A stretch of DNA of 64,000 nucleotides from Chloroflexi bacterium RBG_13_51_36 (GTDB lineage Bacteria > Chloroflexota > Dehalococcoidia > GIF9 > AB-539-J10), in NCBI GenBank assembly GCA_001796515.1, contig MGMS01000014.1:1-64000 (forward strand). The letters are read 5' to 3'. Position numbers and translations under genes: made by a program. The notes below the pieces were generated by a model. The model saw only the letters and a program-made list of their open reading frames with translations. It was not told where the DNA came from and made no database searches. Position 1 is the stretch's first letter; every line of letters begins with the position of its first letter. Below, piece after piece: positions 1-64,000 of this stretch.

Positions 1-113
1 TCCTGAGCGGTGCAGGCATCCAGGTTACGCAGCGGGTTCAACGGGGTCCAGATATTGATGCCGCCTGCGGGCAGTTGCGGCAGCGCATAACGGGAGCAGT
101 ATTTAACGAGTTA
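1..113 (-). pseudogene. Coding-like fragment running off the window edge
   Basis: On the minus strand one frame stays open from about position 113 to the window edge and reads like protein, with a short segment GGINIWTPLNPL. An in-frame TAA lies immediately upstream and there is no plausible start codon, so the 5' part appears to be missing. The GGxNxW segment is loosely reminiscent of the C-terminal part of MocR/PdxR-type PLP regulators, but the stretch is too short to assign. It is probably a truncated remnant. Confidence 0.18.
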
Positions 114-288
114 TCTCTCTAAAGTATCACTCACCAGTGAATCCAGGCTAGGCCACGCTTTGGAGGACAGGAACACAGGCTTAATATCGGGCGTTCTCGG
201 GTCTGTGTCTACATGTATCGCTACACAATCTGACGAAATGTGCAAAGGACCACCTGGGTTCTTAGGGGGCGGTCTGCGTTAGCAAGCC

Positions 289-495
289 GATTTGCTTCCT
301 GAGATAGATGGATCGAGTGCCAGTTTCTGCCGCAATAGTGCCAGCGCCCCGCCCAGCTTCACCAATTCCGGCGGGAATCCCAGGACTTCCGTAGCCAGCC
401 GCGAGTCGATCTCAGCGCGCACAGCGTCCCGGGCAATTTCGTTGACTGGAGCCAGCTGTCTGCCGCCGGTTGACGGGTAGCGACGGACTAGTGGT
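289..495 (-). pseudogene. C-terminal remnant of an unrecognised gene
   Basis: The minus strand carries an open frame of about 65 codons that ends with a TAA at 289-291. The translation looks like genuine protein (acidic and hydrophobic alternation, e.g. EVLGFPPELVKLGGALALL). It has no start codon and hits a stop at about 496, just where simple GGTTAGT repeats begin. It is most likely the tail of a gene cut by repeat expansion or rearrangement. The family is not recognised. Confidence 0.3.
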
Positions 496-655
496 TAGTG
501 GTTAGTGGTTAGATGGTTGGTGGTTGATAGTTGATAGTTGATGGTTTGAGAGACTAGGGACTGGTGATCAGCGACTGCTGCCTCCTGCCTCTTGTTTACT
601 GACTCCTGGCTTCTGGCTACTGACTACTAGTCCCTGACCACTAACCCCTCATCCG
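482..655. repeat. Simple-sequence tract with imperfect inverted ends
   Basis: The left end is a run of imperfect TAGTGGT/TGGTTGATAGT units and the right end reads as its approximate reverse complement (TAGTCCCTGACCACTAACC). Between them is a CTGACTCCTGGCTTCTGGCT-like tract. Related CAGGAGTC-type wording recurs near 10510. No protein can be read through it. Confidence 0.6.
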
Positions 656-793
656 AGCGTGCTTATTCGAGCCGCAGAGGTAGATAGGGCTACTTTCCAA
701 GCAGGCGAGAATATCAGGTAACAATATGACGTATTGTGACTCCCAGCTACAAGCACGTAAAATTATCTACACGCTCCAAAAAGTTATGTCTTG

Positions 794-820
794 TTGACAA
801 GCCGAGAGGGGGGGTATAAT
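794..820 (+). promoter_or_regulatory. Candidate promoter of the methyltransferase operon
   Basis: TTGACA at 794-799 and a perfect TATAAT at 815-820 are separated by 15 bp, shorter than the usual 17. A further AT-rich TATAAT lies near 885 closer to the gene. The predicted transcript starts about 85 bp before the ATG at 913. Confidence 0.45.
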
Positions 821-912
821 TAGCCATAGTAAAAAGACTTCTTTTTAGACCATCAAAGAGATTTATTCGACTAAGTCTTTGTTATAATAATTATTGAAGG
901 TTCAAGGTAAAG

Positions 913-2838
913 ATGACAAATAGCAATCTGACCATATTGGATTTTTCGTCTCAATGTGATTGGGAAGAAAAGAACAAACCGCGTCTAGTATCCTTATTTT
1001 CAGGATGCGGTGGATTAGACCTTCCTTTTCATAAAGCAGGTTTCGAGTGTGTCTGGGCAATTGACGCAAATAAAGATGCTTGCCGGACTTACACAAGAAA
1101 CATCGCTGATGTAATCGTCCATGGGAAGATAGAAGAGGTGGATTCAAACAAGATCCCTGATTCAGACATTATCATTGGTGGATTTCCTTGTCAGGATTTC
1201 TCAATGATATGGAAGCGACCGGGGCTTGATGGTACAAGAGGAAATCTTTATACATATTTCTTATCTTTTGTTAAAGCTAAGCAACCGAGGGCTTTCGTTG
1301 CAGAAAATGTCAAGGGGTTATTGAGCGCAAACGAACACAAAGCTATTGCTCGTATCATCTCGGATTTCGAGGAGATAAATCCCGGATATTTGGTCAAGCC
1401 GAAGCTGTATAACTTCGCAGAATACGGCGTACCGCAATTCCGAGAGAGAGTTATTATTGTTGGCGTTCGAATGGATACAGGGTTTAATTTCATTCACCCG
1501 AAACCTGAATACGGACCAGGGCGAAAGTATCCGTTTGTTACGGTAGGAGAAGCATTAAAAGACGTTCAGAAGGTTCTTTATAACAATGAAGCTATGAAGA
1601 TTGCGCCCAAAACCGTTGAAATACTTAAACTTATTCCGCCGGGTGGGAATTTCGCAAACATTTCCAAAGATAATCCACTTTACGTCAGAGGAATGATAAG
1701 CCATGTTTATCGCCGAATCGACCCAGGGAAGCCATCTGCCACTTTGATAGCTGCAGGAGGAGGGGGAACATGGGGGTATCATTATCCCGAACCAAGAGCT
1801 CTAACTAATAGAGAGAGAGCCAGATTACAGACATTCCCTGATGATTTCATCTTTGAAGGCTCGTTTTCCGAGGTTCGCCGTCAAATTGGCAATGCTGTTC
1901 CTCCAAGAGGAATGATACCTGTAGTTGAAGCTCTGCTACCCCTTTTTACGGGTAATTATAGAAAGTCGGACCTTTACGGCTTAGATAGAGAGTTGAGACG
2001 AATACCCATTCACAAGCGTTTGAAGCTTGCTGCGGATGAAAATGGCAATGAACCAACTGAACTCAGTCTTTCGTGCTTTGAGGGAGTGCACGAACAGCAT
2101 TCTGCGGATTCTGATTGTACTTCAAGGCCCCCATGGACATGTGAAGAGCGTAATCTATCGAGCGAAACCCAGAATCTCAAAGTCAATGAATTCAACATTC
2201 GCGTGATAGAATGGCATTCAACAAACAGTCGCCATTTCCCGTGGAGAGATAGATCGGATTTGTACTCCCTCCTTGTGGCCGAACTACTTTTACAGAAGAC
2301 TAACGCTGACAAAGTAGTACCCGCCTATTCTGAGATCATTAAGCGTTACCCGATTCCTGAGAAACTTTCGCGTGCACGAACAAAGACACTTCAGAAAATC
2401 GTCGCTCCGTTAGGTTTGATAAAAAGGACAAAGACATTAAAATCTGTTGCCGAACAGATAACTAATATCAATAACGCAAACATTGACCTGAATCATTTGC
2501 TGAGTATAAAAGGAGTAGGCGAATATATGGCGAGGTCTGTTCTTATTCATTCAAAAGGGGTAAGGCTTGCTCTACTTGATCCGAATTTCTTGAGAGTATA
2601 CGGTAGGATATTTGGTTTGAGTAGTACACATTCTCGGCCTCGTTGCGATAAAAACTTATGGGAGCGAGCGTATGCGTTCTTTCCGATTATAAAAGTGTCT
2701 AATTACGTATATGCTATGCTCGATTTCGCTGCGCTTGTGTGTCGGGTGTCGAAACCAAAATGCTCTTCATGTCCTATGTTCCCAGATGTGTGCCAAGGGG
2801 TAGAAAGTACTCAGGCTAGAACCAAGCCATATGAATAA
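913..2838 (+). CDS. C5-cytosine DNA methyltransferase fused to a HhH-GPD mismatch glycosylase
   Basis: The N-terminal half (about residues 20-350) has the ordered motifs of an m5C methyltransferase: FSGCGGLD (AdoMet, about 29), PCQDFS with catalytic Cys93, ENV at 131-133, QFRERV, and the QIGNAVPP motif X. The C-terminal half (about 424-630) is a HhH-GPD/endonuclease III-type fold with IKGVGEY, LLDPN carrying the expected catalytic Asp556, and four cysteines (610, 617, 620, 627) for a 4Fe-4S cluster. Their spacing is x6-x2-x6, where x6-x2-x5 is usual. The catalytic Lys position of EndoIII is Tyr538, as in the thymine mismatch glycosylase Mig.MthI. The inferred role is to methylate cytosine and repair the T:G mismatches that follow m5C deamination. 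It is the first gene of a three-gene operon. Confidence 0.93.
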   Translation: MTNSNLTILDFSSQCDWEEKNKPRLVSLFSGCGGLDLPFHKAGFECVWAIDANKDACRTYTRNIADVIVHGKIEEVDSNKIPDSDIIIGGFPCQDFSMIWKRPGLDGTRGNLYTYFLSFVKAKQPRAFVAENVKGLLSANEHKAIARIISDFEEINPGYLVKPKLYNFAEYGVPQFRERVIIVGVRMDTGFNFIHPKPEYGPGRKYPFVTVGEALKDVQKVLYNNEAMKIAPKTVEILKLIPPGGNFANISKDNPLYVRGMISHVYRRIDPGKPSATLIAAGGGGTWGYHYPEPRALTNRERARLQTFPDDFIFEGSFSEVRRQIGNAVPPRGMIPVVEALLPLFTGNYRKSDLYGLDRELRRIPIHKRLKLAADENGNEPTELSLSCFEGVHEQHSADSDCTSRPPWTCEERNLSSETQNLKVNEFNIRVIEWHSTNSRHFPWRDRSDLYSLLVAELLLQKTNADKVVPAYSEIIKRYPIPEKLSRARTKTLQKIVAPLGLIKRTKTLKSVAEQITNINNANIDLNHLLSIKGVGEYMARSVLIHSKGVRLALLDPNFLRVYGRIFGLSSTHSRPRCDKNLWERAYAFFPIIKVSNYVYAMLDFAALVCRVSKPKCSSCPMFPDVCQGVESTQARTKPYE

Positions 2839-2895
2839 AGGACTCAGTAGCCAAAATACGACACTATGCTGATAATATCGGATAAGAGAGAGAGC

Positions 2896-3942
2896 ATGGA
2901 AAAACTTCTATGTCCCAATATTAGGCCGATAACACACACCCATCAAGATTTCTTGTCTAGATTTGAGGAGCTGGCGTCACAATCAGATTCTCTTCGAATA
3001 GCCTCTGGGTATATCTCTACTGATTCGATCGTTCACCTAAGACATTACGTACACCAATTGAGATTGTCTAATTGCGAATTGCTGGTGGGAATGCATTATT
3101 TTGATGGAATTACAAAACCAGAATTTGAAGCCCTCGGTGATTTTGATTATTACTTGCGATCCAATGCCTTAGGAGAAATAGACGTATTCACGGCCTTCCC
3201 ATATCATGGGAAATTGTATCTGTTTCAAAAGAATTCGACCAATTTTGCCGCATTGCTTGGTTCCTCAAATCTGTCAGCAATTGAACATCGGAGGCAGTTT
3301 GAAATCGACGCAGAAATTTCTTCTCGCGCTCTATTGGAAGATTTAAATAATCTGTACGATCAATTTAAGGCAAAGGCTACTAAACCCATAGATAGTTGGA
3401 ATCCAGCAAAATTCAAAGAAACCTCCGGTTTTTTAGCGGGCTGTACTGGGGTAACAAGAATGGATGATTCACAAAAGAGCCAACTCTGGTCTACTGCTTC
3501 GGCGCTTAGTTTTGATATACCCGTTAAATCTACCCCCAAGAGTAATTTAAACGCGTTTTTCGGAAGGGGTCGAGAAAATACTAGAACCGGAGTTATCCGA
3601 CCAAGACCTTGGTATGAAGTTGAGTTGATCGTCCCGAAAAGAATAACTGCAATGCGGGGATACCCGGTCAAACGTTCGGATTTGGGTAGAGTAATCACAG
3701 TTTTCACAGATGACGGTTGGAGTTTTCGTAGCAAAATAAGTGGGGATTACTCCAAGAATTTTAGATCCGCAGATGATTTAAAAACTCTGGGACTCTGGAT
3801 AAAAGGCAGGTTAGAAAACAAGGGAGTGCTCAAGGTAGGCGAACCCGTCACGAGGGAAACGTTGAGACAGTACGGCAGGGACACTATTCGATTAACAGCG
3901 ACTAACGTTCCTGATGTCTGGTTGCTCGACTTCGGGGTGTAA
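2896..3942 (+). CDS. PLD-family restriction endonuclease (NgoFVII-like)
   Basis: This is the likely nuclease partner of the upstream methyltransferase. The N-terminal part holds a phospholipase-D-type active site: HGKLYLF (HxK), followed by LGSSNLS and acidic residues, arranged as in NgoFVII/BfiI-type enzymes that cut DNA without a metal ion. The C-terminal third (from the PWYEVELIVP segment) is likely the DNA-recognition domain. An in-frame ATG also exists at 2866, but GAGAGAG just before 2896 favours the internal start. It begins about 60 bp after the methyltransferase and ends 2 bp before the next gene, so the three are probably co-transcribed. Family level is fairly certain; the recognition sequence is unknown. 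Confidence 0.82.
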   Translation: MEKLLCPNIRPITHTHQDFLSRFEELASQSDSLRIASGYISTDSIVHLRHYVHQLRLSNCELLVGMHYFDGITKPEFEALGDFDYYLRSNALGEIDVFTAFPYHGKLYLFQKNSTNFAALLGSSNLSAIEHRRQFEIDAEISSRALLEDLNNLYDQFKAKATKPIDSWNPAKFKETSGFLAGCTGVTRMDDSQKSQLWSTASALSFDIPVKSTPKSNLNAFFGRGRENTRTGVIRPRPWYEVELIVPKRITAMRGYPVKRSDLGRVITVFTDDGWSFRSKISGDYSKNFRSADDLKTLGLWIKGRLENKGVLKVGEPVTRETLRQYGRDTIRLTATNVPDVWLLDFGV

Positions 3943-3944
3943 AA

Positions 3945-5816
3945 ATGAGTCATTTGGATAGTTATATAAACCGTTTCCCATCTGAATCACGAGAAATCAG
4001 TGCTGCAATAACGCAAAGCGTTAACAGCCTTTGGGACAGATACTTATTTGAATTCAACTATAACTCCCATCTGATAGGACTTCTTTTTGGTCAAGTCCAA
4101 AGCGGAAAAACTAGCCATCTATTGGGTGTAATCTCAAAGGCTGCTGATGAAGGTTTTAAACTTTTTATTCTTCTGACAACTGACAATGTTTCACTACAGA
4201 GACAAACTTTGGAAAGAGCACTCTACACTTTGGATAGTTTCAACGTATGTGATGAAACAGACGACATGAGATTTCGAGTAGGCGGAATTAGGAAGCCTGT
4301 ATTGATAGTATTGAAAAAGAACCAAAGCGTCCTCCGAACTTGGACGAGCCACCTAGCGTCCTTGGGTTTCTCAAATAGAGAACCTTTATTCATTGTTGAC
4401 GATGAAGGCGACGCAGCTACACTTAACACTCTAATAAATGTGAATGATCAAAGCCGAATCAATTCGTTAGTCAATGGTATGAGGTCTGCGGCACCTTCCA
4501 GTGTATTTTTATCTGTTACTGCAACTCCGCAGGCCTTGATACTTCAAACTAGAGACTCAATAATGCGCCCTTCGTTCGCGCACCTGATCGAACCTGGGGC
4601 ATCCTATCTTGGTGGTGAGTTTTTTTATGGAGAGGACTCGCGATGTCCGCATGTAATAAATGAGGCTGAGAGAAGAGAACTTCTCTCACCAGACGACGTA
4701 CCTCCAGAGGGGTTAAGGAAGGCAATCTTGTCATTCCTTATGTCCTCTGTGCACCGTCACATTCTTGGGAGTTCTGTGACTAATATGCTTATCCATCCAA
4801 GTCTGCGAATTAGGGACCATAGTAGAGTAGAGGCCAAAGTCAAGGCTTTCTTGAAAAATATTGCTAACGACCTTGAACATAACTCGCAAAATTTCAAACA
4901 CGTTGCGCTTGATGCATGGAACGACCTGAATACTACTCAAACAGGTTTAACTTCCTTTGAGGAGTCCTTTGATCGATTTAAACGTTTAGTTACCACGGTA
5001 AAGGTATTAGTAATAAATTCAAATTCTTTGCATACCTCTGAGTACGAGAACGGTCTCAATATCATAATCGGTGGCAACAGTCTTGGCCGAGGGTTAACTT
5101 TTCCAGGTTTGCATACGGTTTACTATTCGCGAACGGCCAAAACCCCTCAGGCCGATACTTTCTGGCAGCATTCAAGAATGTTTGGCTATGATAGAATTCC
5201 AGGTTTATGCAGAGTGTACTTGCCACCAAGTTTACTGCACCTATTTCGAGAATTGAATGAAGCAAACCAATCAATGGTGAAAATACTTAGAACCGGAGGC
5301 ATAGATCATATTAGTCTGCTGAGTCCACAAGGGACGAGGCCAACTCGTCCAAACGTTGTAAGAACCAAAGGGCAAGTAGTTTTAATAGGTGGCGTTAATT
5401 ATTTCCCGCAATTTCCAATCTCCAGCAATGTTGAGCAATTGGACCGTTTGCTGGACATTGATAACAAGGAGACGCTAATGAGTTTGGAGGAATCAGTCAA
5501 CATACTCCGGCTTACAGCTCAGGAAAACGGCGATTCCTTCGAGAAGCAGACTTGCATCGATGCAGTTGATGCCCTTGGTGGTTCAAAATATGATAAAGGA
5601 TGTCGGCTTATTGTCAGAACAAATCGCAGTATCAGTAAGGGCACTGGCACCCTACTGTCGCCTGACGACAGAGCTCTAAGTAATTCATACGAAAATGAAC
5701 TTGCACTAACAATGTATCGTTTGAACGGTGAAACGGACAAAGGTTGGCGGGGTAAACCTTTATGGGTACCTAACATTAAACTGCCAGCAGGTAGGAACTA
5801 CTGCAGTACCGAGTGA
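3945..5816 (+). CDS. Z1-domain ATPase of a restriction-type system
   Basis: The protein resembles Z1-domain superfamily II-like ATPases that accompany C5 methyltransferases in defence loci. A Walker A box GQVQSGKT sits at residues 49-56, a Walker B VDDEGD near 150, a SVTATPQ motif III-like segment near 190, and a late helicase-type GGNSLGRGLTFPG followed by an HSRMFGYDR arginine motif near 376-416. These suggest DNA translocation or remodelling coupled to the PLD nuclease. It starts 2 bp after that gene. Codon use and AT content match its two upstream neighbours and differ from the GC-richer housekeeping genes after 11.9 kb, consistent with transfer of the operon as a unit. Confidence 0.85.
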   Translation: MSHLDSYINRFPSESREISAAITQSVNSLWDRYLFEFNYNSHLIGLLFGQVQSGKTSHLLGVISKAADEGFKLFILLTTDNVSLQRQTLERALYTLDSFNVCDETDDMRFRVGGIRKPVLIVLKKNQSVLRTWTSHLASLGFSNREPLFIVDDEGDAATLNTLINVNDQSRINSLVNGMRSAAPSSVFLSVTATPQALILQTRDSIMRPSFAHLIEPGASYLGGEFFYGEDSRCPHVINEAERRELLSPDDVPPEGLRKAILSFLMSSVHRHILGSSVTNMLIHPSLRIRDHSRVEAKVKAFLKNIANDLEHNSQNFKHVALDAWNDLNTTQTGLTSFEESFDRFKRLVTTVKVLVINSNSLHTSEYENGLNIIIGGNSLGRGLTFPGLHTVYYSRTAKTPQADTFWQHSRMFGYDRIPGLCRVYLPPSLLHLFRELNEANQSMVKILRTGGIDHISLLSPQGTRPTRPNVVRTKGQVVLIGGVNYFPQFPISSNVEQLDRLLDIDNKETLMSLEESVNILRLTAQENGDSFEKQTCIDAVDALGGSKYDKGCRLIVRTNRSISKGTGTLLSPDDRALSNSYENELALTMYRLNGETDKGWRGKPLWVPNIKLPAGRNYCSTE

Positions 5817-6266
5817 TTTGTTTGATGTCTTCTCATTCCAAATAAGTTGTGTTTCAGATTGAGATTGGGCTGGGATAAGAAAATGGATCCAACTTGGTGA
5901 TGTGAAATATGCCACCCCACAGCTCGGGTTTGACATTTTGGTGGCAACGGTCTGAAAGTGAGCCAAACCAACGTTCGGTTTCTGAGCCACCCCGGGTTGT
6001 CCTCTTCCCCAAAACGTAGACCTTGAAGCCTTGTTTAATAAAGCCACCGCCGACATTTACGAATCTCACAACCGTCTGACTGACCCCGCATCAAGAGAAG
6101 AACGTCTACCCACAAGCCAGCGGTGGGCTCTGAGCGTGCTTCGCCATCCCGATACACCAACAGGCAAAGACTTCGACGACGCCGACCTGGCTTTGGGAGT
6201 AGTCTGCTATCAGGTGGTGCTGCCAAATATCTAGGTGCAGATACAAAATAGCGTTTTGTTACTCCG

Positions 6267-6660
6267 GAATTTCGGGGACGCCAGAAACTACCACTGATAA
6301 TATCTACAATAGCGGCTGCTTTCTAAGTGGGGGCCTCAGTTTACCCCTTCGGTTAGCCAATTCAAGACTTCCTTCATTAGCCCAGCGCGGTTGTCTCTGG
6401 TCACCAGGAGCGTTTCCACTTCAGGGTGGCGGTGATAGAGTTCATTGAGTTCGTGGAGTTTGTAGGGTTTGTTGAGTTGGTAGAGTTTGTGGGGGCTGGA
6501 GATAGTTAGAGATACGGTAGAGATACATTCGAAATCCAAATGACAAGGGCGGGGGGCAAGTGAGGAGATTGCCACGGGCCGACAAATCGGGGCTCGCAAT
6601 GGCCTTTGATTGCGGCGGCACCTAACCGTTGGAACTCCAGGGACACCATAGCAACTAGCG
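6267..6660. repeat. Composite repeat cluster, left copy
   Basis: This stretch combines a GAATTTCGGGGACGCCAG block followed by CTGATAATATCTA and GCGGCTGCTTTC, a GGAGCGTTTCCACTTCAGGG block, GAGATAC units, a GAGATTGCCACGG...CTCGCAATG block and a GGAACTCCAGGGACACC block. Every one of these words recurs in diverged form at 10361-10735. The two clusters flank the GIY-YIG, peptidase and Mrr-like genes. Confidence 0.65.
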
Positions 6661-6729
6661 GGTAGAGAAACAAATAGTGAAACAAGGTTTAATGCCTTTT
6701 CTCGGACCTCTCAGGCGCATTCTGGGGAG

Positions 6730-6802
6730 AATTCCAGGGACAGCATCCTTCACAAGGTGAAGGGCCGGGCCTGCCACAAATCAGGTGTTATGTCCCCAGG
6801 AT
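6730..6802. repeat. TGTCCC-ended dispersed repeat (long variant)
   Basis: The repeat begins ATTCCAGGGACA and ends TGTCCCCAGGAT, so its ends are inverted copies. The internal word CACAAATCAGGTGTTATG matches the copies near 58.4, 60.1 and 63.3 kb. This copy has extra sequence in the middle that can form a small hairpin (CCTTCACAAGGTGAAGG). It is probably a non-autonomous mobile or REP-type element; no transposase for it is in the window. Confidence 0.65.
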
Positions 6803-6912
6803 GCAGGCAAAGTATAATCACGTTGGTTACTAAGTTAATCGACAGTCTTTCGGGACAGTTCTTGAACTTTTGCTTGAGAAAAAGGGGCTTATTCCCGTGA
6901 TACAACAGCTAC

Positions 6913-7389
6913 TTACATTTTAATTATCTTATCCCAGCCAACGTGTTTGTCAGGCATCAAGCTGTTAAGAGGAGGTAACTCCCCATATATCTTAAAGTAG
7001 TCTTTGAGCAATCTCTCCTCTTTTGTCCTAGCTTCAGTCTTGTTGCTTAGCTTCATAACTATGAACTGGATTCTGGAGTTATTCTGATAAGTAGTTTTGA
7101 AATGTGAGTATTGGCACATCAAAATGAGAAACAACCTGTCACCTACGCTATGTCTCATGAATTTGTCTCCTATATATGCCTTATAAAATTCCCTAATCCT
7201 CCGTGCCAAATTTACAGATTGGCCTATTGCTAGCACTCCTTTCTTATCTATACCCAATAACCGGCCAATAGGATGCGATCGTCCTGCTGAGTCTGATAGC
7301 CTAATCTTGTACACGCCAGGTACCTTGCTGAGTTCCTTAGTAAAGTCATTTATTGACGAAATGTCATGCCATTTACTCCAGTTTGACAT
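6913..7389 (-). CDS. Putative GIY-YIG-type nuclease domain protein
   Basis: This small single-domain protein of 158 residues fits the GIY-YIG pattern. GVYKI (about 25-29) stands for GIY and LAIGQS (about 53-58) for YIG. These are followed by the conserved Arg in NLARRIREF, a Glu in the KEERLLKDY helix, and an Asn in PPLNS near the end. The tyrosine of the YIG motif is replaced by Ala, so activity is uncertain. GAGGTG precedes the ATG. It stands alone between repeats on the opposite strand to the methyltransferase operon. It may be a homing-type or defence-associated nuclease. Confidence 0.5.
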   Translation of the reverse strand: MSNWSKWHDISSINDFTKELSKVPGVYKIRLSDSAGRSHPIGRLLGIDKKGVLAIGQSVNLARRIREFYKAYIGDKFMRHSVGDRLFLILMCQYSHFKTTYQNNSRIQFIVMKLSNKTEARTKEERLLKDYFKIYGELPPLNSLMPDKHVGWDKIIKM

Positions 7390-8091
7390 ATTTCACCTCA
7401 CGCGGGAATACAACCTTTGACATTTTAGCACGGTAGAGAATTCCAGGGACATCAAACCAATCAGGCCTGCCGCAGACTGTCGCCCGGGCTCGAGAATCTC
7501 TAAGAGTGACTATCGAGCCACAGAAATGGCGGGCGGCTGCCTTCTAATTCCAAGCCAGATATCCCAAAAGGTCACTTTGCGTATAGAATAGAACCTTTGT
7601 GTCAAAGACCAAAATCCTGTTTTGTTCGTGAAGTCCCATTATGTCCCAACCCGTCCCAAACATCTTAACGTCAAATTAACGTCAATTTTCTGAGTATAGG
7701 CTGAAGTACTACAGAGGATCACCTTGTTGGAGACTGATACGCAATATACAAGAGGTGGCAGCTAGATGGATTATCAATGCAGGGATTCCAGAAAAGAAGC
7801 GGTAGCCACTAGCTGTAGCGGGAGCAAACGGAACTACTCAGATACACTCCTCGTCTTGTTCTTGGTGTGGCTGTCTAGAGAAACCAAATGTTATTGACTA
7901 AGACTGAAGCGAAGGACTTTCGAGAATTAGCAGCCACACTGGGATTAATAACATAGCTAGTGGAGCCATGATCTCAGTGCTCGATGCCTCGAAAGATGGC
8001 TAAGAATACACTAGAATTTGATTACTGAATACAGTAATATAGAAATCAATGTTGGACAGCACAAGAATGAAATGGATAGGACGATGGAGAA
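7390..8091. other. Intergenic stretch with a partial repeat
   Basis: About 700 bp carry no gene that can be supported. A truncated copy of the TGTCCC-ended repeat starts at 7439 (AATTCCAGGGACATCAAACC, then GGCCTGCCGCA) but lacks the right end. The remainder is AT-rich with many stops in all frames. Confidence 0.55.
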
Positions 8092-9186
8092 ATGCTGACA
8101 GCACGTGATTACTTCTACAAATTCGTGGCACCCGAACAACTTAATAAGAGTTACCAAGCTGCATTTCAGGAACGTGACTTGTCACAACTACCTAATGGAT
8201 TGCCCAATGGTGTACCATCGTTTTCAACGCAAGAAGATGCTTTTAAAAAGGCAGTTAACCACGCGCCAAATAGGAGCAACGACATCTTGATCGAGCATTA
8301 CATTGAAAACCTAATCAAATTGGCACCTGCCAAGTTGAAGTCACGGCTTGAAGGGATGTTCGTTGCGAAGGTCAAGGACTTGATAGCCAACGCAGCTGCA
8401 CAACATAGTCGCGGCAACTACGATGGAGATCTAATATTCTTTAATGTCGGTTTGTCCGATGCTTGCTATCAGTATGCCATACTGTACTATGAGTTTATTC
8501 GACTAGTTGATGAAGGAAAGAGGCTTGGAGACAGGCATCCAGAAATTGTACAGTTGACCAAAAGCGTAACTGAGCATACTATAAAGATAGCTATTGCCCA
8601 GAGAAGGTGGAATAGAGAAGGTCTTGTGCAGTTCACGTGGGATGATGTCGTCTATTCCAGACCAGACATGGAAGGTTATGCCATAACTATCGCTACCTAT
8701 TCGGACAAGTTCATTCTCTATCACGAAATTGCACACCATATATTAGGCCATACCAAGTTAGGCAACTCTCCTTTCACTTTTCTTGAGAATCTGCCAGACA
8801 TCTGCAAGTATTGGCGTAATACTATGAGCAAGAAACATATGCAAGAATATGAAGCTGATGCTGCCGCATTGCTGATGACACTGCAAACCCGTTCTTCAAA
8901 TCTACAGGAGGAAAGAGATAAGGAACTGAGTATTGCTGTCGGTGGGTTGCTGACATTGACGATAATTGGGCAATTTGCTCGACATGTGGACAAGGCTAGT
9001 ATAGATCATCCTTCGGTTTCGTCAAGATTTGATCAATGTGTAGCTATCCTCAAAGAGAGCTGCACATATGAGACCTCAATTGGTGAAATCATTGATGATA
9101 TCAAGAGATTTCAAATCTTGCTGCGGAAATCTCAAGGATGGGGTCTTGGGTGCCGGTGGGACATGGCCGAGTTCACACATAATTGA
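8092..9186 (+). CDS. Putative zinc metallopeptidase with HExxH motif
   Basis: The protein carries YHEIAHHILGH at about residues 211-221, an HExxH zinc-binding motif, followed some 45 residues later by EYEADAAAL, which supplies a third ligand as in M48-like and related peptidases. It has no signal peptide or membrane segment, so it is likely cytoplasmic. The N-terminal 200 residues are not recognised. Comparable cytosolic HExxH proteins include the phage-exclusion peptidase Lit, but similarity here is limited to the motif. GGAGA precedes the ATG. The gene lies among nucleases in a repeat-rich block, suggesting an accessory or defence role by inference only. The reading frame may continue after a frameshift, as described for 9187-9346. 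Confidence 0.6.
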   Translation: MLTARDYFYKFVAPEQLNKSYQAAFQERDLSQLPNGLPNGVPSFSTQEDAFKKAVNHAPNRSNDILIEHYIENLIKLAPAKLKSRLEGMFVAKVKDLIANAAAQHSRGNYDGDLIFFNVGLSDACYQYAILYYEFIRLVDEGKRLGDRHPEIVQLTKSVTEHTIKIAIAQRRWNREGLVQFTWDDVVYSRPDMEGYAITIATYSDKFILYHEIAHHILGHTKLGNSPFTFLENLPDICKYWRNTMSKKHMQEYEADAAALLMTLQTRSSNLQEERDKELSIAVGGLLTLTIIGQFARHVDKASIDHPSVSSRFDQCVAILKESCTYETSIGEIIDDIKRFQILLRKSQGWGLGCRWDMAEFTHN

Positions 9187-9346
9187 ACTCCTCAACAATC
9201 AACAACATCGTCTTCCAGCGTTGTCGAGGCTAGAAAGAATTCGGGACAGGTATGCTTCGCTTCCAAATGTGAATGAACAAAGGGTGTTAGAGAATATGAT
9301 TAGTGAGGCCACAATGACCACCCGGATGTCTAAGGGGATTACCTGA
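9187..9346 (+). pseudogene. Possible frameshifted C-terminal extension of the HExxH protein
   Basis: Immediately after the TGA of the upstream gene a different plus frame reads IIELLNNQQHRLPALSRLER and continues about 50 residues in a coding-like composition to a TGA at 9344-9346. It has no start codon of its own outside the upstream gene. It could be a C-terminal tail separated by a one-base indel, or chance. Confidence 0.25.
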
Positions 9347-9365
9347 ATATATGCCCAAACCGAGC

Positions 9366-9956
9366 CTATCCTAACTTCAGTACATGTGAGATCAAAGAAT
9401 ACCAGTCACCGAAACAGCAGTCATCACAAACTGAGTAAAATGAACGACTCTTTCCTCTGTGGTTTGCATCCAGTAGAGCAGTGAGAAACTCACTTGGGTT
9501 GATTTGGCACGTGACACTGCCAGTAGTCATAAAGCTAATCGTCCAGTCGACTTGATTGTGGGGCAAAATCCTAATTGCACCAATCCCATTTGACCGGGCG
9601 TAAGAAAGTGCTCCCTTTTGCAGGGCGTTGGGGCTGGCAATGACGCCCTTTACATTCTTCCCAGCAATCTGGTCAAGTTTAGCTTTGAATTTTTCAACAT
9701 CATCGACCGGGATTGTGCCGCCATAATCTTTACATTCGCAGACCCATAGAAACGAGTAATTCTTTGAGTTTGGAGGCCAGACTTCAATAGCAATATCGAC
9801 GATGATTTCCGATTTGCGATCTTTGGAGAAGTACCCCTTCTTCTTGAATAGTCTCGCTTGCGACGGAGAAAGCCCGAGTCGATCATTTTCAAGCTCTTTC
9901 CCTATTATGTCGAAGACGAGATCCTCGAAGGCATTGCCTTTCGCCGATGTATCCAT
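9366..9956 (-). CDS. Mrr-like restriction endonuclease-fold protein
   Basis: This 196-residue protein has the pattern of a PD-(D/E)xK nuclease of the Mrr/restriction endonuclease-like superfamily. An N-terminal GNAFEDLVFDII helix is followed by an acidic residue in VDIAIEVW, then the CECKDYGG strand (ExK, about residues 73-75) and a helix with VDDVEKFKAKLDQI. A later GVIASPNALQKGALSYARSNGIGAI segment is typical of Mrr catalytic domains, where the protein scans for its fold partner. No DNA-recognition winged helix is present, so it may be a catalytic module alone. It faces the metallopeptidase gene tail to tail. Confidence 0.7.
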   Translation of the reverse strand: MDTSAKGNAFEDLVFDIIGKELENDRLGLSPSQARLFKKKGYFSKDRKSEIIVDIAIEVWPPNSKNYSFLWVCECKDYGGTIPVDDVEKFKAKLDQIAGKNVKGVIASPNALQKGALSYARSNGIGAIRILPHNQVDWTISFMTTGSVTCQINPSEFLTALLDANHRGKSRSFYSVCDDCCFGDWYSLISHVLKLG

Positions 9957-10084
9957 ATATTCACGCTAATGTCCGTCGTCCCATTATCTGAGCAAGACAT
10001 TAACAGCACAAGATGTAAATCTGTGACTATGATACCACAATCCAAGAAAGGTTATTCCGTAGGCACTCACGAATTCACTCAATA

Positions 10085-10744
10085 ACATAGCGTTTTGTGA
10101 TTCTTCGACTCCACACTATACCTTGGAAATTACACGATAACTACCGAGAATTCCGTCGATAACGGGTTATAATACTGTGAAGCTAGTGTCAGGGCGGTGG
10201 GCAAATGCATAGATCAGAAGACCGTGTTCATCATTATCGCACATTGCTGCCATTGATACCAAGAGAAGGTAAGAAATCGCTTGACTAATTGGCCAAACCA
10301 CGCTGTTAGCACATGTTGAGGATCTTCGTCGTTACCTCGTCGCGGTTATATTTGGTCATCGGGAATTCTGGGGACACCAGGGACTACTCGCTGATAATAT
10401 CTAAAATGGCGGCTGCTTTCCAAGCAGGAGACAGGAGACAGTTAGAGATACGATAGAGACGCATTAGAGATGCAGTGGAGATACAGTAGAGATCGGAGAT
10501 GGTTGGCCAAGGGGCCAGGGGTCAGTAGGCGGTAGTCAGGAGTCGGAATTTAGCTAAGGAGATTGCCACGGGCTTCGCCCTCGCAACGACTTCGTCGGAT
10601 TGCCGCGTCCCGATAAATCGGACTCGCAATGATAAGTGTGGGCGAGGAGCGTTTCGACTTGAGGGCGGCGTTTGATTTCGCCGGCATTCGACCCGGTGAA
10701 CTCCAGGGCCACTGTACCCATGGGGCCTGCCGCAACGTCCAAAA
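10085..10744. repeat. Composite repeat cluster, right copy
   Basis: This 660-bp stretch has no supportable gene. From 10361 it repeats, in diverged form, the blocks seen at 6267-6660: GGGAATTCTGGGGACACCAG, CTGATAATATCTA, GCGGCTGCTTTC, tandem GAGATAC-like units (10445-10500), GAGATTGCCACGGGC...CTCGCAA (10558-10592) and GGAGCGTTTCGACTTGAGGG (10648). The AGCGTTTTGT word near 10090 also matches 6250. Confidence 0.6.
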
Positions 10745-10809
10745 TGTCATGATTTCGTTACATTTTACCATCCAGTTTTATGACTATTTGACGAATGATT
10801 TGATAGAAT
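10745..10809 (+). promoter_or_regulatory. 65-bp stress-type promoter module, copy a
   Basis: The upstream box TGTCATG starts at 10745. TTTTATGACT ends at 10785 and includes the -35 ATGACT (10780-10785). After an 18-bp spacer comes the -10 TAGAAT at 10804-10809. All spacings are identical to the seven other copies in this window. It lies 36 bp before the ATG of the membrane protein at 10845. Confidence 0.8.
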
Positions 10810-10844
10810 ATTCCAAAATACTGTGTGAATATGGAGGTGCTATT

Positions 10845-11546
10845 ATGAGCGCAGGAAAGATACTACTTCTTGTTTTCGGAATCATTATTTTACTGATATC
10901 GATGGCTTTGATAGCCGGCGGCGCGACTCTACTATGGGTGAATAGCAGATATGTCGACAGTTCGGGATATTTTGCCTCAGACACTCTACATATCGAGAGA
11001 GATTCCTATGCCGTTGTTGCCGGTCCTATCGAGTTAGATGAAACAGCGGTGAGAGTCTTGAAGTCATTAGGAATAATTACGACCTTTGAATTTCAAGGCG
11101 AGAACAATAATCCTTCAAAACAGATTTTCATGGGCGTGGCTGACGATGCAGAATTGGAAAACTATCTTGACAACGTCGAGTATGATGAAATCAGTAATAT
11201 CGGCTTCCGCTGGGGCCTGGATATGCACGGAATAACATATACCAATCATCCCGGCGACGATGAGCCATCGCCTCCTGCTTCTGAGTCCATGTGGGATGTT
11301 TCTGTGGTCGGACCCGCCAGCGAGACACTGGTCTGGGAAACAAAAGCAGGCGATTATTCGATAGCGGTGATGAATGGCGACGGTTCAAAGGATGTTGATG
11401 TTGATATAGTCTTCAAAGCTAAAATACCATCGCTGGCCAAATTTGGCATCGGATTCCTTGTATCGGGCATAATATTGCTAGCCATAGGAATCTTGATGAT
11501 TGTTCTTGCCGTACGTCGAAAGGCGACCAAAGGACAGAAGGCTTAG
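10845..11546 (+). CDS. Two-pass membrane protein with extracytoplasmic domain
   Basis: The 233-residue protein starts MSAGKILLLVFGIIILL and has one membrane segment near residues 5-28 and a second near 203-225, followed by a basic tail (RRKATKGQ). The roughly 170 residues between them are probably outside the cytoplasm and are rich in acidic residues. No family is recognised. GGAGGTG precedes the chosen ATG; longer in-frame extensions upstream have no ribosome site and run into the promoter. Transcription from promoter module a links it to the stress-type genes in the rest of the window. Confidence 0.75.
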   Translation: MSAGKILLLVFGIIILLISMALIAGGATLLWVNSRYVDSSGYFASDTLHIERDSYAVVAGPIELDETAVRVLKSLGIITTFEFQGENNNPSKQIFMGVADDAELENYLDNVEYDEISNIGFRWGLDMHGITYTNHPGDDEPSPPASESMWDVSVVGPASETLVWETKAGDYSIAVMNGDGSKDVDVDIVFKAKIPSLAKFGIGFLVSGIILLAIGILMIVLAVRRKATKGQKA

Positions 11547-11903
11547 AACCCGCAAGCATGCGACCGATGGGGGCGAGGGAGAGGAGATGGTCCCTTACAG
11601 CTCATAACTCCCCTAGCCTGCCTGCGCTTAGGCTTCGGCGGGCAAGCCCCTCTTATCTTAAGAGGGGGACCCGTAATGGCAAATGACAACGAGAAATCAA
11701 AGATTAAATATCAAAAGTAAAAATGACAGGTGAAAATGCAAAAAGGAGGTCACGATACCGTAGTCAGAAGCCAGAACTCATAACTCCCCCGCCTGCCAAG
11801 TAACTTGTTCGTCGGGCAGGCCTAACACCTCTTATCTTAAGAGGGGGAAAGACCAGGAGATTGCTTCGGCCCGAGAAGGCGGGCCTCGCAATGACAAGGG
11901 GGA
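11547..11903. repeat. Duplicated intergenic repeats with CCTCTTATCTTAAGAGG palindromes
   Basis: The sequence CTCATAACTCCCC, then a GCCTGCC...GGCAGG-type inverted element, then CCTCTTATCTTAAGAGGGGG occurs twice (about 11600-11670 and 11778-11848). It is followed by GAGATTGCTTCGG...CTCGCAATGACA (11859-11895), which belongs to the same family as 6564 and 10558. The palindromes could act as transcription terminators between the convergent genes at 10845 and 15776. No gene is seen. Confidence 0.6.
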
Positions 11904-14900
11904 TCATAAGAGGGGGACTTCGGACGGCGAGGGGTGGTCACACCATTCCCGGGCGTTCTGAAAGAGTCTCAACCATGGAGAAGCCCACAGGTGATGAGCT
12001 CCGACATCGGACTGCCATCCTCTCGTTTTCCATTCTTCGGGTATCCACGGCCACTGCCAGAGCAAAAACGCCCTTTCCGGATGCGGCATCATGGCTAAAT
12101 GCCGGCCGTCCGGCGAACAAAAAGACATTATGCCGAGAGGTGAACCGTTGGGGTTGAAACGGTATTTCTCGGTCGGCGTCCATTCGTCGTCAACATAGGC
12201 GACGGGCGTGAGACCCTGTTGCTGTGCCTTGAGCAGAATCTCAGGGTTGGGACAGTAAAGTTGCCCCTCGCCATGGTCTGTCCATATGCCGAGAACCGAG
12301 CCTGCCATGCCTTTCAGCATGATCGACGGGCTTTCGGAGATTCTTACCATTCCCCAATGGGACTCGAACCTCCCCGAAGCATTTTGGATGAATCTCGGCT
12401 GCTCATTTTCAGGAATTCCCTGCCAGGGCAGGATGCCGAGAAATGCCATGAGCTGACAACCGTTGCAGATAGCCAGCGAGAAGGTATCCGGCCGATTGAA
12501 GAAGCGATGAAACATTTCATGGAGCTTGGGGTTGAACCTGATGATACCCGCCCAGCCTTTAGCCGAATCCAGAACATCGGCATAGGCGAACCCGCCGACA
12601 AAAACAACTCCGCGGAATTCGTCGAGAGCAATTCTCTCTTCCGCCAGGTCGGTCATGGCAATATCCCAGGGTTCGAAGCCGGCCCAAAAGAATGCCGAGG
12701 CCATTTCCCGGTCACCATTGCTGCCTTCTTCACGGATAACGGCCACTCTGGGCTTATCCGTCCGGTCAAGTATTTCCGGGGGCGTGGCTCCGGGTTCGAA
12801 AGTCAGCCGGTATCTGAGACCGGAACGGTTGTGATACCGCACCTGCTCTCTGGCAACTGCAGGATTCATCTGCTCTTCTTCCAGACGGTCGCTGGTGGCT
12901 TCCCACCAGGAAAGGAGATCCGCGGTGCCGATATTCAATGCGATTCTGCCGCCGTGACGGATAATTACCTGTTTTTCTCTCTCAGTACTTCCCAGTATAA
13001 GGAAGGGAACTCCGTATTCGACGAGAATGCCCCGAACCAGTTTTTCGTCGGCGGCAAGGCATTCTATGACCAGTCCCAGCTCTTCGCAGAAAAGCTGCGG
13101 TATAACTGCTTCTTTGTCAGTCAATTGAACCGAGATTCCGCAATTGCCGGCCATCGCCATCTCCGCCAGCGTCGTAATCAGGCCGCCATCGCTTCTATCA
13201 TGACAGGCAAGAACCAGACCATCATCAATCATTCGCTGGACGGCGTTGAACGCACCTATCAGAAGCGAGGGGTTATCTACATCCGGCGAATCATCGCCAA
13301 TCTGGCCGAAGGCCTGAGCCAGAGCGGAACCACCAAGACGATTTCTACCTTCAGCCAGATCGATAAAGACCAGTTTGCTTTCCCCGGGTCTTTTGATATC
13401 CGGAGTTGCCTTTTTAGAAATGTCGGGCACGGTCGCATAGCCGGAGATTACCACTTCTCCGGGCGATCTCACCGTTTCATTGCCGACTTTTGCGGCCATC
13501 GAGATACTATCTTTGCCGCCGTCAGCCGCAATGCCGAGCCTGACCATCAGTTCCGCCATTGCTACGGCGGCGTCGTAAATCCTGGCTCCTTCACCGGGTA
13601 GTTTGGCTGCCCACATCCAGTTTACCGAGCATTTGATATGATCGAGAGAGCTGATTCGGGCTGAGACCATGTTCGTCAGCATCTCGCCGACGGACATCCG
13701 GGCACCAGCTTCTTCATCAATGAGCATCTTTATAGGCTGTTCGCCGATGGCAATGGCTGCACCGGTCAGTCCGAAATGGCTTTGAGCAACTACCGCCACA
13801 TCGGAAACCGGGAGCTGGAGAGGACCGCAGCACTGCTGCTGGGCGATCAAGCCGGTTACGGCCCTGTCAACTTTGCGCACCAGGAACCCCTTCGAGCCGA
13901 CAGAGGGCAAGCGGAGGACAAGCCTGGTTGCTTCTGCGACGGACAATTCCGGAGGCAACCGCAGGGGTTCCAGTTTCCGGGGAACCCTCTCGATAATATA
14001 CGTCTTTTGGGGCAGCTCGCCCAGGACCCTATCGAGAGGAAGGTCGACCGGCTTAGAGTTATCCTGTTCATCAAAGACCACGATCCGTCCGTCTCCCGTG
14101 ATCTCTCCCAACACCTCGCAGTTGACTTTCTCCCTGCGGCAGATTGCCGAGAATTCATCGATTCTCTGCGGGTGAATCAAGAAGGCACAGCGTTCTTGAT
14201 ATTCGGCGCACCAGATTTCAACAACAGACAGCGACAGGTCGCCAAGCCTGATACGCCGAATCCCGATGTTGCCGCCGGCAGGGTCTGTTATTTCGGTCAG
14301 AACATTGGCGGGTCCGCCGGCACCCTGGTCGTGAACGACCAGGACCGGGTTTTCATCGCCCATTTCTACGCAGGCCCTGATTACCCGGTTAAGCTTGTTT
14401 TCCATTTCGGCATCTCCACGCTGGACCGCATTGAAGTCAAGCTCCGCGATATTTTCTCCCTGCACCATGCTGGAAGCCGAACCGCCGCCCATGCCGATTC
14501 GATAGGCAGGCCCCCCGACCTGGACAATAAGCATTCCCCTTTTGGGCTTTTCCTTTTTCGTGTGTCGAGCGTCGATTTGACCGATGCCGCCGGTAAACAT
14601 AATCGGTTTGACCCAGCCCCTGCGCTCGTTATCCGGCAATATCTGCTCGAAGGTCCTGACAAAACCCTGAATTATCGGTTCCCCAAACTTATTGCCGTAA
14701 TCCGAGGCTCCGTTACTGGCTCCAATCAGTATTTCCAGCGGCGAAGCCAGCTCGAAGGGATAGCCAAGTCCGACCGGTTCACCGGGGATGGGGTGGTCGG
14801 GAATGTTTAATGCCGCCGTACAGTAACCGGCAGTACCCGCAATTACCAGGGAACCTCTTCCGGTAGCATGGCCGTCACGAATCCTGCCGCCGGTGCCGGT

Positions 14901-15776
14901 GGTCGCTCCCTGGAACGGTTGGACCCCACTGGGATAGTTATGCGTTTCAGCAGTAAAGACGAGATGATAGTCGAATTGTTTAGAAACAAATGCCGAGCAT
15001 GTGCCCGGGCGCTGCGGTGTTATGGTCTGAATTCTGTAACCCCGGATGGCGCTGGAGTTATCGCTGAAAGCGATGACGCTGTTGGCCGGGGTTCGAAACA
15101 GGGTCGATTTGACAAGCTGGAGCAAACTATCAGGGACCTGCCGGCCGTCGATGACCAATTTGCCTTTGAAGAACCAGTGACGCGAATGCTCGCTGTTATT
15201 GTTGCCGAGCATGAATAGTTCCACATTGGTTGGATTCCGGCGCAGGACCTGTGTAAATAGATTCAGGTAAAATTCAAGGTCCCATTCATCCATGCCAAGT
15301 CCGTGCTGCCGGTTGAACTTTGCCAACTCAGCAATTCCCCCGGCCATCAACGGAACGTCGTAGACTTTCTCCGGCACGGCTTTTGTGGCGAACGATTTTA
15401 GAGGTGAGCGATAAGGGCATTCGGTCATCCGGTCATGGTTCTTGGCGATGAAATCTTCCCTATCAATCTCCGACGGCAATAGGTGCCGTCTCGACCGTTC
15501 CACCCGGGTGACCTTTTGGATTCCACATGCGTGGCAAATGGCGACGGCATTGGTGGAATAGGCCGTGGCGAAGTCCAGGCGGGGGCCGACCTCAACTACG
15601 TTCCTGGCCGGTTTGAGGAAAGACTTCTCTCCAAAATGTTCCAGCTCAAATGTCTCCGCCAGCAGCCATCGCAATATTCTCAGTTCCTCTGTGGTGAGCG
15701 GAGCCGAGGTTTCAATATTGAAACAGTATTCAAAATCCGGCTTCATTAACCGGTAGAAATGTTTCACTTCTTGCAT
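11904..15776 (-). CDS. purL: Phosphoribosylformylglycinamidine synthase, single-chain form
   Basis: This enzyme converts FGAR, ATP and glutamine to FGAM in purine synthesis. At 1290 residues it is the large type that combines the PurS/PurL-like synthetase halves with a C-terminal class I glutamine amidotransferase. The ATP-binding region has ETHNYPSGVQPFQGATTGTG and GRIRDGHATGRGS. The amidotransferase domain carries the nucleophile in ICNGCQLM and a late HPERAF. The ATG at 15776 overlaps the 3' end of the upstream purN-like gene by 13 bp, so the two are translationally coupled. Long open frames on the opposite strand (12219-13601, 13776-14810) are composition shadows. Confidence 0.95.
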   Translation of the reverse strand: MQEVKHFYRLMKPDFEYCFNIETSAPLTTEELRILRWLLAETFELEHFGEKSFLKPARNVVEVGPRLDFATAYSTNAVAICHACGIQKVTRVERSRRHLLPSEIDREDFIAKNHDRMTECPYRSPLKSFATKAVPEKVYDVPLMAGGIAELAKFNRQHGLGMDEWDLEFYLNLFTQVLRRNPTNVELFMLGNNNSEHSRHWFFKGKLVIDGRQVPDSLLQLVKSTLFRTPANSVIAFSDNSSAIRGYRIQTITPQRPGTCSAFVSKQFDYHLVFTAETHNYPSGVQPFQGATTGTGGRIRDGHATGRGSLVIAGTAGYCTAALNIPDHPIPGEPVGLGYPFELASPLEILIGASNGASDYGNKFGEPIIQGFVRTFEQILPDNERRGWVKPIMFTGGIGQIDARHTKKEKPKRGMLIVQVGGPAYRIGMGGGSASSMVQGENIAELDFNAVQRGDAEMENKLNRVIRACVEMGDENPVLVVHDQGAGGPANVLTEITDPAGGNIGIRRIRLGDLSLSVVEIWCAEYQERCAFLIHPQRIDEFSAICRREKVNCEVLGEITGDGRIVVFDEQDNSKPVDLPLDRVLGELPQKTYIIERVPRKLEPLRLPPELSVAEATRLVLRLPSVGSKGFLVRKVDRAVTGLIAQQQCCGPLQLPVSDVAVVAQSHFGLTGAAIAIGEQPIKMLIDEEAGARMSVGEMLTNMVSARISSLDHIKCSVNWMWAAKLPGEGARIYDAAVAMAELMVRLGIAADGGKDSISMAAKVGNETVRSPGEVVISGYATVPDISKKATPDIKRPGESKLVFIDLAEGRNRLGGSALAQAFGQIGDDSPDVDNPSLLIGAFNAVQRMIDDGLVLACHDRSDGGLITTLAEMAMAGNCGISVQLTDKEAVIPQLFCEELGLVIECLAADEKLVRGILVEYGVPFLILGSTEREKQVIIRHGGRIALNIGTADLLSWWEATSDRLEEEQMNPAVAREQVRYHNRSGLRYRLTFEPGATPPEILDRTDKPRVAVIREEGSNGDREMASAFFWAGFEPWDIAMTDLAEERIALDEFRGVVFVGGFAYADVLDSAKGWAGIIRFNPKLHEMFHRFFNRPDTFSLAICNGCQLMAFLGILPWQGIPENEQPRFIQNASGRFESHWGMVRISESPSIMLKGMAGSVLGIWTDHGEGQLYCPNPEILLKAQQQGLTPVAYVDDEWTPTEKYRFNPNGSPLGIMSFCSPDGRHLAMMPHPERAFLLWQWPWIPEEWKTRGWQSDVGAHHLWASPWLRLFQNAREWCDHPSPSEVPLL

Positions 15777-16657
15777 AATTCCATCCTGTACCCGTATTCG
15801 GGCATTTCCCTGTCGTCTACATATACCGTGCTGCCATCTATTTGTACCCGTCCCCGTGCTATCAAATGGTGCACAGCAAACGGATAGATCTTCCAGTCGC
15901 CTGCTACCTTGAGCGCCTCTTGCAGGTTTCTACATATAAGCTCCATCATCTCAAACAATTCTTGCCCCGCTTTCTGCTGAAAGTCTTCATAATTTCCTAT
16001 ACCGCGAATTGTTACGTAACTAGCTATTTTATGGAAGCCCTCTAATAACTCCTGCCGACCTTCCAATGCCAATTTCTCTATTGTTTGCAGGATGTTAACA
16101 GGCGCGGACTGCACCAACACAGGGCCTGTGTCCTCGCCTTTGTCAACAAAGAACAGGCTTGACCTTACCACCTCATCTCCGGCTATTATAGCTTTGGCTG
16201 ACGGCACCCAGTGCAGGCCGGTGTAGCCCTTGGTGGTATCCCCGGGATGAATATTGAGAATTCTTGGATAATATCTGCCTACAATGAAGTCGCTAAGCCA
16301 TTGATCATAACCGGCCAGACATACCAGATCAGGTTCTCGGCCGATTTTGTTTTCTATTAATGCACACAATGCCTGTTCGTATTCTACCCTTTCCGGACAA
16401 TTTCTAGGAATATTTCCTGAACCGTATCTTTTCCGGGCATCCTTCAGATAGGGTATGTGGCTGAGTTCAATTACCTCGTGTTTGTTTGATCTGGCTATGG
16501 AGACTCCGCCGCACCCAGGTCTGTTGGTGAATACAATATAGTCATGATTGGCGTTTCCGGCGACTATCTCTCTGTAGTTAGTGCCGGAACCGGAGACGAA
16601 ACATACAATCGTCATCCTTGTTCCGCATTTGGCCGGATCGTAGACTAATTGTTTCAC
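15764..16657 (-). CDS. purN: Formyltransferase, phosphoribosylglycinamide formyltransferase-like
   Basis: The domain is a Rossmann-type folate-dependent formyltransferase. A VSGSGTNYREI phosphate-binding loop lies at about residues 21-31. The catalytic region ILNIHPGDTTKGYTGLHWVPSAKAI contains the His and is followed by SSLFFVDKGEDTGPVLVQS with the catalytic Asp. PurN enzymes usually have about 200 residues; this one has a 14-residue N-terminal lead, from a GTG start, and a C-terminal extension of about 90 residues of unknown role. An ATG at 16615 is an alternative start. It lies directly upstream of and overlaps purL, consistent with purine synthesis. Confidence 0.82.
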   Translation of the reverse strand: MKQLVYDPAKCGTRMTIVCFVSGSGTNYREIVAGNANHDYIVFTNRPGCGGVSIARSNKHEVIELSHIPYLKDARKRYGSGNIPRNCPERVEYEQALCALIENKIGREPDLVCLAGYDQWLSDFIVGRYYPRILNIHPGDTTKGYTGLHWVPSAKAIIAGDEVVRSSLFFVDKGEDTGPVLVQSAPVNILQTIEKLALEGRQELLEGFHKIASYVTIRGIGNYEDFQQKAGQELFEMMELICRNLQEALKVAGDWKIYPFAVHHLIARGRVQIDGSTVYVDDREMPEYGYRMELCKK

Positions 16658-17094
16658 GAATCTGTCAGACCCCTATCGACAGATTTCACTCACATCGCTA
16701 TCCCATCCGGGGGTGCTTCGAGCCCTATGCCGCAAATCCCCGACCTGGTTACCTGTCGATTCGTCATCCAATCGCCAGAATTGAATCCAGGGGCAGGATT
16801 ATCCGTACTAGAAACAGCCCACGCGCAGAGAGCTCATCGACAGGGTCGGGCCATCCATTCGCGATGATAATGTCTCTGTCTTCGAGTTCACATGCGCTGC
16901 GGAGTCGAGTCTGCCGCCCGACATGGCCTGCTGACGACGTCAGATTTACCGTGATACAATAAGTATGGCATCCGTCGAGCCATTCTGCAACACCCAGATG
17001 AACCAGCCTTTGAGACACCTAAGAATGGAAGGCAAAGAAAGCCGACGAGACAGGCAAGAAGAAAAGGGCCTGAGAGAACGCGAAGAGGTCAGAA
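16658..17094. other. Intergenic stretch without a supported gene
   Basis: An 84-codon minus frame at 16764-17018 with a GTG start is open, but it has no ribosome site, no recognised family and average composition. It is not called as a gene. The divergent promoters for the purN-like gene and thyA must lie here, but no clear -35/-10 pair stands out. Confidence 0.4.
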
Positions 17095-17742
17095 ATGAAT
17101 ATAACTAACCTGAAGGTCACAACCCTTGACGAGGCCTGGTGGCAGTGCATCAAGGAAGTCCTGTCAACGGGCTATGAATACACTATAACAAGAGGGAGTT
17201 TTGTTGGTGAAAAGAGAAAAGAACTTGATTTGATTGTTTGCCAAATAGAACACCCTGACGTCAGGCCGCTGGTCCCCGACGTGCCAGCCGGGGTTCCTCC
17301 ACCAACATCAATAGACTATGTACAAGGTGAGTATCTGCCATATCTGATGGCAAGCATAAGACAGCCAAATGAGCAGTATACATATGGAGAATATATCGAG
17401 CCGCAATTCAATGCTATATGCGAAATGTACAAAAACGGGTTTAATACAAATCAAGGTACGATGACAATAGGTGATGTTAGTTCAATGAACTTAGAGGACC
17501 CACCATGTTTAAGACTAATAGACACCAGGGTGAGATATGGAAAACTCCATTATATAGTTTACTTCCGTTCCTGGGACCTATGGGGCGGCTTCCCTTCGAA
17601 CCTGGCAGGTATTCAGTTGATGAAAGAAATGATGGCAAAGGAAATTGGAGTCGATGACGGAGAGATAATTGCTATAAGCAAGGGTCTGCATTTATATGAA
17701 CACCACTGGGAACTTGGTAGAATCGTAATCAAGGAGAAATAG
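17095..17742 (+). CDS. thyA: Thymidylate synthase, archaeal-type ThyA
   Basis: The enzyme methylates dUMP to dTMP. At 215 residues it matches the short archaeal ThyA class rather than the usual bacterial enzyme of about 264. The active-site region DPPCLRLIDTRV holds the catalytic Cys, and the signature FRSWDLWGGFPSNLAGIQ contains the nucleotide-binding Arg, Ser and Asn. GLHLYEHHWELG near the end is also conserved in archaeal members. GAGG lies 6 bp before the ATG. The archaeal type suggests either an ancient bacterial variant that uses another folate or pterin donor, or transfer from archaea. Confidence 0.85.
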   Translation: MNITNLKVTTLDEAWWQCIKEVLSTGYEYTITRGSFVGEKRKELDLIVCQIEHPDVRPLVPDVPAGVPPPTSIDYVQGEYLPYLMASIRQPNEQYTYGEYIEPQFNAICEMYKNGFNTNQGTMTIGDVSSMNLEDPPCLRLIDTRVRYGKLHYIVYFRSWDLWGGFPSNLAGIQLMKEMMAKEIGVDDGEIIAISKGLHLYEHHWELGRIVIKEK

Positions 17743-17986
17743 AGATAGCAAAGGAAATAGCCCCTCAGGTATTTGCGGATTTGTGAGTGGTGAGCCTCGG
17801 AAGACACTTCCCCAGCTTCTATTCGAAAGGTAACGGCTGACTCCGGCGGTTTGGCGATTGCCTATCTCACATCGAGACCAGAAGTAGGGTACAAATTGGG
17901 TATGAACGCCGGGTGAGGAATACTCGTTATGCTAGAATGACTGAATATGGCCAGTAGCATCAACCTGGATGAGAGGAGGGGAAATC

Positions 17987-18490
17987 ATGACCACCAGTCG
18001 TAAAAGTGGTAAGTTCTATGTTGCCATTGCGTTAGTGTTGGCAATCATCATAGTATCTATAGGGAATTATCTCCGCTGGTGGGACTTGCACTTCTACCTC
18101 GGGCCAGAGTATCTCCATCATTGGCTGAGCTTCATAGGTGCCGGGTATATAGCTATCTTTACTCCAATATACTCAATAATGAAGCGCCGTTCTCCCAAGC
18201 ACTTTGGAACATTGCTCAACATTCACGTATTCGGAAATCTTGTCGCCTTCCTCTTGGTGTCAATTCACTTCACGCAGCAAATGGGTAGACCCGCTCAATT
18301 CGCCCCGACACTGGGGACAGGACTAACGCTATACATCATTGTCGCCATTATGGTGATAACCGGCTTTGTGCAGCGGTTTCAACTGGCGGGAAGCTTCCTC
18401 AGGAGTTGGAGATTCGTCCATGTTGGTTTGAGCCTGTCTTTCTATATCGTTGTTGTGATCCACATACTGCACAACCTGGGATTCATATAA
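17987..18490 (+). CDS. Four-helix membrane protein, possible b-type cytochrome
   Basis: The 167-residue protein has four predicted membrane helices (about residues 10-28, 40-63, 70-96, 105-128 with a fifth near 140-160). Histidines occur in several of them (LHHWLSF, NIHVFGN, SIHFTQQ, RFVHVGLS, VIHILHN), a distribution seen in cytochrome b561/ferric-reductase-like haem proteins. GGAGGGG precedes the ATG at 17987, favouring it over an in-frame upstream start. Function beyond possible electron transfer is not determined. Confidence 0.6.
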   Translation: MTTSRKSGKFYVAIALVLAIIIVSIGNYLRWWDLHFYLGPEYLHHWLSFIGAGYIAIFTPIYSIMKRRSPKHFGTLLNIHVFGNLVAFLLVSIHFTQQMGRPAQFAPTLGTGLTLYIIVAIMVITGFVQRFQLAGSFLRSWRFVHVGLSLSFYIVVVIHILHNLGFI

Positions 18491-18595
18491 TCGGACTCAC
18501 TCACCACCAGCTAGGAAAAGGCACGGAACCAAAGGCTAAACCAAATGCTGTCGTGATCCACGTTGCCCCACATGATAGGACTGTATTCCCGTGAA

Positions 18596-18660
18596 TGTCA
18601 TAGTTTTGTGACTTTTCCCATCTGGATTTTATGACTTCTTAACGTTCGGTAGCCTATGAT
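18596..18660 (+). promoter_or_regulatory. 65-bp stress-type promoter module, copy b
   Basis: The upstream box TGTCATAG starts at 18596, followed by TTTTGTGAC. The invariant TTTTATGACT holds the -35 at 18631-18636, and the -10 TATGAT is at 18655-18660 after 18 bp. It is 104 bp upstream of the GTG start at 18765. Confidence 0.85.
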
Positions 18661-18764
18661 TACGGATAGGCCTTAAGGAGATCACATTGGACGGGCATAG
18701 CCAGGAGAGTTGAATAGCTCTGAACCACAGATTATAATTGGGTAGAAATTCTTAGGAGGATGTT

Positions 18765-18986
18765 GTGACAGATACCATTCCACAGGATGTAGCTTCGGAG
18801 TTATGCAAAGAAATCCGCACAAAAAACCGTGGCAGGTGGTATTCCTTTTACGGAATATGGTGCATGATGTGCAACAGAATCTCCAAGGGCGATAACATGA
18901 AGCTATGTTTTCACGGTCGTCCTGATAACCGGGGATGCTCCCAGGTAAACAATCGATATGATAAACGAAAGCCCAGTTTTAGCTAA
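18765..18986 (+). CDS. Small Cys-rich protein
   Basis: This 73-residue protein has cysteines arranged as WCMMCNR...KLCFHG...RGCSQVN, a CxxC plus two further single cysteines that could bind zinc or an Fe-S cluster. The start is GTG with GGAGG five bases upstream. It is the first gene after promoter module b, so it probably belongs to the same stress response as Hsp20 and the usp cluster. The family is not named with confidence; it resembles short WCWGCxKFSKGD-type proteins of anaerobes. Confidence 0.65.
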   Translation: MTDTIPQDVASELCKEIRTKNRGRWYSFYGIWCMMCNRISKGDNMKLCFHGRPDNRGCSQVNNRYDKRKPSFS

Positions 18987-19013
18987 GCTTTTGCTTTGTC
19001 AAAGGCAGGCATC

Positions 19014-19658
19014 ATGGGCACAAGCCAAATGAGTCGACCTACATTATTGTGGCGTCTCAAATCGTGGCAACTCATCCTTATTTTTGCGTTTCTATTGTGC
19101 GTCATCTATGCGTTTGGGTCGTTCACTTTCGACTACTTTGCCGGTGCAGCTACTGCCGGATTCGGCGTTTGGGGTGAAGTTGGTGGCGTCGGCATGTATT
19201 TCACCTATGTGATGGCATATTTTATTGCCTTAGTCGTGGTGTTACCGATTTTCATCATCAAGCGTTTCTGGGTCGGTATGGCAGTATACTCTCTCTATGC
19301 ACTTAGCGGATTATTCGTGGAGTATTACATGGATTGGGTTCTAACACGGGTCTTGGTGAGCCTTTGGGCTGTTCCTGGTTGGTGTGTCCTGGGTCTCGCC
19401 ACTGGATTATCCGCCGATCTGGCTTATCGGTATCTGCCGTCCCGCCTTAGCGAAAAGTGGCGTGCTATTCTCACTGGATTGACGGTGGGTATTGCTACTT
19501 TCGTAGCTGTGACGATAGCCCTCTCCTTTTTCTACATTAAAGTAGACACGGTCTACCCAGCCAACTATTTCAGCGTAGCCTACTATGGGGTACCTTTCAT
19601 GTTGGTCAGCAGTGGATTCGGTGGCTACACCGCTTACGCTATTTCAAGACCGGTGTAA
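19014..19658 (+). CDS. Multi-pass membrane protein of unknown function
   Basis: About 214 residues with six hydrophobic helices (first at about 18-38, last near 185-208) and little sequence outside the membrane. No transporter signature is recognised. A TTG at 18996 is an alternative start; AAAGGCAGG before the ATG at 19014 favours the latter. It follows the Cys-rich gene by 27 bp and may be transcribed with it from promoter module b. Confidence 0.55.
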   Translation: MGTSQMSRPTLLWRLKSWQLILIFAFLLCVIYAFGSFTFDYFAGAATAGFGVWGEVGGVGMYFTYVMAYFIALVVVLPIFIIKRFWVGMAVYSLYALSGLFVEYYMDWVLTRVLVSLWAVPGWCVLGLATGLSADLAYRYLPSRLSEKWRAILTGLTVGIATFVAVTIALSFFYIKVDTVYPANYFSVAYYGVPFMLVSSGFGGYTAYAISRPV

Positions 19659-19811
19659 ATTCCGGTCATTGCTATCTCCTGCATCGCCATGTTAACTGCC
19701 ATATTCGTATAAAAGGGAAGGGAAACTCCTATGAACACAGAAGTTGCTGGTTTCTCGCGATGATTGACCGTCCGTTTTTGGTATGATAAAATGTAATACC
19801 AGGAGGCCATG

Positions 19812-20054
19812 ATGAGCAAGGAAAAGATTGCCATTACATTAGATAAACAGTCAATTAGTGAACTAGACAAGCTGGTCGAAGAGAACGTTTTCCAGAGCCG
19901 CAGTCAGGCTATTCAAGAAGCGGTCGGCGAAAAACTGCGGCATTTGAAAAAGACCTGGTTAGCAGTAGAGAGTGCCAAACTTAATCCAACATTTGAGAAG
20001 ACACTGGCCGAAGAAGGACTTGCTGTGGACGTTAAAGAATGGCCGGAGTATTAA
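19812..20054 (+). CDS. Ribbon-helix-helix antitoxin of a MazEF-type pair
   Basis: The N-terminal KIAITLDKQSISELDKLVEE followed by FQSRSQAIQEAV is a typical ribbon-helix-helix DNA-binding domain. The C-terminal part (KLNPTFEKTLAEEGL...EWPEY) is the likely toxin-binding tail. Two adjacent ATGs are present; AGGAGG five bases before the second (19812) favours it. The stop overlaps the start of the toxin gene by 16 bp, so the pair is coupled. The product probably represses its own promoter and neutralises the toxin. Confidence 0.85.
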   Translation: MSKEKIAITLDKQSISELDKLVEENVFQSRSQAIQEAVGEKLRHLKKTWLAVESAKLNPTFEKTLAEEGLAVDVKEWPEY

Positions 20055-20374
20055 GAGGTGAGATTCGCTGGGCTAATTTGAGCCCAACAAAAGGTCGGGA
20101 GCAGACTGGCTTGCGCCCAGTATTGATTCTCAGTCATGACGTCTTCAATGAGCGTTCCGAGACTGTTATCGCTATTGCTATTACCAGCCAACCTCAAAAG
20201 GCTGGTTTTCCCTTGACCCTAGAATTAAAGACTGGAAATTTACCGAAGCGTTCATGGGCTAAGATTAGTCAGATTAGAACGCTTTCCTCCGAGAGGATGG
20301 GCAAGTTGATTGGTAAGCTATCTCCAGAAGAACTGGCTCAGGTGATTGAGGGCTTGAATGAAATTGTAGCTTGA
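20039..20374 (+). CDS. MazF/PemK-type mRNA interferase toxin
   Basis: The protein of 111 residues has the MazF/PemK fold signature: RGEIRWANLSPTKGREQTGLRPVLILS at the N terminus with the conserved Arg and Gly, then ITSQPQ, and AKISQIRTLSSERMGKLIGKLS with the conserved Ser/Gln. MazF proteins cleave RNA at short sequences when free of antitoxin. It overlaps the RHH antitoxin gene. Confidence 0.9.
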   Translation: MAGVLRGEIRWANLSPTKGREQTGLRPVLILSHDVFNERSETVIAIAITSQPQKAGFPLTLELKTGNLPKRSWAKISQIRTLSSERMGKLIGKLSPEELAQVIEGLNEIVA

Positions 20375-20471
20375 GCTAATACCGAAACTGTCCAGGATGG
20401 TTCCCGCCTTAACACTGTCCCCAGACTTTCCCCCAAAGTCGACAACTACTGAAACAACTGTGAGAACTTAT

Positions 20472-21953
20472 TCATTCCTCTACTATGAGCCAGCCTTTGG
20501 CTCGCTCTAGCGCTCTCGCCCAACCGCAGCGCAGCGCCTGGCGTTCTGTGATTTCCATGCATGGCATGAACCGCTGGCCTACTTCCCGCAGCAATTCTAT
20601 CTCCCGACCGGATTTCCAAAACCCTATCCCCAGGCCGGCGAGATAGGCTGCTCCCAGAGCTGTCGTCTCTAACATCTTTGGTCGCGATACTTCCACCCCG
20701 GCGATGTCGGCCTGAAACTGCGCCAGGAAGTTGTTGGTCGCGGCCCCACCATCCACCCGTATTTCCGCCAGCCGAAGACCCGAGTCAGCCACCATCGCTT
20801 CCAGGACATCGGTCACCTGATAAGCGATGGATTCCACAGCAGCTCTCACGACCTGGGCTTTGCCACTGCCGCGGGTCAACCCGACAAGCGCACCGCGCGC
20901 ATACATGTCCCAGTGCGGTGTCCCCAGTCCCACAAAAGCAGGCACCAAGTACACACCGCCAGTGTTCTTTATTGCCGTTGATAGTTGCTCCGACTCCACC
21001 GCCTCCTTGATTAGTCCCAAATCCTGCAGCCATTGGATGGCCGCTCCGGCAATAAACACGCTGCCCTCCAAAGCATACGCTGCCTTCCCATCGGGGTTAC
21101 AAGCGAAGGTAGTCAGCAGACCATGTCTGGCTGCGACGGGTTTCTTACCTATATTCATCAGGACAAAAGCGCCTGTCCCATATGTCACCTTGGTCATACC
21201 AGGCCGATAGCATGCCTGGCCAAACAAGGCTGCCTGCTGGTCACCGGCTACTCCGGCAATGGGAATCCCCTCCTTGGTATAACCAAAAATGTTAATCGAG
21301 GGGTGAACCTCCGGCAGCATAGGACGCGGAATGTTAAAAAGTCGCAGTAGTTCGTCATCCCAATCCAGCGCATTGATGTTGAACAGCATGGTGCGAGATG
21401 CATTTGAGAAATCGGTGGCATGTACTCTGCCATTGGTGAGTTTCCAGAGCAGCCAAGCGTCCACATTACAAAATAGGATTTCACCCCGTTCTGCTCGTTC
21501 CCGTAGACCCACCAAGTTCTCCAATAGCCACTGTATCTTTGTTGCCGAGAAGTACGCATCGATTACCAAACCAGTCTTAGCCTGGATTATTTCGGCCATC
21601 CCCTGCGCTTTGAGTTGCTCACACCTGTCTGCCGTCCTGCGGCACTGCCACACGATAGCTCGCCCTACAGGCTCTCCAGTTACTTTATCTACAAGTATGG
21701 TCGTCTCCCGCTGGTTGGTGATGCCTATGGCGGCGATATCGACATCTGCAATTCCGGCAGCATGCTTGGCCTGGTTGACCGCCTGTAAAGTCTGCTCCCA
21801 GATCTCCGAGGGGTCATGCTCCACCCAACCCGGCTCGGGATAGTATTGAGGAATCTTTGCGTAACCACGCCCCCGTATGATGCCGTCACGGTCAACAACA
21901 AGCGCTGTAGTCCCTGTGGTGCCCTGGTCAATGGCCAGAATATAATTCCTCAC
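20472..21953 (-). CDS. glpK: Glycerol kinase
   Basis: The protein phosphorylates glycerol to sn-glycerol-3-phosphate. It has the FGGY-kinase layout and length (493 residues): IDQGTTGTTALV near the N terminus, GITNQRET, the substrate segment EPGWVEHD, YGTGAFVLMNIG in the ATP site and VRAAVESIAYQ plus DGGAATNNFLAQFQ later. The start is GTG. No glycerol transporter or dehydrogenase adjoins it. It converges with the MazF gene. Confidence 0.94.
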   Translation of the reverse strand: MRNYILAIDQGTTGTTALVVDRDGIIRGRGYAKIPQYYPEPGWVEHDPSEIWEQTLQAVNQAKHAAGIADVDIAAIGITNQRETTILVDKVTGEPVGRAIVWQCRRTADRCEQLKAQGMAEIIQAKTGLVIDAYFSATKIQWLLENLVGLRERAERGEILFCNVDAWLLWKLTNGRVHATDFSNASRTMLFNINALDWDDELLRLFNIPRPMLPEVHPSINIFGYTKEGIPIAGVAGDQQAALFGQACYRPGMTKVTYGTGAFVLMNIGKKPVAARHGLLTTFACNPDGKAAYALEGSVFIAGAAIQWLQDLGLIKEAVESEQLSTAIKNTGGVYLVPAFVGLGTPHWDMYARGALVGLTRGSGKAQVVRAAVESIAYQVTDVLEAMVADSGLRLAEIRVDGGAATNNFLAQFQADIAGVEVSRPKMLETTALGAAYLAGLGIGFWKSGREIELLREVGQRFMPCMEITERQALRCGWARALERAKGWLIVEE

Positions 21954-22240
21954 ACTCTGTCCCTATCTGCGCTGTGAAGTTCCCTTTTGTTTTGCCATCA
22001 CGCACGTAGAGCTCGCCAATTGGGTTCGCGCCAAAATGGTCTAAAGGTAGCAACCTAAAAGATACCTTCATTGGGCCTGTCCAGTCAAGGTTCACGAAGT
22101 TGTTCCTTTCTCATATCGCCAAACTCAGGGATGAAGAGCATGACCTTGGCTGGCGGCAGTACGTTATGTCGACGTGTCAAAACATATCTTGACAGTGTGA
22201 TATAATATAACGGAGCTATGTATTCCAGCGTTGACAAGCG
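21954..22240. promoter_or_regulatory. Intergenic region with promoter and inverted repeat before the GT2-deacetylase
   Basis: An inverted repeat TGTCAA-N8-TTGACA at about 22175-22194 lies directly before a TATAAT-like -10 (22201-22206, GATATAATATAA). This could be an operator overlapping the promoter of the gene at 22241. The rest of the region shows no gene. Confidence 0.4.
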
Positions 22241-23872
22241 ATGAGTGAGGATACTAAGGATAACATAGTGGCGGTGCCGACAGCCCGCTCTGAGAAACCG
22301 GTGCTCGTGTCGGTGGTCATACCTGCTTACAACGAGGAAAATTACCTTCCCGCATGTCTAGAGTCCATAAAGAACCAGGACTATGCCGCCGAGTATGAGG
22401 TCATCGTAGTTGATAATGCCAGTACAGACAATACCGCCAAGATAGCCCGCGATTGGGGAGCCGAAGTCGTCTACGAAAGTAAGCGAAGTCCGGCGTGCGC
22501 TCGACAAAAAGGCGCCGAAGCAGCCACAGGAAGAATCATCGCCTTCATTGATGCCGATACCCGGGCACCATCTCACTGGCTTTCGACCATCGTGTGGCGC
22601 TTTTTCTGTAAGCCGGAGATGGTGGCCGTAAGCGGACCCTACGCCTATAGCGATGCCGGCAAGTTCAGCAAGATAAGCTCCTACGTTGGCGGTTTCTTCA
22701 ACATTATCCTGGACCAGCTTTTCCGCAAAGTCTTTGGCAAGGGCGGTGCTATATGGGGGTGCAACTTCGCCGTGCGACGCTCAGCACTAATGGAAGTAGG
22801 TGGATTTGACACCAGCATCAAGTTCTATGGCGAAGAGTACGAACTCTCCCTGAGGCTGAAGAAAGCCGGCAAGGGATCCATTATGCCCCGGCTCTTTGTC
22901 CTCACTTCAGCCCGTCGCCTGAAGAGGATAGGGGTAGTGAATCAATACTGGAACTGGATGGTGGACTACTTCACCGTCCTCTTCTGGTATAAGCCACTTC
23001 CCGAAAAGCTGGAAAACTGGCCGTCCAAGGCGTGGCAAACACTGGTTGCTAGTTTCTCCTGGCAGAGAGCCAGAGCGTCCTTGATGTATGTTGCCCTTTT
23101 CTTTGGCTTACTCTGGTTGAATGTCAGCCCCGCGTTCGAGGCAGTGGGAAGACTCATTTACGTTTTTGATATTGGTATTGCGAGTACACTGTTCGCTTAC
23201 CACGGCATCAACCCTCGCTCCCGGTTCTATGGCAAGGTATGTTCTAATGGCGACCGCAACCGTTTGCGGATTGCACTGACCCTGGACGACGGGCCCAACG
23301 AACCTTACACCTCTCAAGTTCTCAACATATTGGAGCAATATAGAATAAAAGCGACCTTCTTTATCATCGGAGAGAATGCCCGGCGCCATCCCGAGACCTG
23401 CAGGCGGATAGTGGCAGCAGGAAACGTGGTTGGGAACCACTCCTATCATCACCGTAAGTCACTATGCCTGAGACGGGGAAAAACGGTGGCCCACGACATT
23501 GAGATGGCTCATCAGGCAATCTATGAATGTACCGGACTTGAGCCCACGCTGTTCCGTCCTCCCCACGGCTTCCGCAGTCCCTGGCTGATGCGGACTGTTC
23601 GCAATCTTGGCTACACGGTGGTCACCTGGGACAACATGACCAGCGACTGGAATTCGGAAAAATCCGGCGAAGAGATTATACAGGCTATTCTTCGCCGGGC
23701 AAAGCCGGGCGGCGTAATTGTCCTTCACGATGGCCGCGATACCAGGTTCAGCTATGACCGTGACCACATGCTCCAGGCTTTGCCCTTTGTCATTGAGACC
23801 CTTCTGGAGAGGGGCTTTGAATTCGTCACCATACCTGAGTTGCTTGAGCCGGAAGGGGAGATTTCAGCCTAG
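22241..23872 (+). CDS. Glycosyltransferase family 2 fused to NodB-type polysaccharide deacetylase
   Basis: Residues about 20-250 form a GT2 glycosyltransferase: VVIPAYNEE, VVDNASTDNT, the nucleotide-binding FIDADT, and GGFDTSIKFYGEEYELSLRLKKAG. A hydrophobic segment near 285-325 probably anchors the protein in the membrane. Residues about 340-535 form a carbohydrate esterase 4 domain with LTLDDGP (345-351), the metal site HSYHH (about 398), RPPHGFRSP and VIVLHDG. The fusion suggests that one protein makes and de-N-acetylates a surface polysaccharide or glycolipid. The order matches the YkoP-like and DedA genes that follow. Confidence 0.9.
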   Translation: MSEDTKDNIVAVPTARSEKPVLVSVVIPAYNEENYLPACLESIKNQDYAAEYEVIVVDNASTDNTAKIARDWGAEVVYESKRSPACARQKGAEAATGRIIAFIDADTRAPSHWLSTIVWRFFCKPEMVAVSGPYAYSDAGKFSKISSYVGGFFNIILDQLFRKVFGKGGAIWGCNFAVRRSALMEVGGFDTSIKFYGEEYELSLRLKKAGKGSIMPRLFVLTSARRLKRIGVVNQYWNWMVDYFTVLFWYKPLPEKLENWPSKAWQTLVASFSWQRARASLMYVALFFGLLWLNVSPAFEAVGRLIYVFDIGIASTLFAYHGINPRSRFYGKVCSNGDRNRLRIALTLDDGPNEPYTSQVLNILEQYRIKATFFIIGENARRHPETCRRIVAAGNVVGNHSYHHRKSLCLRRGKTVAHDIEMAHQAIYECTGLEPTLFRPPHGFRSPWLMRTVRNLGYTVVTWDNMTSDWNSEKSGEEIIQAILRRAKPGGVIVLHDGRDTRFSYDRDHMLQALPFVIETLLERGFEFVTIPELLEPEGEISA

Positions 23873-23900
23873 CAAGCGCGATTTCCTTATACGAGCGAAC

Positions 23901-24482
23901 TCAGGGGTTCTTTGGGCCATACCTGGTCAGAAGTGCCGCCCTCGAAAGCCAGATTTCTTTCAGCTCCCAGGTCTTTTCTCCGAGTCCAGTCACACCATCT
24001 GCCCGCAGATGATACACTCTCATCAACCCGGCCATGTACAAGCGGGCACCTTTTTTCCACAGGCTATCGGGTAGCTCGTTAGCCTGAAATCCCAATCGTC
24101 GGGCCGCTACGTCAAGGAGCGTAATGCCATGGAGCGCTGCAATGTTGCCGAACACCCCGCTAGCTATTTGTTGAGCTAGAAAGCGGAGGTCCTCTGCGAA
24201 GCAACCAAGGAATTCCCGGGGCGATTGCGACGCACGTAAATGCAGCTTGCGTCTTTTCTTGAACCAGGCATTGTTTAAGTGAAGTTCTATGATTGTGTCT
24301 CCAGCCCTCACTTCAGAGCCGTCGTTCAGTATTCTGCCGGGCCCCCTGTAATGGTGAATGCTGTACCGAATGATACCACTGTCATCGGCTTTCAAGGGTC
24401 TGATGCGTTCGATTACTCTCAGAAGTCTGTCCGCCACAGGCCACAATATAAGAACAAACCGAGGGGGCACAGTCTTCGCCAT
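23901..24482 (-). CDS. YkoP-like protein
   Basis: The protein of about 193 residues has the segment IHHYRGPGRILNDGSEVRAG and a following TIIELHLNN typical of the YkoP-like domain, often found next to polysaccharide or lipid glycosyltransferases and NodB-type deacetylases. A longer reading frame begins at 24623, but the ATG at 24482 has GGGAGA at a suitable distance. It is encoded opposite to its neighbour the GT2-deacetylase. Biochemical function is unknown; a role in envelope lipid or polysaccharide metabolism is inferred from context. Confidence 0.6.
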   Translation of the reverse strand: MAKTVPPRFVLILWPVADRLLRVIERIRPLKADDSGIIRYSIHHYRGPGRILNDGSEVRAGDTIIELHLNNAWFKKRRKLHLRASQSPREFLGCFAEDLRFLAQQIASGVFGNIAALHGITLLDVAARRLGFQANELPDSLWKKGARLYMAGLMRVYHLRADGVTGLGEKTWELKEIWLSRAALLTRYGPKNP

Positions 24483-24653
24483 TAGCTGTCTCCCTGACCG
24501 ACATACCACAGTAAATCCATATAACGATATTCTACTATACGGGGCCCGGCACGTCCTGAGCGCCAAGCTATGTCTGCTGAAGAAATCTAATTGAGTCAAA
24601 ATCGGGCATTGTCTCCTATTCACCTTTTGTGCGACAATAGCCTGATTCGTGCC

Positions 24654-25286
24654 ATGATTGAATGGATAAACGGAGCACTTGTTACACTGGCTGCGTCCAT
24701 CAGCGTCGATAATCCGGCAGGACTGGCAGCCATATTCTTCATAACAGTATCTTGTGACATTGGTATTCCATTCCCGTTCGTACTGGACACCATCGTATTT
24801 TTCACCGCCTACAAAATGGGGGCCTTGTCATGGCCGGTGCTCCTTGTCCTGGTGATGCTCTTGGGTGGGAGCCTGCTGGGAACGAGCATTCTTTACTGGG
24901 CAAGCCGCCTGCTGGGCACAAGATTCGTAGATTGGCTCGGTAGACGTTCCAAATTACTGCGGCGCAATCTTGAGCGATTCCAAAATAGGCTGGGCAGATG
25001 GACCATACCGGTGATAGTTGCTGCCAGATTGACGCCGGGTTTAATGCAGGTCTCAACGGTGGCTGCTGGAACAATGCGCATCCCCTACTATCAGGTGGTG
25101 CTGGCCAGCGTATTTTCTTTCATTGTCTATGATGGAACACTGCTCATCCTGGGGACTCTGGCCAGGCTCGAGTTAGGGAACGTGGGACCCGAGTACTCCG
25201 CCTGGATTGTCATTTGCTTCGTGGCCATAATGGCTGTAGTGTTTCTGGCCATTCACCTGATAAGGCGCGCGCGCAAACCGAGTTAG
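24654..25286 (+). CDS. DedA/SNARE-associated family membrane protein
   Basis: A DedA-type protein with hydrophobic re-entrant and transmembrane segments. The family signatures are recognisable in GIPFPFVLDTIVFF near the N terminus, GGSLLGTSILYWASRLLG, and VIVAARLTPGLMQVSTVAAGTMRIPYYQ. DedA proteins are lipid scramblases or transport-type proteins needed for envelope homeostasis. A TTG at 24591 is an alternative start; no strong ribosome site distinguishes them. It lies beside the surface-polysaccharide genes. Confidence 0.82.
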   Translation: MIEWINGALVTLAASISVDNPAGLAAIFFITVSCDIGIPFPFVLDTIVFFTAYKMGALSWPVLLVLVMLLGGSLLGTSILYWASRLLGTRFVDWLGRRSKLLRRNLERFQNRLGRWTIPVIVAARLTPGLMQVSTVAAGTMRIPYYQVVLASVFSFIVYDGTLLILGTLARLELGNVGPEYSAWIVICFVAIMAVVFLAIHLIRRARKPS

Positions 25287-25308
25287 CGTGAACGACCTGC
25301 CTTTCAAA

Positions 25309-25373
25309 TGTCACAATTTTGTAATCTTTCGGCGGCGCATTTTATGACTTCTTCATCGAGCGTCCGCTACCAT
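25309..25373 (+). promoter_or_regulatory. 65-bp stress-type promoter module, copy c
   Basis: The upstream box TGTCACA starts at 25309. TTTTATGACT gives the -35 at 25344-25349 and the -10 TACCAT lies at 25368-25373 after 18 bp. It precedes the hsp20 ATG (25442) by 68 bp. Confidence 0.82.
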
Positions 25374-25441
25374 TCTAGGTGCCTAAACCTTAGGGAAGCG
25401 GGGCCCTGGTTTGGACCAATAAACAAATGGAGGTGTTGCCC

Positions 25442-25939
25442 ATGGAAATGGAAAGACGTAAACCCGGGAGAGGGGTGATGCCCTGGAGGCCACTCAGGGA
25501 CCTGGAGGAAATGCAGCGACGCTTCGACGACATTCTTGGCTGGCCATTTCTACCCGCGGTGTGGAGACGAACTCCAATCATGGAGATGGGGTGGGCACCG
25601 GCCATAGATGTGTTTGAGAAGGACGACAAATTCGTGGTGAAGGCTGAGCTTCCGGGAATGAAGGAGGACGATATCAACATCTCAGTTGTCGGCGATACGC
25701 TAACCATTAAAGGGGAGCGCAAGGCGGAGAGCGAGCTTAAAGAAGATGACTATTACTATTGTGAACGTTCTTACGGTAGCTTCTCCCGCTCTTTGGCTGT
25801 ACCCTCTAACGTCGATGCCAAGAAGATTGAAGCCAACTATGAAGATGGCGTCCTGGAGATTAGTCTTCCCAAAATCCCGGAGGTTAAAGCAAAGAGAATC
25901 TCCGTCGCGGCCAAAAAGAAGATGAAGGCCGGCAAGTGA
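25442..25939 (+). CDS. Small heat-shock protein Hsp20
   Basis: An alpha-crystallin-type chaperone of 165 residues that holds unfolding proteins. The alpha-crystallin domain spans about residues 50-150, with PAIDVFEKDDKFVVKAELPG, TLTIKGERK, SYGSFSRSLAVP and the GVLEISLPK C-terminal strand. GGAGG lies 8 bases before the chosen ATG at 25442; the ATG at 25427 overlaps that ribosome site and is unlikely. Transcription from promoter module c ties the other copies of that module to stress. Confidence 0.95.
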   Translation: MEMERRKPGRGVMPWRPLRDLEEMQRRFDDILGWPFLPAVWRRTPIMEMGWAPAIDVFEKDDKFVVKAELPGMKEDDINISVVGDTLTIKGERKAESELKEDDYYYCERSYGSFSRSLAVPSNVDAKKIEANYEDGVLEISLPKIPEVKAKRISVAAKKKMKAGK

Positions 25940-26015
25940 CTATCTGATCCAGCAGGTTCCCGCTTCCCAACCTTTTGTTATCGTGCCGAGCCAAACGAAA
26001 CACATTCACAACTCG

Positions 26016-27431
26016 TCATCCGAGATACCCTATCAATTCACGGCTGCGACTTGGATGGCGCAGCTTAGTAAGTGCCTCTTTCTCAATCTGGCGTATGCGC
26101 TCTTTGGTGAGGCCCAACTCCATGCCAACCTCGCCCAGAGTCAGACTGTGCTCATCGCTCAGTCCAAATCTCAGTTCAATGACGCGTCGTTCTCGGGGTG
26201 TCAGCGACTCCAATGTTCTGCTCAGTTCTTCTCGGAGGAAGCTTGCAGCGGCCCGGTCTTCAGGTTGTAGAACGGTCTTATCTGCGATGAGATCCCCAAG
26301 TCGGCCTCCATCCTCACCCACCGGTGTGTCCAAAGAAACAGTTCCACCAGACATCATCTCAAGAAGCAATCTTATCTTTTTTGACGGCAGTCGCGTCTCA
26401 GAAGTCAATTCTTCCTCGGTCGGCTGGCGGCCAAACTCCTGGGCCAAATTGTTCCTTGCTTTTGCCAACTTCGTCAGATCGTCAACCACGTGTCCGGGCA
26501 GGCGCACCATGCGTGACTTGTCACTGAGCGCCCTGTTGACTGCCTGCCAGATCCAGGGAATGGCATAGGTACTGAACTTCCAGCCTCTGCGGTGATCGAA
26601 TTTCCGCACCGCTTGCATCAACCCGATATTGCCTTCCTGAATGAGGTCGGGCAGAGGCACGCCCCAACCGCTATGTCTCTTGGCCACACTTACCACCAGG
26701 CGTAAATTGGCCTGAATCATGTGATTGCTTGCCTGGTGTGCCATTTCTCTTATTCGCTTAAAGTGTTTGGCAATTTTTGAGCGCTGCGCTTCTAGTGTGT
26801 CACGGAATTCCGACCACTGCAGCAGCTTCCCAAATTCGGCCAGGGAACTCTTCTGGCCTGCCTCTTCCATTATGTCCCAGGGTAGTAGCCGGCTGTCCAG
26901 CGACAACTCAATCATGCTCTTGTCTATTCCCGTTTGGCTTACCCCCGTGATATCAGCTAGAGAATAGCACAAATGCTGATCGATCTTATTATCAATTGCG
27001 CTGCGTAGATCCGGATGCAATACCTTCTCTCTTATGGTCCCGTGAGGAGGAAGTTTAAGATACTGGTAGACGGCCTCAAAAAGCGAGCTCGCTTCAGTGA
27101 GACGCTCCATTAATACGAACAACAAATCAACCGCCGAAGGCTCAGCATCATGCCCGGCAACCCATTCCTTCTCAATCCGGGCAAGATACTTCCCGTTCTC
27201 TATCTGCCTCGCCAGCATCTTCGTCTCCTCATCGTTGAGAAGCGGCGTTTGCCCCACTTCACTGAAATACAAATCCAGTATGTCACTGCCAACCTCAAAC
27301 TTTGGCTCTTGAGAAACATCCTCAACCGTTGACAACTCCTCCTGGTCAACCTTTTCGTCATCCAGATATAAATCCTCATCCGCAGGCGAGATTTGGTTTC
27401 TATCTTTGGCTTTTTCTAGAACCGAGATCAT
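26016..27431 (-). CDS. RpoD-like primary-type sigma factor
   Basis: The protein contains sigma-70 regions in order: 1.2 (SDILDLYFSEVGQTPLL), 2.1-2.4 (LRLVVSVAKRHSGWG, DLIQEGNIGLMQAVRKFDHRRG, KFSTYAIPWIWQAVNRAL), 3 (LPGHVVDDLTKLAKARNNL) and 4 (SLTPRERRVIELRFGL, then the HTH LTLGEVGMELGLTKERIRQIE). It lacks the long acidic 1.1 region. AGGAGGTGAAT before 27431 fixes the start, 15 codons inside the longest frame. A Crp-like palindrome lies upstream. It may be an alternative group 2 sigma factor rather than the main housekeeping one; the window cannot decide. Confidence 0.93.
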   Translation of the reverse strand: MISVLEKAKDRNQISPADEDLYLDDEKVDQEELSTVEDVSQEPKFEVGSDILDLYFSEVGQTPLLNDEETKMLARQIENGKYLARIEKEWVAGHDAEPSAVDLLFVLMERLTEASSLFEAVYQYLKLPPHGTIREKVLHPDLRSAIDNKIDQHLCYSLADITGVSQTGIDKSMIELSLDSRLLPWDIMEEAGQKSSLAEFGKLLQWSEFRDTLEAQRSKIAKHFKRIREMAHQASNHMIQANLRLVVSVAKRHSGWGVPLPDLIQEGNIGLMQAVRKFDHRRGWKFSTYAIPWIWQAVNRALSDKSRMVRLPGHVVDDLTKLAKARNNLAQEFGRQPTEEELTSETRLPSKKIRLLLEMMSGGTVSLDTPVGEDGGRLGDLIADKTVLQPEDRAAASFLREELSRTLESLTPRERRVIELRFGLSDEHSLTLGEVGMELGLTKERIRQIEKEALTKLRHPSRSRELIGYLG

Positions 27432-27484
27432 ATTCACCTCCTTTGTATCCTTCGTATAGACCCCTCCATCTTTCACACCAAATC

Positions 27485-27527
27485 ATTATAGGTAAACAGG
27501 CAATTTCTGTATGCGACTTTTGTCTCA
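27485..27527 (-). promoter_or_regulatory. Promoter with Crp-like palindrome before the sigma factor gene
   Basis: Read on the minus strand, TGAGA-N6-TCGCA (27527 to 27512) is followed after 21 bp by TATAAT (27490 to 27485). The palindrome centre is near -41, the position used by class II Crp/Fnr activators. A Crp-family regulator gene is 460 bp away. Confidence 0.6.
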
Positions 27528-27616
27528 TAGATGGATGGTGATGAAACAGGGAAACATTGGACGGCAGAAGCTTGGACGCAAAGACAGGTAATTGTACGAA
27601 GGGTCTTAGCCTGTCT

Positions 27617-27823
27617 CTATGACTCTTGCATGATTATCTCAAAAGGACAGCTAATGGCCCCGGTACGACAGACCCCTTCACAGTCTGTACACCAGTCGCA
27701 CTCCATCGATTCAATAATCGTAACAATTCTGTCTATTATCGCCAGAGCATTGCAGCGACACACGCCAATGCACAAGCCGCACCCGTCACACTTCTGGACA
27801 TCTATAATCGGCATTTCAATCAT
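27617..27823 (-). CDS. Small 2[4Fe-4S]-type ferredoxin
   Basis: The 68-residue protein has two cysteine clusters. The first, CDGCGLCIGVCRC, is a classical CxxCxxCxxxC. The second, CDWCTDCEGVCRTGAISCP, is slightly irregular but supplies enough cysteines for a second cluster. It is likely a soluble low-potential electron carrier. A Crp-like promoter lies directly upstream. Confidence 0.8.
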   Translation of the reverse strand: MIEMPIIDVQKCDGCGLCIGVCRCNALAIIDRIVTIIESMECDWCTDCEGVCRTGAISCPFEIIMQES

Positions 27824-27846
27824 GTTATTCCGTCTCTATAGCCAGT

Positions 27847-27890
27847 ATCTTAAAGGTGAATGGCGACATCCGTCTGTGATTTTTGTCTCA
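27847..27890 (-). promoter_or_regulatory. Promoter with Crp-like palindrome before the ferredoxin gene
   Basis: On the minus strand TGAGA-N6-TCACA (27890 to 27875) is followed after 22 bp by TAAGAT (27852 to 27847). The site overlaps the last codons of the Crp-family gene, so that regulator may act on the gene just behind its own. Confidence 0.6.
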
Positions 27891-28559
27891 AGAAGGCACC
27901 CCCATTATTTTCTGCAGAGCTTCCTTGTCCGTAATTATTATGCGATGGCGGTCCAATTTTATCGCGCCCTCCTCCTCCAATGCCTTTAACGACCTACCCA
28001 CTACCTCGCGAGCAGTCCCTGCCATGGCTGCCATTTCCTGCTGTGTAAGCCGCGGGCCACGGCCCACCTCACCTCCCACGTGCTCAAAGAGTATCCTGGC
28101 CACCCTGCTGATGACGTGCCTGAAAGACAGATCCTCAACCAGCGATACGAGCTGACGCACTCGCCTGGCCAACACATTGATTACGTTCAATGCTATCGGT
28201 GGATGGTTCCGGAAGATGGTTTCCATGTCATTTCTTTTTACCCCGTAAAGAAGAACAGGTCCCATAGCCCGAGCGCTGGCGGGATTTGGACCACCATCAA
28301 AGATAGGGACATCGTTGAAGGACTCCCCGGGACGCACAATGCTCAAGATCTGTTCCTTTCCTTCGGCCGAGGTCTTGAACACTTTCACCGCCCCTGAAGC
28401 CACAAAATACAGATATGCGGCCGGCTCACCTTCAAACACAACCGTTTCAGCTCTGTCAATAGCCTTTTCAAAGATGAGTTTGCTGATTGACTCAAGCTCG
28501 ACAGAGCCAAGGCCGGAAAAGTATGGAATACCCTTCAAAAACTCCAACTGAACAGCCAT
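27888..28559 (-). CDS. Crp/Fnr-family transcription regulator
   Basis: The 223-residue protein has an N-terminal cyclic-nucleotide-binding-type beta-barrel (FSGLGSVELESISKLI...YLYFVASGAVKVFK...GESFNDVPIFDGGPNPASARA) and a C-terminal winged helix with the HTH LTQQEMAAMAGTAREVVGRSLKALEEEGAI. There is no N-terminal cysteine cluster, so it is not an oxygen-sensing Fnr of the classical type. The recognition helix with TAREVVGR is Crp-like. Three Crp-like palindromes nearby are candidate targets. Confidence 0.92.
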   Translation of the reverse strand: MAVQLEFLKGIPYFSGLGSVELESISKLIFEKAIDRAETVVFEGEPAAYLYFVASGAVKVFKTSAEGKEQILSIVRPGESFNDVPIFDGGPNPASARAMGPVLLYGVKRNDMETIFRNHPPIALNVINVLARRVRQLVSLVEDLSFRHVISRVARILFEHVGGEVGRGPRLTQQEMAAMAGTAREVVGRSLKALEEEGAIKLDRHRIIITDKEALQKIMGVPS

Positions 28560-28653
28560 GCATCATCTTCCCACGGTATGGCGAAATATGCCTGATTATA
28601 CGCCTGTTTTTCAAGCTCCACGACGCCGGTGGTTTCTAGTTCTTCAGTCTCCA

Positions 28654-28682
28654 ATTATACAGTGCTCTTCGACATGTGTCAG
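28654..28682 (-). promoter_or_regulatory. Promoter of the Crp-family gene
   Basis: On the minus strand CTGACA (28682 to 28677) and TATAAT (28659 to 28654) are separated by 17 bp, about 95 bp before the ATG at 28559. Confidence 0.5.
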
Positions 28683-28767
28683 GCAGACCGTTGGCGCTCG
28701 ATGGGCAAATAGCCCTGATTGGCTGACCTGTGTGCAGGGAATCTTGCCATTTCGCCAATCAAGCACA

Positions 28768-29268
28768 TTATCCTGTATTCTCCTTCAAGGCTTTCTTCAC
28801 CATATCCAGGATGATTTCCTCGTGTTGCGCGTGTTCTTCAATTGTCTGGGAAAGGCTGTCCATATTCTGCTGTATCATCGATTTCTTAGATAACAACTCA
28901 CGCTGCTCAAGCCTTTCCAACTCGATACCGGCCAGAGTTGTTTTGGCACCTGCGATTTGCTTTGATATTTCGTGATGTTCGTGCAAAACAGCTTTCATAA
29001 GAAACTCTCCAAACAGTGCAGGCAGAGCCTCTTCTTCGAAACCAAAGTGATTTCTTAGTCCTTCTTCCAGAAGGCTAATCGCCCGCAGCAGTCGATCCCG
29101 TCCCCCGATCAGAGCTGTAACTGAGGTGTGACTCCATTCAGCTTGTGTTTTCTGAAGGGTGAAAAGTGCTTCAATATCATTTACGGTATCTCCAGCAAGT
29201 TTGATGTGCCCCCTGATAGCGTGATGCTCCGAGATGATTCTTTCGACAACTGTCGAAGCGTCCCCCAT
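28768..29268 (-). CDS. Hemerythrin-like domain protein
   Basis: The protein of 166 residues is all-helical with the HHE iron-ligand pattern: SEHHAIRGH near residue 14, HFGFEEEALP near 74, HEHHEI near 94 and HAQHEEIIL near 147. Such proteins bind a di-iron site and take part in sensing or handling oxygen, nitric oxide or iron. AGGAGGT precedes the ATG. It lies downstream of the sulfur-transfer operon with a 112-bp gap. Confidence 0.85.
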   Translation of the reverse strand: MGDASTVVERIISEHHAIRGHIKLAGDTVNDIEALFTLQKTQAEWSHTSVTALIGGRDRLLRAISLLEEGLRNHFGFEEEALPALFGEFLMKAVLHEHHEISKQIAGAKTTLAGIELERLEQRELLSKKSMIQQNMDSLSQTIEEHAQHEEIILDMVKKALKENTG

Positions 29269-29380
29269 GATATACCTCCTTTGTAGATAGTCTCAACAAC
29301 AAACAACTCAGCCAGGCCAGCAATGTCCTCCTGCTTGGATACGAGAGGCTTAAGGCGCACTGAGCGGACTCATTCTTGAC

Positions 29381-29749
29381 CTAGAACCACATAGTCCCAT
29401 CGGCATCGAGCACCAGGTCATTGAGTGTAGCAGCACCCACAACCTTGGCCTCTGGTATAAAGTCCCCTCTGTCGAGGCCAAGCAATTGGGTACTTTGTTC
29501 ACAGACCAACAATTTGACCCCGGCTTTTATTGCCTGGTCCATTACTTCCTTAACGGTGGGAAAGCTACCCTCTTTGACCGTCTCCGCCATGCCTTTTTTG
29601 ACCACCGTTATGCCCAGACCCAAGAAATAGATGGTAGCATCTATGTCCATTGCCTTGGCCGTCATGCCCAAGACAAACGGTGAGTAAAGACGCTTCGGTG
29701 TATCGACACCACTTGTTTGAACGTAAAGGATATGTTTTTTCTTTGCCAT
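29381..29749 (-). CDS. DsrE-family protein
   Basis: The 122-residue protein has the DsrE/F fold pattern: ILYVQTSGVDTPKRLYSPFVLGMTAKAM at the start, then VKKGMAETVKEGSFPTVKEVMDQAI and KLLVCEQSTQLLGL, where the Cys could carry sulfur. DsrE-like proteins relay persulfide sulfur or act as peroxiredoxin-like redox proteins. It follows tusA by about 10 bp with its own AGGAGGT, so it belongs to the sulfur-transfer operon. Confidence 0.85.
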   Translation of the reverse strand: MAKKKHILYVQTSGVDTPKRLYSPFVLGMTAKAMDIDATIYFLGLGITVVKKGMAETVKEGSFPTVKEVMDQAIKAGVKLLVCEQSTQLLGLDRGDFIPEAKVVGAATLNDLVLDADGTMWF

Positions 29750-29759
29750 AGTTAACCTC

Positions 29760-30011
29760 CTATCTTGTCTTTTTGATAAGAAATTTCATACCTTCGTTAG
29801 TTTTCTCTATGTCAAGTATTTTCTGCCCGGTCCGCTTTGCCCAAGCCTTGAGATCCTCCTCGGCAGCGGGATCATCCGCCAACACCTCCAAGGTCTGGCC
29901 AACAGCGAGCTTATCCACCTCCTCCTTAGTTCGTATAACCGGCATTGGACAGTAAAGACCTATGCAGTCCAAGATTTGATGAGCCCGGTTCGGTGAACTA
30001 GAGTCTGCCAC
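29760..30011 (-). CDS. tusA: TusA-like sulfurtransferase
   Basis: The small protein has the TusA/SirA core DCIGLYCPMPVIRTKEEVDKL with the sulfur-carrying Cys in CPMP at about residue 21, then VLADDPAAEEDLKAWAKRTG, also typical. The GTG start has GGAGG eight bases upstream. It sits between the zinc-ribbon and dsrE genes, so it probably takes sulfur within this operon. Confidence 0.9.
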   Translation of the reverse strand: MADSSSPNRAHQILDCIGLYCPMPVIRTKEEVDKLAVGQTLEVLADDPAAEEDLKAWAKRTGQKILDIEKTNEGMKFLIKKTR

Positions 30012-30053
30012 AGTTTGGACCTCCTACAGTCATGATCTCCACTCCAAGTGACA

Positions 30054-30242
30054 CTAGCCCTTAATCTCAGCCCCACAATGAGGACACACCCTATTATCAC
30101 GGGGCAAAGGCTTTCGGCACTTGGGGCAGTAGAATATGGTAACGTGGCAAGCCTGGCAGTAGGGGAGATCCGCCTTCATTATCTCCTGGTCACAGTAGGG
30201 ACAAGAAATATGCTTCTTTTTGCCTTTTTGCTCTGTCGTCAC
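30054..30242 (-). CDS. Zinc-ribbon protein
   Basis: A 62-residue protein made of cysteine knuckles: CPYCDQEI, CQACHVTIFYCPKC and CPHCGAEI, enough for two zinc ribbons. The start GTG overlaps the iscU stop (GTGA), showing tight coupling with the Fe-S scaffold gene. Function unknown; it may be an adaptor in the Fe-S or sulfur pathway. Confidence 0.75.
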   Translation of the reverse strand: MTTEQKGKKKHISCPYCDQEIMKADLPYCQACHVTIFYCPKCRKPLPRDNRVCPHCGAEIKG

Positions 30243-30628
30243 TTCTTTCCTCCTTTTTTCTTCTTGCTCAGGTAATTTTCTATGGCTTTGTTCAAAGCTT
30301 GGGCGCCCAGATTGGAGCAGTGAAATTTCTGCTTGGGTAATCCCTCTAGCTCATCAGCCACTGAGCGGGGAGTGATTTTCATCGCCTCCTCCAGTGTTTT
30401 GCCTTTAGCCATCTCGCTCACCATACTGGAAACAGCGATAGCTGCACCACAACCAAAGGTCTTGAATTTTACATCCTCAAGGCGATTGTCCTTGACCTTG
30501 ATGTAGAAGGTCATCATATCCCCGCATACCGGATTACCTACCTCGCCGACTCCATCGGGGTTTTCAATCTCCCCGACGTTGCGGGGATTCGTGAAGTGGT
30601 CCATCACCTTCTTACTATAGACTGGCAT
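30239..30628 (-). CDS. iscU: Iron-sulfur cluster scaffold IscU/NifU-type
   Basis: The 129-residue protein has the three scaffold cysteines in VGNPVCGDMM, TFGCGAAIA and KFHCSNLG, with the Asp after the first one (CGD). It assembles Fe-S clusters with sulfur from its partner. GGAGG lies eight bases before the ATG at 30628, which directly follows the stop of the cysteine-desulfurase-like gene. Confidence 0.93.
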   Translation of the reverse strand: MPVYSKKVMDHFTNPRNVGEIENPDGVGEVGNPVCGDMMTFYIKVKDNRLEDVKFKTFGCGAAIAVSSMVSEMAKGKTLEEAMKITPRSVADELEGLPKQKFHCSNLGAQALNKAIENYLSKKKKGGKK

Positions 30629-30629
30629 A

Positions 30630-31817
30630 TCACTTGCCTCCTTTAACTGTCTTGCTAAACTTGGCGTAAAGCGGCGACATCTGCCGCAGCCTGTCAACAA
30701 TAGGCGGCATAGCCTCCAGAACGTAATCTATATCTTCGCTGATGTTATCTATGCCAAGCGTGAATAGGATAGAGCCCTGGGCTATTTCGTGAGATAGTCC
30801 CATGGCGATGAGCACATGCGATGCTTTAAGTGCCCTGGAGGTACACGCCGACCCGCTGGACACAGCAATCCCCTTGCTGTTCAATAGCATGAGCATGGAT
30901 TCGCCTTCAATAAATTCCACACAGAAGCTGGCATGTCCGGGCAAGCGGTTCTCCGGGTGTCCAGTGACGACCACACGTTCGATTCCGCCGGGTAGCTCCT
31001 TGAGCAGACGGTTCCGCAGCGGTGCTAACCGCTTCATCCGGTCTGCCATCTGAACCCGAGCCAGTTCTGCCGCTTTTCCCAGACCCACAATAGCCGGGAT
31101 ATTCTCGGTACCGGCGCGGCGACCTTCTTCCTGGATACCGCCGTCGAGAAGCGGCATAATCCGCACTCCTTTTCTTACCCACAGTGCCCCAGTCCCCTTG
31201 GGGCCATAGAACTGGTTCCCAGCCATGCTCAAGGCATCTACTCCCAGTTCCGCCACGTTAACGGGTATTGTGCCCGCTGTGGCCACGGCATCAGTATGAA
31301 AGGGAATGTTCCGCTCCCTGGTCATCCTGGTTAGCTCCTCGATGGGTTCGATAGTCCCCACTTCACCATTGGCATGCATGATGGATACCAACACCGTGTC
31401 CTTTCTGAGACTGCGGAGCAGGTCATCCGGGTTAACCACGCCATACTTGTCCACTGCGATTTCGCTAACCTCGAAGCCCCACTTTTCAAGTGTTCTTGCC
31501 GAGTGCAGTACCGAGAAATGCTCAATGGCAGAAATTACTACGTGCTTGCCCTTGTTTTGCTGGGCCAGCGCCAGCCCTTTGACAGCAAAATTATTGCTTT
31601 CGGTCCCGCTGCCGGTGAAGATTATTTCATCAGCATTCGCCCCGATAAGTGCAGCCACCTGTTTGCGAGCAGACTCAAGAGCCTCCCGGGCACCGTCTCC
31701 CCAGTCGTGGAGCGATGACGGATTACCAAATATATCACCCAGGTAAGGCATCATCGCTTCACGCACTTCGGGAAGAAGCGGTGTCGCGGCTGCGTTGTCT
31801 AGATAGACCTTTCTCAC
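30630..31817 (-). CDS. IscS/NifS-like protein lacking the PLP lysine
   Basis: Overall a class V aminotransferase of cysteine-desulfurase type: YLDNAATP-like start, EHFSVL with the catalytic His region, FHTDAV, and a normal sulfur-accepting Cys325 in [11 protein letters not shown]. However, where cysteine desulfurases have HK before YGPKG, this protein reads [10 protein letters not shown], so the lysine that binds PLP is Gln202. The neighbouring Gln of the DAVQ segment is also changed (DAVATAG). Archaeoglobus fulgidus IscS also lacks this lysine. It may therefore work as a PLP-free cluster-assembly partner that accepts free sulfide. The GTG start has GAGAGGTG upstream. It is second in an operon behind a ferredoxin. 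Confidence 0.88.
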
Positions 31818-31848
31818 GTTGACACCTCTCTAACGTAGATTTCCAGGC

Positions 31849-32058
31849 TCAGGGATATAGCTGATTACCATCACCATCCTCAAGGATGATAGCGTTCTGA
31901 GGACAGCTTTTGGCCGCCTCCATCAAAGTCTCCTCATCAACAGAGCCGGGGTCAAGAACTACAACCTTGTTTTGGTCATCAAGTTCGAAAACCGTGGGGG
32001 CGATGACCACGCAATTACCGACTCCGATACACAATTCTCTATCTACCTTTACCGTCAT
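31849..32058 (-). CDS. Monocluster ferredoxin, 3Fe-4S type
   Basis: The protein of 69 residues has CIGVGNCVVIAPTVFELDD at the start and SCPQNAI near the end. In 4Fe-4S relatives the first motif is CxxCxxC; here the middle Cys is Val (CIGVGNC), which is typical of ferredoxins with a 3Fe-4S cluster. It is the first gene of the sulfur/Fe-S operon controlled by promoter module d. Confidence 0.88.
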   Translation of the reverse strand: MTVKVDRELCIGVGNCVVIAPTVFELDDQNKVVVLDPGSVDEETLMEAAKSCPQNAIILEDGDGNQLYP

Positions 32059-32131
32059 TTCTGGACCTACCGGTCTATTTGTTGGTGGTCGAGAGTCCGA
32101 CCAGAACTCTCATCTATATAAGTTACTCATT

Positions 32132-32196
32132 AGTTTAGTTGCCGGATGATGGAAAAGTCATAAAATGAAGGCAACAAAAGTTACAAAGTTATATCA
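32132..32196 (-). promoter_or_regulatory. 65-bp stress-type promoter module, copy d
   Basis: On the minus strand TGATATA begins at 32196, TTTTATGACT gives the -35 ATGACT (32161 to 32156) and TAAACT (32137 to 32132) is the -10 after 18 bp. It stands 74 bp before the ferredoxin ATG and should drive the ferredoxin-iscS-iscU-zinc ribbon-tusA-dsrE operon. Confidence 0.85.
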
Positions 32197-32216
32197 TTTT
32201 TGTCAATCAACTCCTA

Positions 32217-32336
32217 TCAAAGCGCACACATCTCTTCAGCTACACCAGCTGCAAAATGTGCTCCCAGCTTCGTTCCACTACTCCTCCATGCAATTACCTT
32301 CGCTAAGCTGCCCACTCCAGTCAGAGCATTGATCAT
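32217..32336 (-). pseudogene. Short ORF or gene remnant behind a Crp-type promoter
   Basis: A 39-codon frame with ATG start (MINALTGVGSLAKVIAWRSS...) ends with TGA. It has no ribosome site. About 50 bp upstream there is a strong AGGAGGTG followed by a frame that stops after nine codons. The arrangement looks like a decayed gene whose promoter and ribosome site survive. Confidence 0.25.
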
Positions 32337-32409
32337 ATCACGGGGAACCAGGCAACCTTCAATTTATCCAGAATTCTAATCTGCCCATCACCTCCTTTGT
32401 CATGATACA

Positions 32410-32452
32410 ATCCTACATTCAAAGACAGCCTTCGTCTGTGACTTTCGTCACC
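32410..32452 (-). promoter_or_regulatory. Third Crp-like promoter
   Basis: On the minus strand GGTGA-N6-TCACA (32452 to 32437) is followed after 21 bp by TAGGAT (32415 to 32410). Geometry equals the promoter of the sigma factor gene. The gene it served seems lost; AGGAGGTGATG follows. Confidence 0.5.
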
Positions 32453-32469
32453 GTCGGCACACCTGCAAA

Positions 32470-32534
32470 TGTCATAGTTTTGTAACATTTTGCATCGGTA
32501 TTTTATGACTTCTCCATAGCAGGCACACTATAAT
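32470..32534 (+). promoter_or_regulatory. 65-bp stress-type promoter module, copy e
   Basis: TGTCATAG starts at 32470 and is followed by TTTTGTAACATTTT. TTTTATGACT gives the -35 at 32505-32510 and a perfect TATAAT -10 is at 32529-32534 after 18 bp. It is the copy closest to consensus and lies 82 bp before the DUF488 ATG. Confidence 0.88.
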
Positions 32535-32616
32535 TCCAATTGGAGTTGGTGCACGGCGCCAGATTGTGCCCAGTGACTTCGTTTAGGTCTGGAAAGTGGT
32601 TTGAAGTGAGGAAACA

Positions 32617-32969
32617 ATGATTCATACAAAGCGCGTTTACGAGCCCGCTGAACCAAAAGATGAGACCCGGATACTCGTAGACCGATTGTGCCGCGGGGCA
32701 TCGATAAGAAGAAACTGAGGCTGGATTTCTGGTACAAAGATGTGGCGCCCAGCAGTCAGCTAAGGAAGTGGTTCAATCATGATCCTGCCAAGTGGGACGA
32801 ATTCAGAAGGCAGTATTTTGCTGAGCTGGATAGTGGTCCGGCAGCATTGGGCCGTCTCGCGGAGTCGGCACGTAGCGGTAATGTGACACTGTTACATAGT
32901 GCCAGGGATGAGGGACATAACAGTGCAGAAGCGCTACGAGATTACCTCGAGTCAGAGCTCCAGGAGTAA
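32617..32969 (+). pseudogene. DUF488 family gene with a one-base frameshift
   Basis: From ATG 32617 (GAGG five bases upstream) the frame reads MIHTKRVYEPAEPKDETRIL and then VDRLC before reaching a stop. Shifting frame near 32687 gives PRGIDKKKLRLDFWYKD and continues to 32969, with the DUF488 features KWFNHDP and LLHSARDEGHNSA. The family motif VDRLWPRG would be restored by one extra G in the TTGTGCCGCGG run. It is a recent frameshift or a sequencing error. The intact protein would have about 117 residues. Confidence 0.8.
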
Positions 32970-33112
32970 GAGCCGGTGATTAAGGACAGATTTCCAAAGA
33001 ATAAGAGGGTGTGGGGTCTAGGATGGGAATTGCATGAAAGACAGAGATATGGATGTGAAGTCTCATATCTAGTGCGATTCAGCATATCATAAAACAGAGG
33101 AGGTGAAGAAAT

Positions 33113-33868
33113 ATGAGGGTAGGCGGCAAAACAGCAATTGTGACCGGGGCTCGGAGAGGAATAGGACGGGCTATTGCGTTAGCTCTGGCCAGAGAAGGTG
33201 CCAACGTAGTTGTGGGTGACATAGGCCGAGAAGATTGTCAGAAGGTTGTTGATGAGATAAAAGGGCTGGGGAGAAGAGGGCTGGCACTCAAGTGTGACGT
33301 CAGTTCCACCGACGACGTCGAGGATATGGTCAGGAGAACAGTGGCAGAGTTTGGTAGAGTTGACATCTTGGTGAACAACGCGGGAATCATAAGTTACAAG
33401 CCGTTCCTGGAGCTCACGGATGAAGATTGGGATAAGACCTTAAATGTAAATCTCAAGGGCCAGTTTCTCTGTGCCCGGGCTGCGGCCAGAGACATGGTCA
33501 AGAACAAGTGGGGGCGCATTATCAACATCGCCTCAATCTCCTCCGGAGGATGTGGCATTGCCTTTCCTCTGATAGCTCACTACACGGCATCAAAAGGTGG
33601 CGTTGTAGCTCTCACCGAGGCACTCGCACTGGAGCTTACTCCCCAAGGCATAAATGTGAACGCGATTTGCCCCGGGGCGATAGATACCGACATGGCTAAA
33701 GGAGTCAAGGAAAGCGGTCAACTGGCGCAGGTGCTGACAAGAATTCCGAAGGGAAGACTAGGACAACCGGAGGAAATTGCCAGGCTTGTCGTTTTTTTGG
33801 CATCTGAGGAGTCTGATTACATGAGCGGGTCCGCCATTGTTATTGACGGTGGGTGGCTGACAACATAG
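33113..33868 (+). CDS. Short-chain dehydrogenase/reductase, FabG-like
   Basis: A classical SDR of 251 residues with the NAD(P)-binding TGARRGIGRAIA, the NNAG motif (VDILVNNAGII), catalytic Ser in ISSGG, and a YTASKGG motif with Tyr and Lys. CPGAIDTDMA and FLASEESDYMSGSAIVIDGG are also typical. The substrate is not predictable; a 3-oxoacyl or sugar-alcohol substrate is possible. GAGGAGGTG precedes the ATG. Confidence 0.9.
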   Translation: MRVGGKTAIVTGARRGIGRAIALALAREGANVVVGDIGREDCQKVVDEIKGLGRRGLALKCDVSSTDDVEDMVRRTVAEFGRVDILVNNAGIISYKPFLELTDEDWDKTLNVNLKGQFLCARAAARDMVKNKWGRIINIASISSGGCGIAFPLIAHYTASKGGVVALTEALALELTPQGINVNAICPGAIDTDMAKGVKESGQLAQVLTRIPKGRLGQPEEIARLVVFLASEESDYMSGSAIVIDGGWLTT

Positions 33869-33921
33869 TCTATTGACAATTGTAGGCCTCACAACTAGAA
33901 GAAGGAGAGTATCGGTATTCG

Positions 33922-35310
33922 ATGATATTCGAGCGGATTAAATCGGCGGGCATAGCTCACAATTCCTACATTATCGGGTCTGGCAGCGATGCTGCAGTGA
34001 TTGACCCGCGCCGTGATTGCCAGATTTACGTAGACTATGCTCAAGAAAAGGGGCTGAAAATCAAGTATATCTTTGAGACCCACCGCAATGAAGACTATGT
34101 AATCGGCTCCGTCGAGCTGAATACTATCACCGGGGCTGAAATCCACCATGGACCGGGAATTGATTGGAAATACGGCAATACACTAGGGGACGGACAGCAA
34201 TTCCGTATAGGTTCTCTCAGGCTGACCACCATCCACACCCCAGGTCACACTGACGAGAGCATCTCCTACAAGGTGGCCGATCTGGCTACTGGTGAGGCCC
34301 CGGTACTGGTCTTCACCGGCGATGCCCTGTTTGTGGGTGACGTGGGACGAACTGACCTCTATGGCCCGAAAGAGGCATCAAGACTGGCATCAAATCTTTA
34401 CGACAGTATTTTCAATAAGCTTCTACCGCTGGGTGACGGTATCATCCTTTGTCCGGCTCATGGTGGTGGCTCAGTCTGCGGATTGCATATTGCTAACCGG
34501 GATGAAAGCACCATCGGCATAGAGAGAATTCAGAACCCGGCACTTCAGATGAAGGATAAACACGAGTTTGTAAAGCACAAGTTAGCTGAGAAGCCGGAAA
34601 TGCCGCATTACTTTCGCCAGATGGAGATATACAACCTGGAGGGTCCGCCACTCCTGGGGTGTCTGCCGCTGCCATCCCCGCTTACCCCGGCTGAATTCAA
34701 ACAGGAAATAGACAAGGGGGCAGTAGTAGTTGATACTAGTGAACCAGCCGCTTTCGGCGGGGCTCACATCAAAGGTGCTTACAGCATCTGGCTGGAAGGA
34801 CTCCCTATCTTCGGCGGCTGGGTGCTACCCTACGACAAACCCATATTGCTCGTTCTGGAAGACCAGTCTCACCTGGAAAGAGCCGTGCGTTACCTGATAC
34901 GGGCCGGCTATGATCAAATTGTTGGCTATCTCAGGCACGGTACCGAGGGCTGGTACAACGCTGGCTTCCCCACTGAAAGCCTGCCACTGCTCTCGGTACA
35001 CCAGCTCAAAAGCAGGCTTGACCGGCGTGAAGAGCTGGTGGTACTGGATACTCGGGGGCAGGACGAATGGGAATCAGGACACATAGCAGGTGCTCTTCAC
35101 ATCTATGTTGGGTACCTTGAGCAGAGACTGGCAGAGGTCCCCAAAGGTAAACCGATAGCAGTAATCTGCAATGTGGGACACCGTGCCGGACTTGGTGCGA
35201 GCATCTTGCTCCGCGCTGGTTGTCCAAGCGTTCACAACGTCCTCGGTAGTGTGAAGGCATGGATAGCGGCTGGTTTTCCTGTTACCACTGACGAAGCTTC
35301 TGAGCAGTAG
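33922..35310 (+). CDS. Metallo-beta-lactamase-fold protein with two rhodanese domains
   Basis: The N-terminal domain (about 1-240) resembles ETHE1-type persulfide dioxygenases, with TPGHTDES and FTGDALFVGDVGRTDLYG. The usual metal motif THxHADH is changed to THRNEDY (residues 53-59), so two histidine ligands are replaced. The first rhodanese-like domain (about 250-350) lacks an active Cys; the second (about 360-455) has CNVGHRAG with Cys416. It probably handles persulfides or thiosulfate. The gene is followed after 22 bp by a flavoprotein disulfide reductase, suggesting one redox unit. Confidence 0.82.
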   Translation: MIFERIKSAGIAHNSYIIGSGSDAAVIDPRRDCQIYVDYAQEKGLKIKYIFETHRNEDYVIGSVELNTITGAEIHHGPGIDWKYGNTLGDGQQFRIGSLRLTTIHTPGHTDESISYKVADLATGEAPVLVFTGDALFVGDVGRTDLYGPKEASRLASNLYDSIFNKLLPLGDGIILCPAHGGGSVCGLHIANRDESTIGIERIQNPALQMKDKHEFVKHKLAEKPEMPHYFRQMEIYNLEGPPLLGCLPLPSPLTPAEFKQEIDKGAVVVDTSEPAAFGGAHIKGAYSIWLEGLPIFGGWVLPYDKPILLVLEDQSHLERAVRYLIRAGYDQIVGYLRHGTEGWYNAGFPTESLPLLSVHQLKSRLDRREELVVLDTRGQDEWESGHIAGALHIYVGYLEQRLAEVPKGKPIAVICNVGHRAGLGASILLRAGCPSVHNVLGSVKAWIAAGFPVTTDEASEQ

Positions 35311-35332
35311 GCAAATGGAGGTCGAAGAGAGT

Positions 35333-36706
35333 ATGAAGAAATATGATGTCATTGTCATCGGTTCAGGGTGCGGAACCAACATCGTCGACGAAGCCCTGGC
35401 CCATAGCTTGGGTGTGGCGCTTGTGGATAAAGGCCCGCTCGGAGGCACATGTGCCAATCTGGGCTGTATACCATCCAAGATTCTCATATTCGCTGCCGAT
35501 AGGATAACTGAGGTACAGGAAGCCAAGAAGTTGGGCATTGAAGCCCAGACAAGGGATATTGATTTCGGTTTCATCATGGAGCGTATGAGACAATCCGTAC
35601 GCGAGGGCCAAGAACACATGAGGCAGGGACTCTCCCACATGGACAATCTGGACTTCTATGAAGGGGAAGGTCATTTTGTTGGTGATTACACCATCGAGGT
35701 CAACGGCGACAAGATAAACGGAGCGAAGATTTTCATCGCGTCTGGCTCGCGCCCATCTATACCGCCGATAAAAGGCCTGGAGGATCTGGGCTATCTCACC
35801 AACGAAACAGTCCTGCAACTGAAGGAGCGACCGGATAGTCTCCTCATCATCGGTGGCGGCTATATCGCAGTGGAATATGGCCACTTTTTTGCCGCCATGG
35901 GAACCAGGGTGACCATCCTGGAAATGGCAGACCGGCTCGTCCTTGCTGAAGAACCAGAAATATCGGAGATTCTGAAAAAAGAACTGAGTCGCCGCATGGA
36001 TGTTCACACTGGAGTCCAAGCTGAGGAGGTGAAGAACAATGGCCATGAGATAACCGTTGTTGTAAAGGACTTGCAGCGTGGCGGGCATAAGGAATTCACG
36101 GCACAGCAAATACTCGTGGCCGTCGGCAGAAGGTCCAATGCCGACCTGCTAAAGGTAGAGAATACTGGTGTGGAGGTTGATAAAAGGGGCTTCATCAAGG
36201 GGAATGAGTACCTCGAAACCGTCAAGAAGAACATATTTGCTGTAGGGGACATCAACGGTCAGCAGATGTTTACACATGTGGCCAATGTAGAAGCGTCGCT
36301 GGCTGCCGATAATGCCATTCACGGCAACAAAACAAAGATGGACTACGGCGCTACGCCCCACGCCGTCTATACTCATCCCCAGATCGCATCCGTAGGAATG
36401 ACTGAGGAGACTGCCAGAAGATCTCACAAGGTCCTGATCGGCAAGGCCAAATATTCAGACGTGGCTCAAGGCGAGGCCATGATGGAGGAAACCGGCTTCG
36501 CCAAAGCCCTCGTAGAAGCAGATACGGGAAAGATATTGGGTTTTCACATCATCGGCCCCTATGCCCCTATTCTCATTCAGGAAGCGATAAATGCCATGGC
36601 CTCTGGCGGTGGCATCGACCAGATACGAACAAGTATGCACATCCACCCCTCCATTACCGAGCTAATACCTGATGTGTTAAGTAACCTGAAGAACACAACT
36701 TCATGA
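35333..36706 (+). CDS. Pyridine nucleotide-disulfide oxidoreductase (dihydrolipoamide dehydrogenase/MerA-like)
   Basis: The protein has an N-terminal FAD motif VIVIGSGCGTNIVD, the redox disulfide GGTCANLGCIPSK, a second dinucleotide fold LLIIGGGYIAVEYG, ILVAVGRRSNAD, the FAD segment IFAVGDI, and a C-terminal dimer domain with HIHPSITE containing the His-Glu pair. The active disulfide and the C-terminal His suggest a lipoamide-dehydrogenase or mycothione/mercuric reductase relative. The ATG at 35333 matches the typical N terminus; GGAGG is 11 bases upstream. It follows the MBL-rhodanese gene, so a thiol or persulfide substrate is plausible. Confidence 0.85.
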   Translation: MKKYDVIVIGSGCGTNIVDEALAHSLGVALVDKGPLGGTCANLGCIPSKILIFAADRITEVQEAKKLGIEAQTRDIDFGFIMERMRQSVREGQEHMRQGLSHMDNLDFYEGEGHFVGDYTIEVNGDKINGAKIFIASGSRPSIPPIKGLEDLGYLTNETVLQLKERPDSLLIIGGGYIAVEYGHFFAAMGTRVTILEMADRLVLAEEPEISEILKKELSRRMDVHTGVQAEEVKNNGHEITVVVKDLQRGGHKEFTAQQILVAVGRRSNADLLKVENTGVEVDKRGFIKGNEYLETVKKNIFAVGDINGQQMFTHVANVEASLAADNAIHGNKTKMDYGATPHAVYTHPQIASVGMTEETARRSHKVLIGKAKYSDVAQGEAMMEETGFAKALVEADTGKILGFHIIGPYAPILIQEAINAMASGGGIDQIRTSMHIHPSITELIPDVLSNLKNTTS

Positions 36707-36883
36707 CCCGTGGGAATGGGGCTTGGCTGAAGATCCCTCACAACACCCTGGCTCGCCCGGGTGACCACAACAGTTCTGCCTGCGAAATATCTTGATGAAG
36801 TTGTTGCGGAACACGAGCTTCAGTTTCCTACCCAGAGGCATGGGCACTGACATATTGGTGAAAAACGCTTTTGCTGTTGGCAT
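36701..36883 (-). CDS. Small conserved-looking protein with CCG...GEPGC tail
   Basis: A 60-residue basic protein with MPLGRKLKLVFRNNFIKIF followed by RRQNCCGHPGEPGCC. GGAGG is seven bases before the ATG. The QNCCGHPGEPGC wording is one I associate with short proteins of anaerobic Chloroflexota and similar bacteria, but no function is known. It follows the metallothionein-like gene by 63 bp and overlaps the flavoprotein stop by 6 bp on the other strand. Confidence 0.65.
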   Translation of the reverse strand: MPTAKAFFTNMSVPMPLGRKLKLVFRNNFIKIFRRQNCCGHPGEPGCCEGSSAKPHSHGS

Positions 36884-36946
36884 ACTACATCCTCCCAACA
36901 ATAGTTCTCATGCGTCGACCTCAAAAAACGATGCGTATTGCTTCAT

Positions 36947-37105
36947 TCACTGCCCTTGTTCCTCCTCGTCTTCTACCGCTTCACAGCAGCCACACTTACA
37001 CTGATCACTGTCAGCGCAGGACTGGCAACAGTAAATAACACCATCCTTTTCATAGCCATCACTGGCTATGTGACAACCGCATGCCGGGCAAAGTTGCTCT
37101 GTCAT
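36947..37105 (-). CDS. Bacterial metallothionein-like protein
   Basis: A 52-residue protein read as MTEQLCPACGCHIASDGYEK then DGVIYCCQSCADSDQCKCGC and CEAVEDEEEQGQ. Ten cysteines and the internal GVIYCCQSCAD match the SmtA-type bacterial metallothionein pattern (NGLYYCCEACA in cyanobacteria). It probably binds zinc or other soft metals. AGGAGGTAATATAAG precedes the ATG. It follows korB by 62 bp and may be in the same transcript. Confidence 0.8.
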   Translation of the reverse strand: MTEQLCPACGCHIASDGYEKDGVIYCCQSCADSDQCKCGCCEAVEDEEEQGQ

Positions 37106-37167
37106 CTTATATTACCTCCTTTCTTGCCGATGAATCTTATTGCTTCAGTCATCTACTTATCGCCAAC

Positions 37168-38019
37168 TCATAAAAATTGAGTGAACAGTATCTCAACCTT
37201 GGCGACGTCAACCCCACGGCCCACCAGTGGCTCTCTGCTTAGCGCCGGAAGTTGGTCCTCATAAATTGGCAGATCTTCCTCATAGATAATCCCGATAGGA
37301 ATCTTATCTCCCCACTCAAGCGCCTTTTCCAGTGCTGCCCTCTTGTCACTGGGGTTGTATTTTTCGCCTTCCAGCTTATATACCCGTTCCTTGTACCACT
37401 GGAAAGTATTCTTGTGGTTGAATGAGACGCAGGGTTGCAGAATGTCTATAAGTGCGAATCCCCGGTGAGAAATACCATTTCTAATGAGATTCGCAAGATG
37501 GTCTATATCCCCGGCGAAGCCCCTCCCAACAAAACTGGCGCCACTGACTATCGCCACGGCGATAGGATTCACCGGGCTGGCTGCCCCGTAGGGTGTAGTC
37601 TTAGTGATGAAACCGACATCGCTGGTGGGAGATGCCTGTCCTTTGGTCAGCCCATAGACCTGATTATTATGCACCAGATAGGTGATGTCATGATTACGAC
37701 GGCAAGCATGGAGAAAATGGTTGCCTCCCTCGCCGTAGGCATCCCCGTCGCCGCTGATGGCGATGACTGTCAACTCAGAATTGGCAATCTTGGCGCCTAT
37801 GGCTGGCGGAATCGGTCTGCCATGCAAGGAGTTGAACACGTTGCCCCTGGTGTAATGAGGCAACTTGCCAGCCTGGCCGATGCCGGAGACCAACAAGACC
37901 TGATGTGGTTTAATCTTCATGTCAATCAGCGCTCTATTTAATGCATTCAATATGCCGAAGTTGCCGCAACCCGGGCACCACGCCGGCTTCAGTCCAGCAT
38001 AATCTGACCTGGCGACCAC
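37168..38019 (-). CDS. korB: 2-oxoacid:ferredoxin oxidoreductase, beta subunit
   Basis: The thiamine-diphosphate subunit, with WCPGCGNFGILNAL near the N terminus, the TPP motif SGDGDAYGEGGNHFLHACRRNHDITYLVHNN, and VYGLTKGQASPTS, all typical of the KorB/PorB class. It oxidises a 2-oxoacid such as 2-oxoglutarate with CoA and passes electrons to ferredoxin. The GTG start lies 2 bp after the alpha subunit stop, so the two are coupled. Confidence 0.92.
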   Translation of the reverse strand: MVARSDYAGLKPAWCPGCGNFGILNALNRALIDMKIKPHQVLLVSGIGQAGKLPHYTRGNVFNSLHGRPIPPAIGAKIANSELTVIAISGDGDAYGEGGNHFLHACRRNHDITYLVHNNQVYGLTKGQASPTSDVGFITKTTPYGAASPVNPIAVAIVSGASFVGRGFAGDIDHLANLIRNGISHRGFALIDILQPCVSFNHKNTFQWYKERVYKLEGEKYNPSDKRAALEKALEWGDKIPIGIIYEEDLPIYEDQLPALSREPLVGRGVDVAKVEILFTQFL

Positions 38020-38021
38020 GT

Positions 38022-39737
38022 TTAATATCCTTCCTTTCTCACCGCTTCAGCAATGTAAGCTGGAGTCAACGGTCTCCCATCGAATTTCAGAATTCGCCGG
38101 GTTACATCATGCCCCGTTTCTGCTTTCATGAGACGGGCAAGTTGTCCCGTAGCATTGCTTTCGATGCAATAGCTATTTGAAGCCTTGCTGAGAGCATCAG
38201 CCATCGCCTTCGCTGGAAAAGGCCACAGTTCACTGAGGTGAAGCATATTGATGCTGGCGCCTTCTTTGCGCAGTATATCCACCGCCTCATGCATAGCTCC
38301 GTAAGTGCTACCCCAGCCAACAAGGGTTGTGCCTGCTCTCCGAGAACCGTACTTCAGTGGTGTACCGATCTCCTTGCTTAGTGGAAGGCTCTTCCGCAGC
38401 CTCTTTTGCACCTGTGCCGTCCTTTCTTCAGCATGTTCCGTGAGATGCCCTTTCTCATCGTGCTCGTCGCAATCGGTCACCACCAGCGCCTTCCCCAAAC
38501 CCGGGAAAGCCCGCGGAGAAACACCGGACTTTGTGACTCTGTGCCTCATGTAATCGGAAGGGTCATCGTCGGTCTCCGAAAACAGCATACCCCGGTCAAT
38601 TGTTACCTCCGATAGGTCTAGCCGGTCAATGGTGGCATAGGAGCTTGCTAGATGCTGGTCGGTCAAGATTATAACCGGCAACTGATACCTCTCTGCCCAA
38701 TTGAAAGCCTTGATCATCACCCAGAAGGCGTCTTCAATGGTAGCAGGTGCCAGGACAGCCCGGGGGAAGTCACCATGATGGGCATGAAGCACAAACTGAA
38801 GGTCACCCTGTTCCGTTCGGGTGGGTAGGCCTACAGCCGGCCCTGGTCTCTGCCCATCAATTATCACTATTGGTGTCTCAGTAATGCCCGCCAGTCCAAT
38901 GCCTTCCACCATGAGGCACAGGCCACTGCCAGAGGTGGCAGTCATAGCCCTGACACCGGCATAGGCAGCCCCAATGGCCATGTTGATGGCAGCTATTTCA
39001 TCTTCGGTGTGGACCATTACCAGTCCAAGGTCCTTTGATTGGGCCGCCACATATTCCATGATAGAGCTGGCGGGAGTCATAGGATAAGCAGCCATGAATT
39101 TGCACCCGGCCGCAATCGCCCCCAGAGATATCGCTTCGTTGCCGGTCAGCAGCATTCTTCTGGCTTCAGGAAGTGGTTTAAGCCTACGAGACTTGCTTCT
39201 GTGCCCGGGCCGGACAAAGTCGTGTCCCGCCTTTGCCGCCGCAATATTCCTGTCGGCGACTTCGCCTTCTCCGAAATGGTCAACCAGAACCGCACTTAGT
39301 GTATTCAAGTCGTAATCTACCACTGCCAGGGCAGCACCGAGAGCCACAGTATTGGCCATTAGCTTGTTTCCGGCCTTTGCCTCAGCCAGCTTCTCCGGAG
39401 GGATGCTCAGAAAATCGGCATGATTGCCGCTGACTCCCTTTATCTTTTCGCCATCGAAGATGATAATACCATCAGTGGCCATTTCCGCCTGGTGCAATTC
39501 GATACTGTCAATGTTGAGTGCAATCAGTACGTCCACGTCTTCAGCAATGGCGCCTACCTTGCTGTCACTGACTCTGACGCGGAAGAAGTTGTGGCCGCCT
39601 CTTACCCTTGACTCATAATCCTGGTCAGCAAAGACGTGGTAGCCACCGCGGGCAAAAACCTTGGCCAGAAGGAACCCCACTGACTGCACCCCTTGCCCGG
39701 CTTCCCCTCCCACCATAAAATTGAAATCAACAGGCAT
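38022..39737 (-). CDS. korA: 2-oxoacid:ferredoxin oxidoreductase, fused gamma-alpha subunit
   Basis: The N-terminal about 190 residues are the gamma domain (MVGGEAGQGVQSVGFLLAK, ADQDYESRVRGGHNFFRVRV). The remainder is the alpha subunit with LTGNEAISLGAIAAGC, AYPMTPASSIMEY, HTEDEIAAINMAIGA and TSGSGLCLM. The gamma-alpha fusion is usual for KorA of anaerobes. The ATG at 39737 has GGGAGA upstream. It follows the AhpD-like gene by 14 bp and is part of a long minus-strand array that begins at glgC. Confidence 0.92.
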   Translation of the reverse strand: MPVDFNFMVGGEAGQGVQSVGFLLAKVFARGGYHVFADQDYESRVRGGHNFFRVRVSDSKVGAIAEDVDVLIALNIDSIELHQAEMATDGIIIFDGEKIKGVSGNHADFLSIPPEKLAEAKAGNKLMANTVALGAALAVVDYDLNTLSAVLVDHFGEGEVADRNIAAAKAGHDFVRPGHRSKSRRLKPLPEARRMLLTGNEAISLGAIAAGCKFMAAYPMTPASSIMEYVAAQSKDLGLVMVHTEDEIAAINMAIGAAYAGVRAMTATSGSGLCLMVEGIGLAGITETPIVIIDGQRPGPAVGLPTRTEQGDLQFVLHAHHGDFPRAVLAPATIEDAFWVMIKAFNWAERYQLPVIILTDQHLASSYATIDRLDLSEVTIDRGMLFSETDDDPSDYMRHRVTKSGVSPRAFPGLGKALVVTDCDEHDEKGHLTEHAEERTAQVQKRLRKSLPLSKEIGTPLKYGSRRAGTTLVGWGSTYGAMHEAVDILRKEGASINMLHLSELWPFPAKAMADALSKASNSYCIESNATGQLARLMKAETGHDVTRRILKFDGRPLTPAYIAEAVRKEGY

Positions 39738-39751
39738 TAATCTTCTCCCAA

Positions 39752-40075
39752 CTAACACTTCCTATGTTTTTCGATGACCTCATCCACCCACTTCATGGCA
39801 GCAATCATTGTGGGGAACCCTACCGTAGTGAATGCCAGGAGCACGGAGTGGCGAAGCTCCTCCGAAGTCATGCCTTCCTCAAGCGCTCGCCGGGCATGTG
39901 ACCTTACACCACCTTCCGAACTCAAGCCAATAGCAATGCCGAGCTTTACTAGTCGCCTTGTCTTTTCATCCAACGGTCCCCAGCCATGACATTTGACAGC
40001 CAGTTCGTCATAGGCCTCAGCAATCTCAGGGAATTCTTCCTTGAATCCTTTGTAAACATTCGGCAAATAAGTCAC
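39752..40075 (-). CDS. Carboxymuconolactone decarboxylase/AhpD-like protein without CxxC
   Basis: The 107-residue protein has the family's helical core: LDEKTRRLVKLGIAIGL then SSEGGVRSHARRALEEGMT and HSVLLAFTTVGFPTMIAA. AhpD peroxidases have CxxC before the His; here it is SEGGVRSH, so disulfide peroxidase chemistry is unlikely and the relatives of the decarboxylase branch fit better. GTG start with AGGAGGT upstream. It stands between korA and the superoxide reductase. Confidence 0.82.
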   Translation of the reverse strand: MTYLPNVYKGFKEEFPEIAEAYDELAVKCHGWGPLDEKTRRLVKLGIAIGLSSEGGVRSHARRALEEGMTSEELRHSVLLAFTTVGFPTMIAAMKWVDEVIEKHRKC

Positions 40076-40178
40076 GGTACACCTCCTTTCCTGGGTTCTA
40101 AAACTGACTTAGCGCTTCCCTTCTGGGCAACACTGTCTCTATGCGGGACAAGCATGGTCATACATAATGAACGCTTGT

Positions 40179-40574
40179 CTACCCCACTTTGATTTCCTTG
40201 CTCGATTGCCAGAGACCATGGATATTGCACAAGGCAGCGGCGTAAATAACCCCGGATTTGCCAGTCTTCATGGACAGACTGACTTCATGGTGAGTGTATA
40301 TCGAGCTCTTATCCGGTCCCTCTGCCGATTCTCCGTGAGCAGTAAACTCAAAGTGCCCTATCTGGTAGGCAAACTTCCCCCCATCCGGATGAAAGTAAAC
40401 CGAAATCCAGCGAATATGATGGTCGGTTGTATTGGGATGAGCTATCTCTTTCCCTAGGATCACCTTCACCGGAAAGAACTCATTGGCTTTTGCCTTGTCC
40501 GCGCACTCTATCACCGGGACATGCTTCTCCGTCTTCCAGTCCGCGCTCTGAAAAACTTCTCCAAACTGTCTCAT
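40179..40574 (-). CDS. Superoxide reductase (class II, neelaredoxin-type)
   Basis: The protein of about 131 residues has the mononuclear iron-site ligands: EKHVPVIE (Glu and His), PNTTDHHIRWISVYF (two His) and LCNIHGLW (Cys and His). There is no N-terminal desulforedoxin domain, so it belongs to the one-iron class. It reduces superoxide to peroxide without releasing oxygen, as expected for an anaerobe. AGAGGGAATAC precedes the ATG at 40574. Confidence 0.93.
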   Translation of the reverse strand: MRQFGEVFQSADWKTEKHVPVIECADKAKANEFFPVKVILGKEIAHPNTTDHHIRWISVYFHPDGGKFAYQIGHFEFTAHGESAEGPDKSSIYTHHEVSLSMKTGKSGVIYAAALCNIHGLWQSSKEIKVG

Positions 40575-40628
40575 TGTATTCCCTCTCCTTTGCACATATC
40601 TCGATATATCTTCGTTTCTTCTGATTAC

Positions 40629-41132
40629 CTAGATGCCCGGCACGCACCCGGGTGCTCTGATCATTAACACCGGGATGCAGCTGGACCTCAGAACTTTGTC
40701 AGCAACACTGCCGTAAGCCCACCGGCTGGCACCGGAGCGGCCATGGCTGGACATGACAATAATGTCAGCACCACTATCTTCTGCATAAGAAGCAATCGCT
40801 TCGGCAGGAGGCCAGAGGAGCACCTCCGTGCGTACCTTGATCCCTCTAGCATCTAATTTCTTAGCTATTCTGTCGAGATATCTCTGGGCCTGCTTCTCTT
40901 CCTTGCCGAAGGTTACAGTCATCTCTGAACCCGTTCTCTGGAACTCCGGCCTATCGGTGCTATAATAGATTTCCTGGGCTTCGGGCGCTTGCGTCCGACC
41001 TTGCACCTGTTCCGTAACACTAATCAGAATAACTTCTTCAGTGCCGCAGCCATTAGCCAACTGTTCCACATGGGGAAGTGCACACTCGGCCAACTTAGAG
41101 CCATCTAATGGAACCAAAATCCTCTTGTACAT
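40629..41132 (-). CDS. Universal stress protein, copy A
   Basis: A single UspA domain of 167 residues. It begins [15 protein letters not shown] and ends with the ATP-binding signature SSHGRSGASRWAYGSVADKVL followed by IPVLMIRAPG. This G-x2-G-x9-G(S) pattern marks ATP-binding Usps. It is one of four tandem paralogues; the last 30 residues are nearly identical to copies B and C, showing recent duplication or gene conversion. GAGGAGATC precedes the ATG. Confidence 0.93.
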   Translation of the reverse strand: MYKRILVPLDGSKLAECALPHVEQLANGCGTEEVILISVTEQVQGRTQAPEAQEIYYSTDRPEFQRTGSEMTVTFGKEEKQAQRYLDRIAKKLDARGIKVRTEVLLWPPAEAIASYAEDSGADIIVMSSHGRSGASRWAYGSVADKVLRSSCIPVLMIRAPGCVPGI

Positions 41133-41153
41133 CTTTGATCTCCTCTTTGCTTA

Positions 41154-41669
41154 CTAGATGCCTGGCACGCATCCGGGTGCTCTGATCATTAACACCGGGA
41201 TGCAACTGGACCTCAGAACTTTGTCAGCAACGCTGCCATAAGCCCACCGGCTTGGACCCGAGCGACCGTGGCTTGCCATGACAATGAGGTCGCATCCATA
41301 CTGTTTCGCGTAGCCGACTATTGCCTCAGCAGGCTTCCAAAGAAGCACTTCCGCACGTACATTGATTCCTTTAGGTGCCATTCTTTTGGCTACTCTGTCA
41401 AGATATCTCTATGCCTGCTTCTCTTTCTTGCCGAACGCCTCCGGTACGAGTCGTTGACCAAGCGGCTGGCTGGGCTGTATCCAGCCACCCATCCAGCCTG
41501 CGACTGGCTGGCCCGAGCCCTCGAGCACCCTAAACCCCTGAACGCGCTCAGTAACGCTCACCAAGATAACTTCCTCCGTGTCGCAGCCATTAGCCAACTG
41601 TTCCACATGGGGAAGTGCACACTCGGCCAACTTGGAGCCATCTAATGGAACCAAAATCCTCTTATACAT
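41154..41669 (-). pseudogene. Universal stress protein, copy B, with an internal amber codon
   Basis: The reading frame is complete for 171 codons but is interrupted by TAG at 41406-41408, where copies A and C have CAG (Gln of KQAQRYLDR). The two halves (41409-41669 and 41154-41381) are in the same frame and match copy C closely, including the SHGRSGPSRWAYGSVADKVL nucleotide site. It is a single-base nonsense mutation, so the gene is probably recently inactivated unless the amber codon is suppressed or is a sequencing error. Confidence 0.85.
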
Positions 41670-41687
41670 CTTTGATCTCCTCTTTGC

Positions 41688-42206
41688 TTACTGGATGCCT
41701 GGCACGCACCCGGGTGCTCTGATCATTAACACCGGGATGCAACTGGACCTCAACACTTTGTCAGCTACACTGCCGTAAGCCCACCGGCTTGGACCGGACC
41801 GACCATGGCTTGCCATGACAATCACGTCGCACCCATACTGTTTCGCGTAGCCGACTATTGCTTCAGCAGGCCTCCAAAGCAGCACTTCTGTACTTACGTT
41901 AATCCCCTTAGCCTTCATTTTCTCGGCAACTCTGTCAAGATACCTCTGTGCTTGCTTCTCCTTCTTGCCGAATGCTTCCGGTACAAGTCGTTGAAGTGGC
42001 GGCTGGATGGAGCTACCCCAGCCACCGCCTGAGAGAATGCCCGGCTCGGCCGACCCCTCAACTGCTCTATAGCCCTGAACGCGCTCAGTAACGCTCACCA
42101 AGATAACTTCCTCCGTGTCGCAGCCCTTAGCCAGCTCTTCCACATGAGGAAGTGCAGACTCGGCCAACTTGGAGCCATCCAGTGGAACTAAAATTTTCTT
42201 GTACAT
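41688..42206 (-). CDS. Universal stress protein, copy C
   Basis: A UspA-domain protein of 172 residues. [20 protein letters not shown] starts it and ASHGRSGPSRWAYGSVADKV carries the ATP-binding motif. A 17-residue Gly/Pro-rich insert (GILSGGGWGSSIQPP) lies near residue 70, also seen in copy B. AGGAGGTCAAGA before 42206 fixes the start inside a longer open frame. Confidence 0.92.
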   Translation of the reverse strand: MYKKILVPLDGSKLAESALPHVEELAKGCDTEEVILVSVTERVQGYRAVEGSAEPGILSGGGWGSSIQPPLQRLVPEAFGKKEKQAQRYLDRVAEKMKAKGINVSTEVLLWRPAEAIVGYAKQYGCDVIVMASHGRSGPSRWAYGSVADKVLRSSCIPVLMIRAPGCVPGIQ

Positions 42207-42228
42207 TTCTTGACCTCCTTTCTTTGCT

Positions 42229-42693
42229 CTAAATATTAGGAACACAACCTGGCGCTCTCACCATCAAAACTGGCACACAGGCTGAATGAAGAACCCGGTC
42301 AGCCACGCTACCCCAGGTCCAGCGACTTATGCCAGAACGCCCATGTGTAGCGATGACAATGAGATCTATTGAGTCTCTACTAGCATAGTCAGCGATGCTT
42401 TCCGCTGGTGCGCCCGTTATTACTTTTGGCGTGACGGGTACTCCATCATATCGAGTCCGTTTGATCAGCTGGCTCAGGTACTTCTCCGCAGCCGCTTTAT
42501 TACCTGCATCAATGCTATTTATAACGTCCTGGCTGATACAACCGTCATAGATGCAGAGCTGGTGAAAAGGCTCGGTCACGCGGAGAAGAATGACCTCCCT
42601 CACCCCACACCCCTTGGCAATGGACTCCACATGAGGAAGGACACACTCCGCCAGATCCGAGCCATCTAATGGAACTAGAATCTTCTTGTACAT
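42229..42693 (-). CDS. Universal stress protein, copy D
   Basis: The most diverged member of the tandem set (154 residues), with [20 protein letters not shown] and [20 protein letters not shown]. It still shares the ending [13 protein letters not shown] with the others. AGGAGGTG lies just before the ATG at 42693. It is probably the founder copy and the first usp gene of the transcript. Confidence 0.92.
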
Positions 42694-42798
42694 TTTCACC
42701 TCCTTTCTTTCATCTTTCTTGACGATTGCCTTGATACGACTCACACTCTCAGTCTTGTCCCCAGCATGTGTCATTCCCTCCCTTTGTGATATTCTGAT

Positions 42799-43317
42799 TC
42801 ACAGTAAAGCCTCTACTATTGCCTTATTGAATTTCGGCAGGTCAGCAGGTTTACGCGAGGTAATGAGATTGCCGTCCCTGACCACCGGTTCATCAACCCA
42901 GATAGCGCCGGCATTCTTCAAGTCCACCGCTACCGAAGGCCACGAAGTCACACGGCGCCCCCTGACTACATCGGCTGAGATCAGAAGCTGAGGGCCATGG
43001 CAAACTGCTGCTATTATCTTGCCCGAGGTGTGCGCCTTTCGTACGAGATCAATCATCGGCCGGTGCAGGCGCATCTTATCCGGAGCGTAGCCGCCGGGGA
43101 CAATTATGGCATCAAATTGACCGGCTTCGACCTTATCAGCGGTTGTATCTACCGTCACTTCTGCCGAGCCCCTCTTTCCCCTGTAACTTTTCTTCGAGCC
43201 GCTGCCCACAATTAACACGGTGGCACCTGCCTCTTTCATCGCTCGCAGCGGCTCCATGAGCTCGGAGTCTTCAAAATCCTCCTCAGCCAGGATGGCAATC
43301 CGTTTTCCTTCAAGCAT
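42799..43317 (-). CDS. DJ-1/PfpI family protein
   Basis: The 172-residue protein has KRIAILAEEDFEDSELMEPL with the conserved Glu, PGGYAPDKMR and the nucleophile elbow AAVCHGPQLLI with Cys near 105 and His next to it. Family members act as glyoxalases, deglycases or proteases in stress. It lies in the glgC-usp array. GGAGATAACC precedes the ATG. Confidence 0.92.
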   Translation of the reverse strand: MLEGKRIAILAEEDFEDSELMEPLRAMKEAGATVLIVGSGSKKSYRGKRGSAEVTVDTTADKVEAGQFDAIIVPGGYAPDKMRLHRPMIDLVRKAHTSGKIIAAVCHGPQLLISADVVRGRRVTSWPSVAVDLKNAGAIWVDEPVVRDGNLITSRKPADLPKFNKAIVEALL

Positions 43318-43358
43318 ATAGGTTATCTCCTTCCCGAACCGGTCATCTCCTTCCTGTG

Positions 43359-43664
43359 TTAGTTTCTTCTCACCTTCCTTTTGCGCGGTGCGGAATTACT
43401 GGAAGTAACCGGGTCAAGTGAAATCTCATTATCTCGAGTCACCAGCAGATGCAGGTTTTCGGTGATGCCATCAATGCATCCAAGAACCGGCATTATCGCC
43501 TCACCCAGGCCTTGCCTGTCTGCAGCTTCAGCCATAACAATGATATTGGGATACCCTTCCAGTCGATCGGCAAGCCTTACCTGTGTCCTGCTCCGCAGCG
43601 TTTGAACTGCGTATTCGCAGCTTCTGTCTACAATGTCAAGCAACATATACGCTCTCACGCTCAT
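43359..43664 (-). CDS. Stand-alone Lrp/AsnC ligand-binding-type domain protein
   Basis: A 101-residue protein in which VRAYMLLDIVDRSCEYAVQ and NIIVMAEAADRQGLGEAIM fit the alpha-beta RAM domain of Lrp/AsnC regulators. There is no DNA-binding HTH. Such single-domain proteins can modulate other regulators. AAGGAGGGAGAG before 43664 fixes the start, which overlaps the 3' end of glgC by 29 bp. Confidence 0.65.
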   Translation of the reverse strand: MSVRAYMLLDIVDRSCEYAVQTLRSRTQVRLADRLEGYPNIIVMAEAADRQGLGEAIMPVLGCIDGITENLHLLVTRDNEISLDPVTSSNSAPRKRKVRRN

Positions 43665-44919
43665 CTCTCTCCCTCCTTTCCTTGCTGTTTTGTTCCCGGA
43701 CAGCGTTATGCGGCAAAAGAATAGAACCGGAGGCAACCGGATTGTCTCCAAAACCTGACACATTCACATAAGGCGGTACTATGCAATTACGTCTTATGAC
43801 AGTATGAGATGGCACATTAGCTCCTCTCCCCAGCACGGTAATATCATCATCTCTCGCCAGGAGCGCTTTTCCAAAGCCAATGTAACATGATTCGCCCATA
43901 TTCACTTCTTCGTCTACGATGCATGTGTCCAGCACGCTATGGTGTCCGATACGGACATTGGCCATCACTACCGAATCCCATACCTCAGCTCGCTCATCCA
44001 CCAGAACTCCCGGCGACAGGATGGAGTTTTTCACATACCCCCTGATTACGCAACCGGGACTGACCAGGCTGTTTACTACGACGGCTCGGTCAGATACGTA
44101 GGGGGGCGGCAGGTTCAGGCGTTGAGTGACGACCGGTTGTGTTCCGTCGAGGCTGAAACGGCGCTGAGGACGGATGAGATCCATATTGGCGGCATAATAG
44201 GCCTGGGGTGTGCCGATATCCCGCCAGTAATCGGTGAATTCATAAGCGTTGACCTTATCCCTGCCTACCATGCCCGGGATGATGGCATAGCCGAAATCAT
44301 GCAGCGAGTTCGGCCGCACGGCATCCTCCGCCAAACGCTGCGCAAGGATATCCCTATTGAAAATGTAAATGCCCATCGAAGCCAAGTTACTCCTGGGATT
44401 CCTGGTTTTTTCCACAAACTCAAGTATGTCACCGCCATCACTCAGGCGGACTGTGCCGAACCGGTGAGCCTCTTCAATCGGAACCTTTGTCACCCCCACG
44501 GTCACGTCAGCTTTCGTCTCCTCATGAAAGGCAATCATGTCCCGATAGCCCATTCTGTAAACGTGGTCGCCGGCCAGTATCAGCACGCTTTGCGGATCTA
44601 ATCTGTTCAAATAAGGAAGGTTCTGAAACACAGCGTCGGCAGTTCCCTTGTATGAACCCGTTTCCGGCTCCAAAATCTGGAATGTTCTCATGCCATTTGA
44701 CAGGCCCCATTCCCCGAGATACCTCCCCATGCGGGAGCGCTGATAGTCGGTAAGAATACCAATGTCATTGAGGTCAGAGTAGATACAATTGCTCAGTGTG
44801 AAGTCAATGACATTGAATTTCCCGGCGAAAGGCAACGCCGGCTTCGGCCTTACGTGGCACAAAACATCCATCCGTGCGCCCCGCCCACCAGCCATAATTA
44901 AAGCAGCTGTCTTTCTCAT
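43636..44919 (-). CDS. glgC: Glucose-1-phosphate adenylyltransferase-like nucleotidyltransferase
   Basis: The 427-residue protein has an N-terminal nucleotidyltransferase domain (LIMAGGRGARM, RPKPALPFAGKFNVIDFTLSN, ILAGDHVYRMGY, EFVEKTRNP) and a C-terminal left-handed beta-helix with hexapeptide repeats (about 290-410). It makes ADP-glucose from ATP and glucose-1-phosphate for glycogen or trehalose storage. It is the first gene of the minus-strand stress array and has promoter module f 153 bp upstream. GGGAGGATG precedes the ATG. Confidence 0.92.
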   Translation of the reverse strand: MRKTAALIMAGGRGARMDVLCHVRPKPALPFAGKFNVIDFTLSNCIYSDLNDIGILTDYQRSRMGRYLGEWGLSNGMRTFQILEPETGSYKGTADAVFQNLPYLNRLDPQSVLILAGDHVYRMGYRDMIAFHEETKADVTVGVTKVPIEEAHRFGTVRLSDGGDILEFVEKTRNPRSNLASMGIYIFNRDILAQRLAEDAVRPNSLHDFGYAIIPGMVGRDKVNAYEFTDYWRDIGTPQAYYAANMDLIRPQRRFSLDGTQPVVTQRLNLPPPYVSDRAVVVNSLVSPGCVIRGYVKNSILSPGVLVDERAEVWDSVVMANVRIGHHSVLDTCIVDEEVNMGESCYIGFGKALLARDDDITVLGRGANVPSHTVIRRNCIVPPYVNVSGFGDNPVASGSILLPHNAVREQNSKERRERDERESVYVA

Positions 44920-45071
44920 AACTCATCCTCCCTTTCTTTTGAATCATCTCCTTTCCCAGATAATGTCGAAACACTCAATGTGTCCGATACCGGCGGCAGC
45001 ACTCTGACGTACTGCAGTGGTGAAAAACCTATTTATGTTGCTGCCTGAACCAGCGAGTTTGCATTACCGAT

Positions 45072-45136
45072 ATTCTATTAGGCAGGTGGTGTAAAAGTCA
45101 TAAAATGGAGGTAGAAAAAGTTACAAAACTATGACA
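45072..45136 (-). promoter_or_regulatory. 65-bp stress-type promoter module, copy f
   Basis: On the minus strand TGTCATAG begins at 45136, followed by TTTTGTAACTTTTT. The -35 ATGACT is at 45101 to 45096 and the -10 TAGAAT at 45077 to 45072 after 18 bp. It precedes glgC and could drive the whole array down to korB. Confidence 0.88.
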
Positions 45137-45304
45137 TTTTGGGAAAGTGTGGAATAGGTCGGGCAGAAACCGCTTTCATGGGGACGCAGGTTCGTGACGA
45201 TATGCGATATCAATTATTTTCCCTGTTTTTGTTGACTCAAATGCAAAGCAGAATTAGAATATGAGCATCTCACTGATTACCAAAGCGATGCAGGGACGAT
45301 GCCC

Positions 45305-48049
45305 ATGGAAGATGGACCTAGAAACAGCGGTATTGATGTGATCGGCAGTGTACCCTGGGGTACACATTTCTGCCAGTTCTACAGGACCAAAAACGACCTG
45401 ATTGATATACTTGTCCCCTATTTCAAAGCCGGCCTAGAGAGCAACGAATTCTGCATGTGGGTTACGTCCGAACCGCTTGTGGTGGCCGAGGCACAAGAGG
45501 CTATGAGGAAGGCGGTCAATGATTTCGACCAGTACCTGCGCCGTGGGCAGATAGAGATAATCCCATATAACGAGTGGTATTTGCTGGGAGGCACTTTTGA
45601 TGATGACCGTGTGCTCGAGGGCTGGATTAGCAAGCTAGAACAGGCTTTGGCCCGGGGTTACTCCGGGCTACGGTTGACGGGCAATACGTTCTGGCTGGAA
45701 AGGAACCACTGGCAGGCATTCACGGAATATGAAGCCAAGGTGAATGACGTAATCAGCAAGCATCGTATGATAGCAGCGTGTACTTACAGCCTTGATAAAT
45801 GTGATGGTGCCGCCGTGATCGATGTGGTCAAGAACCATCAATTTGCCTTGATTAAGAAGGAAGGCAAATGGGACATCATCGAAAGTGCTATATACAAGCA
45901 AGCCACAGAGAAAATTGCTTATCTGGCCTCATTCCCGCAGCTTAACCCCAATCCAGTCCTCGAGCTGGACATATCCGGAAATATCAAATACATGAACCCT
46001 GCTACCGAAGCGCTCCTCCCCGATTTGCCGCCACAAGGATGTCAGCATCCCTTTCTGGCAGATTGGAAGCTCGTGCTTCGTACACTCAGGGAAAAGGAGC
46101 GGCACACATTCACGCGTGATGTCAGAATTGGTGAATTCTGGTATGAGCAGTCATACTTCCTGTCACCATCAACCGGTGATGTGCGTCTCTATGCCAGGGA
46201 TATCACCGAGCGCAAACGGGTCGAACAAGCACTAAGAGAGAGCGAAAAGAAATTCAGGACAATCTCTGATTTCACATATGACTGGGAATACTGGCTTAGT
46301 CCCGATAACACATTCATTTATGTGTCACCGTCGTGCCTGAGTTCAACAGGATATGACGTAGTCGAGTTTATGAATGACCCTGAACTCTATCTGCGCGTAA
46401 TTCACCCCGATGACCGTGAGCGGATGACGGAACATCTACGCGAAGATATGCGGGATCGGGAAGAAGTCGAACTCGAATTCAGGATTATACGGCGTGACGG
46501 GGAGGAGCGATGGATACATCATGCATGTCAACCTGTCGTGGATACAGATGGGAGTTTCTTGGGACGCCGCGGCTCCAATCGTGATATTACAGACCGCAAG
46601 AAGATGGAAGAGGCTATGCGCGAGACGGACCGAGATCTTAACCGTGCTCAAGCGGTAGCTCATGTCGGAAGCTGGCGTCTGGATATTCGGCGCAATCAGC
46701 TTCTGTGGTCCGACGAGACCTATAGAGTCTTCGGCGTCCCTGGGGGAACGCCAATGATTTATGAGACTTTCCTCTCAAGCGTCCACCCCGATGACCGTGA
46801 ATACGTTAACCGGAAGTGGGCAGCAGCTCTTCGCGGCGAGTCATACGACATCGAGCACCGTATCATTGTGGACGACAAGGTGAAGTGGGTTCGCGAGAGG
46901 GCTGAGTTGGAGTTAGATTCAGACGGCAAGCTTAAGGGTGGTTTTGGCACTGTTCAGGACGTTACGGAACGGAAACAGACGGAAGAAGCCCTCCGCGAAA
47001 CAAGAAACTATCTGGAAAACCTGATCAACTATGCCAATGCCCCCATTATCGTCTGGAATCCTAAGTTGGAGATTACCCGGTTTAACCATGCGTTCGAAGA
47101 GCTTACGGGGCGCAAGGCTGACGAAGTACTGGGTGAGAAAGTTGACATCCTAATCCCGTCACATAATCGGGCTGCTACACTGAGAATGATCACCCGTACT
47201 ACAAAGAAGAGCGAACGATGGGAAGCTGTCGAAATCCCAATCCAACATGTTGATGGCTCCGTCCGCACTGTCCTCTGGAACTCAGCAACCCTCTTCGATG
47301 TCGATGGCAAGACGTCTTTGGCCACGATTGCACAGGGCCAGGATATTACCGAACGTAAGAAGGTAGAACAGTTAAAGGATGAGTTCATCGGACTTGTCTC
47401 GCACGAGCTGCGCACGCCACTAACGGTGATAAGCGGGTCCTTACACACCGCTATGTCCGAAGGGCTATCCCAAGAGGATGCCCGCGAACTCCTCCAAAAC
47501 GCTGCTGAGGGCGCAGACTCACTGGAGGTGATTTTAGAGAACATGCTGGAGCTGTCCAGGTACCAGGCTGGCCGCCTCCAGCTTCGGGTTGAAATGGTGA
47601 GCATCTCTGACACGGCCCAGAACGTGATTGAGAAATTGAAACGCCAGGGGATAGGTCACCAATTCTTGATAGATGTCCCGAGGGAATTGCCCCCGGTCGA
47701 GGCTGATCCGGTGCGAGTGGAGAGAATTCTTTTCAATCTGATGGAGAATGCCGCTAAATACTCCCCCGAGGACGGCAGAATCAGGGTCTCCAGCCGAACG
47801 CAGGGGGACTTTGTCGTCACCAGAATCATTGACCGGGGCCCAGGAATATCTTCGGAGGACCAGGCCACGATATTTGAGCCGTTTCGGCAATTGCAGCCAT
47901 CACAACGCCGGCCCAAGGGAGTCGGCCTTGGGCTGGTGGTATGCAAACGGTTGGTGGAGGCTCAAGGCGGGTGGATTAAGGTAGACTCGAAGCCTGGCAG
48001 AGGCTCGACATTTTCCTTTGCCCTCCCGAGGCAAGGGATTAGACATTAG
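45305..48049 (+). CDS. Sensor histidine kinase with MEDS and PAS domains
   Basis: The N-terminal about 190 residues form a MEDS sensory domain (GSVPWGTHFCQFYRT, LVPYFKAGLESNEFCMWVTSE). Four PAS-type modules follow (about 210-315, 320-445, 450-570, 575-690; linkers such as RDITERKRVEQALRESE). Then come a HisKA domain with FIGLVSHELRTPLT (phosphorylated His near residue 700) and a HATPase domain (LFNLMENAAKYSP, RGPGISSEDQ, GVGLGLVVCKRLV). There are no membrane helices, so the kinase is cytoplasmic. MEDS domains occur in methanogen and methylotroph regulators. The ATG at 45305 has AGGGA eight bases upstream. It converges with a CheY-like gene, overlapping by 4 bp. Confidence 0.93.
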   Translation: MEDGPRNSGIDVIGSVPWGTHFCQFYRTKNDLIDILVPYFKAGLESNEFCMWVTSEPLVVAEAQEAMRKAVNDFDQYLRRGQIEIIPYNEWYLLGGTFDDDRVLEGWISKLEQALARGYSGLRLTGNTFWLERNHWQAFTEYEAKVNDVISKHRMIAACTYSLDKCDGAAVIDVVKNHQFALIKKEGKWDIIESAIYKQATEKIAYLASFPQLNPNPVLELDISGNIKYMNPATEALLPDLPPQGCQHPFLADWKLVLRTLREKERHTFTRDVRIGEFWYEQSYFLSPSTGDVRLYARDITERKRVEQALRESEKKFRTISDFTYDWEYWLSPDNTFIYVSPSCLSSTGYDVVEFMNDPELYLRVIHPDDRERMTEHLREDMRDREEVELEFRIIRRDGEERWIHHACQPVVDTDGSFLGRRGSNRDITDRKKMEEAMRETDRDLNRAQAVAHVGSWRLDIRRNQLLWSDETYRVFGVPGGTPMIYETFLSSVHPDDREYVNRKWAAALRGESYDIEHRIIVDDKVKWVRERAELELDSDGKLKGGFGTVQDVTERKQTEEALRETRNYLENLINYANAPIIVWNPKLEITRFNHAFEELTGRKADEVLGEKVDILIPSHNRAATLRMITRTTKKSERWEAVEIPIQHVDGSVRTVLWNSATLFDVDGKTSLATIAQGQDITERKKVEQLKDEFIGLVSHELRTPLTVISGSLHTAMSEGLSQEDARELLQNAAEGADSLEVILENMLELSRYQAGRLQLRVEMVSISDTAQNVIEKLKRQGIGHQFLIDVPRELPPVEADPVRVERILFNLMENAAKYSPEDGRIRVSSRTQGDFVVTRIIDRGPGISSEDQATIFEPFRQLQPSQRRPKGVGLGLVVCKRLVEAQGGWIKVDSKPGRGSTFSFALPRQGIRH

Positions 48050-48441
48050 CCCGGCCGTTTTGTCCTGGTCTCGCAGTGGCTTAGAAGCGCCTTAATCTTT
48101 CTGACCATCTCATCGGATTGAAATGGTTTGGGCATAAAATCGTTGGCACCCAGATGGATGGCCTCATGATAATTGCCCGGGCTGGCGCTGAAGGCAATAA
48201 TCGGCAACTGCGTAAAATCCCGCAGCTTCTTGAGCACCTCGAATCCATCCATTCCTGGCATGATTATGTCCAGAAGCACAATATCCGGCTTGGCCGACTT
48301 GACCAGCTCCAGGGCTTCGCTACCCGAAGTTGTGGTGATAACTTCAAACCCGCGGAGTCTCAAGTCTATTTCAATAAATCTCAGTACTTTGGGATGGTCA
48401 TCAACCACCAGTACACGTTGTTTCTTTTGTTCAGTCTTCAT
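48046..48441 (-). CDS. Single-domain CheY-like response regulator
   Basis: A 131-residue receiver domain with the acidic pair VVDDHP, the phosphoacceptor Asp in IVLLDIIMPGMDG, and the Lys in FMPKPFQ. It has no output domain, so it may relay phosphate or titrate the adjoining kinase. Promoter module g lies upstream. It is convergent with the MEDS kinase. Confidence 0.92.
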   Translation of the reverse strand: MKTEQKKQRVLVVDDHPKVLRFIEIDLRLRGFEVITTTSGSEALELVKSAKPDIVLLDIIMPGMDGFEVLKKLRDFTQLPIIAFSASPGNYHEAIHLGANDFMPKPFQSDEMVRKIKALLSHCETRTKRPG

Positions 48442-48562
48442 CAGTAACTACTCAACAACCTCTGATTTCTGATTAATGATATATTCTCAGCTTTTGCTAC
48501 GTAACTCAATAAGTGACCATCGTACCGTATTCGACATCAAGACAGCACCATGCTTGTACAGT

Positions 48563-48627
48563 ATTGTAATAACAGAGGAGTGAAGAAGTCATAAAAACCA
48601 GGCAAAAATTATTACATAAATATAACA
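48563..48627 (-). promoter_or_regulatory. 65-bp stress-type promoter module, copy g
   Basis: On the minus strand TGTTATAT begins at 48627, the -35 ATGACT is at 48592 to 48587 within TTTTATGACT, and the -10 TACAAT is at 48568 to 48563 after 18 bp. It is 122 bp before the CheY-like ATG. Confidence 0.83.
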
Positions 48628-48711
48628 TTTCCACTTGTAGCTGAGGGGCATAGTGATTCGCAACAGGTTACCCTCTTCTATGTCTGATGAATGCGACCAA
48701 AGTCAGACATA

Positions 48712-48741
48712 TTGACATTTCCCAATGCTTACCAATATCAT
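48712..48741 (+). promoter_or_regulatory. Promoter of the OmpR-type regulator
   Basis: TTGACA (48712-48717) and TATCAT (48736-48741) with 18 bp between them lie 33 bp before the ATG at 48774. It has none of the conserved upstream box of the stress-type module. Confidence 0.5.
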
Positions 48742-48773
48742 TTAGATATAGTTACTGTCTAAAGGACAAAATA

Positions 48774-49472
48774 ATGAAGCAATTTCGCGTGCTGGTAGTT
48801 GATGATGAGCCGCGCATACTCAAGTTCCTCGAGGTGAAGCTTAAGGCTTCGGGGTATGGAGTGTTGACTGCTAACAGCGGGGCCGAAGCCTTGGAACAGG
48901 TGGAGGCACAGGAGCCGGACCTGGTCGTGCTGGATGTTTTAATGCCCAAGAAGGATGGTTTTGAGACTCTTAAAGAGCTCCGAGCTTTTTCCTCGGTGCC
49001 AGTCATCATTCTCAGCGCTAAAGAAGCTGACACAGACAAGATTAGAGGCCTGGAGTTGGGTGCCGATGATTACCTAGCCAAGCCTTTCAGCCCTGACGAG
49101 CTGGTGGCCCGAATTGAAGCCCTACGGCGGCGCCTGGTATCTGTCCAAGACCGCAAGGTTGTCGAATTCATCACTCTAGGCCGCATGTCCATTGATTTCA
49201 AGAAGCACACTGTTTCCGTGAATAAGAAAGAAATACGGCTGACCCGAATCGAGTGGCTTCTGCTCAGCGAGCTTGCACGAAATGCCGGCAAGCTTATGCT
49301 GTACCGAGAATTGCTGACAAAGGTCTGGGGGCCAGAGTACCGTGATGACGTGCAGATACTGAGGACCTGGGTCAGCCGCCTTAGACATAAGATAGAACAG
49401 GAACCTGACCAGCCGGCAATCATCCGCACCATACCCAAGACGGGCTATATGATAGACCAGCCCTCAGCCTGA
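48774..49472 (+). CDS. OmpR/PhoB-family response regulator
   Basis: The protein of 232 residues has an N-terminal receiver (VVDDEPRILKF, Asp in LVVLDVLMPKKDG, Lys in LAKPFSP) and a C-terminal winged helix (FKKHTVSVNKKEIRLTRIEWLLL, VWGPEYRDDVQILRTWVSRLRHKIE, TIPKTGYMI). It probably works with the MEDS kinase next door. The start at 48774 is supported by AAAGGAC; a longer open frame extends upstream over the promoter. Confidence 0.92.
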   Translation: MKQFRVLVVDDEPRILKFLEVKLKASGYGVLTANSGAEALEQVEAQEPDLVVLDVLMPKKDGFETLKELRAFSSVPVIILSAKEADTDKIRGLELGADDYLAKPFSPDELVARIEALRRRLVSVQDRKVVEFITLGRMSIDFKKHTVSVNKKEIRLTRIEWLLLSELARNAGKLMLYRELLTKVWGPEYRDDVQILRTWVSRLRHKIEQEPDQPAIIRTIPKTGYMIDQPSA

Positions 49473-49796
49473 TAGAATTCCTGAAACGGACATTCCCAAG
49501 GTGCCTCCATTATCCCCAAAACGTCATCGATTTCCGGATTTCTTCATCGATTCTGTCGCACTTCTATGGCTTATCTGTTGATGTGGGGTTCAGGCATCAG
49601 TGGGTGGAATCGGCAAGGCACTCGGACTGAGATCTGGATCAACCGCGCAACACCGACCGTTCCTCAGTCAACCCTGAATCCTGATTCTCTACCTACGAAC
49701 AAGCACAGCGGACATATTCAGCGATGAGCACGATTGCCTGATCCGGCTCGTCTCTTCCTTCAAACCTTTGTTACTCATCAAGTATCCGGGACCTAG
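49473..49796. other. Intergenic stretch without a recognisable feature
   Basis: About 320 bp between convergent genes. No gene, hairpin with T-run or member of the repeat families described here is seen. Confidence 0.5.
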
Positions 49797-50354
49797 CTAA
49801 AACATACGAGGTGACGAAAGGATATAGTTGGCAATTTTCTGAATGGCTGACCAATCCTGGTTTGTCGGCTCAAATCGCCTGTCCGCCTGCAATGTCCACC
49901 CCTGAAATTCTTTGTCATAACTACGAATTGCCAGGTTGCCAATCTTCTGCACCAGATTCTTGACTGCCTCATCGCTGGAGAGAACTTCAACCAGTTCAGT
50001 GTGATGATCGTTACCTTTCCAGGTCACATCAACTACTTTGCCGAATAACGGAAATGACTTCTTTCTTATCGTCTTGATGTCAACCACATGGTGATCAGGG
50101 ACAGGTCTCTTATCCGGTATACAAAGAACAACCCACCATAGAGGAGGGCTGTTCTTACTCGCATCTTTCTTCAAGATGTTTATCCATCTGACAAATCCTT
50201 CCTGTATGTCTATGATGCCCAAAGAACGTTGATACCATGAATTCTCTACCTTCTCTTCAGGCCAGCCACGTTCAGCCAGGTTCGCCCTAATACCCAGAGA
50301 GTTCAGATTTCGAGCCAATTCATCTCTTGATTTATCGCGGAATATCTCTTTCAT
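49797..50354 (-). CDS. Hypothetical protein
   Basis: A soluble protein of 185 residues with no signal or membrane segment. It is rich in Trp and charged residues (NSWYQRSLGIIDIQEGFVRW, PPLWWVVLCIPDKR). No family or catalytic motif is recognised. The ATG follows a poor ribosome site (TAAGAA). It ends 65 bp upstream of nothing else on its strand and starts 66 bp behind the tRNA-Leu gene, which is transcribed in the same direction. Confidence 0.55.
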   Translation of the reverse strand: MKEIFRDKSRDELARNLNSLGIRANLAERGWPEEKVENSWYQRSLGIIDIQEGFVRWINILKKDASKNSPPLWWVVLCIPDKRPVPDHHVVDIKTIRKKSFPLFGKVVDVTWKGNDHHTELVEVLSSDEAVKNLVQKIGNLAIRSYDKEFQGWTLQADRRFEPTNQDWSAIQKIANYILSSPRMF

Positions 50355-50419
50355 TTCTTAGAATCATACCATGGTGCCTTGAGATGACTGGCAAGCGATT
50401 CTTGGGCAAATCTGGTGTG

Positions 50420-50506
50420 TGGTGGGGAAGGGGGGACTCGAACCCCCACGCCTTTTAAAGCACATGATCCTAAGTCATGCTCGTCTGCCAATTCCGACAC
50501 TTCCCC
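50420..50506 (-). tRNA. tRNA-Leu (anticodon UAG)
   Basis: Read on the minus strand, the acceptor stem GGGGAAG pairs with CTTCCCC, the discriminator is A and CCA is encoded. The anticodon stem CATGA/TCATG encloses CTTAGGA, giving anticodon TAG. A long variable arm and the TpsiC arm GGGGGTTCGAGTCCCCC complete a class II tRNA of 87 nt. A promoter TTGAGA-N17-TATTGT (50553 to 50525, minus strand) lies upstream. Confidence 0.96.
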
Positions 50507-50560
50507 GATAGCAAACCACTTAATACAATAGCATTTTGCATGGCTCATCTCAAGCTAGTG

Positions 50561-50568
50561 GAATCCTG
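50561..50568. repeat. Left 8-bp target-site duplication of the insertion element
   Basis: GAATCCTG here is repeated exactly at 53032-53039, directly outside the two ends of the element. Confidence 0.9.
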
Positions 50569-50610
50569 GGTTAAGTATACTGGTGGTTGTTTTGGTAGTA
50601 TACTAGGATT

Positions 50611-51951
50611 ATGTCAAAAGTCTGGTTGGCAATTAAACAATACTTGGGCAAATTGGGGCTTGCGGGGGTGGGAGCGATGCTAGCGGGGGGGGCTATACGA
50701 GCCATAGAGGAAATCCTCCCTCTTACAGACTGGCATATCACTCCAAATCAGGCGAGGGTTCTGTTTTGGCTATCAGTAGGAGTGCTGATTGTTGGCATAT
50801 GTCTCATCATAGCTGCTGTGCGGAAGCACGTGCGGATTGAAGGTAAAGCAGGGGTAGTCAGTAAGAGCGAGGATTTGATTGATATTCTAACTACAATGCA
50901 TAGACGACTGATAGACCTTCAGAAAGAGAAAGCAGCACATATGAACGTCGGCTTTGAAGTGTTCAGGAAGGTATTACCAACACTCGCCTATAGATTGGAT
51001 AAGGTAACAGAGGAGGAGTGGTCTAGCTTTGAGAACGATATAAGGACGAAAATCCACCAAGCAATGCCACCAAAGCCATATATGCCCATTAGAGGACGAT
51101 TTAACTTCAAAAAATGGGCACGGCTAAATGCACAATGGAAAGAGAGAGTATATTTGAGAGCCTCACTCATAGCTAGGAAAGCCAGAGATGAGCTATTTAA
51201 CACAAAGAACTGGGCACTCACAGACGGGATGAAGATAGCTGAATGGGCAGATGGATACGGCTGGGGAATAAAAGAACTTCGTGATGACGATTCGCAATGG
51301 AAGGGACTATACGAGTCAATAGACAATCGTCTTCGTATAGATGATGTCTTGGGAGGTCTAATCAAAGACCATATAGACGTCTCACATATCTATAACAACA
51401 TAGCCCTAATAGTTCACATTTCAGACAGATATAAGGATGATATCTACTCATTGATACTATACGAAGCACTAGTAGGAAGCCCTATGAGCCCAGAACAAGT
51501 AGATGCGGGACTAAATGAGATATTGGGTAAGATTGAGAAAAGGCTAAAGGAGATGACTATTGTCAAAACAGCTATTGTTTATTGTTGCATCGGCACCAAT
51601 GTATATCAAGTATCGGTTCACAATCAAGGCAACGATGTAGATACTGTGTTTGTTACCCTCGGCACGAGTGGCATAATAGCTGGCATCGAAGCTCTAATGG
51701 GTGCTAGCCTACCCACCATAATACAAGGAGGGCAGAACGGGAATTTCATCAGTTTCAAAGTAAGTGAGCTACCACCTGGCGTAAACCTTGCCTATCACAT
51801 TCATTTGCGTTCCAATGCTGAGAAGCCCTACAAATTCACAGCTTGGTCAGAGACAACGAAAAGCAACATCCCAGCAGAATACATTGGGCGGTGTCCACAA
51901 TGGGCAGGAACAGGCCCCGAAGAGACGGCACCACCACAAGCACAGAGCTAG
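50611..51951 (+). CDS. Passenger protein of the insertion element, N-terminal membrane anchor
   Basis: The 446-residue protein has two hydrophobic segments near the N terminus (about 12-35 and 48-70) and a large cytoplasmic remainder that is mostly helical (about 90-330), then a beta-rich C-terminal domain (about 330-430, VYQVSVHNQGNDVDTVFVTLG). No enzymatic motif or known defence family is recognised. It starts 42 bp inside the left inverted repeat and stops 20 bp before the transposase gene. It therefore appears to be part of the element rather than a host gene. Confidence 0.7.
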   Translation: MSKVWLAIKQYLGKLGLAGVGAMLAGGAIRAIEEILPLTDWHITPNQARVLFWLSVGVLIVGICLIIAAVRKHVRIEGKAGVVSKSEDLIDILTTMHRRLIDLQKEKAAHMNVGFEVFRKVLPTLAYRLDKVTEEEWSSFENDIRTKIHQAMPPKPYMPIRGRFNFKKWARLNAQWKERVYLRASLIARKARDELFNTKNWALTDGMKIAEWADGYGWGIKELRDDDSQWKGLYESIDNRLRIDDVLGGLIKDHIDVSHIYNNIALIVHISDRYKDDIYSLILYEALVGSPMSPEQVDAGLNEILGKIEKRLKEMTIVKTAIVYCCIGTNVYQVSVHNQGNDVDTVFVTLGTSGIIAGIEALMGASLPTIIQGGQNGNFISFKVSELPPGVNLAYHIHLRSNAEKPYKFTAWSETTKSNIPAEYIGRCPQWAGTGPEETAPPQAQS

Positions 51952-51971
51952 ATATTGAACGGTATTAGAAG

Positions 51972-53000
51972 ATGAACTGCAAATACTGTAGCTCAACAAA
52001 CGTAATCAAGTTCGGCACTTTCAACGGCGTTCAGCGTTACTGGTGCAAGGACTGTAAGCGGAAGTTCGCCGATAACCGAGCCTTGCCCACCATGAAGACA
52101 CCCATTGAGCATATATCTGCGGCTTTGAGTTGTTACTTTGGTGGTATGCCCCTAGACGCTATTCAGAGGCACTTGCAGCAGCAGTTCGGAACGTATTACT
52201 CGGAGATGGGCATATACAACTGGATAAATCGGTTCTCACAAGAGGCGGTGAGCAGGACAAAGGACTTTAAGCCCATCGTGGGCGATACTTGGATAGCAGA
52301 CGAAACAGTCCTGAAGGTAGGCGGTAGGAATATCTGGTTCTTTGACGTGATAGACGAAAAGACACGATACCTTCTAGCCTCACGATTATCTACAAGCAGG
52401 ACAATCAAAGAAGCAGCTTTAGTTATGAACGAAGCCAAACGCAGAGCAGGCAAATCGCCAAAGCGAATACTTACCGATAAGCTAGCAGCTTACATAGACG
52501 GCATTGACCTTGTATTCGGTGCAGATACGAAGCATATTCAGAGTAAGCCTTTCACCGATGTTAATTCAACGAATGTGATTGAACGCTTTCACGGAACGTT
52601 GAAGGACAGAACAAAGGTTGTGCGTGGCTTTAAGAATATGGATACTGCTAGACTGCTTACGCAAGCGTGGCTGGTACATTACAACTTTTTCAAAGAGCAT
52701 ACCACTCTAGGAGACGTTCCGCCTGCGGTTAAGATGGGAGCTACACCCATAAAGGATTGGGCGGAGGTTGTCAGTCAAACAAAGACTCTCCCACCTATCA
52801 GGTCAGAAGCTCTATTGGTTACTTCGACAAAGCCTATCCTGAAGACAAGACACCCAAAGCGAAGACCTAAAGAATTGAGGCAAAAACCATATATGCAAGT
52901 TGCTGTAACATCGCCTAGAGGCGTAGGCGTATACGTGGATAGGAAAGGGCAAAGGCTTTCAAGGAAACCCCGCAGGGGCTGGAGGAGGGTATATCCCTAG
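51972..53000 (+). CDS. DDE transposase, IS6/IS240-like with zinc finger
   Basis: The N terminus has a four-cysteine zinc finger (CKYCSSTN...YWCKDCKRKF). The DDE catalytic core follows: TWIADETVLKVGGRNIWFF with the first Asp, ILTDKLAAYID with the second, and ERFHGTLKDRTKVVRGF with the Glu. The C-terminal about 70 residues are basic. The gene ends 31 bp inside the right inverted repeat. It is full length (342 residues) without frameshift and so probably active. Confidence 0.92.
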   Translation: MNCKYCSSTNVIKFGTFNGVQRYWCKDCKRKFADNRALPTMKTPIEHISAALSCYFGGMPLDAIQRHLQQQFGTYYSEMGIYNWINRFSQEAVSRTKDFKPIVGDTWIADETVLKVGGRNIWFFDVIDEKTRYLLASRLSTSRTIKEAALVMNEAKRRAGKSPKRILTDKLAAYIDGIDLVFGADTKHIQSKPFTDVNSTNVIERFHGTLKDRTKVVRGFKNMDTARLLTQAWLVHYNFFKEHTTLGDVPPAVKMGATPIKDWAEVVSQTKTLPPIRSEALLVTSTKPILKTRHPKRRPKELRQKPYMQVAVTSPRGVGVYVDRKGQRLSRKPRRGWRRVYP

Positions 53001-53031
53001 AATGGCACACCAACCACGTTTATACTTAACC

Positions 53032-53039
53032 GAATCCTG
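53032..53039. repeat. Right 8-bp target-site duplication of the insertion element
   Basis: GAATCCTG identical to 50561-50568. Confidence 0.9.
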
Positions 53040-53154
53040 ACACCGCGCCTGCAAGTGACATTCGCTTCTGCTCAATTCGGAATGCGAGTATATGCGAAAA
53101 ATGGATTTTGTGGTAAGATAGATATCAAACTCTCGCCGGGGGGAGCTTGAAACT

Positions 53155-53400
53155 ATGAGCGTACAAGCACAAGAACTAAAAAGATTAGCTGAGAAAGTCC
53201 TATCCGACCTGGGCGTTACGGATTATTCCGAATTGCAGCTTACGTACGCACTTAAGGTTGAAGGAAAATGGAGAGTAAGCTTTGACTATGGCCATCGTGG
53301 TGGCTTTGCCAGCGCTACTACTAGAAAGCTGGGGTCTTTCGCGGCTGATGCCAAAAGCGGCGAAATCGAGGGGATGTGGCTGGACAGGTCATGGAAGTAG
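53155..53400 (+). CDS. Small hypothetical protein
   Basis: An 81-residue soluble protein: helical start (AQELKRLAEKVLSDLGV) and a beta-rich second half (WRVSFDYGHRGGFASATTRK, GEIEGMWLD). GGGGGAG lies nine bases before the ATG. The family is not recognised; the pattern resembles small PepSY-like or stress proteins, but this is weak. Confidence 0.5.
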   Translation: MSVQAQELKRLAEKVLSDLGVTDYSELQLTYALKVEGKWRVSFDYGHRGGFASATTRKLGSFAADAKSGEIEGMWLDRSWK

Positions 53401-53591
53401 CTGGAAAGACTGTGCTCTGAACGGTCGAGAGAATCGCCCTGGCAGCTCCACAATGCAGTAATAGTCTCTCCCATACTCTTGAACAAAGCCCCGCAAATTC
53501 CGGACGCGTCACACCAATCGGTCCACCTAACCCGCACATGATACCCATGGTAGACTGATGGCCTGGCATCACACGTGAGATAGAGAGGAAC

Positions 53592-54476
53592 ATGTCAGCA
53601 AACTGGAAATCATCACCAACCATTGCCTTGGTTGCCCTTGTCGGGGTAACGGCGGTCTGGGGCTATACTTTTCTTGTCGTACAAGATGCCGTGGCGCGCA
53701 TGCCAGTTATGGACTTCCTGGCCTGGCGCTTCATAGTAGCCAGTGTCGTGATGATAGTCTTGCGTCCGACCTGCCTGCGTAACGTGACTCGTCTCGAACT
53801 GCTGCGCGGCCTTGGACTGGGCACAGTACTTGGACTGGGTTACACTACTCAAACATACGGATTGCGCTATACATCCGCAGCTATTTCGGGGTTCATTACC
53901 GGCATGTTTGTCGTTCTTACCCCCGTCATATCATGGATATTACTTCGCCGTAAGACCAACCGTAGTACCTGGCTGGTAGTGGCACTGGCTACTGTGGGCC
54001 TGGCATTGCTCACTCTCAACGGTTGGTCGGTTGGAATCGGTGAACTGCTCACGCTGGGATGTGCCGTATTTTTCGCGATTCATATAGTTGGTTTAGGTGA
54101 ATGGTCATCACAATATGAGCCGTACGCCTTTTCCCTGATTCAAATTGGGACTGTCGCCGTAATATCGCTCATAGCTGCCATACCCGGAGGAGTTGCCATG
54201 CCGCCGGACCCTGGAGCATGGGAAGTCGTGGTGATTACAGGGGTACTGGCAACCGCCGTCGCTTTTTTTGTACAGACGTGGGCTCAATCGCTTGTATCAG
54301 CAACGCGTGCAGCCGTGGTGATGACGATGGAGCCGGTGTTTGCCGGATTATTCGCCGTCGTCATCGGTGGAAACCAGCTGACACTGCGAACTCTCGGCGG
54401 TGCAGCGTGCATACTGGCAGCAATGTTTATTATCAATCTAAAGTCAAGTCGGAGCGTTACGCGACCGAAAACATGA
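53592..54476 (+). CDS. EamA/DMT-family transporter
   Basis: Ten hydrophobic segments in two EamA repeats: the first begins VALVGVTAVWGYTFLVVQ and includes FLAWRFIVASVVM and YTSAAISGFITGMFVVLTP; the second includes VFFAIHIVGLGEW and TWAQSLVSATRAAVVMTMEPVFAGLFAV. Such drug/metabolite transporters export amino acids or other small metabolites; the substrate cannot be predicted. GAGAGGAAC precedes the ATG. Confidence 0.92.
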   Translation: MSANWKSSPTIALVALVGVTAVWGYTFLVVQDAVARMPVMDFLAWRFIVASVVMIVLRPTCLRNVTRLELLRGLGLGTVLGLGYTTQTYGLRYTSAAISGFITGMFVVLTPVISWILLRRKTNRSTWLVVALATVGLALLTLNGWSVGIGELLTLGCAVFFAIHIVGLGEWSSQYEPYAFSLIQIGTVAVISLIAAIPGGVAMPPDPGAWEVVVITGVLATAVAFFVQTWAQSLVSATRAAVVMTMEPVFAGLFAVVIGGNQLTLRTLGGAACILAAMFIINLKSSRSVTRPKT

Positions 54477-54752
54477 CAGCTTGAATGAATTTCAGCGGCA
54501 GCACACCTGTCAGGCCTCTTCAAATTCAGCTATCTTGTCCGCAGAATAATGCGAGGGTTAGTCCACCGCCCGATTCAGAGAGCTCAAAGCCTTCTGCCAG
54601 CCGACCGGTATCGAATCTACAAAAAACACGAGAGAATTCATCCGGGGTTCATGGAGACTTCACGGAGAGTTCATCACGGTGATGCTAGGATATAGCCGCA
54701 CTGTAGCGAAACTCATCCCGCTATTGTGTTCACTCACCAACCTCCTTTACCG

Positions 54753-54781
54753 GGGGTCCCGGTCCACCAAGCCGGGACCCC
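54753..54781. terminator. Perfect 10-bp stem-loop between convergent genes
   Basis: GGGGTCCCGG (54753-54762) and CCGGGACCCC (54772-54781) form a perfect GC-rich stem with a 9-base loop. It lies between the ends of the EamA gene and the acyl-CoA carboxylase gene. There is no T-run on either side, so it is an atypical terminator or an mRNA-stabilising hairpin. Confidence 0.45.
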
Positions 54782-54861
54782 ATGACTTTGTGAGAGGGTG
54801 TGCTTTGAGGGGCGGAAGGTGAAGGCAGTAATCGTTTCTTCGCTATCAGAAAAATGCCAAA

Positions 54862-56499
54862 TCACCAGGTATCCACAAAATCATGGCCCGTTCTCCCGGT
54901 GCGTTCAGCGGGAACGGCTTTCAAGCCCTCCATAATCCATCTGCGCGTATCCGCCGGGTCGATAACCGCATCGATTTCGAGGTAAGAGGCCATATTGATG
55001 GCTTTCCCTCTATCATACGCCATGGCAACCAGCTTCTCGTAGAGCGCTTCACGTTCCTGCGGGTCTTTCACCGCCTCCAGTTCTTTCCTGAAACCGGCCC
55101 TGACCGCGCCCTCCAGTCCCATGCCGCCGAATTCCCCGGTCGGCCAGGCCACCGCAAAGAAAGGCTCGTGGAAGCCACCCTTAGCCATAGCCTGCGCTCC
55201 CAATCCGTATCCCCTGCGTAGAAAAACTGTAAAGAAAGGTACCGTTAAATGCGAGCCGACCACAAACATACGGCAAATGTGGCGGACCTGGGCGCGGCGT
55301 TCAATCTCCGGCCCCACCATAAATCCCGGAGTATCCACCAGGGACACCATGGGCAGACCATGCGCATTGCAGAGCTGCATGAGGCGTGCTGCCTTGTCCG
55401 CTCCTTCCGCTTCGATGGCCCCGGCCTGGTGTTTGCAGTCATTGGCCATAACGCCGAAAGGTTTGCCCTCGATGCGTACTAAACCCGTAACCATCTCCGG
55501 CCCGAATTTGGGTCTTAGCTCGAGAAATGAGTCCGCATCAGCCATCGTTTTTATAATAGCCCGCACATCATAAACGTATCTTCGCTGCTCCGGAATCATG
55601 TTGCGAAGAAGGCGCTGGTCGGCGGCCTCCCACTGGGAAGTCGCTCCCTGAAAATAGGAAAGGTATTTCCTGGCGACCATGACCGCTTCCGCGTCGTCAG
55701 CCACGGCGATGTCGACAACGCCGTTATTCGTTTGCACACTCATAGGCCCGATATCCTCCGGCTTGAAAGAACCCAGTCCTCCGCCTTCGATCATAACCGG
55801 GCCGGCCATCCCGATGTTGGCATTCTGGGCCGCGATAATCACGTCGCAGCATCCCAGCAAGACAGCGTTGCCGGCAAAACATCGGCCCGATACGACGCCT
55901 ACCACCGGAACTTTTCCGCTCAATCTGGCAAACATGGCGAAGGTGGCCAGGTCCAGACCCGCCACCACCACGCCATCCGCATCGACGTCGCCCGGCCTGC
56001 CGCCGCCGCCCTCAGCAAAAAGGACCACGGGCAGACGCTGCTCGTGGGCCAATCTCAGCATACGGTCTTTTTTCTTGTGCCCAAAAAATCCCTGGGTGCC
56101 GGCCAGAACCGTATAATCGTAGGCTATCACCATGCAGCGGGCCTTATCTTCTCCAAACAACGCCCCGTTGACCTGTCCGATGCCGGCAACCACCGCATCG
56201 GCCGGGGTTTTGCTCATGAGGTCCTCCATGGTTCGACGTTGACGCTGGGCAGCGACCGCCAGGGCGCCGTATTCCATGAAGTGCCCGTCACAGAGCTCTG
56301 CTATGTTTTCGCGAATCGTGCGCTGGCCTGTCTCCCGCCGTCGCGCCACCGCCTCGGGGCGCCGCTCGTCAAGGCCCCGGGAATGCCTCTCTATCACCTC
56401 CTTGAGATCAGCCCGCATCGGCTCCTCATGAACCTGTTTATCCCTCGACTTAGACCCTCTTTCTCCCTTCAGTTCGTCTTTGCCCTTAGGTTTTTTCAT
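54862..56499 (-). CDS. Acyl-CoA carboxylase carboxyltransferase subunit
   Basis: A biotin-dependent carboxyltransferase of about 545 residues with both crotonase-like halves: GHKKKDRMLRLAHEQRLPVVLFAEGGGGRPGD and the oxyanion GRCFAGNAVLLGCCDV in the first, LVDTPGFMVGPEIERR and GFHEPFFAVAWPTGEFGGMGLEGAV in the second. The length and pattern fit propionyl- or methylcrotonyl-CoA carboxylase beta chains. No biotin carboxylase gene adjoins it. The Lys-rich N-terminal extension (MKKPKGKDELKGERG...) is unusual. GGAGG nine bases upstream supports the start at 56499. Confidence 0.9.
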   Translation of the reverse strand: MKKPKGKDELKGERGSKSRDKQVHEEPMRADLKEVIERHSRGLDERRPEAVARRRETGQRTIRENIAELCDGHFMEYGALAVAAQRQRRTMEDLMSKTPADAVVAGIGQVNGALFGEDKARCMVIAYDYTVLAGTQGFFGHKKKDRMLRLAHEQRLPVVLFAEGGGGRPGDVDADGVVVAGLDLATFAMFARLSGKVPVVGVVSGRCFAGNAVLLGCCDVIIAAQNANIGMAGPVMIEGGGLGSFKPEDIGPMSVQTNNGVVDIAVADDAEAVMVARKYLSYFQGATSQWEAADQRLLRNMIPEQRRYVYDVRAIIKTMADADSFLELRPKFGPEMVTGLVRIEGKPFGVMANDCKHQAGAIEAEGADKAARLMQLCNAHGLPMVSLVDTPGFMVGPEIERRAQVRHICRMFVVGSHLTVPFFTVFLRRGYGLGAQAMAKGGFHEPFFAVAWPTGEFGGMGLEGAVRAGFRKELEAVKDPQEREALYEKLVAMAYDRGKAINMASYLEIDAVIDPADTRRWIMEGLKAVPAERTGRTGHDFVDTW

Positions 56500-56647
56500 G
56501 TGCGGCGTCCTCCTGCATGGCGTGACCAGAGTTGTTGACAAGAAGAATTATAACAAGGGCAGGGAAATCCTTCTGCCCATCCAACAGCGAAGCTAGTCTT
56601 TCTAGGAAGTCGGCAAGAAGTCTCCCATTAGATATTAGTCTGTAAAA

Positions 56648-56712
56648 TGTTATAACTTTTCAACTTTTTCCCGCTCAATTTTATGACTCCGCTATCTCCC
56701 GGCTGCTAGAAT
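56648..56712 (+). promoter_or_regulatory. 65-bp stress-type promoter module, copy h
   Basis: TGTTATAA starts at 56648. TTTTATGACT gives the -35 at 56683-56688, and the -10 TAGAAT is at 56707-56712 after 18 bp. It lies 167 bp before the DUF1059-type gene. Confidence 0.85.
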
Positions 56713-56879
56713 CAAACTGTCAGACAAAAGCGCCCGGTGGAATTCAAGACAAGGAATCCGAGAATGAAAGAGAGGGCTGAGCACGATGGAGTTCCTCAAG
56801 GAGGTGAAGGATGTAGATTGAAGCTTTGGCGATTGATTCCAACACATATTTGTCCAGGATAGAACAAGGAGGTCAAAAG

Positions 56880-57050
56880 ATGGCATCATTCAAGTGTAAG
56901 GACATGGGTATGAAATGCGCTTTCGAGGTGAAGGACGAAAATGAGGATGAACTGAAGGAAGTGATTGCCCTTCATGGCAAGAAATCGCACAACATAACAG
57001 AATTTTCGCCCGATATGATGGAGAAGGTAAAGAAAGCAATCAAGAAATGA
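56880..57050 (+). CDS. DUF1059 family small protein
   Basis: A 56-residue protein, MASFKCKDMGMKCAFEVKDE then NEDELKEVIALHGKKSHNI, with the two conserved cysteines and the HGKKSHN motif of DUF1059. AGGAGGTCAAAAG precedes the ATG. Function unknown; the cysteines could bind a metal. Promoter module h places it in the stress regulon. Confidence 0.85.
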   Translation: MASFKCKDMGMKCAFEVKDENEDELKEVIALHGKKSHNITEFSPDMMEKVKKAIKK

Positions 57051-57166
57051 CCGATGCAAGATCGAATTGGCGGCAATTTCCTGCTAGACTATTGTGGTAA
57101 ATCAGGTCGGTAGCGAATCTGCGATGACTGGAAGACCAATTCAAGTTGGCAAAGAAAGGAGGTAAC

Positions 57167-57382
57167 ATGCCTGTTAGAAAAACTAGTGCGGTGAAGAAAG
57201 CTAGTGCAGCGAAGAAGCCCCGAGCAACCAGAAAGACCTCTGAGGGTGACAACTACGTCTGCGGCGTATGTGGACTATCCGTAATAGTTGACGACGTGTG
57301 CGGTTGCGGAGAGGTCCATGAGATCATTTGCTGCGAGAAACCCATGAAGAAGAGAACGACCAGGGCCAAAGCCGCAAAATAG
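57167..57382 (+). CDS. Desulforedoxin-like metal-site protein with a histone-like basic tail
   Basis: The 71-residue protein has an N-terminal Lys/Ala-rich stretch (about residues 1-27, KKASAAKKPRATRKTS) like histone H1 tails, then a compact domain with YVCGVCGL, GCGE and IICCEKPMKK. CxxC and a later CC pair followed by xKPM are the four iron ligands of desulforedoxin and the N-terminal domain of superoxide reductases. A short basic tail follows. It might bind DNA through the tail while carrying a rubredoxin-like iron or zinc. AGGAGGTAAC fixes the start. Confidence 0.75.
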   Translation: MPVRKTSAVKKASAAKKPRATRKTSEGDNYVCGVCGLSVIVDDVCGCGEVHEIICCEKPMKKRTTRAKAAK

Positions 57383-57584
57383 ATACGTGCTCCGGAGTTA
57401 TTACCCGTTAGGCAACTGAACAGAATAGCGTTACCTCGGTCACATGTTGGCCAGAAGCGCTTCTTTGTCTAGTGCTGTAAATAGGGCCCGCAGAGGCACG
57501 CTTGATGGCATGGTGTGTCTCGTCAGCGAGCCATACTTGGCCCATTCGAAGTCGATTTCAAAGCGGTGTCACCACCAGCGTCCA

Positions 57585-57655
57585 GGGGAAGGATGAACTC
57601 CAACACCCACGCTTTTCAGGACATGACCCTAAGTCGCTAGAGTTCCGGGACGCCA
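57585..57655 (-). pseudogene. Degenerate tRNA-Leu remnant
   Basis: The plus strand reads GGGGAAGGATGAACTCCAAC, then ACCCACGCTTTTCAGGACAT and GACCCTAAGTCGC. It aligns with 50424-50490 of the tRNA-Leu gene, including the TpsiC arm and the anticodon loop (CCTAAGTC). The 5' half is replaced by other sequence (AGTTCCGGGACG), which begins a TGTCCC-ended repeat. It cannot fold as a tRNA. Confidence 0.5.
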
Positions 57656-57700
57656 CATTGATCAGCCCTATCCCAAATCAGGTATCATGTCCCCCAGAAT
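57641..57700. repeat. TGTCCC-ended dispersed repeat, diverged copy
   Basis: It starts AGTTCCGGGACGCCA, has CCCAAATCAGGTATCATG in the middle, and ends TCCCCCAGAAT. It is related to the copies at 58394, 60114 and 63281. Confidence 0.65.
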
Positions 57701-57703
57701 ACC

Positions 57704-58045
57704 CTACTTGAGTCCCAGGGCATCTCGCAGGTTGCCTTCGATTCTTCTCATATCCGGCAGGGGCATTATTCCAAGCTTCTTTGCTATCATGCCCTGCTTT
57801 ATCGTCCTTACAATCCCTGTGGCGACGGAGGGGAAAAGCAGCCCAGCCTCCCGCCAGTCGCTGATAAGGTGGTCGCCCACCAATATCCGGTCGGTCCTGC
57901 TGGTGATTGCCGCAATTATAGCCTCCTGACGGCTTTGATGGTAAGCGTCTGAGCTTACTATGACTGCCGGACGCTGCCTCTCTCCAGTTTCATCGGAGAA
58001 GATAAACCTGACAAGGACTACATCTCCGCGTTCATACCCGGTCAT
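57704..58045 (-). CDS. MazF/PemK-like toxin of an HTH-type pair
   Basis: About 113 residues with a PemK-type start YERGDVVLVRFIFSDETGERQRPAVIVSS, then AIIAAITSR and the C-terminal GIVRTIKQGMIAKKLGIMP. Predicted RNA endonuclease. ATGs at 58081 and 58054 are alternatives; AAAGG nine bases before 58045 favours it. The gene overlaps the 3' end of the HTH antitoxin gene. Confidence 0.8.
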   Translation of the reverse strand: MTGYERGDVVLVRFIFSDETGERQRPAVIVSSDAYHQSRQEAIIAAITSRTDRILVGDHLISDWREAGLLFPSVATGIVRTIKQGMIAKKLGIMPLPDMRRIEGNLRDALGLK

Positions 58046-58313
58046 AAGCGGCATCCTTTTCACTATCCCAGACTTCGGCAAGAACCGGGTCGGCTTTTGC
58101 AGATAACTTCAGAAGCGTCTCTACATCTGCAATCTCCTCTCCTGGACGGGGCACCTTATCTATGTCTTGTTTACGAAACCGGCGATGACGTTCCTTACCA
58201 ATCCGAAAAGCTGGCAACCTGCCTTCCTTGGTCAGTTTGTAGATAGTCCTTCTGGATACACATAGGTATTCAGCAGCTTCCTCAACTGTAAACCATTCTT
58301 TAGTGATTACCAT
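58032..58313 (-). CDS. MerR/excisionase-type HTH protein, probable antitoxin
   Basis: The 93-residue protein has an excisionase-type winged helix (FTVEEAAEYLCVSRRTIYKLTKEGRLPAFRIGKERHRRFRKQDID) and a short C-terminal region (LLKLSAKADPVLAEVWDSEKD) that may bind the toxin. GGAGG is seven bases before the ATG at 58313. Overlap with the MazF-like gene shows that the two form a toxin-antitoxin pair with an unrelated antitoxin type from that at 19812. Confidence 0.8.
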   Translation of the reverse strand: MVITKEWFTVEEAAEYLCVSRRTIYKLTKEGRLPAFRIGKERHRRFRKQDIDKVPRPGEEIADVETLLKLSAKADPVLAEVWDSEKDAAYDRV

Positions 58314-58393
58314 GAGCATACCTCCATACACGCTCGTGTTCGTGTTTGATGTCATTCTAGCACATGTGCGCACATAAAAGCAATACTGGAGAA

Positions 58394-58452
58394 ATTCCAG
58401 GGACACCACACCAATTGGGCTCACCACAAATCAGGTATTATGTCCCCGGAAT
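58394..58452. repeat. TGTCCC-ended dispersed repeat
   Basis: ATTCCAGGGACACCACACCA begins the element and CAGGTATTATGTCCCCGGAAT ends it; the terminal 12 bases are inverted copies. It lies 80 bp upstream of the HTH antitoxin gene. Confidence 0.75.
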
Positions 58453-58512
58453 ACAAGGAAGCGTACTGGTTTCCCCTGCACTCCCGCGGCCCAGGATGAG
58501 CAGGGGGCAACA

Positions 58513-60018
58513 TCACGGCATCGTTGTCTCGAATCGCCTCTTGTCTTTTTTGCAGACTATCTGTGTTACATTGCGACCGGACATCGCGGCCGTGGGCAGG
58601 CCTCCACCGGGTTCAACCCACTGTCCGGCCATATAGAAGTTATCCAGTCCGGGCAACGTTTTGCTCATATGCATCCTGATAGACTGGGCTGAGGGCAACC
58701 ATCCCTCATAACTACCCCGCCAGCTGCCGGTATATCTCTCCCAGGTCATAGGCGTGGCAACATCATGCATCTCCACCTTAGCGGCTAGCCCGGGGAAACG
58801 CCGGTCAAGCGCAGTAATTACCTGCTCGGCGATCTGCTCCTTCTCCGCATTATAGCGCTCAGGCTCTTGTCTCAGCTTCTTCCAGTAATCATAATCAGTA
58901 TTGAACTGGACTTTTAATACGGTCTTGCCCTTTGGGGCCAGGGTGGGGTCAAAGTCGTAAATCTGCACGCCCAGCCGCTTATGCTCCTGCCCGGCAATAG
59001 TAATCGGCTTGTCAAGGGGGAAGCTCATGCCGGCTACTGAGGACACGTTATCAAATGAGCGAGCTACCCCCAGGCCGATATATACTAACGGCGGAAACAG
59101 CTTAGGATTATCGTAATAACCCCGGGTTTTCTCATCAATGTATCTTCCATCGAGCATATCAAAAATGGTGGTGTGCCCATCGGCGGCCGAGATGATGATA
59201 TCGCCATGGTGCTCTGTCCCGTCAGCTAGCCGCACGCCAACCGCCTTGTCATTCTTCACCAGGATTTTGTCAACCCTTGATTTGCAGTGAAGCTGACCGC
59301 CCAAACTGAGATAACGACGCTCAATGGCGTCGGACAGCGCCAGGCCGCCGCCCACTAGATAACCAGCCGCCTTCTGGTGCAGCCAGGCAAGCGTCATCAG
59401 CATGAATACCAGGGGAAAATCAGCGAAGTCAGCGACGAATGCTGTGGAGAAAGCCGCGCGCAGGAAGGGATTCTGGAAACGCCGGGCGGCATCACGAGAC
59501 GGGACCTTGCCCCATTTTTTCATAAATCTTAACAGGGGAAACATGGTAAACATCATCTTGAGTCCGTCAATCGGGCTGTATAGTTCGGGGGCTTTCTCTA
59601 TAGGCATGCTCACATGACTGCAGTCACGCACCCCTTTGATAAATTCTTCGATAACATCCTTGTCCTCCGGGGCAAGCTCCTTCATATGCTGCTCCAGACG
59701 GTCAATGTGAGCATAGACAGTAAAGACCTTGCCTCCCTCCCCTTCAACACTTATGTACCGCTCATGGTCAACGATATTCCACCCCTGCGCCACCCCTAAC
59801 TCTTCCCAGATATGGTAGAAGCTGTTTGCCGGATTGGTGCCCACCAGCCAATGCATACAGCCATCAATGGTATAGCCCTTGCGTTTCCAGCCAGTGCACA
59901 CCCCACCGCTCTTGTCGTGCATCTCAAATATCCGGGTCTGGTAGCCATTCATCTGTCCGTAGCACCCGGCAGACAGCCCGGTAATGCCCGCCCCGATGAT
60001 AATCATTGACTTTTTCAT
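58513..60018 (-). CDS. Phytoene desaturase-like FAD oxidoreductase
   Basis: The 501-residue protein has an N-terminal dinucleotide fold IIIGAGITGLSAGCYGQMNG followed by EMHDKSGGVCTGWKRKGYTIDGCMHW, typical of the CrtI/carotenoid isomerase/retinol saturase group. The central region has GGGLALSDAIERRYLSLGGQ and the C-terminal FAD segment FYMAGQWVEPGGGLPTAAMSG. No carotenoid synthesis genes adjoin it, so its substrate is open. GGAGG five bases before 60018 fixes the start. Confidence 0.88.
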   Translation of the reverse strand: MKKSMIIIGAGITGLSAGCYGQMNGYQTRIFEMHDKSGGVCTGWKRKGYTIDGCMHWLVGTNPANSFYHIWEELGVAQGWNIVDHERYISVEGEGGKVFTVYAHIDRLEQHMKELAPEDKDVIEEFIKGVRDCSHVSMPIEKAPELYSPIDGLKMMFTMFPLLRFMKKWGKVPSRDAARRFQNPFLRAAFSTAFVADFADFPLVFMLMTLAWLHQKAAGYLVGGGLALSDAIERRYLSLGGQLHCKSRVDKILVKNDKAVGVRLADGTEHHGDIIISAADGHTTIFDMLDGRYIDEKTRGYYDNPKLFPPLVYIGLGVARSFDNVSSVAGMSFPLDKPITIAGQEHKRLGVQIYDFDPTLAPKGKTVLKVQFNTDYDYWKKLRQEPERYNAEKEQIAEQVITALDRRFPGLAAKVEMHDVATPMTWERYTGSWRGSYEGWLPSAQSIRMHMSKTLPGLDNFYMAGQWVEPGGGLPTAAMSGRNVTQIVCKKDKRRFETTMP

Positions 60019-60113
60019 CGTCGCCTCCGAGACCAATTCCAAAGTGATTATACTACAAGACCATGCACTCCATGATTGATGAGGCAGCTATTTAGTGCCT
60101 CTTCGGGTTGGAA

Positions 60114-60172
60114 AGCGCAGGGACACCATACCAATTAGGCCTACTACAAATCAGGTATTATGTCCCCGGAAT
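60114..60172. repeat. TGTCCC-ended dispersed repeat
   Basis: GCAGGGACACCATACCAATT begins and CAGGTATTATGTCCCCGGAAT ends it. The core GGCCTACTACAAATC is identical to the copy at 63281. It sits upstream of the DAC gene. Confidence 0.75.
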
Positions 60173-60193
60173 ACCCTTTATACCGATTCACTC

Positions 60194-60222
60194 TTGACTA
60201 GTACCTACAAAGATTGTATAAT
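60194..60222 (+). promoter_or_regulatory. Promoter of the DAC-SEFIR operon
   Basis: TTGACT (60194-60199) and TATAAT (60217-60222) are spaced by 17 bp, 81 bp before the ATG at 60304. Confidence 0.65.
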
Positions 60223-60303
60223 TATGTAAACTGGGTGAATGGCTTCGGCATCCCGGCCGAAAGGTATGTAAATATGTAAGCGTCGCAAACGATAGGGTAA
60301 CCC

Positions 60304-61620
60304 ATGAGTACATATCCTCTAGATTTAATACCAATTCTCAAAAGCAAATGGAAACAACGGGAAAATCGTCGCTATGGGAAAGTGTCTTCTCTACCTTCTA
60401 CATCCGAACTCAAGATTCTGCTTGATGTTGCATTTCACGCAACTCTATTGACAGAGGAAGGCAGACGACCTGGATTTCGCCTTTTACATTACCCCCCCAA
60501 AGATTACGAAGAGGACCAGAAAGAACCTTTTCACACTACTAGATTGCTTCCGTTAGATATCCCTAGACCCTACACTGTTGCGGAGCTTAATCGCCTTGCC
60601 CCCGCAGCCGAACTAACCCGAATGCTGATTTGCGTTGATAACACTTCTAATGACCCGCGAAACCCCGATTTACGTATATGGGCTGTACTTGACGTAGGCG
60701 CAAATTGGTGGAAATTCGTTCGTAGCGAAACTGGTTCAGGATATCCACCACCAGCTCATCTTACCATCAGTAGTTCATGTCCTGGTGAGCTATCTTTCTC
60801 GGGTCAAGGCGAAGTTGTACTGACATTACGAAACGGCCAGATCTTATACCCTGTCAGCGACGTATTAGGAACCGGACCAATCGCTAAGTTTTTCAAACCG
60901 GCGAAAACTCGCCTCTACAGAGACACTCTGGTTTCCCTAGGCCGAACTAAATTTGATGATCAGGGCCATGATGAAGATTATCCCCTTAGATCCTACGATT
61001 TCTTTCTAGAGCGTATGCTTTTCTACATTCGTGAGAGACAGCACGGTGGCATGGTAATAGTTATTCCAGAATCGGTCCGCAAAACCGATACCAGAATAAC
61101 AGACCGCTTAAGCATTAAATACTCTTGTTCCTATGACTATATTTGGGACCTACTGGTTCGTAGTTTAGCTAATCACCGGAAGTTTTACGACGCGTTTGAT
61201 CCACTCTGGCAAGGGAAAAGGACTCTGACCGCAAAGAAATTCCAAGAGTACTTCCGCCTTTCAACTGAAAAGGAAGAATTAGATGAAGCTTTGGGAGACG
61301 CTGCTCAAACTGTCGCCGCTTTAACCTCCGTGGATGGCGCTGTTGTCATGACTGACCGATTCCACATCCTTGGGTTCGGCACAGAAGTTACTGCTATATC
61401 ACATCTTCAAGAGATTGTAGTATCCGCAGAACCAACGCATTTCCGCACTCCTATGGAATCTTATGGCACCAGACACAGAGCGGCCTTCCGCTTCTGTTCG
61501 AGCCTTGAAGACTCTGTGGCCTTTGTCGTGTCAAGAGATGGAGGAGTAAAAGGCGTTAAACGAGTCGGAAGTGACGTCATTCTTTGGCCAGATATCAATG
61601 CCGGAGCTATGGGATTGTAA
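60304..61620 (+). CDS. DAC (diadenylate cyclase-like) domain protein, DACNV-type
   Basis: The C-terminal about 120 residues resemble the DisA_N/diadenylate cyclase fold, with both catalytic motifs: DGA at 344-346 (SVDGAVVMTDRFHILGFGTE) and RHR at 390-392 (ESYGTRHRAAFRF). These motifs bind and condense two ATP to c-di-AMP in DisA and CdaA. The N-terminal about 310 residues match the style of DACNV sensor proteins but hold no other motif known to me. The gene is AT-richer than neighbours and lies 29 bp before a SEFIR-domain gene, so the pair is probably one operon in which the first protein makes or senses a nucleotide signal. Activity is inferred. Confidence 0.75.
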   Translation: MSTYPLDLIPILKSKWKQRENRRYGKVSSLPSTSELKILLDVAFHATLLTEEGRRPGFRLLHYPPKDYEEDQKEPFHTTRLLPLDIPRPYTVAELNRLAPAAELTRMLICVDNTSNDPRNPDLRIWAVLDVGANWWKFVRSETGSGYPPPAHLTISSSCPGELSFSGQGEVVLTLRNGQILYPVSDVLGTGPIAKFFKPAKTRLYRDTLVSLGRTKFDDQGHDEDYPLRSYDFFLERMLFYIRERQHGGMVIVIPESVRKTDTRITDRLSIKYSCSYDYIWDLLVRSLANHRKFYDAFDPLWQGKRTLTAKKFQEYFRLSTEKEELDEALGDAAQTVAALTSVDGAVVMTDRFHILGFGTEVTAISHLQEIVVSAEPTHFRTPMESYGTRHRAAFRFCSSLEDSVAFVVSRDGGVKGVKRVGSDVILWPDINAGAMGL

Positions 61621-61649
61621 AGTGAACCAGTTATGGAGTGACCTAGCAA

Positions 61650-63113
61650 ATGACAGGTAACAATCCGAAGCTGTTTATTTCATATAGTTGGACTAAACAG
61701 GACCATGAAAAATGGGTAATCAACCTAGCTAATGAATTAGTAGAAAATGGTGTCGATGTCATGCTCGACAAATGGCACTTAAAAGAAGGACAAGATGCCC
61801 ACGCCTTCATGGAAAAAATGGTAGCCGACCCTGACATTAAAAAAGTTGTAATTATTTGTGACCAAGTTTATGCGCAAAAAGCGGACCGTCGAAGCGGAGG
61901 CGTAGGTACTGAGACTCAGATTATTACACCGGAAATTTACTCAAAATCTGAGCAAAGTAAGTTCGTCGCTGTAATTTCCGAAAAAGATGAAAATGGTAAT
62001 CCTTACCTGCCAACATACTATAAACCGCGGATATACATCGACCTAAGCAATGATGACCTTTACCTCTCCAATTTCGAGCAACTGCTCCGATGGATTTATG
62101 ATAAACCCCTCCATATCAAACCTCCTCTTGGAAAACCCCCAACATTTCTTTTCGACGAGAATCCCATCTCACTTGAGACTACTACTCTTCATAGAAGAGC
62201 TCTGGACCTCATTCGCTCAAACAAGGAGCATGCCGGAGGAGCACTAGTTGAATACCTATCAACCTTTGCACAGAATCTGGAGAAATTCAGAATTTCTTAT
62301 GACGAAAAAGAGGTAAATACTTTTGACGATAAGGTTATTGACAATATAAATAAATTCCTACCTTACAGAAATGAACTGATTACCTTGTTTTTTGCCGTGG
62401 CACAATACAGAAACACTCCTGAATCAACTCAACAAATTCATCGATTTTTCGAAAGCTTGATTCCTTATATGTCCACACCTGAGAACATTACCCACTTCCG
62501 CGATTGGGACTACGACAATTTCAGATTTATCATACATGAACTATTTCTTTATTCCATTGCAAGCTTTCTAAAATACGAACGATTTGATTCTGCATCCTAT
62601 CTCTTAGGTACCAACTATTATTTTGAGAGGAACCTTGACTATGGCCGAGATGCGATGGTTCCTTTTACCGTATTTTCGGACTATATAAGCTGTTTCAAAC
62701 ACAGGAATGCTAGATTAAACTTAAAGAGGATTTCTATTCACGCCGATTTACTCATAGAACGGTCTAAACTTTCCACTATCGGTATTACAGACCAACAATT
62801 GATGCAAACTGACTTTGTATTATTCATAAGAGACGCCCTTGGTTCGATGAAAACAAGTTCACATCAAAGCTGGAATCCTGTTAGTCTGTTGTATGCGGAA
62901 CGTTCAAGAGGACCTTTTGAGATATTCGCAAGAGCACAATCTAGAAAATACTTTGACAGACTAAAATGCTTATTCGATATTAACCAGAAGGATGATTTTG
63001 TTCCAATGCTTGATGCTTTTCGAGAGGGTAAACTGGTAAAGCCCCGATGGGAATTCTCGAGTTTTGAGCCAGCACTTCTAATAGGGTTTGAAAAAATGGC
63101 GTCTTCACCGTGA
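61650..63113 (+). CDS. SEFIR/TIR-type domain protein, putative effector
   Basis: Residues about 5-165 form a SEFIR/TIR fold: KLFISYSWTKQDHEKWVINL, NGVDVMLDKWHLKEGQDAHAFME, VVIICDQVYAQKA, then GGVGTETQIITPEIY with a Glu in the place of the TIR NADase catalytic residue. The C-terminal 320 residues are mostly helical with no recognised family (e.g. RDWDYDNFRFIIHELFLYSIASF). It follows the DAC-domain gene by 29 bp on the same strand. In comparable pairs TIR/SEFIR proteins act as NAD-degrading effectors triggered by a nucleotide messenger; here this is inference. No membrane segment is seen. Confidence 0.72.
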   Translation: MTGNNPKLFISYSWTKQDHEKWVINLANELVENGVDVMLDKWHLKEGQDAHAFMEKMVADPDIKKVVIICDQVYAQKADRRSGGVGTETQIITPEIYSKSEQSKFVAVISEKDENGNPYLPTYYKPRIYIDLSNDDLYLSNFEQLLRWIYDKPLHIKPPLGKPPTFLFDENPISLETTTLHRRALDLIRSNKEHAGGALVEYLSTFAQNLEKFRISYDEKEVNTFDDKVIDNINKFLPYRNELITLFFAVAQYRNTPESTQQIHRFFESLIPYMSTPENITHFRDWDYDNFRFIIHELFLYSIASFLKYERFDSASYLLGTNYYFERNLDYGRDAMVPFTVFSDYISCFKHRNARLNLKRISIHADLLIERSKLSTIGITDQQLMQTDFVLFIRDALGSMKTSSHQSWNPVSLLYAERSRGPFEIFARAQSRKYFDRLKCLFDINQKDDFVPMLDAFREGKLVKPRWEFSSFEPALLIGFEKMASSP

Positions 63114-63396
63114 TTATGGAATCTCTTTTGCCGTAGTTCTCTTATTGCTCATAGTGCAACTCTCTCTTGGAGTCATGCTACCAAGGGCACTCATTTCAGT
63201 CAACTACCCGAATCAAACAATTTGGGAGATTGTGCAGCTTTCCAGTCGCCTTTAAGCGCTAAGGGTAAATTCAATTCGCAATTCCAAGAACACCATAGCA
63301 ATTAGGCCTACTACAAATCAGGTATTATGTGTCCCCAGAATAATCAAGCGGAAATAAATTGGAGAAGGTGGCATAATTACGATAAGTTAAGTCAAG
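63114..63396. other. Intergenic region with one dispersed repeat
   Basis: About 280 bp between the SEFIR gene and dtd. It contains the repeat at 63281-63341; no gene or clear promoter is seen. GGAGAAGG (63361) may be the ribosome site region of dtd. Confidence 0.45.
63281..63341. repeat. TGTCCC-ended dispersed repeat
   Basis: ATTCCAAGAACACCATAGCA starts it and AGGTATTATGTGTCCCCAGAAT ends it; the core GGCCTACTACAAATC equals that at 60114. Together with that copy it brackets the DAC-SEFIR pair in the same orientation. Confidence 0.75.
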
Positions 63397-63843
63397 ATGA
63401 AAGCATTAGTGCAGCGGGTTTCCCGAGCCTCGGTGAGGGTGAATGACAGAATAGTGGGCAAGATTGGCCCCGGGCTAGTGGTTTTTCTGGGCGTTGCTCA
63501 AGGTGATTCGAAGGAAGATGCTACCTACCTGGCAAACAAAGTCGTTAACCTGCGCATTTTTGCCGACGAGGCAAGCAAGTTTGCCCTCTCGGCGCTGGAT
63601 ACAAGAGGAGAAGTATTAGTAGTAAGCCAATTCACCCTTCTGGCTGATACGCGCAAAGGGAGACGGCCCGACTTCACCGCCGCCGCCCCACCCGACCTGG
63701 CCAAGGAATTATATGAGTTTTTCGTGGAGCAGGTTCGCGCCACAGGGCTCAAGGTGGAAACGGGACTTTTCCAGGAGCACATGCTGGTGGAAATCTATAA
63801 TGACGGGCCGGTCACTATACTGCTGGAGAGCAGGGGCAGATAA
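63397..63843 (+). CDS. dtd: D-aminoacyl-tRNA deacylase
   Basis: The enzyme hydrolyses D-amino acids and glycine mischarged to tRNA. The 148-residue protein has the standard length and both active-site motifs: [21 protein letters not shown] near residue 78 and the late NDGPVT (Gly-cisPro loop NxGPVT). The N terminus [15 protein letters not shown] is also typical. It is the only housekeeping gene at this end of the window. Confidence 0.96.
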
Positions 63844-64000
63844 AAAATCAAAATGCAAAAAGCAAAATGACAGAGCAAGAATCAAAATTCTAAGTGCGAG
63901 CCACCATGCCTGCGGCCATGACACACCTTCTATTGTTTTGAATCAATATCATAACACTGCAATGCGTTTGATTGCACCTGCAACTTGTTGCAATAATCTT
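63844..64000. other. Intergenic tail
   Basis: An A-rich stretch (AAAATCAAAATGCAAAAAGC) like that near 11690 follows the dtd stop. No gene can be seen before the window ends. Confidence 0.4.

Follow-up and report, generated by a model that had tools for sequence, protein, structure and literature searches.

The open reading frame at positions 913 to 2838 of the window, by which we mean the whole 64,000-nucleotide stretch of contig MGMS01000014.1 from Chloroflexi bacterium RBG_13_51_36 that was analysed, probably encodes a protein that serves an NgoAVII/CglI-type restriction-modification system as its modification subunit and carries a Mig-type mismatch glycosylase at the C-terminus, that is, a GCSGC methylase that would mend its own T:G mismatches and would have arisen when a stop codon was lost. 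This reading is drawn from sequence comparison, and the features on which it is built are the following:

913..2838, plus strand: fused C5 methyltransferase and Mig-like mismatch glycosylase, 641 aa, a single open frame with two Pfam domains
985..1914, plus strand: C5 DNA methyltransferase domain, residues 25-334 (Pfam PF00145 DNA_methylase, E 2.3e-75)
1510..1812, plus strand: target-recognition region, approximately residues 200-300, with the predicted site GCSGC, from identity to NgoAVII-type methylases
1915..2073, plus strand: methyltransferase C-terminal tail, residues 335-387, which is homologous to the ends of stand-alone relatives
2074..2184, plus strand: linker, approximately residues 388-424 (about 37 residues), with no in-frame ATG and one in-frame GTG at 2086
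2185..2793, plus strand: HhH-GPD glycosylase domain, residues 425-627 (1kea, Mig.MthI, E 1.5e-28), with Glu457, Lys462, Ala465, Tyr538, Asp556, Asn558 and Tyr600
2740..2793, plus strand: [4Fe-4S] cysteine motif C610-x6-C617-x2-C620-x6-C627, from residue reading
2866..3942, plus strand: R protein of NgoAVII/CglI type, a PLD nuclease with a B3-like DNA-binding domain (PF09565, PF20731; 4rct, R.NgoAVII, E 3.5e-75)
3945..5816, plus strand: N/H protein of the same cassette, a Z1-domain helicase-like ATPase (PF10593, E 3.1e-35; PADLOC Helicase_II, 601 bits, full length)

Reading of the frame and its residues bore out the coordinates and residue numbers of an initial annotation of this DNA: the frame runs from the ATG at 913 to the stop at 2838 over 641 codons with zero internal stops. 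The proposal made there, that the glycosylase is the C-terminal half of the C5 methyltransferase itself, likewise held, with one frame, both Pfam domains and complete motifs. In the methyltransferase half all catalytic motifs are present (Cys93 in PCQ, Glu131 in ENV, Arg177, and GNAVPP at 326-331); PCQ, ENV, QxRxR and GNAVPP follow one another in the order of a C5 cytosine DNA methyltransferase and are accompanied by a target-recognition region, and a structure-sequence search returned the HaeIII and HhaI methylases as the top solved relatives of the N-terminal half. When the tail was aligned, ...PTELSL of the window faced ...AIQLSLL-stop of the Okeania protein; stand-alone relatives stop there and the window reads on. 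Pfam HhH-GPD matched residues 455-584 of the glycosylase half (E 2.2e-9), exceeding the curated cut-off. Asp556 and the four cluster cysteines (610, 617, 620 and 627) are present as had been described, and Glu457, which had gone unmentioned, occupies the catalytic Glu position. The last cysteine gap is indeed x6 and not x5 (Cys620-x6-Cys627), a spacing unmatched among those other relatives in which all four cysteines of the pattern are present, nearly all of which have x5, and because of this gap cluster binding by the glycosylase half is not certain. Among methylase-adjacent Mig-like proteins we also observed a recurrent Cys3His pattern of approximately C-x6-H-x2-C-x5-C, with His for the second cluster cysteine (L037, L138, L140, L144, L145, L148 and others). 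The protein ends 14 residues past the last cysteine, without a MutY C-terminal domain. An AlphaFold prediction of the fusion had a mean pLDDT of 38 (its alignment consisted of eight cyanobacterial methylases) and was left unused.

The two genes downstream, at 2866-3942 and 3945-5816, on which the initial annotation was silent, belong to the same cassette. A C5 methylase, a PLD+B3 endonuclease and a Z1 ATPase lie adjacent to each other, in the gene order seen in Neisseria, Mucilaginibacter and Psychrobacter, and judged by its genes the locus is a complete NgoAVII/CglI-type restriction-modification system. Over residues 24-345 the window methylase is 64-76% identical to NgoAVII-type methylases (65% to the gonococcal and 72-76% to cyanobacterial ones), and its recognition region is 59% identical to that of the N. 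gonorrhoeae NgoAVII-type methylase and 62-74% to those of others of this kind. M.CglI and M.NgoAVII are C5 enzymes that methylate GCSGC (PMC4267653), and since the window recognition region shares 59% identity with this type, GCSGC is the predicted site of the window methylase. By homology of the R and N proteins, ATP-dependent cleavage downstream of GCCGC is predicted for the cassette as well. The methylase, linker (0.39), glycosylase, R and Z1 parts have a GC3 of 0.37-0.41, as against 0.56-0.66 in eight resident genes; because they share a GC3 unlike that of the resident genes, the cassette, fusion included, looks to have been acquired as one unit. In 0.43 Mb of the window's own genome GCSGC occurred at an observed/expected ratio of 1.04, compared with 0.96 in a congener, and was thus neither depleted nor enriched, and the same held for its deamination products in these 0.43 Mb. 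A flat footprint is uninformative for a recent arrival, so it neither supports nor excludes methylation. Two other short sites, GATC (0.45 in the own genome and 0.40 in congener G019) and GGCC (0.68 and 0.59, respectively), were strongly under-represented.

Further genes of the window deserve a brief description. An Mrr-like endonuclease (9366-9956, minus strand) and a weak GIY-YIG protein (6913-7389, minus strand) lie near the restriction cassette, so that the end of the contig may hold a small defence island. The protein encoded at 8092-9186 carries the zinc-protease motif HEIAHH and weakly matches the phage exclusion protein Lit. At 60304-63113, a DACNV-domain protein is followed by a SEFIR/TIR-domain protein matching the bSEFIR defence model along its length, and the two look like a nucleotide-sensor and SEFIR defence pair.

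A search for the fused architecture across genomes, which the initial annotation had asked for, covered about 880 different genomes from the phylum of the window together with plasmids, a locus being defined as a methylase with a Mig-like glycosylase at a distance of <=3 kb. With the window included, 32 such loci with a C5 methylase were found in genomes and plasmids, and the phylum's share comes to about 25-30 loci with a separate Mig-like gene near the C5 methylase. Separate Mig/methylase pairs do recur, but a second fusion was not found: no true methylase/Mig fusion beyond the window was detected among the about 880 phylum genomes, and none is described in the open-licence papers searched. 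Long frames in G195, G456, G285, G275, G204, G633 and G491 proved to be neighbouring genes with stop codons, or MutY/Mig-like proteins whose N-termini are different, and were rejected as methylase fusions. The Mig-like gene mostly lies directly downstream of the methylase, with ends that overlap or nearly touch. Separate Mig-like genes stand beside C5 methylases on pFV1 and on Caldicellulosiruptor pCALKR01, the two genes overlap on Thermus plasmids, and a Mig-like gene accompanies a C5 methylase on a haloarchaeal (Haloplanus) plasmid. Scanning viral contigs with six glycosylase queries yielded zero relatives, and phage records gave weak matches only, the annotated ones being MutY. Nineteen methylase loci carry a Vsr relative in place of Mig, a few of them being the short and the extended stretch of one place, and the number of loci with both is zero; as the loci were collected by a two-domain query their proportions are biased, the zero overlap of Mig and Vsr not obviously so, though some loci are short. 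One of the Vsr loci (L141, G764) combines a C5 methylase and an NgoFVII-type PLD/B3 endonuclease with a Vsr gene directly behind them, and is hence the same kind of system with Vsr, not Mig. We also noted Mig-like glycosylases a few kb from distant Z1-helicase genes in L040, L045, L152 and L153, where no C5 methylase was detected close by.

In five pairs a lone stop codon separates the methylase from a Mig-like gene that continues in its frame; one of these, from the window's genus (G012), has the junction ATG TAG ATG. In L090 the junction between methylase and glycosylase reads TGA...GTG. Since same-frame, one-stop pairs exist, the simplest origin of the fusion would be a methylase-then-Mig two-gene layout from which the methylase stop codon was lost. 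The five relatives with this layout also lend some weight to an assembly or sequencing artefact, in which the Mig-like gene would be separate and in the same frame and its upstream stop lost by consensus error. The fusion is known in one copy, from a 57-contig draft assembly, one base could part the genes, and the TGC at 2074-2076, three codons ahead of the in-frame GTG, recalls the TGA...GTG of L090. However, an error would be required at one particular codon, and the codon composition of the linker is that of the rest of the cassette. We regard an artefact as rather unlikely because the linker lacks an ATG, leaving GTG as the sole candidate for a separate start, and a convincing start codon is difficult to make out.

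Taking the fusion as genuine, the top solved relative of its glycosylase half is Mig.MthI, matched over nearly its full length, followed by MutY (E 1.6e-26). The domain resembles Mig.MthI in being an HhH-GPD protein with Glu457, Asp556, Tyr538, four cluster cysteines and no MutY C-terminal domain, although the x6-x2-x6 spacing of the cysteines is unusual. Tyr538 had been brought forward earlier as a mark of a T:G enzyme. It does occupy the EndoIII-Lys position as in Mig.MthI, but as an argument for T:G specificity it is weak: Tyr is found there in 21 of 25 MutY-clade sequences and also in B. stearothermophilus MutY (PMC2714593), and we discarded it as non-diagnostic, given that Mig and most MutY relatives share it. 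Endonuclease III (Nth) was rejected as a candidate because the position of its catalytic Lys is Tyr538.

We compared the 25 MutY-clade sequences with 31 glycosylases encoded <=3 kb from a C5 methylase. At the position of E. coli MutY Q42, all 25 MutY-clade sequences have Q and 29 of the 31 methylase-adjacent glycosylases have R or K, and the window has Lys462. At the V45 position A occurs in 27/31 methylase-adjacent glycosylases, the MutY clade has V (16/25) more often than A (6/25), and the window has Ala465, while Q at the Q182 position (22/25 in the MutY clade, 0/31 beside methylases) is replaced by Tyr600, as in 7/31. Set against R47, A50 and L187 of Mig.MthI, Ala465 is identical and the other two differ; Lys462 and Tyr600 differ from MutY and are common in methylase-adjacent glycosylases. 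MutY V45 and Q182 correspond to Mig A50 and L187, and exchange of this pair shifted the preference of Mig.MthI from T/G to A/G, according to earlier work that PMC2714593 cites. T/G activity did not arise from the opposite exchange (PMC2714593), and the residues at V45 and Q182 are therefore indicative, not sufficient. In a free tree the window domain fell outside the MutY clade on a long branch, and the AU test gave a p of 0.60 for placement with MutY, so that this grouping is not rejected. As the tree leaves the domain unplaced, the assignment rests on residues and gene context.

The AU result would also suit an adenine glycosylase of MutY type or an enzyme that guards generally against oxidised bases, as would the weak A/G activity of wild-type Mig.MthI (PMC2714593) and the best NCBIfam glycosylase match, which is the MutY model at 136 bits, far under its 286-bit cut-off. 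In addition, no MutY-like gene was detected in the window's own genome besides the fused domain, the other HhH-GPD match being Nth-like only. Yet none of the three MutY-typical residues is retained, with K, A and Y in place of Q42, V45 and Q182, the C-terminal 8-oxoG-recognition domain is missing, and the place after a C5 methylase is one taken by Mig or Vsr genes, which makes a MutY-type enzyme unlikely. BLAST with E. coli Vsr found no Vsr-like sequence in the window's locus. A Mig-type (T:G) glycosylase fused to a C5 methyltransferase, as the initial annotation had it, is the reading best supported at the level of sequence, because of Lys462, Ala465 and Tyr600, because the protein lacks the C-terminal domain of MutY and matches Mig.MthI better than MutY, and because separate Mig-like genes repeatedly accompany C5 methylases.

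In the mechanism that we propose, the methyltransferase half would make 5-methylcytosine in GCSGC and thereby shield host DNA from the R/N endonuclease. Deamination of this methylcytosine would give thymine and a T:G mismatch, the glycosylase half would excise the thymine (or the uracil of a U:G), and AP endonuclease and polymerase would complete base-excision repair and restore C:G. The single frame, the domains with their catalytic and Mig-like residues, the restriction cassette and the repeated gene pairing are seen in the sequences; GCSGC methylation, T:G activity and any preference of repair for the methylated site are what we infer. Joining the two halves may provide a mere 1:1 supply or may steer repair to the methylated site; that the methylase recognition region also steers the glycosylase, which would make T:G repair specific to GCSGC, unlike that of any known Mig enzyme, is a tentative and rather doubtful idea. 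A role of the glycosylase half in restriction or in active 5-methylcytosine removal, as by PabI or plant ROS1/DME, and not in repair, is very improbable: glycosylase-based restriction is known from PabI, an adenine-excising restriction enzyme (PMC4081073), and the gene sits within a restriction cassette, but a complete endonuclease pair is already there, Tyr replaces the catalytic Lys of bifunctional HhH glycosylases such as a ROS1/DME mechanism would need, and linking an attacking activity to the methylase that protects the host would put that host at risk.

A natural fusion provides direct genetic evidence for a methylase and a glycosylase acting together. The C5 methylation of restriction systems causes mutations, and most of what is known about how hosts bear the cost of repair comes from Dcm/Vsr and a single archaeal Mig enzyme. 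Judging from our census, Mig-like genes would be a frequent substitute for Vsr in this phylum, and the two would be mutually exclusive. As this cassette is of a studied type whose site is known, site-specific T:G repair is directly testable.

The components and their pairing are known already; the single-chain form on an NgoAVII-type system is not met in the collections or open-licence papers searched. NgoAVII/CglI systems share with the window the C5 methylase, the PLD/B3 endonuclease and the Z1 ATPase in the same order, but their methylases end at the start of the window's linker. In the gonococcal, Mucilaginibacter, Psychrobacter and cyanobacterial NgoAVII-type loci examined there is no glycosylase gene, save for an Nth-like gene 1.9 kb off in L010. 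Plasmid pCALKR01 of Caldicellulosiruptor acetigenus brings together a B3-domain endonuclease (annotated PLD), a C5 methylase and a Mig-like glycosylase that, at 38-39% identity, is among the closest found to that of the window; unlike in the window, these are three separate genes, the methylase is 37% identical and on the opposite strand, and the stretch read contains no Z1 gene. Mig.MthI of Methanothermobacter pFV1 is an HhH-GPD T:G glycosylase that also goes with a C5 restriction-modification system, carries Tyr in place of the Lys and Ala at A50, and lacks a C-terminal domain, but it is about 31% identical, is encoded by a separate gene, serves a system of the NgoPII family (GGCC-type), and has Leu187 where the window has Tyr and a cluster gap of x5 where the window has x6. 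Dcm/Vsr of E. coli, finally, also couples a C5 methylase to a dedicated T:G repair enzyme, from overlapping genes, whereas Vsr, in contrast to the window glycosylase, nicks DNA as an endonuclease, has a different fold and is a protein of its own.
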